DNA of 33,310 bases from a virus. Positions 1 to 33,310 of this stretch are shown here, in pieces. The notes beneath the pieces are model-generated. The model ran no database searches and was not told the origin of the DNA. It worked only from the letters and a program-made list of their open reading frames with translations. Both the position numbers and the translations under genes were made by a program. The stretch is taken from IMG/VR virus record IMGVR_UViG_3300037222_000056, positions 1 through 33,310 of that record. The stretch is one strand, 5' to 3'. Each line of letters begins with the position of its first letter. The stretch's first letter is position 1.

Positions 1-127
1 GGGGAAATCACCTTGCGGAGGTCCTCGATGAATTGGAGCGCCTTTGCGCCGGTCGGTTTCCACGGCGCCGTGACCGGCTCTAGGCTGCCTAGCGCCGCGC
101 CCGGCATGGTCCCGCCACACGGCAGCG
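1..127. repeat. Exact 127-bp direct repeat, copy 1 (contig edge)
   Basis: Bases 1-127 are identical to 1307-1433. Identity stops at base 128 (c here, g at 1434), and the first copy starts at the very first base of the window. Copy 2 lies inside an intact minus-strand gene (1273-1629), so that is the native context. Copy 1 runs into an unrelated coding sequence. A repeat of exactly 127 bases at a contig edge is what an assembler using k=127 leaves at an unresolved node. Confidence 0.95.
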
Positions 128-216
128 CGACGTTCGACGCCCCGGCGCTCGCGAAGGTTGGCGGCTACCTGCGGGTGGAAGGGAAACTCAACGCTCCAAA
201 GCTGGCAAAGAACTAA
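1..216 (+). CDS. Partial 3' end of a repeat-rich protein, fused to repeat sequence
   Basis: The frame is open from base 1 to a TAA at 214-216. Only the part after base 127 looks like genuine coding sequence. Its last ~29 residues contain FDAPALAKVGGYLRV and KLNAPKL, which resembles the C-terminal unit of proteins built from short APAL-x-x-VGGYL beta-solenoid or leucine-rich-like repeats. The first 42 codons are antisense to the gene at 1273-1629 and are unlikely to belong to the same protein. The N-terminal part is therefore missing from the window. It sits first in the plus-strand small-gene block that ends at the 1174 terminator. Function is unknown. Confidence 0.4.
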   Translation, partial: GEITLRRSSMNWSAFAPVGFHGAVTGSRLPSAAPGMVPPHGSATFDAPALAKVGGYLRVEGKLNAPKLAKN

Positions 217-255
217 CATGGTCGAAAGCCAAAGTGTCAACAAACTATAAATCAT

Positions 256-399
256 ATGATTCATTTCCAAAACTTTGTCCTAGCCGTCATTCTAATTTTC
301 GCGCTTATCGCGCTTGTCGCTAACGTTTTAATTTTCGCGATCGCCGCGTGTGTTGTTTTTCATCGCCGCGTGGATTTCCGAGGACGACGAAGACCATGA
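256..399 (+). pseudogene. Small membrane protein, apparently frameshifted
   Basis: The ATG frame gives 47 residues: an almost continuously hydrophobic segment (residues 8-35) and then a basic tail ending RGRRRP. The +1 frame carries a more natural ending, a hydrophobic stretch followed by WISEDDEDHD and TAG at 401-403. Removing one T from the five-T run at 356-360 joins the two into one membrane protein with an acidic tail. The following ATG (396) overlaps the end of either version. This could be a one-base insertion, a sequencing error or decay. No Shine-Dalgarno sequence is obvious. Function is unknown. Confidence 0.45.
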
Positions 400-481
400 T
401 TAGCACCGACGTCGTTCAACCTTACGTGATCGCGTTGCGGCTGAAACGCGACGCGCGATGCTGGCGAAAGGCGCGTCATGA
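396..481 (+). pseudogene. Possible broken small gene between two overlapping starts
   Basis: An ATG at 396 opens a frame beginning MISTDVVQPYVIALRLK that runs without stop into the frames of the next genes. A different frame ends AMLAKGAS at a TGA (479-481) that overlaps the ATG of the next gene (478) in the ATGA arrangement used throughout this block. One inserted base near 440-450 would connect start and stop into a protein of about 28 residues. The evidence is the overlap pattern only, so this is tentative. Confidence 0.25.
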
Positions 482-753
482 TCACGCTCATTATCGTCGG
501 GACGAGCTTCCTCCTGTCGATCGCATGGTTTGCCCGCGAGATCGCACGCGCCCCGGAGGGCTGGCAGGACGCCGCGGGCTGGCACGCGGGGGCGGAGCCG
601 ATCCGCGTCCTCTGCGCGTGGTGCGGCGCGGTTATCCACGCTGGCCCACCTGCTCCCATTTCTCACGGAATTTGCGTGAATTGCCTTGCCAAGGAACTCG
701 CCGCACTTGCGTCCCTCTCGAAACCCGTAACCACCGACACAAAAACGCAATGA
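478..753 (+). CDS. Small membrane-anchored protein with CxxC pairs
   Basis: This is a 91-residue protein. Residues 3-22 form one strongly hydrophobic segment that could be an uncleaved signal anchor. The rest is soluble and has two cysteine pairs, CAWC near residues 45-48 and a second pair (C-V-N-C) about 20 residues later, with histidines between them. This looks like a small zinc ribbon. Its stop overlaps the next start as ATGA (750-753), so translation is probably coupled. I do not recognise the family and infer no function beyond a membrane-tethered metal-binding protein. Confidence 0.7.
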   Translation: MITLIIVGTSFLLSIAWFAREIARAPEGWQDAAGWHAGAEPIRVLCAWCGAVIHAGPPAPISHGICVNCLAKELAALASLSKPVTTDTKTQ

Positions 754-998
754 AGAAGAAATCCAAAAACGTGCTCAACCCGGGACTGCACAAGGCCCGC
801 GAATACCTGCAACTGTCGGGCGACCCGGCCCGCTTTGAGGAGTACCGCGAGGCGGCCGGCCGAGCCGGTTGCCGCTCCGTCCAAGAGTGGGCCATGGATC
901 GCCTCGACCTGGCGGCGATGACTGAGGAGCGCGCAGCCGACGCCGTGCACGTCGCCGCCGCGCTTCACCATGTCGAGACAACCCGGGCTCCGCAATGA
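750..998 (+). CDS. Small helical protein, unknown
   Basis: The protein has 82 residues. The start at 750 is chosen because its ATGA overlaps the upstream stop; the frame is open further upstream but only as a shadow of other genes. The N-terminus is lysine-rich (MKKKSKNVLNPGLH). The middle (FEEYREAAGRAGCRSVQEWAMDRLDLAAM) is amphipathic-helical and vaguely resembles small DNA-binding helical proteins, but no definite RHH or HTH motif can be assigned. The stop again overlaps the next ATG. Confidence 0.65.
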   Translation: MKKKSKNVLNPGLHKAREYLQLSGDPARFEEYREAAGRAGCRSVQEWAMDRLDLAAMTEERAADAVHVAAALHHVETTRAPQ

Positions 999-1159
999 GA
1001 TCCCACCCGCTAGAAGATCCTGCCGACGATCCCGATGTCGAGTCATGGGCTCCGCTCATCGTCATGGCCATCCTCGCGCTGTGCGCCGGGATCGTCTGCA
1101 CGATCTGGGACGGCATCGAGTCCGCATGGCGGAAGATCACCCGCCGGCCGGCTGAGTGA
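995..1159 (+). CDS. Small single-pass membrane protein
   Basis: This 54-residue protein was found from the overlap chain. ATG at 995 overlaps the upstream TGA (996-998). It has an acidic N-terminus (LEDPADDPDVESW), one transmembrane segment at about residues 19-38 (APLIVMAILALCAGIVCTIW) and a basic C-terminus (WRKITRRPAE). The charge pattern predicts N-out/C-in. It is the last gene before the terminator at 1174-1199. Function is unknown. Confidence 0.65.
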   Translation: MRSHPLEDPADDPDVESWAPLIVMAILALCAGIVCTIWDGIESAWRKITRRPAE

Positions 1160-1173
1160 CCGGCTTGCCCACT

Positions 1174-1199
1174 GCCCGGCCTGAGCGCCGGGCTTTTTT
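1174..1199 (+). terminator. Rho-independent terminator of the first plus-strand block
   Basis: A perfect 7-bp GC stem (GCCCGGC 1174-1180 with GCCGGGC 1187-1193) has a 6-base loop and is followed directly by six Ts (1194-1199). It starts 15 bases after the stop of the 995-1159 gene and lies between convergent blocks. Confidence 0.9.
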
Positions 1200-1272
1200 G
1201 CGCCTGCCCGTCGCGCTAAAGGCAAATCCCGGTCAACCGATGCCTCAAATCGCCGCAAATCAAGCCGGCGGC

Positions 1273-1629
1273 CTATCCTTGCCCCGTTCCTGCATCCGGT
1301 TGATCCGGGGAAATCACCTTGCGGAGGTCCTCGATGAATTGGAGCGCCTTTGCGCCGGTCGGTTTCCACGGCGCCGTGACCGGCTCTAGGCTGCCTAGCG
1401 CCGCGCCCGGCATGGTCCCGCCACACGGCAGCGGATCGAACGCGCCGGCCGCCGCCGGCCTTGGCCCGCGCGCGAGCTGCAATGCCTTGATCCCCTCGCC
1501 GAGCGCCGCAGCCTCGTCCATGCACCGGTTGGCCACGAGCTGCCGGCCGCGATCCATCGCCTTTTGCTGCAATCGGAGCTTTTCGGTGCGGAGCGTGCAA
1601 AGAATGTTGATAGAGTGGGTGGGGGTCAT
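1273..1629 (-). CDS. Hypothetical protein downstream of the helicase
   Basis: The protein has 118 residues. The start at 1629 overlaps the helicase stop as ATGA, which favours this frame over the longer overlapping frame at 1043-1600. Residues 1-55 are probably helical (LRTEKLRLQQKAMDRGRQLVANRCMD, then an ALGEGIKALQLA helix). The rest is proline/glycine-rich with a short helix near residues 93-103. Bases 1307-1433, covering about residues 66-108, are the second copy of the contig-edge repeat. It is the last gene of the replication block. The family is not recognised. Confidence 0.6.
   Translation of the reverse strand: MTPTHSINILCTLRTEKLRLQQKAMDRGRQLVANRCMDEAAALGEGIKALQLARGPRPAAAGAFDPLPCGGTMPGAALGSLEPVTAPWKPTGAKALQFIEDLRKVISPDQPDAGTGQG
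1307..1433. repeat. Exact 127-bp direct repeat, copy 2
   Basis: This is the internal copy of bases 1-127, offset by 1306 bp. It sits wholly inside the minus-strand gene 1273-1629, whose frame runs through it uninterrupted, so this copy is in the original context. Confidence 0.95.
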
Positions 1630-3044
1630 GGTCTTTGGATTTCTCTGAATGTTGCGGTAGCCCGGTCGAAATTGAGCCCTACCCTCGAGGTTCCATCGTC
1701 CCGCCCTTTGGCTTGGATGGCGTTGACATAGAACGATGGCTGCTCTTTGACCCGTGCGTTTTCGTCCTGCTCTTGGTCGTTTGTCGGGTTCGTCGCCGGT
1801 CTGTGCAGCAAAACCACCTTGTCAGCATCGCTTTCGATCATGCCTGAATCGCGCAGGTCATGCAGTGCGGGCTCGGAATTGTCGTGGGCCGATCCCCGGT
1901 TTAGCTGGGCTAGCAGCATCACGCAAACATCTTCTGATTGTGCCAAAATCTTGAGCGCCCGCGTGATCCGTGCGATTGCCTCCGGCAGCTTCATTGCATA
2001 GGTTCCGACCGCATCGGACATAAGATTGAGCTGGTCGACGATCACAAGCTTGAGTGGCCTGCGGACCTTGAGCGCCCGCACCTTGGCGACCACCGATGCC
2101 GCTGTTATGACTGGATCTTCTGCCACATGCAACCCTGTTATCTGTTTGAGATCGTGTAAATTGCGGATGAAATGCGCGATGTCTGCGGCGCTTGCTTGAC
2201 GCTGTTCAATCGACTTAAACGACACTCCAGAACGGGTTTGCGCCAAAGACAATGCCAGCCTCTTACTCTTCACCTCAAGCGTCAGTATAAGCACTCCGTC
2301 AGCATTTCGTGCATTGGCTACAGCGACGGCTCTGGCGAGCGAGCTTTTCCCTGTGCTGGGCCGGCCTCCTATAACCACGAGTTGACCGGTGCGGGGTTTC
2401 CCGAAGTATCGGTCGAGATCGGAGAACCCCCATGTCAACTCATCAGCCAGCGGAGCCGGAGAATTAGCAAGCTGTTCCGTGTCAGAGATTGCGGCGGCAA
2501 TTGCGTCGGCCCATTTCACTGATTGCGCACTTCCATCAGTCTGAAGCGCGAGTAGCGAGTTTGTCACTCCAGTCATGAGCCCCGGCAAGTCGCCGGTGTA
2601 TGCAAAGCAATGCTCGACGGCCGCGGTTCCAACCTTTATCAGCTCTCGCAATGTGTGCAGTTCCTTTACCTTCTCGATAAAATAGCACGCCTGCGCGGTT
2701 GTCGGCACTCTTCCGGCAACCTGGAATAAGTAAGCCCATCCGCCCACAGCTTCGAGCTGCTGGCTGCTTTTAAGCTGTTCTGCAACAACCTCAATCGTGA
2801 TCGGTGGATGATTCGCAAAAACATCCCCGATTGCATCGAAGATGATTCGGTTCGCGGGCAAATAAAAGGCGGACGGAGAAAGCCGTGCGTCGATGGACTT
2901 GGAGTAAGTATCGCTCCCGTCTAGCAGGCAGCACGAAAGCAGGTATTCTTCCGCCTCAATGCTATGCGGGGGAGCGCGACCAATAGCGGCAATGGGTAGA
3001 GATTGAAAATCAGGTAGTGGGCTACTTTGACTTTGGGATTTCAT
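1626..3044 (-). CDS. dnaB: Replicative DNA helicase, DnaB type
   Basis: This 472-residue protein has the full DnaB layout. An N-terminal helical domain (about residues 25-150; PHSIEAEEYLLSC is the typical start) is joined by a linker to a RecA-fold motor domain. Walker A is GGRPSTGKS at 226-234, Walker B is LKLVIVDQLNLM at 331-342, followed by LLAQLNR and LRDSGMIESDAD, the segment that in DnaB enzymes helps sense ATP state. It should unwind DNA 5'-3' as a hexamer at the phage fork. It follows the UDG-like gene after 84 bp, and its start lies inside a 14-bp inverted repeat (3013-3133). No separate loader or primase was recognised, so the DUF1376 protein upstream may take the initiator or loader role. 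Confidence 0.93.
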   Translation of the reverse strand: MKSQSQSSPLPDFQSLPIAAIGRAPPHSIEAEEYLLSCCLLDGSDTYSKSIDARLSPSAFYLPANRIIFDAIGDVFANHPPITIEVVAEQLKSSQQLEAVGGWAYLFQVAGRVPTTAQACYFIEKVKELHTLRELIKVGTAAVEHCFAYTGDLPGLMTGVTNSLLALQTDGSAQSVKWADAIAAAISDTEQLANSPAPLADELTWGFSDLDRYFGKPRTGQLVVIGGRPSTGKSSLARAVAVANARNADGVLILTLEVKSKRLALSLAQTRSGVSFKSIEQRQASAADIAHFIRNLHDLKQITGLHVAEDPVITAASVVAKVRALKVRRPLKLVIVDQLNLMSDAVGTYAMKLPEAIARITRALKILAQSEDVCVMLLAQLNRGSAHDNSEPALHDLRDSGMIESDADKVVLLHRPATNPTNDQEQDENARVKEQPSFYVNAIQAKGRDDGTSRVGLNFDRATATFREIQRP

Positions 3045-3133
3045 TGCGGGGACGAGTGGCTAAAGTGGCTTCGATGAAAACGACTCTGAAGAAACAAAGG
3101 GCTTCGCGACGCAACGGTGAGTAGCCCACTACC
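3013..3133. repeat. 14-bp perfect inverted repeat around the dnaB start
   Basis: GGTAGTGGGCTACT at 3013-3026 is the exact reverse complement of 3120-3133. The 93 bp between the arms contain the helicase ATG (3042-3044). One arm holds the stop codon of the UDG-like gene and the other encodes helicase residues 7-11. On a minus-strand transcript the arms would form a long-range stem with the start codon in its loop. Confidence 0.8.
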
Positions 3134-3845
3134 GTCCATTGCGAACCAATCCATGAATCCCTTCCCGGAACGCATTTGCTCCACCCATTGATGGATGGCG
3201 AACCGGAGCCAGGGTCGGCACCCGGAGTTGCAACAACGTCCGCGCGGCAACCTGCCCGACCGGCACTACAGGCACTCCCGAGAAATATTCGATCACTGCT
3301 CGCAAGCAAGACACACCAGAATCCACTTCACTGCGCGTCGGCGTGCGATTCGACATGCGCTCGTCGGGCTTGTGCGGATGCCACGCGAACGCGTTCCAGA
3401 GCACAGTGCGATCCGCAAGCTCGAATTCTCGAAGCGTGCGCCAAACGATCGTGGCGGACGGCTCACACCAAGGACGTTCGCGCGTCGTCAGGCGAAACGC
3501 GCTGGACACCCGAGGGATCGCCCCATCCATAATCAGTTTCTCATTGGTGAATGGCACGCCCGAGAAATGGCACCCCTGGTAGCCAGGTGCTTCCCCAACC
3601 AGAATCATTGCCGGCTTGCAGTCGAAGTGGGCACGCAAGCGAGCGACGCGACCGCCGGCACCCCCCGCGAGGGCGTCCATCGGGTCATCCTCGCGCCATG
3701 GGTTAAACACGTGCGGCGACTGGAATGACTGAAGCAGTTCAATGAGTCGGTCCATTCGAGAAAAGCGTTGCGGGGCATTATCCCAAGGTTGGCGGCCACT
3801 TTGACGGCTCGAAAGAATTTGTGCGAGAATTGCGTCGGCAATCAC
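3129..3845 (-). CDS. Uracil-DNA-glycosylase-superfamily protein
   Basis: The 238-residue frame starts with GTG at 3845. An ATG at 3755 (residue 31, MDRLIELLQSF) is an equally good or better start, giving 208 residues. Motifs fit the UDG superfamily (family 4/5-like): ILVGEAPGYQGCHFSGVPFT at 81-100 (GEAPG motif I), a WNAFAWHP segment at 150-157, VVPVGQVAARTL at 193-204 and HPSMGGANAF at 217-226 in the motif II position. UDG enzymes excise uracil from DNA; related phage proteins can instead act in nucleotide or recombination functions. It lies in the replication block between the DUF1376-type protein and the helicase. The exact substrate cannot be read from sequence. Confidence 0.72.
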   Translation of the reverse strand: MIADAILAQILSSRQSGRQPWDNAPQRFSRMDRLIELLQSFQSPHVFNPWREDDPMDALAGGAGGRVARLRAHFDCKPAMILVGEAPGYQGCHFSGVPFTNEKLIMDGAIPRVSSAFRLTTRERPWCEPSATIVWRTLREFELADRTVLWNAFAWHPHKPDERMSNRTPTRSEVDSGVSCLRAVIEYFSGVPVVPVGQVAARTLLQLRVPTLAPVRHPSMGGANAFREGIHGLVRNGR

Positions 3846-3864
3846 CGCACCGATCGTGGGTCAT

Positions 3865-4659
3865 TCATTGGAGCGCCAAGTTGTCAGGAAGGGGTGTTGG
3901 GCGGGAATAGTGACCGTTGACCTTGGCTCCGATGCACTTTGGCCACCACTTTGCCAGAGCCATCGGCCCGGGGGTGCAATCCGGCATGTAGGTTTTACAA
4001 TTGGCAAACCTCACGCGGATTTCTTCGACGGTCACGTCTGGGGATAACGCCTTGATCGCTGACAGAGCCTTGCCGAGTTCGCCGCCTGCAACCTCCGGGT
4101 TTGTCTCGGTCACTTCAGCCAAGGCATCGAAAATCGGATTTCGGGGTCGGGGGGCCTTTTCAGCCTTCGGTTTCTTCACCGCGTCCGGCGTGGCCGGCGC
4201 AATGTATGTTATGGTTTCTGGTTTCTGGCTTCTGGCTTCTTCCCCGTTACATTTCGGTACAGGAGCGTTACATTTACCGTTACATTCCTGTTTCTTGCGC
4301 GTTTCATCATCAAGCCGTTTGTCTCTAAGTCTCTTTTTCTCAACTCTTAGCCGCGTTTGTTCCTTTGTGATTGACTCGCGTAACATGCGGCGACATTCAA
4401 GCGTTACATCACCGTTACACTCATGACAATCACACGTACCAAGCAGCGTCAGCTCGTTGATGCAGGCCCGTGTCTTTTCCGGGCTCTGGCCGATCATTCG
4501 CGCCCAGCCTTCAATCGTCATCGCAAGGGTGCCGCGCGTCGGGGAGAAGTGAAGGGCGCACAGAATGTCAATCCACGCTCCTTTGGCCTCCGGGCTGAGT
4601 GCGCGGGTATCCTTCAGCCAATCGCCCGGGTAGAATTGCAGGAAGGGAAGGCCGGACAT
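3865..4659 (-). CDS. DUF1376 (YdaU-like) replication-associated protein
   Basis: The protein has 264 residues. It starts with the DUF1376 signature (LPFLQFYPGDWLKDTRALSPEAKGAWIDIL), a winged-helix domain of about 90 residues found in phage replication initiators. Then come a charged coiled region (about 95-125), a cysteine/asparagine-rich low-complexity linker (ECNG, KCNA, KCNG; about 125-140), a lysine/proline-rich linker and a helical C-terminal domain (about 170-250). A strong GGAGGAG precedes the ATG, and the upstream HNH stop lies within this RBS. The linker DNA carries phased CGTTACA repeats and four tandem 7-mers, reminiscent of lambda O, where the origin lies inside the initiator gene. 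Probable role: origin binding. That role is inferred. Confidence 0.75.
   Translation of the reverse strand: MSGLPFLQFYPGDWLKDTRALSPEAKGAWIDILCALHFSPTRGTLAMTIEGWARMIGQSPEKTRACINELTLLGTCDCHECNGDVTLECRRMLRESITKEQTRLRVEKKRLRDKRLDDETRKKQECNGKCNAPVPKCNGEEARSQKPETITYIAPATPDAVKKPKAEKAPRPRNPIFDALAEVTETNPEVAGGELGKALSAIKALSPDVTVEEIRVRFANCKTYMPDCTPGPMALAKWWPKCIGAKVNGHYSRPTPLPDNLALQ
4214..4421. repeat. Iteron-like cluster inside the replication gene, candidate origin
   Basis: Exact CGTTACA cores occur at 4245, 4266, 4278, 4402 and 4413, with a one-mismatch copy (CGGTACA) at 4255. Steps in the first cluster are 10, 11 and 12 bp, and in the second 11 bp, close to one helical turn. Directly beside them are four tandem heptamers (GTTTCTG, GTTTCTG, GCTTCTG, GCTTCTT) at 4214-4241, giving a purine/pyrimidine-biased strand. 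All copies point the same way. Repeats may also reflect repeated CNG codons in the protein. Confidence 0.55.
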
Positions 4660-4660
4660 G

Positions 4661-5128
4661 TTACTCCTCCCCGGTGGTTTCTGGAGGAACTGCGGCTTGC
4701 TTTTGGGCCTTGTGAGTCTTGATGTGATCGAAATACGCGCCCATCATCCAATCGTATTGATTGGGAGATAAAGCCCATTCGATTGCCGACATTACGACTT
4801 CCGGCGGGTGGCCAAGATGCATGTAATGGATCGCGCAAGCCAACGAGTGAATCTCTGCTGAGAAGAATTTATCCCTGACTGTCTCGCATAGAATCCCGAT
4901 GGATTCCTCAAGCATCTCAGTCTCGTCATCGTGACACTTCGCGCATAATGTAACAAGCATTTCGGGCGGGTAATCCCATGGGTCTCGACCGGGGATATAT
5001 CGGCGATGATGAACATGCAGCGTGCTCTCATCGTCATAGCATCTCTGGCACGCGAATCCATCGCGGCTTAGTATTTCCAGCCGCTTCTTCTGCCACCTTG
5101 GATCTTTCAGCTTTTCGGAATAGGTCAT
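4661..5128 (-). CDS. HNH endonuclease-like protein
   Basis: The 155-residue protein has an N-terminal HNH zinc domain: CQRC at 27-30, the HVHHRRY histidine segment at 38-44 and LCAKCH at 61-66, matching the C-x2-C...HH...C-x2-C-H beta-beta-alpha metal fold. The C-terminal half (70-155) is helical and ends in a charged tail, longer than a minimal HNH nuclease. The family includes homing and packaging nucleases. Its place inside the replication block, just after a structured repeat region (5164-5269), fits a homing or mobile nuclease, but terminase-associated HNH proteins usually sit beside terS, which this one does not. The start overlaps an upstream mini-gene stop as ATGA. Confidence 0.8.
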   Translation of the reverse strand: MTYSEKLKDPRWQKKRLEILSRDGFACQRCYDDESTLHVHHRRYIPGRDPWDYPPEMLVTLCAKCHDDETEMLEESIGILCETVRDKFFSAEIHSLACAIHYMHLGHPPEVVMSAIEWALSPNQYDWMMGAYFDHIKTHKAQKQAAVPPETTGEE

Positions 5129-5244
5129 TGGAATAATTTCCGCACTCCCCAGCTAGAGTTAAGTTGGAACTCTGCCGCGTGCTCACGGCGCTCTAGCCGG
5201 AGAGCCGGAAAGACAAGAAAGCGAAATGTAGCACGCGAAGTCAT
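5125..5244 (-). CDS. 39-residue basic mini-protein upstream of HNH
   Basis: The ATG at 5244 overlaps the stop of the 16-codon frame upstream, and the TGA (5125-5127) overlaps the HNH ATG, both as ATGA. The product is rich in Arg, Phe and Leu (FRFLVFPALRLERREHAAEF). Its DNA also contains the nested inverted repeats at 5164-5269, so the conserved element could be an RNA structure rather than a protein. Unrecognised. Confidence 0.4.
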   Translation of the reverse strand: MTSRATFRFLVFPALRLERREHAAEFQLNSSWGVRKLFQ

Positions 5245-5269
5245 TTGATGAGCTGGAAGAGAGTTCCAA
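5164..5269. repeat. Nested inverted repeats (10 bp outer, 8 bp inner)
   Basis: Outer arms TTGGAACTCT (5164-5173) and AGAGTTCCAA (5260-5269) enclose inner arms CGCGTGCT (5176-5183) and AGCACGCG (5230-5237). All arms are perfect. The inner loop holds a further small hairpin (GCTCT with AGAGC on the minus strand). On the minus-strand transcript this gives an extended stem with a 22-nt asymmetric bulge, ending about 35 nt before the HNH start. Confidence 0.75.
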
Positions 5270-5291
5270 TCACTCCAGCGCGACCGATCAT
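5241..5291 (-). CDS. 16-codon leader-like frame
   Basis: A short frame (MIGRAGVIGTLFQLIK) has ATGA overlaps at both ends: with the stop of the 5288-5485 gene and with the ATG at 5244. It is too short to judge as a protein. It may be a leader peptide coupling translation across the structured region, or chance. Confidence 0.25.
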   Translation of the reverse strand: MIGRAGVIGTLFQLIK

Positions 5292-5485
5292 TCACTTTTC
5301 GCGCGCGGGGTCAAGGCTTTGGTGCGGTGGCGGGGTTTCCGCTCTTCCGGCTTCATGCGCGGCCGTCCCCCTGGCACGCCCTTTCGGAATCGGCCGGTGA
5401 AGTTGACGGGGGCCGGCGGTGCGATCTTTGCAGACATGAGCCCGCGCTTCACCATTTCAGGCCACTCTTCTTTTAGGTCGATCAT
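5288..5485 (-). CDS. Small basic protein, unknown
   Basis: The protein has 65 residues. The N-terminus is mixed (MIDLKEEWPEMVKRGLMSAK). From about residue 30 it becomes strongly basic (FRKGVPGGRPRMKPEERKPRHRTKAL), as in disordered nucleic-acid-binding tails. The ATG at 5485 overlaps the original stop of the deleted methyltransferase gene (TGA 5482-5484) as ATGA, and its own stop overlaps the next mini-frame. No family recognised. Confidence 0.55.
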   Translation of the reverse strand: MIDLKEEWPEMVKRGLMSAKIAPPAPVNFTGRFRKGVPGGRPRMKPEERKPRHRTKALTPRAKSE

Positions 5486-5582
5486 GGGGTGAGGTTGAGC
5501 ACTTCTTGGCCCATCCGTTTAGCGGCAATTTCGCAATATTTTTATAGATAGTCACCCAGTCGTCTTGATAATAGGGCGTCAT
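5482..5582 (-). pseudogene. DNA methyltransferase remnant (internal deletion)
   Basis: ATG at 5582, overlapping the upstream stop as ATGA, encodes MTPYYQDDWVTIY, the characteristic first strand of phage N6A/N4C DNA methyltransferases (usually followed by HGDC...). About 40 bases on, a different frame encodes KYCEIAAKRMGQEVL, the characteristic C-terminal helix of the same family, ending in a TGA that overlaps the next ATG. Everything between (SAM-binding FxGxG, catalytic DPPY or SPPY) is absent. The halves meet out of frame at an A5 tract (5539-5543, minus strand). Translation from the ATG runs off-frame to 5457, giving 41 residues. Family assignment rests on these two short but typical termini. 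Confidence 0.65.
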
Positions 5583-5839
5583 TTGAGCACCATTTCCGGC
5601 GTCGCGCAGAGGGCCAGGGCCTTGACGAGCGGTTTGCCCCTCAGCTCGATTGACTGCCCCTTCTTGCCTGCGAGCGATATGATAACAGGCCGAACACCCA
5701 GCGATTTCGCTGTCAGGGCAAGGCGGGCGGTGTCATCGTCGAACAGTCGGTGAATGGACCCGACGTGCCAGAGCGCCTGGCCTCCGTCCCGTGCGCAGTC
5801 GAGCGACTCCTGGAGCTGGCGTTTTTGGAAAAGTTTCAC
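5579..5839 (-). CDS. Hypothetical protein, 86 residues
   Basis: The GTG start at 5839 is chosen because it overlaps the stop of the upstream small gene (GTGA) and gives a natural N-terminus, MKLFQKRQLQESLDC. Longer starts (ATG 5851, TTG 5860) overlap that gene more. The protein is mixed alpha/beta with a hydrophobic strand (VRPVIISLAG) and ends APEMVLK-like (LCATPEMVLK). Its stop overlaps the methyltransferase-remnant ATG. The family is not recognised. Confidence 0.55.
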   Translation of the reverse strand: MKLFQKRQLQESLDCARDGGQALWHVGSIHRLFDDDTARLALTAKSLGVRPVIISLAGKKGQSIELRGKPLVKALALCATPEMVLK

Positions 5840-5943
5840 GGGTACATCCATTCTGGCCAACGACCCTTGCGACGGCCGCGAATCTGTCGCATGGGATCTG
5901 ACTCAATGCTGGACATGCGGACCAGCTCGATAGCCGGCGGCAT
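5836..5943 (-). CDS. 35-residue basic mini-protein
   Basis: The ATG at 5943 opens a 35-codon frame ending at a TGA (5836-5838) that overlaps the next GTG. The C-terminal half is basic and aromatic (MRQIRGRRKGRWPEWMYP), a composition seen in small phage DNA-binding or accessory proteins. An internal ATG at 5916 is a possible alternative start. Supported by overlap and composition only. Confidence 0.45.
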   Translation of the reverse strand: MPPAIELVRMSSIESDPMRQIRGRRKGRWPEWMYP

Positions 5944-5970
5944 ACACTGCGTCTCAATGCACCCGATGTC

Positions 5971-6129
5971 TCACAGCGTTCCTTTCGCCATCGCCTTCCG
6001 TGCCGCCGCACCCGCGAATTGACTTGGTGTTCGCAGCCCGGAAGCCCGAGCAGCCCGCTTAAAAGACTGCATTTCCTCTGGGGAAACGTAGATAACCAGC
6101 CTTGGTTTTGTCTTGGGATTCATTTTCAT
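5971..6129 (-). CDS. Ribbon-helix-helix (CopG/Arc-like) regulator
   Basis: The 52-residue product from ATG 6129 (alternatives 6123 and an upstream in-frame ATG at 6234) has the RHH pattern: a short strand RLVIYVS, then helix PEEMQSFKRAARASG, a turn at LRTPS, and a second helix QFAGAAARKAMAK. RHH dimers insert the beta ribbon into the DNA major groove and usually repress their own promoter. It is the first gene of the minus-strand replication block and sits 43 bp from the divergent plus-strand frame, an ideal place for a switch regulator. Confidence 0.7.
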   Translation of the reverse strand: MKMNPKTKPRLVIYVSPEEMQSFKRAARASGLRTPSQFAGAAARKAMAKGTL

Positions 6130-6172
6130 CGGCTGGGAGAGAGAACTATTTTCAGAGGGAACACAAGGAAAA
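6130..6172. promoter_or_regulatory. Divergent intergenic region
   Basis: Minus-strand genes start at 6129 and plus-strand frames at 6173, so promoters for both blocks should lie here or just beyond. The region is locally AT-richer (ACTATTTTCAGAGGG). An AAGGAA ribosome-binding-like sequence precedes the plus-strand ATG. I cannot assign a convincing -35/-10 pair. Confidence 0.35.
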
Positions 6173-6505
6173 ATGCGATCCGGTGCGATTTTGTGCTTGC
6201 GCCTTCGCAAAACCCGTGATTTGTTCTGCGGCATGACCCCCCGACGCATTCTAGGCACGCTCTCTTTCGAGCAGACCTGCGCTTTGGATCGCGATAGCGT
6301 AGTCTCGCCGATGAACTCTGGCGATCTCGCGGCCCTCGCGTGGCAGCGCAGCGAGGCGGCGGACGGGGAGGACAACCAATTCCGCGCGCTATCGGTTGGG
6401 GTAGCCGACGCGCAGCGGACGGCGGGCGGAAAGACTGGGGCGGTGATCGCCTTGCAGCCGAGTACGCCCGCCACTCACTTTTCGCAGTTCACCGCAACCG
6501 CCTGA
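6173..6505 (+). CDS. Hypothetical protein, first plus-strand frame of the recombination block
   Basis: The 110-codon frame has an AAGGAA-type RBS before ATG 6173; an internal ATG at 6311 (MNSGDLAALAWQRSEAADGED) is an alternative and gives a more protein-like 64-residue product. The first 45 codons are Arg/Cys-rich and may be non-coding. The window 6130-6505 is otherwise empty on both strands. No family recognised. Confidence 0.35.
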   Translation: MRSGAILCLRLRKTRDLFCGMTPRRILGTLSFEQTCALDRDSVVSPMNSGDLAALAWQRSEAADGEDNQFRALSVGVADAQRTAGGKTGAVIALQPSTPATHFSQFTATA

Positions 6506-6513
6506 ACCTCCCC

Positions 6514-6752
6514 ATGCACCTCGAAATCGCCCATCCCCTTCCGCTACTGTTCTGGTTTTCATTGATCGCGGCATCCGCATTCATCGGCGTCGTCCTCGGC
6601 TACCTCGCCGGCCAGTCCTCGCGCAAGTCCGCCGCATCGTCGTGCCTGCGCTGTCCGGTGCTTGGTCGCGCCCGCCATTACATTTACCACAACCGGGACG
6701 AGGCTAGCAGCTCATCGCCGCGATTAAAGGCGTTCTGGAGGATCACTCATGA
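6514..6752 (+). pseudogene. Small membrane protein with a one-base frame break
   Basis: ATG 6514 begins a hydrophobic segment (PLPLLFWFSLIAASAFIGVVLGYLAG is the core, residues 8-33) followed by a CxxC (CLRC) soluble part. Read without change it runs to 6900, 150 bp into the next gene. The -1 frame carries QLIAAIKGVLEDHS and a TGA (6750-6752) overlapping the next ATG as ATGA. One added base near 6705 would join the two into a 79-residue protein ending DEA-x-QLIAAIKGVLEDHS. A true deletion or a sequencing error would explain it. Residue counts assume the repaired frame. Confidence 0.5.
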
Positions 6753-7126
6753 TCGAAGTAAAAGTATGGGATGGGTTCCCGTTGTTTATCGACCCTCGCC
6801 GCGTCATGTCTGTAAAGGCGCATATCGAGAGCACCGACGCATCGCCGAAATGCATGATCAACATGCAATGCGAAACAGCGTCAGAAGAATGGACGCTTAA
6901 GGATGATGCCTACCGCGTGCGTCTTGCTGTCCAACAAGCGACCCGCATAACCTTACGCGATGAGTTCGCGGGACAGGCGCTGTCCGTGATAATTCGCCGC
7001 GATGAAGCATGGAACGATGCCAGACGCGACGATGGATCAAGCACAAGAATCACTCGCGAAGAACAAGCAGCTTCAGCCTACGCATACGCCGACGCGATGC
7101 TTGCTATGAGGGAGGCAAACTCATGA
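6749..7126 (+). CDS. Hypothetical protein, 125 residues
   Basis: A strong GGAGG lies 6 bases before the ATG. The N-terminal half is beta-rich (MIEVKVWDGFPLFIDPRRVMSVKAH), as in small strand-meander domains. The C-terminal part is helical and acidic/alanine-rich (AASAYAYADAMLAMREANS). The stop overlaps the next ATG (7123-7126). I do not recognise the family. Position before the recombination genes suggests an early accessory protein. Confidence 0.7.
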   Translation: MIEVKVWDGFPLFIDPRRVMSVKAHIESTDASPKCMINMQCETASEEWTLKDDAYRVRLAVQQATRITLRDEFAGQALSVIIRRDEAWNDARRDDGSSTRITREEQAASAYAYADAMLAMREANS

Positions 7127-7302
7127 CCGCGTACAACATCATCCTCGTTGCGACGGGCCGTCCGATGACGCAGACGCCGTTCTACAGCATGACGGGCGCG
7201 GAGATTTTCCGCGTGATGCTGCCGCTTTCACTTTCAGAAACCCGCGTCGAGCTTGTCGACTCAGAGGCCGGCGAGCAGGACGTTTTGACAACCGAAAAAT
7301 AA
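7123..7302 (+). CDS. Hypothetical protein, 59 residues
   Basis: The ATG at 7123 is chosen because it overlaps the upstream TGA as ATGA; the frame is open further upstream only as a shadow. The product begins with a hydrophobic strand (TAYNIILVATGRPM), has an amphipathic middle (GAEIFRVMLPLSLSE) and an acidic end (DSEAGEQDVLTTEK). No family recognised. Confidence 0.6.
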   Translation: MTAYNIILVATGRPMTQTPFYSMTGAEIFRVMLPLSLSETRVELVDSEAGEQDVLTTEK

Positions 7303-7395
7303 CCCCCTTTCGCGGCTACGGTTTGCCCTGTCGCGGGGCAAAGGACCGGCTCGGAGGCGCTTAGGACTCGCCGCGGATTCAACGCACTTTCACCC
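7303..7395 (+). other. 93-bp intergenic region with a hairpin
   Basis: A perfect 7-bp inverted repeat (TTTGCCC 7322-7328, GGGCAAA 7336-7342) lies midway between two plus-strand genes. There is no T run after it, so it is not a classical terminator. It could be a processing or attenuation hairpin before the ATPase gene. No clear RBS precedes the 7396 ATG. Confidence 0.35.
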
Positions 7396-8775
7396 ATGAA
7401 AATATCGAAACTCATCATCAAAAACGTCGGCCTGATTGAAGACACGGCCATCGAAACGACCCTTCCTCTGATTCTGTTTTACGGCGAGATTCGCGCCGGC
7501 AAGTCAACGATTCTCAAGGCCGTACGCTGGTGCCTTGGCGGCAACTGGCCAACGGATATCATCCGGCACGGTGCGAAAGAAGCCGAGGTGTCCCTTGAGT
7601 TCGACGGCGGTATCATCTCGCGGTCTTGGTATGTGGCGAAGGACGGAGCGACGAAGGCGCGGGACATTATTTTCGTGCGCAACGGCAAGCCGGTGCCGAG
7701 TCCGGCCGCTGAGATAAAGCGTTTTTTGAATCCGTTTTTGATCAACCAGGATTTGCTGTTGAACATGACAGAGGGCGAGCGGAAGAAGTATTTCACCGAC
7801 CTTTTCGCGGTGGACACGACTGCGCTTGACAAGGAGCTTTTCGAGAGCGAACGCAAGGCCCAGGAGTTGCGCGCCGAGATCAAGGGTTACGGCGAGATCG
7901 ATTTGACGCCGGTTGAAGTGCCGGATGTTGCGGCGCTGAATGAAACCCGAACGGCGATCATTGCGGAAGCGCAGTCGAAGGCGAACGAAGCGACTCGCGA
8001 AGCGACCGTGCGGCAAAAGTCGTATGCCGACGAATGCAACGCCATCCGGGCGCGCAATCAGGTATCCGCTGGTCTGAATGCAGAGATCGCCCGTGTCCGT
8101 GATCAGGTCAAGGCGTTCACCGAAGAGATTGCGAAACTTCAAGGCGAACTTGAGGTGGCGATTTCCAAACGCGGCGCGCAAGAAAAATGGCTCTACCGGC
8201 AGGAGGAAAAGACTCCCGAGAAATACCCAGAGCAGCCGGACATTTCCGACCTCGTTGCTATCATGCGGGCTCAGGCTGACACGTCCGCAGTCGATGCGCA
8301 GATCCAAGCGGCGAACGCGCTCGCGATCCGGGCCGAACAGCTCGCCCGGAACGTAGCACGCGACAACGAGCGCAAGGCGAAGGCTGCGGATCTTACCGCC
8401 CGCGAAGCTCGCCAGAAGGCCATCAAGGCCGAGCGCATTACGAGGCTCAAGAGTATCAGTGAAACCTGCGGCGTGCCCGGCCTCACGTTCGACGAATCAG
8501 GCAACTTCAGCTTTCAGGGCACGCAAGCCGGTATGCTGTCCACCTCGCAAATCATGGAGCTGTCAACGAAGCTCTCGGCACTCTACCCAGAAGGCTTTGG
8601 ACTCGACCTGATTGACCGTGGCGAGTCGCTCGGAGAATCGATCTTCGGGTACATCGAAGAGGCGCAGAAACGTAACGTCACTATCTTGGCGGCGATCGTC
8701 GGGCGGAAGCCCGCGACGGTGCCGGAGAATGTCGGCGTGTTCGTGGTTAAGGCCGGGCAGGTAATCCCAGACTGA
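7396..8775 (+). CDS. SbcC/RecF-like AAA ATPase with coiled coil
   Basis: The 459-residue protein has an SMC/Rad50-type split ATPase. The N-terminal lobe starts KISKLIIKNVG and has Walker A GEIRAGKST at 30-38 and an aromatic/Arg strand pattern. Long charged helices (about 145-360) form a short coiled coil. The C-terminal lobe has a degenerate signature (STSQIMEL, 382-389) and a Walker B-like segment GLDLIDRGESLG (402-413), in which the usual hydrophobic-DE is replaced by D-x-x-E. It lacks the zinc hook CxxC of full Rad50. The gene is followed at once by a RecE-like nuclease, so it probably works in end resection or recombination with it, as SbcC does with SbcD. Confidence 0.8.
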   Translation: MKISKLIIKNVGLIEDTAIETTLPLILFYGEIRAGKSTILKAVRWCLGGNWPTDIIRHGAKEAEVSLEFDGGIISRSWYVAKDGATKARDIIFVRNGKPVPSPAAEIKRFLNPFLINQDLLLNMTEGERKKYFTDLFAVDTTALDKELFESERKAQELRAEIKGYGEIDLTPVEVPDVAALNETRTAIIAEAQSKANEATREATVRQKSYADECNAIRARNQVSAGLNAEIARVRDQVKAFTEEIAKLQGELEVAISKRGAQEKWLYRQEEKTPEKYPEQPDISDLVAIMRAQADTSAVDAQIQAANALAIRAEQLARNVARDNERKAKAADLTAREARQKAIKAERITRLKSISETCGVPGLTFDESGNFSFQGTQAGMLSTSQIMELSTKLSALYPEGFGLDLIDRGESLGESIFGYIEEAQKRNVTILAAIVGRKPATVPENVGVFVVKAGQVIPD

Positions 8776-8783
8776 GGAGCGCC

Positions 8784-9758
8784 ATGAACCTTAAAGAGGC
8801 AAAGAATGTCATGCAGGGCGGTGGAGTATCCGCCCCGACAATCGCAGCGGACCCATCCGCACCGCTTGGTCCAATGGTAGCCGGATTCCGTGAGATAAGC
8901 GCCGCAGACTACCACGCGGACAAGATCGGGGAGATCCCGACGCTTTCCCATGGGTGCGCCGTAACGCTGGTCAACGAGTGCCCGGAGCATGCCTTCAACG
9001 AGCATCCGCGTTTCGGCGCGGCTGAACGTGAGGCGACAGACGGGATGGATTTCGGGAGCGCCGCGCATGAGCTGATCCTTGGAAAGGGACAAGGAATCGC
9101 GGTCTTTGAGGGCAAGAGCTGGGCCGGCAAGGAGGCTGGCGCGTTCTGGGATCGTGCGGTTGCCCAGGGGATGACTCCGCTGAAGCTCGCAGACTTCAAG
9201 CGGGCGGAAGCGGTGCGGGCGGCATTTATGGCAAAGCTGCACGCATACCCGGAGATTGAAGCCCGGTTCGCTGCTGGAGTATCCGAGCAGGCCATGGTCT
9301 GGAATGAAGGCGCGGTTTGGTGCCGTGCGCTATGCGACCGGCTCTGTATCAACGAGGACAACAAGAGCGCGATCATCTTCGACGTGAAGACGTGCGCGAG
9401 TGCGCACCCTATGGCGATTGAGAAGCAAATGGGTTCGATGGGGTACAATGTGCAGGCCGACTTCTATAGCACCGGACTGCGGACCTTGCGCCCCGACCTT
9501 TCAGGCCGCATCCGGTTTGTTTTCCTGTTCATCGAGAAAAAGCCGCCATTCTCTTTTGTGCCCTGCGAGATGACCGGCGAAGGGTACGCCGTGGCGTGCA
9601 GTAAGACGAGCCGCGCAATATCGCTCTGGCGGGAATGCACGGCGCAAAACCGTTGGCCGGGATACTGCTCGGAAGTCCTGAAGATCGAACCAAAACCATG
9701 GGAGCTGGCGTCTGAGATCGGAGCTGAGTCCCTTGGCGAGAAGATGGCGAACAACTGA
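8784..9758 (+). CDS. RecE/exonuclease VIII-like PD-(D/E)XK nuclease
   Basis: The 324-residue protein follows a GAGGAG RBS. Motifs of the lambda-exo/RecE nuclease superfamily are visible in order: FGSAAHELIL (His95), SEQAMVW (Glu168), CDRL (Asp185), IIFDVKT (D200-x-K202, the PD-(D/E)XK core) and YNVQADFY (223-229; Gln/Tyr motif IV). It should degrade one strand of dsDNA ends, leaving 3' tails for annealing. It sits between an SbcC-like ATPase and a RecA-fold ATPase, in one recombination operon. The CDS ends 7 bp before the next ATG. Confidence 0.85.
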   Translation: MNLKEAKNVMQGGGVSAPTIAADPSAPLGPMVAGFREISAADYHADKIGEIPTLSHGCAVTLVNECPEHAFNEHPRFGAAEREATDGMDFGSAAHELILGKGQGIAVFEGKSWAGKEAGAFWDRAVAQGMTPLKLADFKRAEAVRAAFMAKLHAYPEIEARFAAGVSEQAMVWNEGAVWCRALCDRLCINEDNKSAIIFDVKTCASAHPMAIEKQMGSMGYNVQADFYSTGLRTLRPDLSGRIRFVFLFIEKKPPFSFVPCEMTGEGYAVACSKTSRAISLWRECTAQNRWPGYCSEVLKIEPKPWELASEIGAESLGEKMANN

Positions 9759-9765
9759 AAGAACC

Positions 9766-10842
9766 ATGCAAACCCCACAGAGACAGTTTGAAGACAAACC
9801 CGCGGTCCGTGAATCCGTGCCGCTGCTCGTTGGATTGTTCGGACCAAGCGGTGGAGGGAAAACGTTCTCTGCCCTTCGCCTTGCCACCGGCATTCAACAG
9901 GTGACGGGAGGCGAGATTTATTACATCGACACGGAATCCCGCCGTGCGCTTCACTACGCATTTGATCCGGCGACCGGTAAGGGGTTCAAGTTTCGCCACC
10001 TTGCGTTCGGCGCTCCGTTCGGCCCGCTGGACTACTTGGCGGCAATCGAACATTGCGTGGCCAAAGGCGCAAAGGTCGTTGTGGTTGACTCAATGTCTCA
10101 CGAGCACGAAGGCCCTGGTGGAGTGCTGGAGATGCACGAGACCGAAATGGAACGCATCGGCAAAGGTGACAAAGGCAACTTCCTGGCCTGGCAGAAGCCA
10201 AAGCAGGAGCGCCGCCGGCTGCTCAACACGATTCTCCAGATGCCAGCAAACTTCATATTCTGCTTTCGCGCCAAGGAGAAGCTGAAGATGGAGCAGGGCA
10301 AGCAACCTGTTCCCCTAGGCTTCATGCCGATAGCCGGCGAGGAGTTCGTTTTCGAGATGACTGCCAACTGCCTTCTTGCTCCGAATGCTGGAGGAGTTCC
10401 GTGCTGGATCAGCGAATATGCTGGAGAGAAAATGATGATGAAGTTGCCTCAACAGTTCCGCGAACTGCTTTCGACCGGAAGGCCGATGGACGAAGCGATG
10501 GGCCATACGCTCGCCGAATGGGCTAGGGGAGGCGTGGCACCGGCTACGACTGCGCCGGCCGGTGAAGTTGGCGACCTGCAAACGCTCGTTGATCTTGGCG
10601 ACGGGAAGGCAAGTGGTACGAAAGAGGCATTGAAACTTTGGTGGGACAGCCTGAATCCCGCGCAACGAGTCGCCTTGAAAGACAAGCTGCCAGCTTGGAA
10701 GGAGAAAAGCGCAATGATCCGATCCATTTCCCCCGCCGCCGAGCCGCTAAAGGCTGAACCGGCTCCCGGTGCGCCGCTGCCGACCGTAAGCAGGCAGGAC
10801 TCGACGGCGGGGAAATCGTTCAACAACGAGGCGGCGCTGTGA
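9766..10842 (+). CDS. RecA-fold phage ATPase, Sak4-like recombinase
   Basis: The 358-residue protein starts at ATG 9766 (an in-frame start at 9733 would overlap the nuclease gene). A RecA core occupies about residues 18-235: Walker A GPSGGGKT at 26-33, a strand with YIDTES at 53-58, and Walker B KVVVVDSMS at 103-111. FIFCFRAKEK further on is typical of phage AAA_24/Sak4-type proteins. The last ~110 residues are helical and end in a disordered Pro/Ala tail. Sak4 proteins promote single-strand annealing and normally need an SSB; no OB-fold SSB was recognised here. The group (ATPase, exonuclease, annealase) forms a recombination module. Confidence 0.78.
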   Translation: MQTPQRQFEDKPAVRESVPLLVGLFGPSGGGKTFSALRLATGIQQVTGGEIYYIDTESRRALHYAFDPATGKGFKFRHLAFGAPFGPLDYLAAIEHCVAKGAKVVVVDSMSHEHEGPGGVLEMHETEMERIGKGDKGNFLAWQKPKQERRRLLNTILQMPANFIFCFRAKEKLKMEQGKQPVPLGFMPIAGEEFVFEMTANCLLAPNAGGVPCWISEYAGEKMMMKLPQQFRELLSTGRPMDEAMGHTLAEWARGGVAPATTAPAGEVGDLQTLVDLGDGKASGTKEALKLWWDSLNPAQRVALKDKLPAWKEKSAMIRSISPAAEPLKAEPAPGAPLPTVSRQDSTAGKSFNNEAAL

Positions 10843-10855
10843 CCCCAGATTACAA

Positions 10856-11230
10856 ATGACACAGAATACTGCAATCACAGCAAGAAATGAGCAGCTAGGT
10901 AAGCTCGGCTGCACGAAATGCGGAGACCCATGCAAAGACGTGCTCTGCTTAGACTGTTGCAAGAAAGCCACGCCGGTCGGACCACCACTCAAGCGACTCC
11001 GGCGCTATGGATTCAAAGTCAGCTATTACATGCGACAGGTCTTGCGACAAGCCGCACAAATCAGCGGGTCAATTCCGACAGAATGCAATCAGGAGGATGA
11101 GACGATCAAAGTGTCCCATCTCTACGTCGCGGTCGATGGCAAGACCTATGTGGGGCACGAGTGGATCACTCAAGGCGGGTCATCATATTCGTGGAGCGAA
11201 GCCTATCCATCCGATTTCACCCATGAATAA
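10856..11230 (+). CDS. Small protein with N-terminal zinc ribbon
   Basis: This 124-residue protein has CTKCGDPCKDVLCLDCC near residues 19-35, a dense cysteine cluster able to bind one zinc. A basic linker (KRLRRYGFKVSYYMRQ) and an unassigned C-terminal domain rich in Tyr, Ser and Trp (HEWITQGGSSYSWSE) follow. It comes 13 bp after the recombinase and may be co-transcribed. Family not recognised. Confidence 0.65.
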   Translation: MTQNTAITARNEQLGKLGCTKCGDPCKDVLCLDCCKKATPVGPPLKRLRRYGFKVSYYMRQVLRQAAQISGSIPTECNQEDETIKVSHLYVAVDGKTYVGHEWITQGGSSYSWSEAYPSDFTHE

Positions 11231-11307
11231 CCTAGAAGCTCTCATCATCGTGCGCGGGTCAGCCCGCGTCTCGGCGCAAAAAGGCGTGGCGAGATGGTGG
11301 CGGTGCA

Positions 11308-11508
11308 ATGCCTGTCCACATGGGCGACGAAGATTTCCGCTACGCGATTCCCGACGACCCGGTAACCGCCGCGCTCAAGAAAATCGCCGCGATAGACTAT
11401 TGCGCCCAGCACAGCTACGCGGCTGGCGAATGCCCGTGCTGTATTGCAAAGGCAGCGCTCTCTTCTTTGGAGGCCTCCATCAACCAGAAAACACCAACCT
11501 CACGATGA
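11308..11508 (+). CDS. Small cysteine-containing protein
   Basis: This is a 66-residue frame from ATG 11308, preceded by a GGTGG. It is acidic at the start (MGDEDFRYAIPDDP), then helical (VTAALKKIAAIDYCAQH), with CPCC near residue 43. The preceding 77 bp carry no better gene; a frame from ATG 11223 is Arg-rich and looks like a shadow. Its TGA overlaps an ATG at 11505. Confidence 0.5.
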   Translation: MPVHMGDEDFRYAIPDDPVTAALKKIAAIDYCAQHSYAAGECPCCIAKAALSSLEASINQKTPTSR

Positions 11509-11530
11509 GCGCGCGCGCTTATGAAAAACC

Positions 11531-11602
11531 ATGTCATCCACCATCAATCAGCGAGAGCCGAAAAAACAAGCTCAAGAATCACAACCACAAATATCGGCGT
11601 GA
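11531..11602 (+). CDS. 23-residue Gln/Lys-rich mini-frame
   Basis: ATG 11531 opens a short frame (MSSTINQREPKKQAQESQPQ...) whose TGA (11600-11602) overlaps a GTG start at 11599 in the GTGA arrangement. It is too short to classify and may be a leader or a remnant. Confidence 0.25.
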   Translation: MSSTINQREPKKQAQESQPQISA

Positions 11603-12087
11603 ACGGCAAAGGCGACCGCCCCCGCAACTGCTTCTCCCCACAATTCCGCGAGAATTACGACGGAATCAACTGGCACCGCAAAATGAATACACCCACCCCG
11701 TATGATCCGGCCATTACAGCCGAACTCCTGAAGCGCGTCGAAGGCTGCGGGTATATTTGCAGCGAGACGGCCGTCGCCCTAGCCGACCAACTCGCCGCTT
11801 GCGAGGCCGCACGCAAAGAGGCTGTGGCCGAGAACGCCGACCTCGCCCGCCCGACGGCCCTGTCGGATGAGGAACGCCCGACCAAATGCCCGCAATGCGG
11901 GGCAGACGTGATTCAGGAACGCGATGGCACAGACTGGTGCGAAGAGTGCGGATGGCCGAAAGAGAACCGGCCTGACGACACCACGGAAGTCATCGCGGAC
12001 GCAGTAATGTGCGTGGTCAGCCCGGAGGGATACGAGCCAGAAGAACGCGAACAGATTCGCGCCGCTATCGCCGGGAGTATGGAATGA
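11599..12087 (+). CDS. GKGDRPRNC-motif domain fused to a zinc-ribbon protein
   Basis: From GTG 11599 the 162-residue frame begins NGKGDRPRNCFSPQFREN, an N-terminal motif I recognise from very small stand-alone phage proteins that end about here (INWHRK). In this sequence the frame continues through an internal ATG (11683) into a second protein of 134 residues: a helical part (ITAELLKRVEGCGYICSETAVALADQLAACEAARKEA is its core) and a zinc ribbon CPQCGADV...CEECG. Losing one A from the AAAA run at 11680-11683 would end the first at TGA and restore an ATGA overlap with the second. It is either a real fusion or two genes merged by an indel. An ATG at 11521 is a longer alternative start. Confidence 0.55.
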   Translation: MNGKGDRPRNCFSPQFRENYDGINWHRKMNTPTPYDPAITAELLKRVEGCGYICSETAVALADQLAACEAARKEAVAENADLARPTALSDEERPTKCPQCGADVIQERDGTDWCEECGWPKENRPDDTTEVIADAVMCVVSPEGYEPEEREQIRAAIAGSME

Positions 12088-12278
12088 TCACGACACGCGA
12101 CCAGGACATGAAAGCGGCAGTGAGCTTTGGGTTGAAGGGGAATCGCTGGAAACTTATTCGAATACTCCTAAACCCATTCACCAAGCGCATCACGCTGAGT
12201 TTCTATGGCGATGTCGTTTTCAACGAAGCCCTCGCCCTCACTCCCGCCCCCGAGCGCAAAACCCCGTCGAGCGGGTAA
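12084..12278 (+). CDS. Hypothetical protein, 64 residues
   Basis: The ATG at 12084 overlaps the upstream TGA (ATGA) and fixes the start. Residues 1-30 are basic-helical (MITTRDQDMKAAVSFGLKG), followed by strands (RITLSFYGDVVF). No family recognised. Confidence 0.5.
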   Translation: MITTRDQDMKAAVSFGLKGNRWKLIRILLNPFTKRITLSFYGDVVFNEALALTPAPERKTPSSG

Positions 12279-12287
12279 ACAAACACC

Positions 12288-12509
12288 ATGCGCTTTTTCT
12301 GCGTCAAGTGTTTGAAGTCATTCGAGGATGTCCGACGACATGATTTCTGTTCGGCTGAATGCCGCACCGCGTTTTATTCTGCCGACGCGAAGGCGAAAAA
12401 GGCTACTCGCGAATCGCTGCGCGGATTCTGGTCGTCGAAGTCTGGCTCATTCAGTGTCCATGGAGGCCGGCAGAAAATCGACTGGGGGCTCCAAGAGCGG
12501 GAGCGATAA
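12288..12509 (+). CDS. Small zinc-ribbon protein
   Basis: The 73-residue protein begins MRFFCVKCLKSFEDVRRHDFCSAEC, a C-x2-C...H-x2-C-x3-C treble-clef/zinc-ribbon arrangement like those in small nucleic-acid-associated proteins. A basic tail follows (KKATRESLRGFW). It is the last plus-strand gene; its stop is one base from the stop of the convergent minus-strand gene at 12511. Confidence 0.6.
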   Translation: MRFFCVKCLKSFEDVRRHDFCSAECRTAFYSADAKAKKATRESLRGFWSSKSGSFSVHGGRQKIDWGLQERER

Positions 12510-12510
12510 A

Positions 12511-12753
12511 TCACTTACCGACAGGGCGTTTATTGAGGCCCTTCTCGGCGAGAAGGGCCGCGAGGTCATCGACGTGGAGGCAGTCGCACATACATGCGCC
12601 CGTTCGAGCGTCCTGAATGATTGCGATGTTTCCGTTGCAATAATCGTTGCCGGGAGTCGCGCCGTGCAGGACTCCGAATGCGTGGACTTTACCTCCGTCC
12701 AAGCTGACGATCATGTCGCCGTTCTTTGCTTCTCTTCCGTTTCTGTAGTGCAT
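12511..12753 (-). CDS. Small beta-rich phage protein
   Basis: The 80-residue protein is MHYRNGREAKNGDMIVSLDGG at the start, a strand-turn-strand pattern with an SH3-like or KOW-like feel often seen in small phage proteins, then a Gly/Asn turn and a helical C-terminus (VDDLAALLAEKGL). Two cysteines form CMCDC. It is last in the minus-strand structural and lysis block but may have its own promoter (12764-12788). Function unknown. Confidence 0.6.
   Translation of the reverse strand: MHYRNGREAKNGDMIVSLDGGKVHAFGVLHGATPGNDYCNGNIAIIQDARTGACMCDCLHVDDLAALLAEKGLNKRPVGK
12537..12559. other. Perfect 10-bp hairpin at the convergent gene ends
   Basis: GGCCCTTCTC (12537-12546) pairs perfectly with GAGAAGGGCC (12550-12559) around a 3-base loop. 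It lies in the 3' end of the minus-strand gene, about 30 bp past the plus-strand stop at 12509, where a bidirectional terminator would sit. There is no T run on either side, so it is not a typical intrinsic terminator. Confidence 0.5.
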
Positions 12754-12764
12754 TTCTTACGGTA

Positions 12765-12792
12765 GGTATAACACCCCATTCCCGTCAAGCCC
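12765..12792 (-). promoter_or_regulatory. Possible extended -10 promoter for the 12511-12753 gene
   Basis: On the minus strand TTGACG is followed by GGGGTGTTATACC, where TGTTATACC fits an extended -10 (TGn-TATAnn). The TTGACG is only about 12 bases away, too close for a normal -35. Transcription would begin a few bases before the ATG at 12753, giving a nearly leaderless message. Confidence 0.3.
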
Positions 12793-12917
12793 GGTCTGCG
12801 CTACGATGGCGCCAATGAACCACAGCCTGCGCATCGACTGGACCCCCGTTAAGCTCGCCATGTCCGCACTTCCCGCCACGCCTTATCCTATGTGCAACGC
12901 CGTCGAGCGGGGGGCAT

Positions 12918-13070
12918 TTAAGCGCCTGCGTGACGCGCTGAGAATCCACCGGCGTTCCCTGCGTGCTTTGGTTTTTGGGCGGTCCTCGCCATCGCGGAAA
13001 TCTTGGCGCAGTCGGAGACGGCTTTTGCCCGCAGCCGCTTCATCCATCGCCTGAAGTCGGGGTCTTTCAC
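12918..13070 (-). CDS. 50-residue basic protein
   Basis: The GTG at 13070 overlaps the upstream stop (GTGA). The product is basic-helical (MKDPDFRRWMKRLRAKAVSD) and continues AKISAMARTAQKPKHAG, with a Gly/Ala-rich end. Two competing frames (minus 12883-13086 and plus 12815-13054) lack such an overlap. Unrecognised. The following 164 bp to 12754 hold no convincing gene. Confidence 0.45.
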   Translation of the reverse strand: MKDPDFRRWMKRLRAKAVSDCAKISAMARTAQKPKHAGNAGGFSARHAGA

Positions 13071-13483
13071 GGATGAGCCGAAACATGCGTAGCGAACCAC
13101 TTTATCAGGTCTATCGTGGCGACCAGTCCGATTGTCACACCGGCACCCCACGCAAGAAAGCTTCCGACCGAGGTAATGGTTTTCAGTCCACCTTTTACTT
13201 CGTTCTTGGCGGTCTCCCTCGACGTTTCGAGCCTACCAATCCGGGCGATGTTGCTTTCAGCAATGTCAACCAGGCCGGGGCGCTTCAGGTCAGGCTCCCC
13301 GACAATGGCGCGTAGGGTCTTGTCGGTGCTGAGCTTTATTTCGCGCAGCACCCCATCGATATTATCGAGCCGTATTGAATGAGCCGTGAGGCTATCGGTT
13401 ACCCGTTTCAGCTCCACGGGGAAGACGGTCTCTGCTTCCTCCTGCGCAGAGCCGGGACGGGTGGATATTGATTCGCTGTCCAT
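13067..13483 (-). CDS. Coiled-coil protein with C-terminal membrane anchor, lysis region
   Basis: The 138-residue protein has an acidic N-terminus, an amphipathic heptad region (VELKRVTDSLTAHSIRLDNI, about 24-55), a second helix with Lys/Glu, and one transmembrane segment near residues 108-126 (SFLAWGAGVTIGLVATIDL). This single-anchor, C-terminal-hydrophobic layout resembles small phage membrane proteins annotated as holin-like or DUF-type. It belongs to a row of four membrane proteins after the fibres, where lysis genes usually sit. Confidence 0.6.
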   Translation of the reverse strand: MDSESISTRPGSAQEEAETVFPVELKRVTDSLTAHSIRLDNIDGVLREIKLSTDKTLRAIVGEPDLKRPGLVDIAESNIARIGRLETSRETAKNEVKGGLKTITSVGSFLAWGAGVTIGLVATIDLIKWFATHVSAHP

Positions 13484-13508
13484 GGAGCGGGCTCTCTATC
13501 GGGCTGGG

Positions 13509-14429
13509 TTACAGTCTGAGAGTTTGTTTCACGGCTTCAAATTTGGCTTTGTCCTTCACTGCGTCGCCCCACCATCCCGCGATCTTGGCTTCGACTGCAG
13601 GCGCGTCTTTGGTCGCGGTCACAAGGTCCGTTTTCAGGTCATCGCCAAGCTTCACCGCATCGTTCAATGTGCCCGTTATTCCGCGCCGGTGGACCTCATA
13701 CCAGATCAGGCCGACAACCAGAACGGCGCACAGCCCGCCAAGGGCCTTGATCCGCGCCCAAAGGCCCGGTTCGTTATCCGCCCACGCCTTCACCTGGCCC
13801 GTGAGGTCCGCAGAGTGCGCGGCGCTGGCGTCAAGGGAAGCGTTCGTTTGCTGGAGTTGGCCGGCAAGCTGGGTCGCGTGAGCATCGCTGGCGACGGCGT
13901 GCGCCGTGGTAGCGTCAAGACTTGCCCGGAGCGCGACGGCGGCGGCGGTCTGCGCGGCAAGTTGAGCTTCTGAGTCAGCGTTTTTAGCGATCAGGTTGCC
14001 CACTGTGTCCATCCATACTTTCCGTTGCTTCAGCGTGAGCTGCTGGCCAAGGACGTCCGAAGCTGAATCCAGCATGACGAGCGCGATGATCTCGGGCTGG
14101 GTCTGCGGGGAGTCGGACTTGATTGCGTCCTTTGCACCCTCGACAAATCCGGCGGCGTTCTGGTCAATGGAATCGCGGGTTGCCATAACGGCGGAATGGT
14201 CGGCCTGCGCCTGCGCGACGGCGGCGGCAACGGCGGCAGCTTGGTCCTTGGCGACCTTGGCTTGAGCGGCTGTGGTATCGACAGCAACGGCAGCAGCGTC
14301 CACGCCCTTCTTGTCCCGGCCCGGCGCAAATAGGGTTTGGTATTCGTGGTAGCCGAAAGCCGCGAGCACGGCTCCCGCGATCCATGGAAGCGCCAAGACG
14401 AAAGCAAAACCGCGATTGTTGAGTTTCAA
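13509..14429 (-). CDS. Two-anchor coiled-coil membrane protein
   Basis: The 306-residue frame has a TTG start at 14429, overlapping the upstream stop (TTGA). Residues 8-27 are a signal-anchor helix (FAFVLALPWIAGAVLAAFGY). Then an Ala/Gln-rich predicted coiled coil spans about 45-215. A second membrane helix is at 229-246 (ALGGLCAVLVVGLIWYEV), followed by a charged tail to 306. With both anchors in the inner membrane the coiled coil would be periplasmic. Spanin-like bridging of the envelope is conceivable, but no lipobox or outer-membrane partner is seen. Function is inferred only from position. Confidence 0.6.
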   Translation of the reverse strand: MKLNNRGFAFVLALPWIAGAVLAAFGYHEYQTLFAPGRDKKGVDAAAVAVDTTAAQAKVAKDQAAAVAAAVAQAQADHSAVMATRDSIDQNAAGFVEGAKDAIKSDSPQTQPEIIALVMLDSASDVLGQQLTLKQRKVWMDTVGNLIAKNADSEAQLAAQTAAAVALRASLDATTAHAVASDAHATQLAGQLQQTNASLDASAAHSADLTGQVKAWADNEPGLWARIKALGGLCAVLVVGLIWYEVHRRGITGTLNDAVKLGDDLKTDLVTATKDAPAVEAKIAGWWGDAVKDKAKFEAVKQTLRL

Positions 14430-14695
14430 GGTTGTTTGTTCTCCTGATTATTTTGAACGATTTTTGCCGTAAGCATGGAAGCCAACTGAGTGCCAAGCGC
14501 GAGCGTTGCGGACTGTGCCACGGGAAGCCGTGAGGCGTCGATTGCTGCCCAGATCCACAGAGCTCCGATGATCGGAAGGGAGATGGCGCCGTTGAGCAGC
14601 GTCAATGCCCGCATGGTGGAATACGCGCCGTTGCCATCCTCGCAAAGCTGGCGGATGAACCCGGTCGGCTGCGGTGTCGGTGTTGGATCGCTCAT
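14426..14695 (-). CDS. Holin-like small membrane protein
   Basis: The 89-residue protein has a Pro/Thr N-terminus (MSDPTPTPQPTGF), then the segment EDGNGAYSTMRALTLLNG. The GNG-x-YS-x-MR motif is common in small phage holin-like proteins. Two hydrophobic segments follow, about 29-52 (LLNGAISLPIIGALWIWAAI) and 60-78 (QSATLALGTQLASMLTAKI), and a polar Asn/Gln tail. It probably makes the inner-membrane lesion at lysis. It overlaps both neighbours by ATGA or TTGA. Confidence 0.65.
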   Translation of the reverse strand: MSDPTPTPQPTGFIRQLCEDGNGAYSTMRALTLLNGAISLPIIGALWIWAAIDASRLPVAQSATLALGTQLASMLTAKIVQNNQENKQP

Positions 14696-14778
14696 AAAGT
14701 GGTAGTCGCCGCCAGCAGCGCTGTAATCGCGAGACAGGCGAGTAAACAGGCTGCGTCGGCGAGGGTGAAGCGGATCAT
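14692..14778 (-). CDS. 28-residue membrane micropeptide
   Basis: ATG 14778 overlaps the fibre-gene stop (TGA 14775-14777), and its TGA (14692-14694) overlaps the ATG of the holin-like gene; both overlaps are ATGA. The product MIRFTLADAACLLACLAITA plus eight more residues is nearly all hydrophobic, long enough for one membrane helix. It fills exactly what would otherwise be a 79-bp gap in a tightly packed operon. Possible roles are a lysis regulator or an antiholin-type subunit, by position only. Confidence 0.55.
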   Translation of the reverse strand: MIRFTLADAACLLACLAITALLAATTTL

Positions 14779-16715
14779 GAGCGTTTCCTGAAGTAGGCTG
14801 CGGTTGCCATGGCGAGCGCTAGTCCGGCCAGTCCACGGGCGAACCAGTCGGCTTGTGATCGCTGGTCCAGTTCCTTAACGGCGTTTACGATAGCTGCGAG
14901 AATCGGGCGGTCATCAAGACTCGCCATTCCGTCCGGGGAGTCGTGGAACACGGCATTGGGAATCAGCGGCTCAACGTCCTGCGTGTAGAATCCTGCGCGA
15001 GTAAGGTGCTTCGGGTCAGCTTTGAAATCGTAAGTGACGGGGTGAAGCTGGCAGATAGCGTCGAGGCCGGTAGTATAGTCCCCGTGAGGATTCTTGGCTC
15101 GCTTGTCTGAGGCTGACGTAACCACACCTGAAGCAGACGTTAAGGCACCCGTTGCAAGGGCAGTGAGTTTCAACGTGCCTGCCGGAATCACCGTCTGCGT
15201 CGTGCTGGAGTTTCCGATGGTCGTTGTGTTGGTTCCGTTGCCAACAGCAGAGTATCCTATGACAACCTCGTTTGAATTTCCGCTGGCGGATGCCTCTGCC
15301 ATATATCCCAGGTAAAGTGAGTTGGACGATGTGACGTTTGCTGTGCTTCCGCCGGTGATAAATCGTCCTGCGTCGAAACCGACTGCGGTATTGTTGCCGC
15401 CGGTTATGCTCGCCATCGAATAGAACCCGACCGCCACATTTGCAATGGCCGCAGTCTGCGCCGCCAAGGAATTCATGCCGATTCCGATATTATATGACCC
15501 GGTGGTGTTCGCCAGCATGGAGCTTACTCCCAACGCCACGTTGTCCGCGCCAGAAGTGTTCGCTGTCAAAGATTGCTGCCCGACTGCGGTATTGGTCGCG
15601 CCGGTATTCGCTCCAAACATGGACTGAATACCGATGGCCGTGTTGCCGTTCACGCCCAATCCGCCGTAGTATGCTTGGTATCCCAGAGAGGTGTTACCCG
15701 TTCCAGTCGTCTCGTTGGCACTGGCGTCCGTTCCGACTGCAGTGTTGCCAGTCCCAGACGTAAGCGCGGCCAAAGATTGATAGCCAACAGCGACGATGCC
15801 GGAAACGGTCGTGAGTGTTTGCCCTGACTGGTATCCAAGCAACGTATTGTACCCCCCCGTTGTGATTGAGTCTCCAGTTGCCCCTCCGACAGCCACGTTC
15901 CATTGGCCAGTCGTAATTGCATAGAGTGCGCTCTCGCCCAAGGCTGAGTTGTAATTTGCCGAGGTTGCCTCGTGCATCGCTTTGAAGCCTATTGCCGTGT
16001 TCGACGTGCCGGTGCCTCCCGTGGTTGCGATGCTGTGAAATAGCGCCTCCTCACCGACCGAGACGTTGTTCGTCCCCGTGGTGATAAGATGCTGTGCCCC
16101 CTCGCCCACTCCTACATTCCAAGATCCCGTGGTGTTGTTGACAAGAGCAGCATAACCGACCGCCGTATTGCTTCCTCCCGTAGTGTTGTACGTCAGTGCC
16201 CACGCGCCGACCGCCGTATTGTCGACGCCAGAGGTGTTCGTTATGAATGCGTTCGGGCCAAGAGCTGTATTGAAGTAGCCGCTCGTATTCGCAAGGCCAG
16301 ATAGGTAGCCCAGAAAGGCGTTCTGAGTGGAGCCAATGGGTGTGTACCCGCCGGTACTGTTACCCTCGGCGATCTGCCCCGCGCTCGGTGCCGGCGAGGC
16401 AAGGGAGGCGAGGACGTGGGAGTTATTCGTAACGTTCGTGATCAGCGCACCCGTCGAGTCCACCTGAAGGAACTGAGGGCTACCAGTTGAATCAACTGCG
16501 ATTGCCTCGCTATCTCGCGGCGCTGGAATCGAACCGCCAAACCCGAATCCGGTAGCCAGAATCGAAGGGATAAGATTCAGCGAAGAATCGACCTGCAAAA
16601 ACTGAGGGTGCCCGTATTGGTCGACCGCCACACCCATAAGATCACGCGGCGCGGGCGACGCGCCAAAAACGACAACGGGGAGAAAAAATGCGAGTAGTGA
16701 TATGATGCGTTTCAT
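14775..16715 (-). CDS. Tail fibre with adhesin-head repeats and peptidase-S74 chaperone domain
   Basis: The 646-residue protein begins with an apparent Sec signal peptide: KR, then a hydrophobic core (ISLLAFFLPVVVFG) and ASPA. Residues 20-49 and 63-92 are a duplicated unit (PAPRD...PQFLQVDS). Residues ~146-500 are about 14 repeats of the NTAVGYAAL type, like trimeric adhesin head repeats. The C-terminal S74 intramolecular chaperone starts at SDKRAK (Ser536-Asp537, the expected self-cleavage site) and includes PVTYDF, AGFYTQDVEPLIPNAV and AAIVNAVKELDQ. After it comes a hydrophobic segment (627-641) and RKRS. Trimerisation and self-cleavage are family knowledge. The signal peptide and tail anchor are unusual for a phage fibre. 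ATGA overlap with the upstream fibre gene. Confidence 0.85.
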   Translation of the reverse strand: MKRIISLLAFFLPVVVFGASPAPRDLMGVAVDQYGHPQFLQVDSSLNLIPSILATGFGFGGSIPAPRDSEAIAVDSTGSPQFLQVDSTGALITNVTNNSHVLASLASPAPSAGQIAEGNSTGGYTPIGSTQNAFLGYLSGLANTSGYFNTALGPNAFITNTSGVDNTAVGAWALTYNTTGGSNTAVGYAALVNNTTGSWNVGVGEGAQHLITTGTNNVSVGEEALFHSIATTGGTGTSNTAIGFKAMHEATSANYNSALGESALYAITTGQWNVAVGGATGDSITTGGYNTLLGYQSGQTLTTVSGIVAVGYQSLAALTSGTGNTAVGTDASANETTGTGNTSLGYQAYYGGLGVNGNTAIGIQSMFGANTGATNTAVGQQSLTANTSGADNVALGVSSMLANTTGSYNIGIGMNSLAAQTAAIANVAVGFYSMASITGGNNTAVGFDAGRFITGGSTANVTSSNSLYLGYMAEASASGNSNEVVIGYSAVGNGTNTTTIGNSSTTQTVIPAGTLKLTALATGALTSASGVVTSASDKRAKNPHGDYTTGLDAICQLHPVTYDFKADPKHLTRAGFYTQDVEPLIPNAVFHDSPDGMASLDDRPILAAIVNAVKELDQRSQADWFARGLAGLALAMATAAYFRKRS

Positions 16716-18610
16716 GTTGCTGATCCTTTTACGATTGCAAAGTTGATGACGATTGCTCCGGTCTCTGCGGTCGCGGCGTTTAGGTTTTTGACTGAGATGT
16801 TGAAGCTGCCGGCTGCGACCGCCGAGACATATGCGATTGTGTCCGCATTCACGGCACCCGACGCGATTGCGAGGTGCGGAACGTCAACGGCGGCGACCGT
16901 AGAGTCCGTGACGGTGAATGTCGCCACGGCTGCGACTGCGAGCGAAGCGGAAGACGTTGTAATCTGCCCGCAGGTCTTGTTGATCGTTACGCCCGTGGTC
17001 CGGTTTGTCGTTTGCGTCACCGTGCTGCCAGCTCCGCCGCCGTAGCCGATTCCGCCGGTGCCGAGGCAGCGGATGCTGCTCGATGCCTGCACACTCAGGA
17101 ATCCACCCGCCGCGAGCGCATTGCAGTAAATGACGACATTCCAAGCCGCCCCGTCGTAGAGCAGGATGATTGTGTCGCCCTGTAATTGGAGCTGATAGGT
17201 CGCCGGCGAGGTGATGATCGTGTAAGCCGAGCCGTCCGACTTCTGGATTGCGCACATCCATCCGGCTCCGATCCCAGAGGACGGAAGCGTCACCGTTGCC
17301 GCACCGCCAGAAGCCGAGAGCGAAACCAATTGCCCCTCGTTTGCGGCGGTCAAAGTTTGGTTCCCTGAAAGCGCCGTGATGGAAGAGAACAGGGTCGCGA
17401 GATTCGCTTTGCTCGTGAGGGTAGAAGCGAGGCCGGCGAGATTACCGACCGCGGCGAGCAGATGTCCGCTCTCGAACGCGAGTTGCCATGCTGTGCCGTT
17501 GAACTCGACCCAAACGACGTGCGGCGTTCCTGTCCCGTCTGTGGTGATCGTGTCTAGCAACGTGCCGCCGCTTGTGGCGTTCCGCACCTGCAGGACGATT
17601 GCTGCCGTCGCGGGAGTGGTGATGGATAGTTGCACGAGAGCGCCTGCCGCCGGGCTTTGAGATGTCAGAATGGAAAGCGTCCGCGTTCCCGCGGCCCCGG
17701 TCACCGTCAGAATCGACGTGTGAAGCCGCGACGATGACGGCGGCGAGATGTTGGTGTTCCCCGTTGCGCTCGACGTATCGGCGCTCGACGTGAAATTGTT
17801 CAGCCCAAGGACGGCCGCGCTCAATGCTGCCACGGTCGCCAGCGCCGGGTAATTCGTGCCCGCGTAGCTTGACGGGTTGATCAGGCTGTAATTGACCGTG
17901 CAGGCCGCCGCAGCGTAGGTCACGGAGTTGGACAAAGAGTCGAAAACCGTGATCTGGAAAGTCTCGTTGATCACAGACTGCGCCGCCGCGTCGAAAGCTT
18001 GGATCATGGCCAGCGTCGCCATGGAAAGCTTGCCCGTCCATCCATTCGTGATCGTCGTCCAAGTGTTCGCGAAGCTGATAGGAGCCTGTTGAAGCGCCAG
18101 GAGCTGCACGCAATTGACTCCGGCCCCGCCGGCCGTGGTGATGGCAACGGTTATCGTCGACGCAGGTGTCAGCCCGGAGAAGTTGACCGTAACCGCAGTT
18201 TCAGCCGTGCCGGCCATCGATCCGGCGAACGTGATCACGTAATACTCGCCCGGGACTCCCGTGATCAGCGCGTTGCCTGCCCCGACGCTCGTGAGCGCTT
18301 GAAATGCCGACTGCACAACCGCGAGGCTGGCGTTGAAGGCCAGCGCGGACGTTGTGTAGCCGCCGAAAGAGATTGTAAACGTCCCGCCTGTCGGAAACGC
18401 AAACGATCCGATGGCGATGTTTGGGGTATAGGAGCTATCCCCCGACCATGGCGCGTAGTTGCCCAGCCCGTCGCAAAAATAGAGGTCGAAACTCGGGTTG
18501 TCTCCAAGGACAAACTGGGGGAGATCGACCGGCGTCATGTCTGAGACGCTGCGGACGAAGGCCGATGACAGGGACGTTGCTGCGGTGTTTACGAACAGGT
18601 TAGTTGCCAT
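16712..18610 (-). CDS. Long tail-fibre or baseplate-adhesin-like protein
   Basis: This 632-residue Thr/Ser/Ala-rich, beta-predicted protein has few charges. The N-terminus (about 1-110) contains DNPSFDLYFCDG and SYTPNIAIGS, which look like an attachment domain. Residues 110-260 include AETAVTVNFSG-type strands and a helical segment LSMATLAMIQAFDAAAQ. The rest alternates strands with no enzymatic motif visible (e.g. ATVTLPSSGIGAGWMCAI). The C-terminus repeats short beta units (ATFTVTDSTVAAVDV). Position after the distal tail genes and before the S74 fibre suggests a fibre shaft or an attachment subunit shared with it. Confidence 0.7.
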   Translation of the reverse strand: MATNLFVNTAATSLSSAFVRSVSDMTPVDLPQFVLGDNPSFDLYFCDGLGNYAPWSGDSSYTPNIAIGSFAFPTGGTFTISFGGYTTSALAFNASLAVVQSAFQALTSVGAGNALITGVPGEYYVITFAGSMAGTAETAVTVNFSGLTPASTITVAITTAGGAGVNCVQLLALQQAPISFANTWTTITNGWTGKLSMATLAMIQAFDAAAQSVINETFQITVFDSLSNSVTYAAAACTVNYSLINPSSYAGTNYPALATVAALSAAVLGLNNFTSSADTSSATGNTNISPPSSSRLHTSILTVTGAAGTRTLSILTSQSPAAGALVQLSITTPATAAIVLQVRNATSGGTLLDTITTDGTGTPHVVWVEFNGTAWQLAFESGHLLAAVGNLAGLASTLTSKANLATLFSSITALSGNQTLTAANEGQLVSLSASGGAATVTLPSSGIGAGWMCAIQKSDGSAYTIITSPATYQLQLQGDTIILLYDGAAWNVVIYCNALAAGGFLSVQASSSIRCLGTGGIGYGGGAGSTVTQTTNRTTGVTINKTCGQITTSSASLAVAAVATFTVTDSTVAAVDVPHLAIASGAVNADTIAYVSAVAAGSFNISVKNLNAATAETGAIVINFAIVKGSAT

Positions 18611-18637
18611 GGCTTTGCTTATTAGGTGGGACAGTGT

Positions 18638-18931
18638 TCACAATGCGGAGAATGGAGATGGCCAACGGGAGCCTTTGGGGTGTGCGCAGCGGGACTCACG
18701 GACCTCAGGTCGAAGCCTTGAGCAGTGGCAGTTCGGAGCGTTGCACCGTTCGATGCCCCTTGCGGCGCCGGGATCATGGTACTCGCACGGAGAGCACGCC
18801 GCACGCCTGGCCGCAATGAGTTCTTCCATCGGCACAAGCTGGCGCGGTGGCGGAGGCGGCATGTTCGGCATAGCCGGCGGGATGTCCAGATCCGGCCGGT
18901 GGGTCACGATGCTTGTGATGACCGAGTCCAT
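18638..18931 (-). CDS. Small zinc-binding protein, DUF6171-like
   Basis: The 97-residue frame starts at ATG 18931, overlapping the upstream gene stop by one base (TGATG). The N-terminus is proline-rich (MPNMPPPPPRQLVPMEEL). The C-terminus carries CSPCEYHDPGAARGIERC, then NCHCSRLRPEVRESRCAHP and a final aromatic GSRW. The spacing C-x2-C...C-x4-C-x-C...C matches small phage zinc ribbons of the DUF6171 sort, with cysteine at the usual CP-x-GKW position. Function unknown; such genes are often found among tail genes. Confidence 0.6.
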   Translation of the reverse strand: MDSVITSIVTHRPDLDIPPAMPNMPPPPPRQLVPMEELIAARRAACSPCEYHDPGAARGIERCNAPNCHCSRLRPEVRESRCAHPKGSRWPSPFSAL

Positions 18932-19854
18932 CAGTAGTAATTCGCGTAAGTGGTGTATCCAACCGCGTTTGGCGTCGTGCCTGTGAATTCGATATTGCCG
19001 AACGAATCGACGGTAGCCGTGACGGTCTGGGTCTGGTATAGCGCGAACGTCCCGCCGATATAGGTCTTCCTGAAAATCTTGATCTTGATGCAATAGACCG
19101 TTCCCGGTACTAGCCCGCTGCAATCCAGCTTCCACTTAGCCTCCTGGTAGTAGAATTCGAACCCACCTAGCCTTTGCTCCCATGCGGCGGCGCAACAGTC
19201 CTGCGGATCGCAGCCGCCGGCCCCGGCGACATTCCAGCCCGACCATGTGACGCTATTCAATAGCCTGATGATCGCGTTGCTTTCGCTGTCTTGGCTTGAA
19301 AGCACATCGGTTGCCCCTCCAGTCCAACAAGTATCTGCGATATAACCCTGCGTTGTGGGAGTCTGAGGTGCCTGAGAAAAACAGGCATTGTCGAGCCCAT
19401 TGCACGGTTCGCTTCCGGGGCCACCGTATCCGCAATCTCCGAACTCGGCACTTACGGTTTGCGTCCCGCCGTATGTCAACACGCCGGTGATCGGATCTAC
19501 CGTCGATGCTCCGGCAAACGAGATCGTCCCGTCAAAGCTATAGTAATTCGGCCAGAGGGTGCATGGGCCGGCAAGATGAGCCGTCATCGCACCGCCGAAA
19601 GACCGGGTGAGAAATTTCCGGGGCGGCATCACCGGATCGTCTATGAACGTGGACATGCCGATCAGGCCGGCCTCGCCACCACGCCCCCGGCAGGAGAATA
19701 CGGGTGAAGCATCGCCCGGAAGTTGAGGGCAGAATGGCTGGGGTTTTGGAGCCGGCGGAACGACTGGCAAACCCGGTGAGCTTGGGTCTCCCGGATTCGG
19801 GATCGTCCCGCAACACCCGCCGCACGGGCCGACTGTTGTTGAAAACGTGATCAC
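18931..19854 (-). CDS. Cysteine-rich distal tail protein
   Basis: The 307-residue frame has a GTG start at 19854 (GTGA overlap with the upstream gene). It contains 15 cysteines, including CGGCC near residue 11 and CDPQDCC near residue 215, and a Pro-rich N-terminal region (GLPVVPPAPKPQPFC). The remainder is beta-rich and Gly/Tyr-rich (GGTFALYQTQTVTATV). Disulphides are unlikely in the cytoplasm, so the protein may be stabilised by metal or oxidised only in the virion. It lies between the 94-codon gene and the fibres, so a minor tail or baseplate role is likely but unproven. Confidence 0.6.
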   Translation of the reverse strand: MITFSTTVGPCGGCCGTIPNPGDPSSPGLPVVPPAPKPQPFCPQLPGDASPVFSCRGRGGEAGLIGMSTFIDDPVMPPRKFLTRSFGGAMTAHLAGPCTLWPNYYSFDGTISFAGASTVDPITGVLTYGGTQTVSAEFGDCGYGGPGSEPCNGLDNACFSQAPQTPTTQGYIADTCWTGGATDVLSSQDSESNAIIRLLNSVTWSGWNVAGAGGCDPQDCCAAAWEQRLGGFEFYYQEAKWKLDCSGLVPGTVYCIKIKIFRKTYIGGTFALYQTQTVTATVDSFGNIEFTGTTPNAVGYTTYANYY

Positions 19855-20129
19855 AGCGGGATGCTGAAGATCGTCGTTACACTCCCGTCGCCGTTACAGT
19901 ATCCCGTCGCGCTCATCCCCCGGATAGCTGTTTCCAAGGCCGTGATTCTCGCCAGTAAGGCGGACAGGTCTATCGTCATTCCGTCGTCTCCAATCAGCAC
20001 GGTGCCCGTACCGGCTGGGACCACCTTGGCGCGGGATATTGCGTTGAGATTATCGACGACCTTGTTTGCCTCTTCCACGTCCAAGAAACTCGGACTCTTC
20101 CCTTTTGTCTGTCGCTTGAGTGGCGTCAT
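19851..20129 (-). CDS. Small coiled-coil tail-region protein
   Basis: The protein has 92 residues from ATG 20129; a TTG at 20135 is a possible earlier start overlapping the upstream stop. The N-terminus is basic (MTPLKRQTKGKSPSF), then a helix with DVEEANKVVDNLNAIS, a short strand (AGTGTVLIGDDGMTI), and a leucine/isoleucine heptad helix (LSALLARITALETAIRG). It may be an oligomerisation or connector subunit. Unrecognised family. Confidence 0.6.
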   Translation of the reverse strand: MTPLKRQTKGKSPSFLDVEEANKVVDNLNAISRAKVVPAGTGTVLIGDDGMTIDLSALLARITALETAIRGMSATGYCNGDGSVTTIFSIPL

Positions 20130-20131
20130 GG

Positions 20132-20803
20132 TCAATAGACAAGCGCGTTTACGGTCACGATTTCAGTCTCCCAAATCGGCCCGATCAGCCGGCGATCATT
20201 CACGCTGTAAATCCAAGCGGCGAGGCTCCCATTGATCAGTGAGGTTGCCCCGTCCTGAATCCATCCGGTACCGTTCTGGATGTACTTTGCGCCCTGCCAG
20301 TCGACTTCAGCACCCGATCCTGTTTGCCCTGAGTAGATGACTTTGGTGACTTGCGGGACGGCATTCTGAGGCAACGGCCAGAGGTGATAGTTGAACTGCA
20401 CGCTGGCAGAAATCAGGCGCGTGAATGGCGCGGCTGCTCCGTACTGGTCCCAATTGATGATCGCACGAGGATTCGCGGTGTTGTAATAGACCCTGCTCTG
20501 TCCGGGCATCGTGAAAGCGATCAGCCGGCGCTCATTTCGCGTGGCCGGAAGCTGCGCGTAGAGCCGGCGGAAGAATGTCACACCGCCCATCACGGTTTCC
20601 GGAGTCTCATTGACCAGCCAGCAGTCGGAAAACTGGTAGTCTTGCTGCCCCTGCGCGAGCGGCTTGTAGTTCGCCGTAACCACGGCATAACTACGGTTCA
20701 CCATTTTCGCCTGCGTGACTTCATCCGTCGAAATCTGCGGGCTTCCCTGCACCTCGACGGGAGAGGAGAAATTGGCGAGGCCGTTGAAGATTATTCCGCT
20801 CAT
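20132..20803 (-). CDS. Distal tail protein, unknown
   Basis: The 223-residue beta-rich protein starts IIFNGLANFSSPVEVQGSPQ and includes TRNERRLIAFTMPGQSRVYYN and a repeated Trp/Tyr/Gln theme. The gene comes right after the tape measure (ATGA overlap, 20800-20803), the usual place of distal tail (Dit-like) or minor tail proteins. No family motif is decisive. Confidence 0.55.
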   Translation of the reverse strand: MSGIIFNGLANFSSPVEVQGSPQISTDEVTQAKMVNRSYAVVTANYKPLAQGQQDYQFSDCWLVNETPETVMGGVTFFRRLYAQLPATRNERRLIAFTMPGQSRVYYNTANPRAIINWDQYGAAAPFTRLISASVQFNYHLWPLPQNAVPQVTKVIYSGQTGSGAEVDWQGAKYIQNGTGWIQDGATSLINGSLAAWIYSVNDRRLIGPIWETEIVTVNALVY

Positions 20804-22230
20804 TGTGGGACGAATTTTCCGCCAAGAATATTGTTTGTGTCTAGGATGTGCTTATCTATGTCATCCAGTTTTTTTGCGGCCTGGCCCATCGGGTCTTCCG
20901 ATTTCTTGAGCATACCTTGCCCGGCTAAGTCATGCCGGATTCCCTGCGCTTCAGTGATCGAAGCAGCCGCGCCCGACACGTCACCCCTCGCCGTTTGATC
21001 CTTGGCCCGCGCCTCGTCCTCTTGCGCCTTTCGGGCCGCGTCGCGCTGAAATCCGGTGCCGCGCGTCCAATTGTTCGCAACCTGTCCAAGGGTCATTTTG
21101 GACTGCTCTTCGATGCTCTCCTTACTGCCTTCCACTAACTCCTTCCGCTGCTCCCTGAGTGCCACAAGCTGCTTTTCGTAGGTGAGCGTTTTGTCCGCCT
21201 GCTGGTTCAGTAATTCCTGCTTTTCAATCGACCCGTCAACAGCCTTGTTGATCCGGTCCTGAAGTGCCGCCATGTCCTGCTTTATCAGCATCGTCTTGCG
21301 CTCGCCGGTCGCAATTTCGATCTGAAATTGTCTCTCCTTCTCTGCCTGTTCGACCTGCAATTTTGAGACCGCAAGCTTTTCCTGCGTCACCTTTGAACTC
21401 AGTCCAAAGGCCCGATCCAACGCCACCTGAAGCTGTGCCTTTTTCTCGTCATATTTGACCGATTTCACATTGATCTTCAGAAGCTCACTATTCAGCGTAT
21501 AGACCCTTTTCAATGCGTACTCTAGGGCGGCAATCGGCCTCAGAGATTCCTCGTGGATCGCGTCATCCTTCTCCGACAGTTCGATCAGTTTCTTGCGCTT
21601 TTCAGCCTCGTCCTTTAAGAGTTCGGCCTTGGCTTCTAATGCCTTAAGGTTTCTCTCATCTCCCGCAGCCGTCTCCCCTGCTACGTTCCTGAATAGGCCA
21701 GCGAAATGAGCGATCATTTCGAACTGTGCCTTAAGAGGATTCCAACTACTCATGCCGCCCGCCGCCCCGCCTGCGGCATCCTGAATCTTACCGCCCATCC
21801 CCTTCGCATCTTTCGAGTCCTTGGCGCCCATGGCATCCGCGAAATCCTTTTTGTGATCCGCTAGAACCGCCGATGCCGATAGGGTCGATGCCCGAAGCCG
21901 ATTAAACGCCTCAGCCTCCCGGTCTGCAATCTCTCCGACCCGCTTCCATTCCTCTGAGTTCCCCCCTGTGAACATACTGGCGATGTTCTTGGCGAGTTCG
22001 GGAATATCCATACCCAGCCCAGTGAAAAGCCCCCTAAAGGCATCCCTGAGCCCGAGTTTTCGCTCGAATGTTCGGCTGAAACTCTGTCCGATGTCCCCGC
22101 CGGCCTTTTCGCCCTCCTTCTTGGTGTTCGCAACGAAGTCCTTGAAGGTGGATTTTGCGGACTGCAGCCCCTTCTTGTAGTCAGAGCTGTCCAAACCGAG
22201 CCGCGCTGTTACTCCTGGTCCGTATGACAT
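20800..22230 (-). CDS. Tail tape measure protein
   Basis: The 476-residue protein has the classical tape-measure N-terminus (ARLGLDSSDYKKGLQSAKSTF), then a region GLRDAFRGLFTGLGMDIP and a moderately hydrophobic Gly/Ala patch (residues ~150-185). Long charged helices with heptads (about 190-420) and an acidic/Lys C-terminal helix (AAKKLDDIDKHIL) follow. Tape measures set tail length at about 0.15 nm per residue, so a tail near 70 nm is expected. This is short for the type. It precedes the distal tail genes and follows the 197-residue gene with a 1-bp gap. Confidence 0.82.
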   Translation of the reverse strand: MSYGPGVTARLGLDSSDYKKGLQSAKSTFKDFVANTKKEGEKAGGDIGQSFSRTFERKLGLRDAFRGLFTGLGMDIPELAKNIASMFTGGNSEEWKRVGEIADREAEAFNRLRASTLSASAVLADHKKDFADAMGAKDSKDAKGMGGKIQDAAGGAAGGMSSWNPLKAQFEMIAHFAGLFRNVAGETAAGDERNLKALEAKAELLKDEAEKRKKLIELSEKDDAIHEESLRPIAALEYALKRVYTLNSELLKINVKSVKYDEKKAQLQVALDRAFGLSSKVTQEKLAVSKLQVEQAEKERQFQIEIATGERKTMLIKQDMAALQDRINKAVDGSIEKQELLNQQADKTLTYEKQLVALREQRKELVEGSKESIEEQSKMTLGQVANNWTRGTGFQRDAARKAQEDEARAKDQTARGDVSGAAASITEAQGIRHDLAGQGMLKKSEDPMGQAAKKLDDIDKHILDTNNILGGKFVPQ

Positions 22231-22231
22231 T

Positions 22232-22825
22232 TCAGTTCTTCGCGTTCAGGTTTTTCAGGTACTCAACTCGGAGGCGCAGGGCTTCGTTGCAGACCTGTCG
22301 ATATTTCGGGTCTGCCTCTTCGCGCACTCGGTTCATCTGCTGCCAGAGAATACGGAAGCTCGTGTCCATGGTCTGATCGACGGTCCAGTGGTACTTGATC
22401 CCGAAAATATGCACCCAATCCGACAGCCACGCCGAGCAAGGGAGTTTTGCGACCGGATTCGATGACGGCCGCGGCGCGTGCGCCCGGTGCAGGTACTCCC
22501 GACAGGCTACCACCGTAGGGCCATACTCGACAAAGCGCCTGAAACGAGCCAGAAACAAGGCCCTGCGCCAGCCCCCGCGACGGTTAAACTCCATGGAAAT
22601 CCGCCAGACGAACATTGCGAGATCCGCCGATGACGGCGCCTCATCGCAAAGCGCAACTCCGTTCCCGACGCCCTCAAGCTCGATCAACATCCGCGGCGTG
22701 AATGGGTTCACCTCGACCCCAGCAATCGGAGGCTCTATCCCGACGAACGCTTCAAGCTGCTCATCCCTGAATGCGTCCTCTGCTTCGCGAAGGCCGGGGA
22801 TCAACTCGTAAAGAGTCTGCCCCAT
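22232..22825 (-). CDS. Tail assembly protein, chaperone position
   Basis: The 197-residue, mainly helical protein (MGQTLYELIPGLREAEDAF at the start; RRGGWRRALFLARFRRFVEYGP in the middle) is located between the tube-like gene and the tape measure, where tail assembly chaperones (lambda G/GT) are found. Unlike lambda there is no visible slippery sequence or frameshift extension before the tape measure. Assignment is by position. Confidence 0.5.
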   Translation of the reverse strand: MGQTLYELIPGLREAEDAFRDEQLEAFVGIEPPIAGVEVNPFTPRMLIELEGVGNGVALCDEAPSSADLAMFVWRISMEFNRRGGWRRALFLARFRRFVEYGPTVVACREYLHRAHAPRPSSNPVAKLPCSAWLSDWVHIFGIKYHWTVDQTMDTSFRILWQQMNRVREEADPKYRQVCNEALRLRVEYLKNLNAKN

Positions 22826-22835
22826 ATTATGGCCT

Positions 22836-23192
22836 TCAGGCGTTGATCTTCTTTGAGAAGCCGATGTTGACGTAGGCGTAAGCGCCCGCCGTGTAAGTCT
22901 CGCCTACGGACGTGATCAGATACGTTCCCGCGGCCGCTGTTGCGGTCAGAGTGAAAGACGCACCGATAGCCGGTGCGACGGTCGTTGTAGCTGCGAGCTG
23001 GAGCTTACCGGTCCCCTTGGCGTTGCCAGGGACAATCGTTTGACCAATTGTGAGGCCATTGGCGTCCTTAATCTCGACTACTTGAGCGTCAATCGAGACT
23101 GTAAGATCCTCGCCGATATAGGTTACGGCTCCGAGTGTGATGGGGCTGTCAGGGATGCCGAATAGTTGTGTGCCGTCAGATGTTACAGACAT
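22836..23192 (-). CDS. Probable tail tube protein
   Basis: The 118-residue, almost entirely beta protein begins GTQLFGIPDSPITLGAVTYIGEDL and continues with alternating Thr/Ala/Val strands (KLQLAATTTVAPAIGASFTL). Small, beta-rich, few charges and just upstream of the chaperone-position gene and tape measure: this fits a tail tube or major tail subunit. No sequence motif is unique, so confidence is moderate. Confidence 0.55.
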   Translation of the reverse strand: MSVTSDGTQLFGIPDSPITLGAVTYIGEDLTVSIDAQVVEIKDANGLTIGQTIVPGNAKGTGKLQLAATTTVAPAIGASFTLTATAAAGTYLITSVGETYTAGAYAYVNIGFSKKINA

Positions 23193-23244
23193 TGTGGGAA
23201 TTATTCCTAGTCAGTTTCTGTTCACAAAAGGCGTCCTTGTTCAC

Positions 23245-23727
23245 TCACGCCGGCCACGCGCTATCACGGATGGCAAATTTCGCGTCGTAGTGGAGGCCGC
23301 TGCGGTCCTGCTCTTTTTCGTCGAGCATTGTGGGCGTTCCCCCGGTCGCGTAGAGCTGGAGGAGTTGCAGACACGGCATGTTGACCGAACTTATCACGTT
23401 CGCGGCCGGCGATAGCAGGTAGCGCACGAGCCCGCGGAACGGTCCGTGTTTCACGTCGTCCATGTTTCGGCTCGTCACCACGTCGACAAACAGCGTTCCG
23501 TCGAAGCCTATGGCCACCTGGCGGGGAGGAGTGCCCTTCATCCGGTACTGGTGCGGATCGTAGGAGCCGGTGACAAATCGCAGGATCACTCCGGGAGTCT
23601 GGATTCGCTCGGCGTCCCGGCTGACGAACACGTTTGAGATCCCGTTCGCCTTCAGGACTGCCGCAAAGGCGTCCTCGAATTGCGTCTCAAAATCGTAAAG
23701 GTCTTCAAAGCTGGCCGGTGTACTCAT
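23245..23727 (-). CDS. Tail terminator or minor tail protein
   Basis: This 160-residue alpha/beta protein starts with a helix (FEDLYDFETQFEDAFAAVLK), then strands (NVFVSRDAERIQTPGVILRFV) and a DGTLFVDVVTSR strand. An N-terminal helix followed by a sheet suits gpU-like tail terminators, and its place between the 265-residue neck gene and the tube supports that. ATG 23727 overlaps the upstream stop (ATGA). Confidence 0.5.
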   Translation of the reverse strand: MSTPASFEDLYDFETQFEDAFAAVLKANGISNVFVSRDAERIQTPGVILRFVTGSYDPHQYRMKGTPPRQVAIGFDGTLFVDVVTSRNMDDVKHGPFRGLVRYLLSPAANVISSVNMPCLQLLQLYATGGTPTMLDEKEQDRSGLHYDAKFAIRDSAWPA

Positions 23728-24521
23728 TGGGATATGTGGAAATTGCGATACCGTTTTGCGACCGTCTCCATAGAGTCAAAAACGCCCTTCTGTAGGTTTG
23801 TTGCGAAATACTGAATCCGGCCGGCGATGGCCAATTCGAGAAGTGCGCTGAAGTGGAGCTTGTTGCCGAACGGGAGGTTGTTCGTGAGCCGCGCGAAGAA
23901 CTTATCCGCGTCCTGCTCCTGCGTCCCCATGCCGTTATCGTAGCGGCGCCCGCTCGATGCCGTAGCCTCGCGCGCCTGTTTGATCGCTCGAGCGGATAGC
24001 TGCCCGCCGCCCTTGACGGTCTCCAGCTTGATCCCGAGCTTGTCGGCAATCTGAATCCACGATTGACGGGCGAGCCCTGCGGATCTCGCAATAAGGCCCG
24101 TCTGCTTGGATATTTGCCCCGGTACGTCAGCGACCGATGACTTAATCCGGGACCAATCGGAATCCGTCCAATGATTGAGATCGTGTTTGCCGCCTCCTGG
24201 ACCCATGGCCAAACGGAACTTACCGTTCGATTTAGGCCCGTTACTCCTAGCCCAAACACGGCCAAAAGGCTTCCCTTTCATTCCAATATTCATCGTAACG
24301 TCACCGCTGCCTTTTGCGCCTGTCAATCCAAGCCCCCGAATCGCTGCGCGCCGCGCTCGTTGCTCGATTTTGGAGCTATCAAGCACCGGCGTCCGAGCCG
24401 CGCACGTCTTTAGGATCACGCCCGCCTCAGCCAGAATGATCGCCTTCCGGTCCATGCCTGTAAGTTTCGCCATATCGTCAAGCGCCGCGGCCATGACCTT
24501 TTCAATGTCCGCCATGTCCAT
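23724..24521 (-). CDS. Neck or tail-completion protein (HK97 gp10-like position)
   Basis: The ATG at 24521, with GAGG 7 bases before it, gives 265 residues; an in-frame start at 24572 would overlap the previous gene by 43 bp. The N-terminus is helical (MADIEKVMAAALDDMAKLTG), then a basic segment (IEQRARRAAIRGLGL) and a long Gly/Lys-rich middle. The C-terminus is helical (LQKGVFDSMETVAKRYRNF). Length and order suit a tail-completion or neck protein. No firm family. Confidence 0.5.
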   Translation of the reverse strand: MDMADIEKVMAAALDDMAKLTGMDRKAIILAEAGVILKTCAARTPVLDSSKIEQRARRAAIRGLGLTGAKGSGDVTMNIGMKGKPFGRVWARSNGPKSNGKFRLAMGPGGGKHDLNHWTDSDWSRIKSSVADVPGQISKQTGLIARSAGLARQSWIQIADKLGIKLETVKGGGQLSARAIKQAREATASSGRRYDNGMGTQEQDADKFFARLTNNLPFGNKLHFSALLELAIAGRIQYFATNLQKGVFDSMETVAKRYRNFHISQ

Positions 24522-24529
24522 GGTTGGCC

Positions 24530-24838
24530 TCACGTCGAAACCTTTTTCAGTGCCATCATGACGCTCGACCAATCGATCTTCAGCCCGCGGATGGCGAACG
24601 TCCCAAAGCGGCCCCGCGTGATCTGCTCCTCAGTCTTTGGGAGTTGCGTCCATTGGTCGCGAGACGACACACAAATCATGTCCGCCTCGTCAGCGAAGCC
24701 GCCAAGCTCCATGACGCTCTTTTCGTCGACGGCTGAAAATACGCCGCTGTAATTCTTACCCTGAAACGTGAAAGGCTCGGCAAGGAACGGCTCCGCGTCG
24801 TGGAAAGCCGATTGAAGCATTGAGTGAAGTTCGTTCAT
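24530..24838 (-). CDS. Head-tail connector or stopper-like protein
   Basis: The 102-residue protein has an N-terminal helix (MNELHSMLQSAFHDAEPFLA), then strands with GKNYSGVFSAVDE, a region ADMICVSSRDQW, and a final strand-helix (FAIRGLKIDWSSVMMAL). Small beta-barrel stoppers that close the portal have this size. It is the first gene after the capsid terminator, so it may be made at a lower level than the capsid protein. Confidence 0.55.
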   Translation of the reverse strand: MNELHSMLQSAFHDAEPFLAEPFTFQGKNYSGVFSAVDEKSVMELGGFADEADMICVSSRDQWTQLPKTEEQITRGRFGTFAIRGLKIDWSSVMMALKKVST

Positions 24839-24851
24839 TTTCGATTTGCAT

Positions 24852-24880
24852 AAAAAGCCCGCCCGGACTCCCGAGCGGGC
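24852..24880 (-). terminator. Rho-independent terminator after the capsid gene
   Basis: On the minus strand a 10-bp stem (24880-24871 with 24866-24857, one G-U pair, four-base loop) is followed by five Ts (24856-24852). It lies in the 79-bp gap between the major capsid gene and the neck gene, so readthrough would set tail-gene expression. Confidence 0.88.
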
Positions 24881-24917
24881 TTAACCCTATGAACTTAACC
24901 CGCAACCGTCGAATGGC

Positions 24918-25874
24918 TCAGGCGTACTGAGTGCCGATCAGCGTGCCAGCCCGCGAATTCGTGATCGAAGGCAGCGTGCTCTTAAGCGCACGGATGACGT
25001 TCGATTTCTTGGGCTCGTCGCGATAGCTCTGGATGTTGAAGAGCGGGCCTTCCTTCTCCCAATAGAACGTCCGGCCGATGCCGCCCGCGAGCAACTGTCC
25101 GGGCTGGCAGTTGAGAACGCCGATGTAGGCCGTGCCCCAGATGGAGTTGATGTTCGCGTTCGCCCCCAGCTCTGACTGGTTGACGTAGGCATCAGGGATC
25201 AGCACGTTCTTGATGCCGTGCGACTCGAAAGCCATCTGGATCGTGTTTCCGGTGACGCGGGCGCCGGGATTGACCGAGCCGGCGACGAAGTTGCGCATAT
25301 CCGTGCAGACGCGGATGCGATCGTACACGATGCCGGGGATGACCAGCGTGTTCGGTGCTTCACCCAATCCCTTGACGACGCGGATCGCGGCGAGGATGTC
25401 CTCGACCGGGCTCATCGTGGCGATATTGGCCTGGGTGTAAGCAGTGAGGCTGTTTTTCGCAGTGAAGTTGCCCGTGTTGAACACCGTCGCGGCAACGTCC
25501 ATTTCGTGCGAGCGGAGAAGCCGGTCCGATGCGTCCTTGGCGTAGAACGCCTCGACCGCGAAGTAATCTTCGTAGGTCAAGGTAATCTCGTCAGGCAGAA
25601 GAACCTCTTCTCCGACCTGCTGGAGTGTGGCAGTGAGGTCGCCGATTGCGCCCTGGCGGCGGTCGAAATTCGCGCCGGGAGTGCGTTTCTTGCCGGTCGC
25701 CCGCATCAGGTCGCCCTGTGCAATGGTGATCTTTGGGACGTGCAGGGTGAGCTGCTTCGAAGGAGCCGGCGGAAGAATCCTGAGCCCGACGAACTGGTCG
25801 GCATTGGTCGCGCCTTCAGTGATCAGGTCGGAAAGTTCCTCGCGGGGAGCTGCAACTGTATTTTGGTAGATCAT
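24918..25874 (-). CDS. Major capsid protein (lambda E-like, HK97 fold)
   Basis: The 318-residue protein starts MIYQNTVAAPREELSDLITE, followed by GLRILPPAPSKQ and a central part with YFAVEAFYAKDASDR and DVAATVFNTGNF, then APNTLVIPGIVYDRI and a C-terminal core (IWGTAYIGVL). These are the hallmarks of the major capsid protein E family, about the usual length (lambda E is 341). It should form the icosahedral shell. The decoration protein gene is directly upstream and a terminator directly downstream, the standard order. Confidence 0.88.
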   Translation of the reverse strand: MIYQNTVAAPREELSDLITEGATNADQFVGLRILPPAPSKQLTLHVPKITIAQGDLMRATGKKRTPGANFDRRQGAIGDLTATLQQVGEEVLLPDEITLTYEDYFAVEAFYAKDASDRLLRSHEMDVAATVFNTGNFTAKNSLTAYTQANIATMSPVEDILAAIRVVKGLGEAPNTLVIPGIVYDRIRVCTDMRNFVAGSVNPGARVTGNTIQMAFESHGIKNVLIPDAYVNQSELGANANINSIWGTAYIGVLNCQPGQLLAGGIGRTFYWEKEGPLFNIQSYRDEPKKSNVIRALKSTLPSITNSRAGTLIGTQYA

Positions 25875-25922
25875 GGCTTTTCAGTTTTGATTCTTTTGGT
25901 CTTGGTCATTTTGCCGTGATCG

Positions 25923-26315
25923 TTAGGTTTTGCAGTAAACCACGATGCCGGTCGCGCTCGCGGGAGGCGTGACGCAATAGCCGAGGATCTGAGTCCCGGC
26001 GACGTTCGTGACGCCGCCTGCGTTGTCAGGGTAGAGAGCGTCAGCGGCTGCCATCGTGGTAGTCGCGTTGCCGAGCTGCGTGCCCGGGGCATTGCGGAAC
26101 TTGATCGTGCCCCACTGGCCGGCGGTGATCGTCTGCATCGCCACGCCAATCCCGATGTCACTTGCGGTGCAGACCTGCAGGAAGGGCTGGCCGTCCGATG
26201 CGGCGAAAGCCGCGAATTTCACGCGGGCGTAAATATTGATGTCGGCCTGGCCGGGATCGGCGTAGAAAGTGCCGTAGCTGCCGTCATTCGTGGTTTTGTT
26301 GTAGTACGAGGACAT
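25923..26315 (-). CDS. Capsid decoration protein-like
   Basis: The 130-residue, beta-rich, Gly/Ala/Thr protein contains SDGQPFLQVCTASDIGIGVA and a middle AGQWGTIKFRNAPGT. It lies between the protease/scaffold and the capsid gene, where lambda gpD lies. It presumably binds the expanded capsid surface. The lambda D family itself is shorter; this resembles longer DUF2190-like decoration proteins. Confidence 0.62.
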   Translation of the reverse strand: MSSYYNKTTNDGSYGTFYADPGQADINIYARVKFAAFAASDGQPFLQVCTASDIGIGVAMQTITAGQWGTIKFRNAPGTQLGNATTTMAAADALYPDNAGGVTNVAGTQILGYCVTPPASATGIVVYCKT

Positions 26316-26361
26316 TTGAGAGATGAGTTATCGTTTCGGTTTTTGGTGAATGGATCGCGCG

Positions 26362-27504
26362 TTACTTCGCCACGCCCTTGGAAGTCAGATGGAGTCGGTA
26401 GGATTCCGGGTTTTCGTGCTGGACCTTCGCTTGGAGTTCGAACGCACCCAGCTTCAGGCCGCTCGCCTTCGCCTCGGCGACAAGCTCCAGATAGGTCTTG
26501 GCCTTCTGGGTCGCCGGGTCTTTTCCGGGATCGCCCGAGACGGCTTTGACGTCGCCGGCCTTCGTGCCGAGCGCCGCAGCTTCTTGCTTGAGTTCGAGGC
26601 GCATCGCGTTGACGGCCTTCGTGACGCCGGCCTGGATCTGCGTTTCGAGACTGGCGGCAGCAGCGGCCGCGGGATCGTCAGCAGCCGGAGCAGCGGGCTT
26701 GGACCCGTCGAGCAACTTCTGGTGCGCGTCGATGAGTTTCTGGTGTGCGTCTTTCAGGCCAGCGTATTGCGCGGCAAGCTCCTTGTTGGAAGCTTCCACC
26801 GCATCACACCGGGCCGAAATCGTCTTGATGGCATCAGCCATCTTTTCGGAGTCGATTGGAGGATTCTGTGTTTTGTCAGCCATTGGTTTGGGTGGGTCTA
26901 TTCGGCCCGGTTGATTTATCTTTACGTCAAGAGCTTCGCTGTTCACTTCGCGCCCGCGTGACATGAACATGCCGTCCGGGGTGATCGCGCCTTCGTCAAC
27001 CACGTCGACGGATCGGATTTCATCGATCCGCATGACTGCCGCGTCCTTCGTGATTTCGAATGACGGCAGGAAATCAATCGACATGCCAATCAGCGTCGGG
27101 GTATCCAGACTGATTTCGAGAATCGCCGCCCGCTGCGTGCAGGAGTCGTTGATGTGAATATCAGCGACAACGCGCCCGTCGTCCGTCTTGTGAAAATTGT
27201 CAGCCGACCCGACCCGCGCTGCGATTGAATCGTCATGGTCGATCCTGACGCGGAGCTTTCCGCCGGCCGCTTCTACGGCAGTGATCAGCGTGTCAAGGGT
27301 CGTTTCGTCAGTCGTTGCGGGGAGCTTTCTACGAGCCTGCGTAGGGTCGAGAGTCCAGTTTCCGTTCCCGTCAACCATAATAAACTTTCCGGTCGCAATG
27401 ACTCCCGCTTTGGCGACGGTGACTCCGCGCAGAATGCCGGCGGTCGAATCAACCTGCCCCACGGAAAGCTGGAAAGAAATCGACTGGTCCAATTCGGCGA
27501 TCAT
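26362..27504 (-). CDS. Prohead protease with C-terminal scaffold region
   Basis: The 380-residue protein has an N-terminal domain (1-185) with the protease pattern: His90 in RIDHDDS, Ser142 in GMSIDFLPS, and a third strand RSVDVVDEGA (164-173), matching the order of the HK97/U35-type Ser-His prohead proteases. Residues 220-270 form a coiled coil (AVEASNKELAAQYAGLKDAH), then a Pro/Ala linker and a helical tail ending SYRLHLTSKGVAK-like. This is the usual fusion of protease and scaffold that matures the prohead. Gene order between portal and capsid agrees. Confidence 0.75.
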   Translation of the reverse strand: MIAELDQSISFQLSVGQVDSTAGILRGVTVAKAGVIATGKFIMVDGNGNWTLDPTQARRKLPATTDETTLDTLITAVEAAGGKLRVRIDHDDSIAARVGSADNFHKTDDGRVVADIHINDSCTQRAAILEISLDTPTLIGMSIDFLPSFEITKDAAVMRIDEIRSVDVVDEGAITPDGMFMSRGREVNSEALDVKINQPGRIDPPKPMADKTQNPPIDSEKMADAIKTISARCDAVEASNKELAAQYAGLKDAHQKLIDAHQKLLDGSKPAAPAADDPAAAAAASLETQIQAGVTKAVNAMRLELKQEAAALGTKAGDVKAVSGDPGKDPATQKAKTYLELVAEAKASGLKLGAFELQAKVQHENPESYRLHLTSKGVAK

Positions 27505-27522
27505 TACAACCGCCGCCCGTGT

Positions 27523-29061
27523 TCACTCGGGATTTGCTGGCACCGGCGGTGCACCTGACTGATCCCCGCCGGGCTTTGGGGTTTGATTCGGGAAACGCTT
27601 TGAGATAAACGGCAGGACTTCCTCTATCGGGATTCCAAGCTCCGAGGAAAGCTCCTTCGCCGCCATGAGAACCGCCCGCGCGTTCTTGACGTTCTGCGCT
27701 CGGATGTCGTCCATGTCCCGCCCATTGTCGTTCGCGTATTCGTCAGGCCCGAGCAGACCGGCCTCGATAAGTGCAATGTCAGCCGTCGTCTCGCGCCCGT
27801 AATCGACGGAGATTGTTCGCCCCATGTTCCACGAGCCGGCGAAGCGGGAAAGCGAGAACGCCAGCCCCGGGAATGCCGACAGGTCGAGCAATCCTGAATC
27901 AATCCCTTTCTGGACCATGCGATTTTTCAGCGGATTGAGCAGCGTCCGCTTGAGCTGGCGTTTCTCTTCCTCGAATGTGCGCTCCGCTTTGGAAACGTAG
28001 AACCGCTGAACCACGCCGCCAGTCTCAGAGCGATAAACGAACTCGTAAGGGATTCGGCAACCCACCGCGATGTCCCGTTTCAGCTCGGAAACCACTGGCA
28101 GGAATTGCGCGTTCGGGAAGTCGTTCGGGTACTCAACAATCCCCTCGTCGAGCTTGATGTAGTTCTGCTGCACCCCGTCGACCATGGTCTGAACCGCGCG
28201 CGGGCCAAGGCCGGCGGCGGCATTCGCCCCGGCGGACCCAGGATAGCCGTTTTGCATCGGCCGGCCCTGCTCATTCTTCACAATCGGGAGCTGGGAGGCG
28301 CGCCACTTGATGTTCAGCTTTGAGAACTCGACGATTTGATCGACGTCCATCGCGTGCCGGATGCCGTTGCGGAAAGCGGTCACGCCGTGGTATTGCTCGA
28401 ATCGGAACGGATCGTAGAAGTGGATGAAGGCGTTCGCCTCGACGTCTTCTTGGAATTCGTAGGCATTCAGCTTGGGAAGCCTCTTGTAAATCTGGTAGAG
28501 AACTGGCGCCCCTGTCTTTTCGTCGACCAGTATCCCGTTGTAATTACTCGGCCCGATGTTCGCGCCGACAAGCGGGTTTCCGATGCGGTCCGATGAGTAG
28601 TAAACGACTTTCAGGGAGTCGCCTGAATCGACGATCTGAAACCCGGCCTCTCCGTCGCGCTTCTTCGTGCGGATGGCAAGCCGCGCAATCGTCGAGAGGT
28701 CAAGCCGCTGCGAGAGGTCACAGGCGTCAAACTGCCATTCGAGAAAGTTGCGAATCACCTTGTCCGCATCCGGGTTGCCGGTCGTTGGCAGGTATTTCAG
28801 TTCCCCCACCACGAATGTTTCGAAGTCCGAAAGGATACCTTCGACGAAAGGGAAGTCCTCTTCCATCTGCCGAGCGTACCGGATCAACACGATCCGCTCA
28901 AACGCCTGCCGGAAGTCCTCCGGCGTGCTGAGAATATTCGCCGATGGCCGATTGATCCCCGGCTCTGCTCCGGCATAGAGTTTCATCCGGTCCTTGACCA
29001 TTTGCCGGTCAAGACGCCACTGGCCTGTCATGATGCTGTGCGCGAAGTCTGTGAATGTCAT
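27523..29061 (-). CDS. Portal protein, lambda gpB type
   Basis: The 512-residue protein shows the portal layout: RQAFERIVLIRYARQMEED (stem helices), a DGEAGFQIVDSGD crown strand region and ANAFIHFYDPFRFEQYHGVT, the latter matching the H-x-F-x-P-x-R-x-x-Q-x-R/H-G-V/I segment of lambda-type portals. Then come VSELKRDIAVGCRIPYEF and a C-terminal helical tail with a disordered Pro-rich end (PNQTPKPGGDQ). It should form the dodecameric DNA channel. It overlaps no neighbour; the joiner-like gene ends 5 bp upstream. Confidence 0.88.
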   Translation of the reverse strand: MTFTDFAHSIMTGQWRLDRQMVKDRMKLYAGAEPGINRPSANILSTPEDFRQAFERIVLIRYARQMEEDFPFVEGILSDFETFVVGELKYLPTTGNPDADKVIRNFLEWQFDACDLSQRLDLSTIARLAIRTKKRDGEAGFQIVDSGDSLKVVYYSSDRIGNPLVGANIGPSNYNGILVDEKTGAPVLYQIYKRLPKLNAYEFQEDVEANAFIHFYDPFRFEQYHGVTAFRNGIRHAMDVDQIVEFSKLNIKWRASQLPIVKNEQGRPMQNGYPGSAGANAAAGLGPRAVQTMVDGVQQNYIKLDEGIVEYPNDFPNAQFLPVVSELKRDIAVGCRIPYEFVYRSETGGVVQRFYVSKAERTFEEEKRQLKRTLLNPLKNRMVQKGIDSGLLDLSAFPGLAFSLSRFAGSWNMGRTISVDYGRETTADIALIEAGLLGPDEYANDNGRDMDDIRAQNVKNARAVLMAAKELSSELGIPIEEVLPFISKRFPNQTPKPGGDQSGAPPVPANPE

Positions 29062-29066
29062 GGGCG

Positions 29067-29396
29067 TCAGCCAACGAGGCCGGTCGGAGTACCTGGATCA
29101 CCGCAAGGGGCTTGCTGCCCACCGTAGCGGTTGAAATTGGGGCGGACGTGTTCGACGGGATCGGAGATGCCCAGCTCGTCCGCCAGCCCGTTGATAAGCC
29201 GAATCAGGTCAGCCGTGTCCATCACGGTCAGCCCGTAGCTCTGAGCCGCAGAGCTGCCTTGAATGACTCTGCCGGTCATCCGCTTCAGGTACTCGGCTTT
29301 CGCCGCCGCAAATATTGATGCCCGGTCGTCTCCGTTGAAGACGCCTTTATTCAAGGTGGATGGCATTACCCATAGGTCTGTGTTCACTTGTGCCAC
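29067..29396 (-). CDS. Small head-tail joining-like protein
   Basis: The 109-residue frame starts with GTG at 29396; the next in-frame GTG (residue 4) is an alternative. It includes ASIFAAAKAEYLKRMTGRVI and the sequence TVMDTADLIRLINGLADELG, a helix resembling the ADL helix of gpW-family head-tail joining proteins. It ends in a Gly/Pro tail. It sits just upstream of the portal, as lambda W does. The match is partial. Confidence 0.55.
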   Translation of the reverse strand: MAQVNTDLWVMPSTLNKGVFNGDDRASIFAAAKAEYLKRMTGRVIQGSSAAQSYGLTVMDTADLIRLINGLADELGISDPVEHVRPNFNRYGGQQAPCGDPGTPTGLVG

Positions 29397-29448
29397 ACGT
29401 CATCGCTTGGCACCGACTACCCCCACGGCCAAGAATTATCCCAGCCGA

Positions 29449-30936
29449 CTAAAACCCCATAGTCGCCTCGACGCTGGCCATCGTGCCATGGTCCGCATTC
29501 GCGCCGGGTACTCCGTACTTCAACAGGAACTCATTACAGAGTGCGTTGTTGTGGAAGTTCCCCATCACGTCCCGATTCATCAGCCACGGCGACTCGTGCC
29601 GCTCGTGGTAGATCCCTCCGACAATCTCGCCGCCGTGCGTCAACTTGATGAGCAGGCGGAAAACCAAGTCCCAAGACTCGCGCCCCAAAACCATGTCAGG
29701 GAACTTCGCGCCGTGCTTGTCCCACCAGTCGCCAGTGAACGCCACGAGGTCCGTCCCATCGTGAATCGTGCATTCCTCCATGACTTGCGCCTCTGAGACA
29801 AACGGCGTCTCGCGCCTGAAACAGTCCCACCGGCGAGCGAAGCAGGCGCTGGAGCGCGTCACCTGTTCAATCAGCCATCCCGTAAGCCCCGGCGTAAAGC
29901 AGACATCCGCATTTGTCAGAACGATGATGTCCTTTGACTTCGTGAGCTTCGACCGACCGTGCGCAATCATGTCCTGGATGAACGGGAGGTCAACGCGCTC
30001 GCCGATTGACCGGGCATCCCGAGGAAGATAGAGGTTTGTCGGCGCCGGGGTCCAACGGTCTGACCGATATTCCTCAGCCCATGTCACTTTCGCGTTTGTC
30101 TCGCGCCGGGTAGTCTCGGAGTTTTGGACGGTCGAATCGTAAACATGCACGAGCCTAACTGCGGCTTTGTCCGGGGCGCGGATTGCCTCGATGATCTCCG
30201 ATTCGCGCGCCGCGTGCTCATCATAAAAGAACGTCGCGGCGTGCTGCGGGTGCCATGCCGAGCCGTACCAACGCTCGGGCGAACGATTGATGAGCGCGAC
30301 GACGGGAAGGCGCGGGGAAGCCGCGGCGAGGTGGAGAGGCGCCGAGTCTGCCGACACAAGGCAGGCCGCGCGGTCAAACAATCCGATCAAATCGTAGAGC
30401 CGGAAGAGCGGGAATTCCGAAATGTCCACCACGTTCTCAGGGCCGAACTCCTGCCGGATGAGCGCGAGCAACGCCCGCCGGCCCGCCAACGGCGACGATT
30501 TTGCGCCAAGGCTTACGAGGATCTTGCCGGGGTATCGCGCAGCAAGTTGCCTTTCCCTGTCGGATTCTCCGCGCCTGTCGAACTCCAGCGGCAGACGCCC
30601 CCATGGCACGCGGGCGCCGGCATAGCGCCATGACTCCCGGTTGAAGTCGTGCGTGCAATGCCGGATGAACTTGCCGCGCCCGTAGATCGCAGCCGACATG
30701 ATCTCGGCTTCCGGGTGGACCTGCTTTGCCCAAAACATCGCCGCATGGAAATCCTCCCATGAGCCGGTCCAGATCACAGGCTCGACGTAAGACACGCCGT
30801 CGAGCAAGGATGCGAATTGCTCCGCGACCATGAGAATCGGCTTTTGTCCGGTCTCCTTGAACTCGTGCTGCATCAGCGGCAGCAAGTTGATGATGTCGCC
30901 GTAGCGGCCAAGGAGGACGTAGAGTTTGCGGGTCAT
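29449..30936 (-). CDS. Two-domain glycosyltransferase (GT9-like plus GT-A-like)
   Basis: The 495-residue protein has an N-terminal half shaped like GT-B family 9 (ADP-heptose:LPS heptosyltransferase): a start strand with LLGRYGDIINLLPLM (8-22), ILVSLGAKSSPLAGRR (139-154), and the family hallmark SADSAPLHLAA at 195-205. From about residue 263 (VHVYDST) a second domain begins that looks GT-A-like: IIVLTNADVCFTPGLTGWLI at 337-356 (NAD as a DxD-like metal motif), and later WDLVFRLLIKLTHGGEIVGG. It starts 3 bp after terL and is packed in the virion operon, so it belongs to the phage. It could glycosylate capsid or host envelope. Substrate unknown. Confidence 0.68.
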   Translation of the reverse strand: MTRKLYVLLGRYGDIINLLPLMQHEFKETGQKPILMVAEQFASLLDGVSYVEPVIWTGSWEDFHAAMFWAKQVHPEAEIMSAAIYGRGKFIRHCTHDFNRESWRYAGARVPWGRLPLEFDRRGESDRERQLAARYPGKILVSLGAKSSPLAGRRALLALIRQEFGPENVVDISEFPLFRLYDLIGLFDRAACLVSADSAPLHLAAASPRLPVVALINRSPERWYGSAWHPQHAATFFYDEHAARESEIIEAIRAPDKAAVRLVHVYDSTVQNSETTRRETNAKVTWAEEYRSDRWTPAPTNLYLPRDARSIGERVDLPFIQDMIAHGRSKLTKSKDIIVLTNADVCFTPGLTGWLIEQVTRSSACFARRWDCFRRETPFVSEAQVMEECTIHDGTDLVAFTGDWWDKHGAKFPDMVLGRESWDLVFRLLIKLTHGGEIVGGIYHERHESPWLMNRDVMGNFHNNALCNEFLLKYGVPGANADHGTMASVEATMGF

Positions 30937-30939
30937 AGG

Positions 30940-32763
30940 TTATTCAGGTTTTAGAACGCCAGCCATCAGCATCAGGACAACGATCATGCTCTCGCAGTCG
31001 TACAAATGATCCGGGTGGCCACTCACGCAGTACCAGGTCAGCTTTTGAGCACCGCTCGGCTTGACCTCGGATTTCTGCCGATGAGAATTGATGTGATCCG
31101 CGTATTCCGGGCACCACTCCATGATGTCAGACGGAAGCTGCCACTGGTCCGGGGTCTGCCGCAGCCTCGCAAGCAAGTCCTGCACGCGCTGCGAACTCCA
31201 CAGGTAATAGAGCGCGTATGTTCGCCCTGCCTCTGCCGTGCCGAATCCCGTGTCAATCGTTCGCTGCTCCGAGAATAGGAGCCGCTTCCCGTCGTGGAAT
31301 GATTGCGGCCCGTGCGGGAATTCCGTCGTGTCCTGCCCAAGCATCCCGTACCACTGATAAGACGCGCAAATCTCGTCGACCGCCGTCGGATCATGCGCCC
31401 GGTCGGCTCCCACCCAGGGGCCCGGCAACTCCGGGGTGCAATCAGGGATAGAAAGCTCGCGCTGCTTCGCCCGCACCTGGTCCCATTCGTTCAGCCGGCC
31501 GCAATCGATCAACCTCGACTCCCCGTCCTTGGACAGCGCCCGCGCGGCAAACCAACGGTGCGGAATGTCGCCGTGCTTTCCCTGCTGGTTGTCAATCGTC
31601 ATGACGCGAATCCATTCCTTCGCCCACGCGCCCGGCTTCCTCATTTCCGCCCGCGTGTAGCTGCCGAGCGTCAGCGCCTCGTTGACGATGATCGGCCGGT
31701 CCTCCCAGAATTCAACCAGCTCCTCGTTGATGAACCTCTGAAGCTGTTCCATCGCGAAAACGCCGCCCCTCATCGTCATCTTTACCCAAGGTTCAAGGAT
31801 CTGCACCCACGGCCGGCGCCCGATCGCGAAGGCGTTGACGTGCATCGACACGATCTCCGGGTTTGCGTCGGGGTTCTTAGCGACGTACTGGCCGGCCGCG
31901 TTCAGGCGTGCCATCAGGTCATCAGACCAATCGATGCGCGCTTTACAGTGCGGGCACGTTACATGCACGGTCGGCGCGAACTCCGTCAGATCTAGCGATC
32001 CGTTGTCCCGCAGCCGCGCCTTACTCAAGTCAAAATGGATATTGCTCGCAGGGTTACGCCGGTCGAAAACGTATTGGAAAAGCTTCCCGCACGTCGGGCA
32101 CGGATGCGACCATTCGAGTTGATTCCCTGCGCGGAATCGCTCCTCCAATTCAGACCCGACGTTGCCGCCGAGTGATATGTTGATCGTCTTGCGCGTGTCC
32201 CGGAATGCCCGCTGCCGGCTGTGCATCTGGGCAAGGAACGGCGTCTCCCATAGATGCACCTCATCATTGATCTGCACCTCAATGGAATCGCTCTGCCGGT
32301 TGCCCGGGGCCTCGACGCCCTGGATAATCAGAAACGATCCATCGCGGAAGATGATCCGCAGCTTGGTTGTCTCGTGTCGGTTCTCCGAGAACCGCTCGCG
32401 CAACACCCTGCACGCCTTGATAGTCTGATTAAACTTCGTGTCTGAGAACTGCGCGGCCTTCCCGTCCGTCTCCGTGTTGAACTGCATCTTCGCCGGCCAG
32501 TTGACGGCGCGCCACGCCAGGCAGATTTGCGCCGCCAAGGTCTTGCCTGATTCCTGCGGCGGCATGATCGCCGTTATCTCCCGCACCCGCGGCGACCGGA
32601 AGCATCGAAGTATCTCCCGAGTCCATGGCGTGTTTTCGACGGAGTACCGCCCCTTGAATGCCTCAGTGCTGCCAAAGTCGATGTTCTCCGCTGCCCAGTC
32701 CCATATCTCGCGCCGGTCGGGAAGGATAATCAAGGACGCCAGCTTTGCGGCAATCCCGCTCAT
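30940..32763 (-). CDS. terL: Terminase large subunit (gpA type)
   Basis: The 607-residue protein starts at ATG 32763, overlapping the terS stop as ATGA; an open frame 31 codons upstream is only overlap. Walker A-like MPPQESGKT is at 67-75 and the Walker B-like IEVQINDEVH is at 161-170. A zinc element CPTC (222-225) and CPHC (270-273) is typical of the gpA family. The C-terminal nuclease domain carries acidic strands at D391 (TIDNQQ), D454 (GADRAHD) and D589 (HLYDCE). It cuts and packages DNA into the prohead using ATP. This type usually acts at cos sites, so cos ends are expected. Confidence 0.92.
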   Translation of the reverse strand: MSGIAAKLASLIILPDRREIWDWAAENIDFGSTEAFKGRYSVENTPWTREILRCFRSPRVREITAIMPPQESGKTLAAQICLAWRAVNWPAKMQFNTETDGKAAQFSDTKFNQTIKACRVLRERFSENRHETTKLRIIFRDGSFLIIQGVEAPGNRQSDSIEVQINDEVHLWETPFLAQMHSRQRAFRDTRKTINISLGGNVGSELEERFRAGNQLEWSHPCPTCGKLFQYVFDRRNPASNIHFDLSKARLRDNGSLDLTEFAPTVHVTCPHCKARIDWSDDLMARLNAAGQYVAKNPDANPEIVSMHVNAFAIGRRPWVQILEPWVKMTMRGGVFAMEQLQRFINEELVEFWEDRPIIVNEALTLGSYTRAEMRKPGAWAKEWIRVMTIDNQQGKHGDIPHRWFAARALSKDGESRLIDCGRLNEWDQVRAKQRELSIPDCTPELPGPWVGADRAHDPTAVDEICASYQWYGMLGQDTTEFPHGPQSFHDGKRLLFSEQRTIDTGFGTAEAGRTYALYYLWSSQRVQDLLARLRQTPDQWQLPSDIMEWCPEYADHINSHRQKSEVKPSGAQKLTWYCVSGHPDHLYDCESMIVVLMLMAGVLKPE

Positions 32764-33230
32764 AGCTTCCCCAACTCCTGCCCGTATAACTCCAGCACGC
32801 GGTCCACCGAATCGGCGAACATCTGCTGCAATTCCGCCACGCCTTTGCCCTTGCACTTCGACGGCATCATCATTTCGAACTCCTGCCGCAGTGTCGCCGT
32901 CAGCCCTGATTGAGCAGCGGCCAGCACCGGCGTAATTTCTGCCAGGTCCACCACGTCTCTCCGATCTTTCTGCAAAGCGAGAGCCGACCGCGCAACTTCG
33001 ATCTGAAGCTTCTGACGACGCAGCTCCTGAATGTCCGTGCCCTCCATCGCCCGCGTTCCCGTCCCCTGCCTAGTACACCAAGCCAATGCCTGCGAAGTAG
33101 AGTAAAGCCCTTTCTCGTTCGGGGCCGGTGCGCCCGGTTTCGCCATCAATGCCGCCGCTGTTCTGCGCTCGATATCAAGGGCAGTAGCAAGGCCGTTTAG
33201 GGTCAATAAATCGGGAAACTTCTTAGGCAT
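32760..33230 (-). CDS. terS: Terminase small subunit (Nu1-like)
   Basis: The 156-residue protein has an N-terminal winged-helix or HTH part (LLTLNGLATALDIERRTAAALM, then GLYSTSQALAWC), followed by a charged helix (IQELRRQKLQIEVARSALAL) with RRDVVDLAEITPVLA, the coiled-coil and assembly pattern of Nu1-type small terminases. It ends in a helical TerL-binding tail (SVDRVLELYGQEL). It recognises the packaging site and recruits TerL. It is the first gene of the minus-strand block. The start at 33230 leaves 80 bp to the end of the window. Confidence 0.82.
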   Translation of the reverse strand: MPKKFPDLLTLNGLATALDIERRTAAALMAKPGAPAPNEKGLYSTSQALAWCTRQGTGTRAMEGTDIQELRRQKLQIEVARSALALQKDRRDVVDLAEITPVLAAAQSGLTATLRQEFEMMMPSKCKGKGVAELQQMFADSVDRVLELYGQELGKL

Positions 33231-33310
33231 AGCTGGTTATGGTGCAAACAGTTTTAGGCCACGCATAAAAACACATCGGGGCTTCGCGTACACCTACGTA
33301 GTCGAATGCG
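33231..33310. other. Short non-coding edge upstream of terS
   Basis: These 80 bases upstream of terS hold no convincing gene. Because terminases of this type recognise a cos site next to terS, part of the packaging site or the late promoter may lie here or beyond the window. An 8-bp palindrome CTACGTAG is at 33294-33301. The window end does not repeat its start. Confidence 0.4.

Follow-up and report, generated by a model that had tools for sequence, protein, structure and literature searches.

The question raised by this locus is why a stretch of 98 nt, lying between two neighbouring genes of a phage contig, should encode what look like the first and last segments of a DNA methyltransferase with nothing of the enzyme between them. 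The window, that is the whole stretch of DNA that was analysed, is 33,310 nt long (IMG/VR virus record IMGVR_UViG_3300037222_000056, positions 1 to 33,310), and comes from an uncultivated phage, identifiable as tailed from genes for the terminase, the portal and the major head protein. On the evidence presented below, the 98-nt stretch is very probably a deletion scar, left when a phage gene for a DNA methyltransferase of the N6A/N4C family lost its interior. The features discussed, in window coordinates, are as follows.

5579 to 5860, (-): upstream neighbour, ORF listed from TTG; no relatives found
5544 to 5582, (-): methyltransferase N-end remnant, first 13 codons, MTPYYQDDWVTIY; by translation and 13/13 identity to L012 and L014
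5539 to 5543, (-): A5 tract at the putative deletion junction; from the sequence
5482 to 5541, (-): methyltransferase C-end remnant, last 19 codons, KYCEIAAKRMGQEVLNLTP, plus TGA; 17/18 residues as in L015
5457 to 5582, (-): 41-aa out-of-frame fusion ORF, from the methyltransferase ATG to inside the next gene; from the ORF listing
5288 to 5485, (-): downstream neighbour, 65 aa; no relatives found
4661 to 5128, (-): HNH endonuclease gene, two genes downstream of the scar; in several phages its homologues have an intact methyltransferase next to them or close by

Arrangement of the two remnants

By translation, the codons of the C-end remnant run from 5541 to 5485 (-) and are followed by the stop TGA at 5484-5482; its length is therefore 19 codons, and an earlier figure of 15 was wrong. 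The stop of the upstream gene and the ATG of the N-end remnant share an ATGA overlap (5582-5579), and a second ATGA (5485-5482) joins the stop of the C-end remnant to the ATG of the next gene. An earlier note on this DNA had described the segments as being in the right order, each in ATGA overlap with its flanking gene, and translation bears this out; the arrangement is that of an intact gene. The same note's claims that the frames do not match and that an A5 tract marks the junction also hold. The remnants are 2 nt apart on the same strand in different frames: the codon preceding KYC in the C frame is TAA, while the N frame runs past its remnant to 5457, giving the 41-aa fusion, and the A5 tract (5543-5539, (-)) sits where the frame changes. 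Translation as a single protein across both segments is not possible.

Identity of the encoded peptides

Degenerate-DNA searches with the two peptides returned four IMG/VR contigs each, and a search with one methyltransferase returned 80 loci; together with further loci that were fetched, these yielded 17 full-length genes of 216-261 aa. A single intact ORF carries both ends in each of several independent contigs (L012/L014, L013, L023, L080, L092, L104, L015 and others), and those intact genes that were tested fall in Pfam N6_N4_Mtase (PF01555) and in PHROG DNA methyltransferase families. The remnant retains the N-terminal segment PYYQDD..TIY, typical of the phage N6_N4_Mtase subfamily, and the C-terminal segment EE[KR]YCEIAAKR(M/L).QEVL followed by a stop. 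The N-end remnant is identical at 13/13 residues to the intact genes L012 and L014, and yet 7 of its 39 bases differ from those of L014, with no residue changed; likewise the C-end remnant matches L015 at 17 of 18 residues but at only 41 of 57 bases (the C-end of L012/L014 reads EEKYCEIAANRMSQEVL). Silent differences of this kind show that the ends were shaped by past selection while belonging to a functional enzyme.

Between the two ends the catalytic DPPY and SAM-binding DPF.GSGTT motifs are absent, and a Pfam search of the whole record gave no PF01555 match elsewhere. Family scans of the two peptides by themselves gave no match, the peptides being too short for this. The assignment comes instead from the intact ORFs in independent contigs and their Pfam match, which support the proposal that the peptides are opposite ends of a single phage methyltransferase. 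Judged by sequence, then, the scar is the remnant of a PF01555 gene, from which no working methylase would be expected.

The peptides are short, at 13 and 19 aa, and unrelated short ORFs might resemble a methyltransferase by chance. When the 17 intact genes were compared with the record by tblastn, the only consistent matches were the two ends, roughly residues 1-13 at 5582-5544 and the final residues at 5541-5491. With position-specific scores, the best match to the N-end in the whole 33 kb is at 5582- (45.4 bits; best in random sequence 5.7 +/- 1.9) and the best match to the C-end is at 5541- (48.8; random best 11.5 +/- 2.1), about 20 and 18 standard deviations respectively above the best in random sequence. 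Because some relatives had been chosen for resembling the record, the profile was rebuilt from 11 intact genes not picked for likeness to it; the N-end remnant then scored 42.4 (intact genes 30.0-42.3) and the C-end remnant 44.9 (intact genes 21.1-47.2). These random-sequence scores and the rebuilt profile rule out chance likeness, whose probability we put at practically nil, and the correct order, common strand, 2-nt spacing and preservation of both overlaps argue against it further.

Extent, junction and age of the probable deletion

In intact relatives, 186-220 codons (about 560-660 nt) lie between the segments that match the retained ends, in agreement with the claim that hundreds of bases between them are gone. 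The locus is best explained by loss of the middle, since the remnants are ordered, oriented and overlapped by their neighbours (ATGA) just as in an intact gene. In the ancestor the gene would have been intact, with some 220-250 codons and with ATGA overlaps with the preceding and following genes, and a single deletion probably took the codons after 13 up to the last 19. Such a deletion would be out of frame, so that no methylase would be made.

Most relatives read TAY-CAY-GG after codon 13 and GAR-(AAR or CGN)-TAY-TGC on the C-end side, and the record reads ATCTAT followed directly by AAAAATATTGC at the junction. This places the joint, most likely, after the Tyr codon and ahead of the final two bases of a Glu codon; positions 5543-5542 are probably what is left of the Glu codon before KYC. 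The ends seem to have been joined without evident microhomology. An 8-nt direct repeat, TTGAGCAC, flanks the scar at 5495-5502 and 5583-5590. Recombination at this repeat was considered as the origin of the scar and rejected, as it would remove the whole scar, a different product.

Decay of the remnants is negligible, both scoring as high as functional ends. The lack of decay in both ends suggests that little time, as measured by point mutation, has passed since the loss, and supports the recent date that had been proposed for it.

It is also conceivable that the short sequence has been retained for a function of its own, either as a leader or coupling peptide or as a mini-protein made by frameshifting at the A5 tract. 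In its favour, the start codon and coupling overlaps are intact and the A5 tract sits at the frame change; however, in the C frame KYC is immediately preceded by a TAA stop, the RNA fold at the joint is not unusual (z -0.13) and a fused peptide would be devoid of every catalytic motif, and we consider such a use very improbable. A narrower version, that the ends are retained as a leftover coupled ORF still needed to translate the downstream gene, also seems very improbable; were it true, it would mean that phages lose the bodies of such accessory genes and keep their overlapping ends. A gapped search of IMG/VR with a narrow pattern found no other collapsed methyltransferase copies, which also speaks against a retained use. 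Under the favoured reading, an internal deletion, the leftover fusion ORF would be functionless, except that it might at most bring ribosomes as far as the next start codon.

Neighbouring genes in related phages

No relatives of the upstream neighbour were found in IMG/VR, the phage collection or genome contigs, and none of the downstream neighbour in IMG/VR or the phage collection. A DNA search of the scar region in phages gave no match, and the neighbour-gene searches found no relative with the same flanking genes. We infer the deletion event, and do not see it directly, as no close relative was found that combines the same neighbours with an intact gene.

The closest relative by the DUF1376-like gene (L002, 60%) is without the whole scar region, and against genome contigs this gene gave three remote matches only. 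A gene of the uracil-DNA glycosylase superfamily (3129-3845, (-)) lies beside the DnaB-like helicase and DUF1376-like genes.

Among the best 80 relatives of the HNH gene, 10 show a methyltransferase match in the flanking sequence that was fetched, and in two of the loci (L101 and L103) a full-length methyltransferase directly precedes the HNH gene; the seemingly short methyltransferase matches beside the HNH genes there were considered and proved to be parts of these full-length genes. In L104 an HNH gene of the same family (47% identity) lies 1.6 kb from an intact methyltransferase of the same family, MIPYYQDDAVTIY...EEKYCEIAAKRMMQEVLAL, which has ATGA overlaps on both sides.

Possible assembly artefact

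Alternatively, the full methyltransferase could be real and the gap an assembly collapse, in which its two sides were misjoined or a minority variant or chimeric read was joined in. Phage populations often vary in their methyltransferases (PMC7468147), and the record does show assembly-graph effects in a 127-nt repeat at the left end of the contig: an exact second copy of the first 127 nt stands at 1307-1433, and the two copies part at the very next base (128). This direct repeat is probably a k=127 branch of the assembly graph, and the first 1.3 kb of the contig may be an alternative path or loop. A collapse at the scar, however, would require both sides to share k bases there. Within 60 nt of the joint, the two sides have no word in common longer than 8 nt, and that one lies off the joint, with no longer local repeat at the joint itself; since 8 nt is less than an assembler's word length, graph collapse at this point is unlikely. 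Further, the reading frames on either side and the two ATGA overlaps are undamaged. Overall, we regard an assembly origin as unlikely, and the internal deletion is preferred.

Elsewhere in the record there is a perfect 27-nt inverted repeat (1448-1474 and 28195-28221), one arm of which is inside the portal gene; it is too long to have arisen by chance.

Discussion

The lost enzyme would, by analogy with its family, have had an anti-restriction role, shielding phage DNA from host restriction, and would then have become dispensable; the scar could thus mark a changed restriction pressure on the phage. It offers a clean snapshot of the apparently recent loss of a flexible gene, with breakpoints narrowly placed. 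The general picture is unchanged by it, as the gain and loss of orphan methyltransferases in phages is already known, and the scar is a well-preserved example of that process.

Among variable metagenomic islands of cryoconite phages, the known genes most often seen are orphan methyltransferases (51), and 9 of these 51 are bridged by deletion reads (PMC7468147). There the variation was seen within populations through read mapping, whereas the scar is seen in one consensus contig.

The N- and C-end peptides of the scar are shared with phage orphan N6A/N4C methyltransferases (PF01555, PHROG 67), among them L014, L015, L104 and mycobacteriophage Juniper1 gp67, and its 4-nt overlaps with the neighbouring genes are found also in the intact methyltransferases of L104 and others. 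Compared with these intact genes, the scar is without the catalytic and SAM-binding motifs and without 186-220 codons. Mycobacteriophage Avani, a cultivated phage, provides a similar case: gp74 has an N-end of the same family, MTPYYQDDQVTLYHGD, and then a premature stop, at 39 codons to the stop. The gp74/gp75 pair (L020:1501-2195) lies in two frames, and each part carries an annotation as a methyltransferase gene. (Avani gp71, also annotated as a DNA methyltransferase, has no methyltransferase motif by eye.) In Avani, however, the body of the methyltransferase is still present in the other frame, as gp75 following gp74, whereas in the scar described here the body appears to have been deleted.

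Follow-up and report, generated by a model that had tools for sequence, protein, structure and literature searches.

A fused glycosyltransferase gene lies in the late gene run

The window, a 33,310-base IMG/VR virus record, carries on its minus strand terS, terL, a glycosyltransferase (GT) gene, a small joining gene (the joiner), the portal gene, a protease-like gene, a small gene, the major head protein (MCP) gene and tail genes, in that order and reaching to about position 14775 (Table 1). From terS to the tail genes the run is co-directional, and its gaps are mostly shorter than 80 nt. The GT start codon (30936-30934) stands directly behind the end of terL at 30940, which confirms the gap of 3 nt given in a preliminary description of this DNA, whose coordinates are right throughout. 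The same description held that this position is normally occupied only by small joining proteins; this proved true of distant relatives, but here the joiner is retained beside the GT, which is general to the lineage. Hydropathy indicated no membrane segment in the 495-residue GT (max KD19 1.24). The record is probably incomplete, because it is shorter than the 37-41 kb of its relatives. Among its replication genes is one for a uracil-DNA glycosylase superfamily protein (3129-3845, minus strand; PF03167, E 1e-8).

Table 1 Features of the fused glycosyltransferase gene and its neighbours in the window.
Feature	Position	Strand	Basis
terS, terminase small subunit	32760..33230	-	phrog_57, E 2.5e-6
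terL, terminase large subunit	30940..32763	-	PF05876, E 2.6e-28; phrog_15, E 8e-49
Fused glycosyltransferase gene (GT9-like GT-B + GT-A)	29449..30936	-	ORF, 495 aa, ATG start
GT9/heptosyltransferase-type GT-B domain, residues 1-259	30160..30936	-	PDB comparison; family profile matches WaaC in the PDB, E 1e-5
Codon D14, aligned to HepI catalytic base D13	30895..30897	-	Profile alignment; invariant, 16/16
SADSAPLHLAA, residues 195-205	30322..30354	-	D197 = HepI D261, H202 = HepI H266; both 16/16
GT-A domain, residues 260-495	29452..30159	-	Modelled alone; PDB comparison
N-A-D, residues 342-344, DxD-like putative metal motif	29905..29913	-	D344 15/16, N342 14/16
HxxH, residues 444-447, candidate C-His of GT-A core	29596..29607	-	Both His 14/16
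Small joining gene, GT-portal interval	29067..29396	-	Kept in lineage; tblastn 45-52% to relatives
Portal	27523..29061	-	PF05136, E 6e-22
Major head protein (MCP), same late run	24918..25874	-	phrog_1005, E 2e-24

The two halves model as different glycosyltransferase folds

An AlphaFold2 model of the GT, made with an alignment of 16 viral homologues as input, contained two glycosyltransferase folds (pLDDT 87.4, pTM 0.84). As modelled, the protein is a GT9-like GT-B domain joined to a GT-A domain, and Foldseek agreed with both fold assignments made by PDB comparison, for the whole model and for the C-terminal half alone. Thus the earlier description of a fused GT9-like and GT-A-like enzyme between terL and the portal is upheld.

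Compared with the PDB, residues 1-259 matched the Veillonella protein 3tov (Z 16.2), WaaF (1psw, 15.0), WaaC (2gt1, 14.8) and TibC (13.8), and the matches to the first three covered 239-251 residues at an rmsd of 3.8-3.9. Profile alignment to HepI (WaaC) placed the equivalents of D13, D261 and H266 within this common GT-B fold, all invariant when conservation was counted in 16 sequences, and so supported the previous identification of SADSAPLHLAA as a GT9 hallmark. In one HepI study, the D13A and D261A substitutions lowered activity more than 2000-fold (PMC5713226). Pfam family PF01075 matched 13 of the 16 homologues (best E 5e-8) and scored 18.3 bits against the window protein (E 0.0015), below its gathering cut-off of 22; we therefore call this half GT9-like and not a GT9 member. 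Unlike WaaC, WaaF and 3tov, the window domain is shorter, viral, fused to a GT-A domain and sub-threshold for PF01075, and it apparently has no conserved counterpart of HepI Lys192: across residues 139-178, the likely Lys192 segment, no Lys or Arg is conserved in the family. The donor therefore need not be ADP-heptose. TibC and other bacterial autotransporter heptosyltransferases share the GT9-related fold and set a precedent for protein O-glycosylation. In TibC a beta-barrel occupies residues 1-97 (PMC4358343), and TibC aligns from its residue 96 onwards to residue 1 of the model; in contrast to TibC, the window GT has no N-terminal beta-barrel and has an added GT-A domain.

Within the whole model, residues 260-495 matched SpsA, GalNAc-T2 and the heparosan and chondroitin synthases (Z 12-13). 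Modelled alone, the C-terminal half gave a pLDDT of 90.7 and a pTM of 0.90, and GT-A enzymes filled its PDB match list at Z 11-13 (CHPF 13.0, heparosan synthase 12.4, GalNAc-T2 12.4, WrtF 12.3, SpsA 11.8). Its likeness to SpsA (GT2), GalNAc-T2 (GT27), PmHS2, K4CP and CHPF/CHSY3 extends over the GT-A fold with an NxD putative metal motif and likewise the candidate C-His, but identity to these enzymes is only 6-12% and the half has no assigned Pfam family. Motifs were assigned from their order along the fold and from the published GT-A core (PMC7185993), not by superposition; the core motifs of that source were used for the C-His candidate. D396 and D414 are conserved in 16/16 sequences and D423, a candidate for xED, in 14/16. 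The preliminary description had proposed a second domain with an NAD metal motif. The domain is indeed a true GT-A fold by modelling, and D344 is conserved; the motif itself is NxD, not DxD, and we equate the two from its position where a core strand ends and not from residue-level superposition.

Structure prediction had been proposed as a check on both folds; the second domain could have turned out unlike a glycosyltransferase, or the DxD/GT9 catalytic residues could have been lost in all relatives. The second domain is instead GT-A, and the residues are retained: D14, D197 and H202 in 16/16 sequences, D344 in 15/16, and H444 and H447 in 14/16. This bears on the idea that a single half is catalytic while the other serves as a scaffold or regulatory domain. 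Some GT-A folds, such as COSMC, are inactive scaffolds (PMC7185993), and in one homologue (L015) D344 of the C-terminal half is gone, as is the region of the C-His pair. However, both residue sets are intact in the window protein and most homologues, and in another virus (L022) the halves are adjacent separate genes, so we regard a one-sided enzyme as improbable.

The GT is old cargo of the lineage

Terminase- and portal-guided scans together with a GT-guided scan yielded eight related lineages (the window, L002, L003, L004, L007/L014, L010/L011, L013 and L031), with terL 55-65% identical to that of the window. The GT lies between terL and the joiner in 7/8 of them, the window counted. L013 fell outside the terL-scan loci but within the portal-scan loci (as L039), and the count is the same without the GT-guided scan. 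In the remaining lineage, L003, the slot holds only a 130-residue ORF, and the fused GT is therefore not essential to virion assembly. No GT occupies the slot in the more distant viruses L041, L042-L046 and L047 (terL 24-37% identical to the window), which have small ORFs and the joiner only. Acquisition of the GT probably dates to the base of the clade or close to it.

Verrucomicrobia phage P8625, the closest isolate by terL (24%), has the same order of terL, small ORF, portal, protease and coat genes, but where the window has the GT it has a 213-residue ORF without a Pfam match. This slot ORF (gp07; L034 4705-5346) contains HNH-like residues (HVDHIVP, NTQALW), and the slot may receive homing-type genes too.

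Pairwise divergence of the GT correlated with that of terL (r 0.67, 50/5040 permutations) and of the joiner (r 0.69) and weakly with that of MCP (r 0.36, 683/5040); this last value would allow for exchange with respect to the more distal genes. The GT also resembles terL in composition, with GC 61.0% and GC3 77% against 60.2% and 78%. Given the terminase-like composition and divergence that tracks terL, we reject a recent insertion, of which the preliminary description had likewise seen no sign, and the word "inserted" used there holds on an old time scale only. The fused GT is old cargo, common to the lineage and not peculiar to the window phage. In L007, terL and the GT are separated by a 1.6-kb insertion, in which lies an antisense ORF (2928-3374, minus strand) with a weak PadR-like match.

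Other glycan-type genes share the slot

Several siblings carry further genes in the terL-portal interval. A GT17 gene is present there in L031 and L011 (PF04724, E 8e-20 and 7e-28), the L011 copy having one TAG within the matched stretch; L013 has a class I methyltransferase, and L002 an FkbM methyltransferase and a class 3 lipase. FkbM stands upstream of terS in L004. Neither GT17 nor FkbM was found in the window record, whose slot holds the fused GT alone. Because siblings carry GT17 or sugar-type methyltransferases at this position, we take the slot to be a variable glycan-decoration cassette. The lipase of L002 (4504-5397; PF01764, E 4.5e-27), between FkbM and the joiner, is unusual cargo.

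The two-domain architecture recurs in other viruses

When viral contigs were scanned for GT relatives with a pattern from one sequence, there was no match; a scan with a three-sequence alignment recovered 21 viral homologous loci. The GT9-like and GT-A pair is kept by viral contigs that are unrelated in other respects (L012, L015-L024, L026 and L027), with decay in L015 and L017. Five of these (L018, L019, L021, L026 and L027) have about 250 additional residues N-terminal to the pair; in L018, the one tested, the extension is GT2-like (PF00535, 21.7 bits, cut-off 23.3). In L025, DUF5672 replaces the GT-A half. Such modularity speaks for two catalytic units, each autonomous, that act on a shared glycan. 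The neighbourhoods of these distant homologues contain GT2, FkbM and other methyltransferase genes, and in L018 a terminase gene lies less than 3 kb from the GT homologue. The fusion of a GT9-like half to DUF5672 (L025 5941-7506) hints that DUF5672 may itself be a glycosyltransferase.

Searches of 50,697 phage records with the window GT and the distant L026 GT found no relatives (tblastn, E 0.01), and scans of genome contigs found none of the GT or terL; with a pair of short motifs per scan, the latter negatives are weak evidence that relatives are absent. BFVD contained single-domain GT9-like and GT-A viral proteins and no clear two-domain relative, rows covering both halves having an rmsd of about 14-24. 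The window GT had no PHROGs match at E 1; since the family is absent from PHROGs and the window protein is sub-threshold in Pfam, routine annotation would label it hypothetical. Virion glycosylation and GTs encoded by phages are already known, and what is new is the fused GT9-like/GT-A architecture at the terL-portal locus.

A possible role in decorating virions

From two glycosyltransferase folds, conserved catalytic-type residues, a fixed position, a late-operon location and the company of glycan genes, we infer an activity, an order of action, sugars, an acceptor and a benefit. The reading we prefer, which we hold with even confidence, is that a late bifunctional GT glycosylates a tail or capsid protein with two sugars in sequence. 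The soluble protein would be made late in infection and act in the cytoplasm during assembly. Its GT9-like GT-B half, with D14 as catalytic base, and its metal-dependent GT-A half, with D344 and the candidate C-His H444/H447, would act successively, so that one polypeptide would add two sugars to one growing glycan. The GT would form part of a variable decoration cassette in the terL-joiner interval, and the glycan would most likely sit on a virion protein and alter adsorption or the surface properties of the particle.

Late-operon position alone does not fix the target of the GT. A virion protein is our first choice of acceptor because of that position and because the gene keeps its place next to those for packaging. 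Two precedents point the same way: TibC, which is related to GT9, heptosylates proteins (PMC4358343), and in mycobacteriophages the capsid and tail tube proteins are glycosylated by phage GTs (PMC12363180, PMC12691614). The mycobacteriophage enzymes (Che8 gp110, Corndog gp38) have no sequence match to the window GT and are functional analogies only, as phage GTs with virion-protein targets.

The main rival is modification of the host surface late in infection (LPS core, O-antigen or another polysaccharide), by which progeny would be spared debris and infected cells and superinfection would be blocked. Among solved structures, those nearest to the N-terminal half are LPS heptosyltransferases, which are cytosolic, and the GT17, FkbM and other methyltransferases of the slot could edit host glycans, FkbM and GT17 being equally compatible with that role. 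Yet the GT is without a membrane segment, the apparent lack of a conserved Lys192 means that ADP-heptose/LPS-core activity should not be assumed, and no phage integrase scored above the cut-off in the eight lineage records, several of which are fragments, which gives no sign of long-term lysogenic conversion. We consider this role possible but doubtful.

DNA-glycosylating phage GT-B enzymes exist, such as T4 beta-glucosyltransferase, and the GT might likewise glycosylate hypermodified phage DNA. However, its top structural relatives are heptosyltransferases and not DNA glucosyltransferases, it lies in the late structural run and has siblings with sugar-type methyltransferases, and no base-hypermodification enzyme was seen among the early genes sampled, a sample that includes only a minority of the small early ORFs. 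We rank this role as very improbable.

Glycosylation of virion proteins, were it the function of the cassette, would extend beyond mycobacteriophages to uncultured phages, through a single-chain two-fold enzyme whose gene is fixed next to those for packaging, and phage glycan genes could then be sought in the terL-portal interval. More tentatively, the homologues may form a virus-borne assembly-line GT family (GT9-like plus GT-A, with a GT2-like module added in some phages), for which no counterpart emerged here among sequenced phages or cells. Encoded in a dedicated terL-portal cassette, such a family would assemble a methylated oligosaccharide on proteins of the virion. Two late products of the window are rich in Ser and Thr. 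The first (16712-18610, minus strand), a possible fibre of 632 residues without a Pfam match, has 24.5% Ser+Thr overall and 47% in one 40-residue stretch. The second (14775-16715, minus strand), of 646 residues and 21.4% Ser+Thr, ends in a Peptidase_S74 chaperone (PF13884, E 4.5e-9), from which we take it to be a self-processing tail fibre or spike. Both are candidate glycan acceptors, although their composition is a weak hint, fibres often being Ser/Thr-rich anyway.
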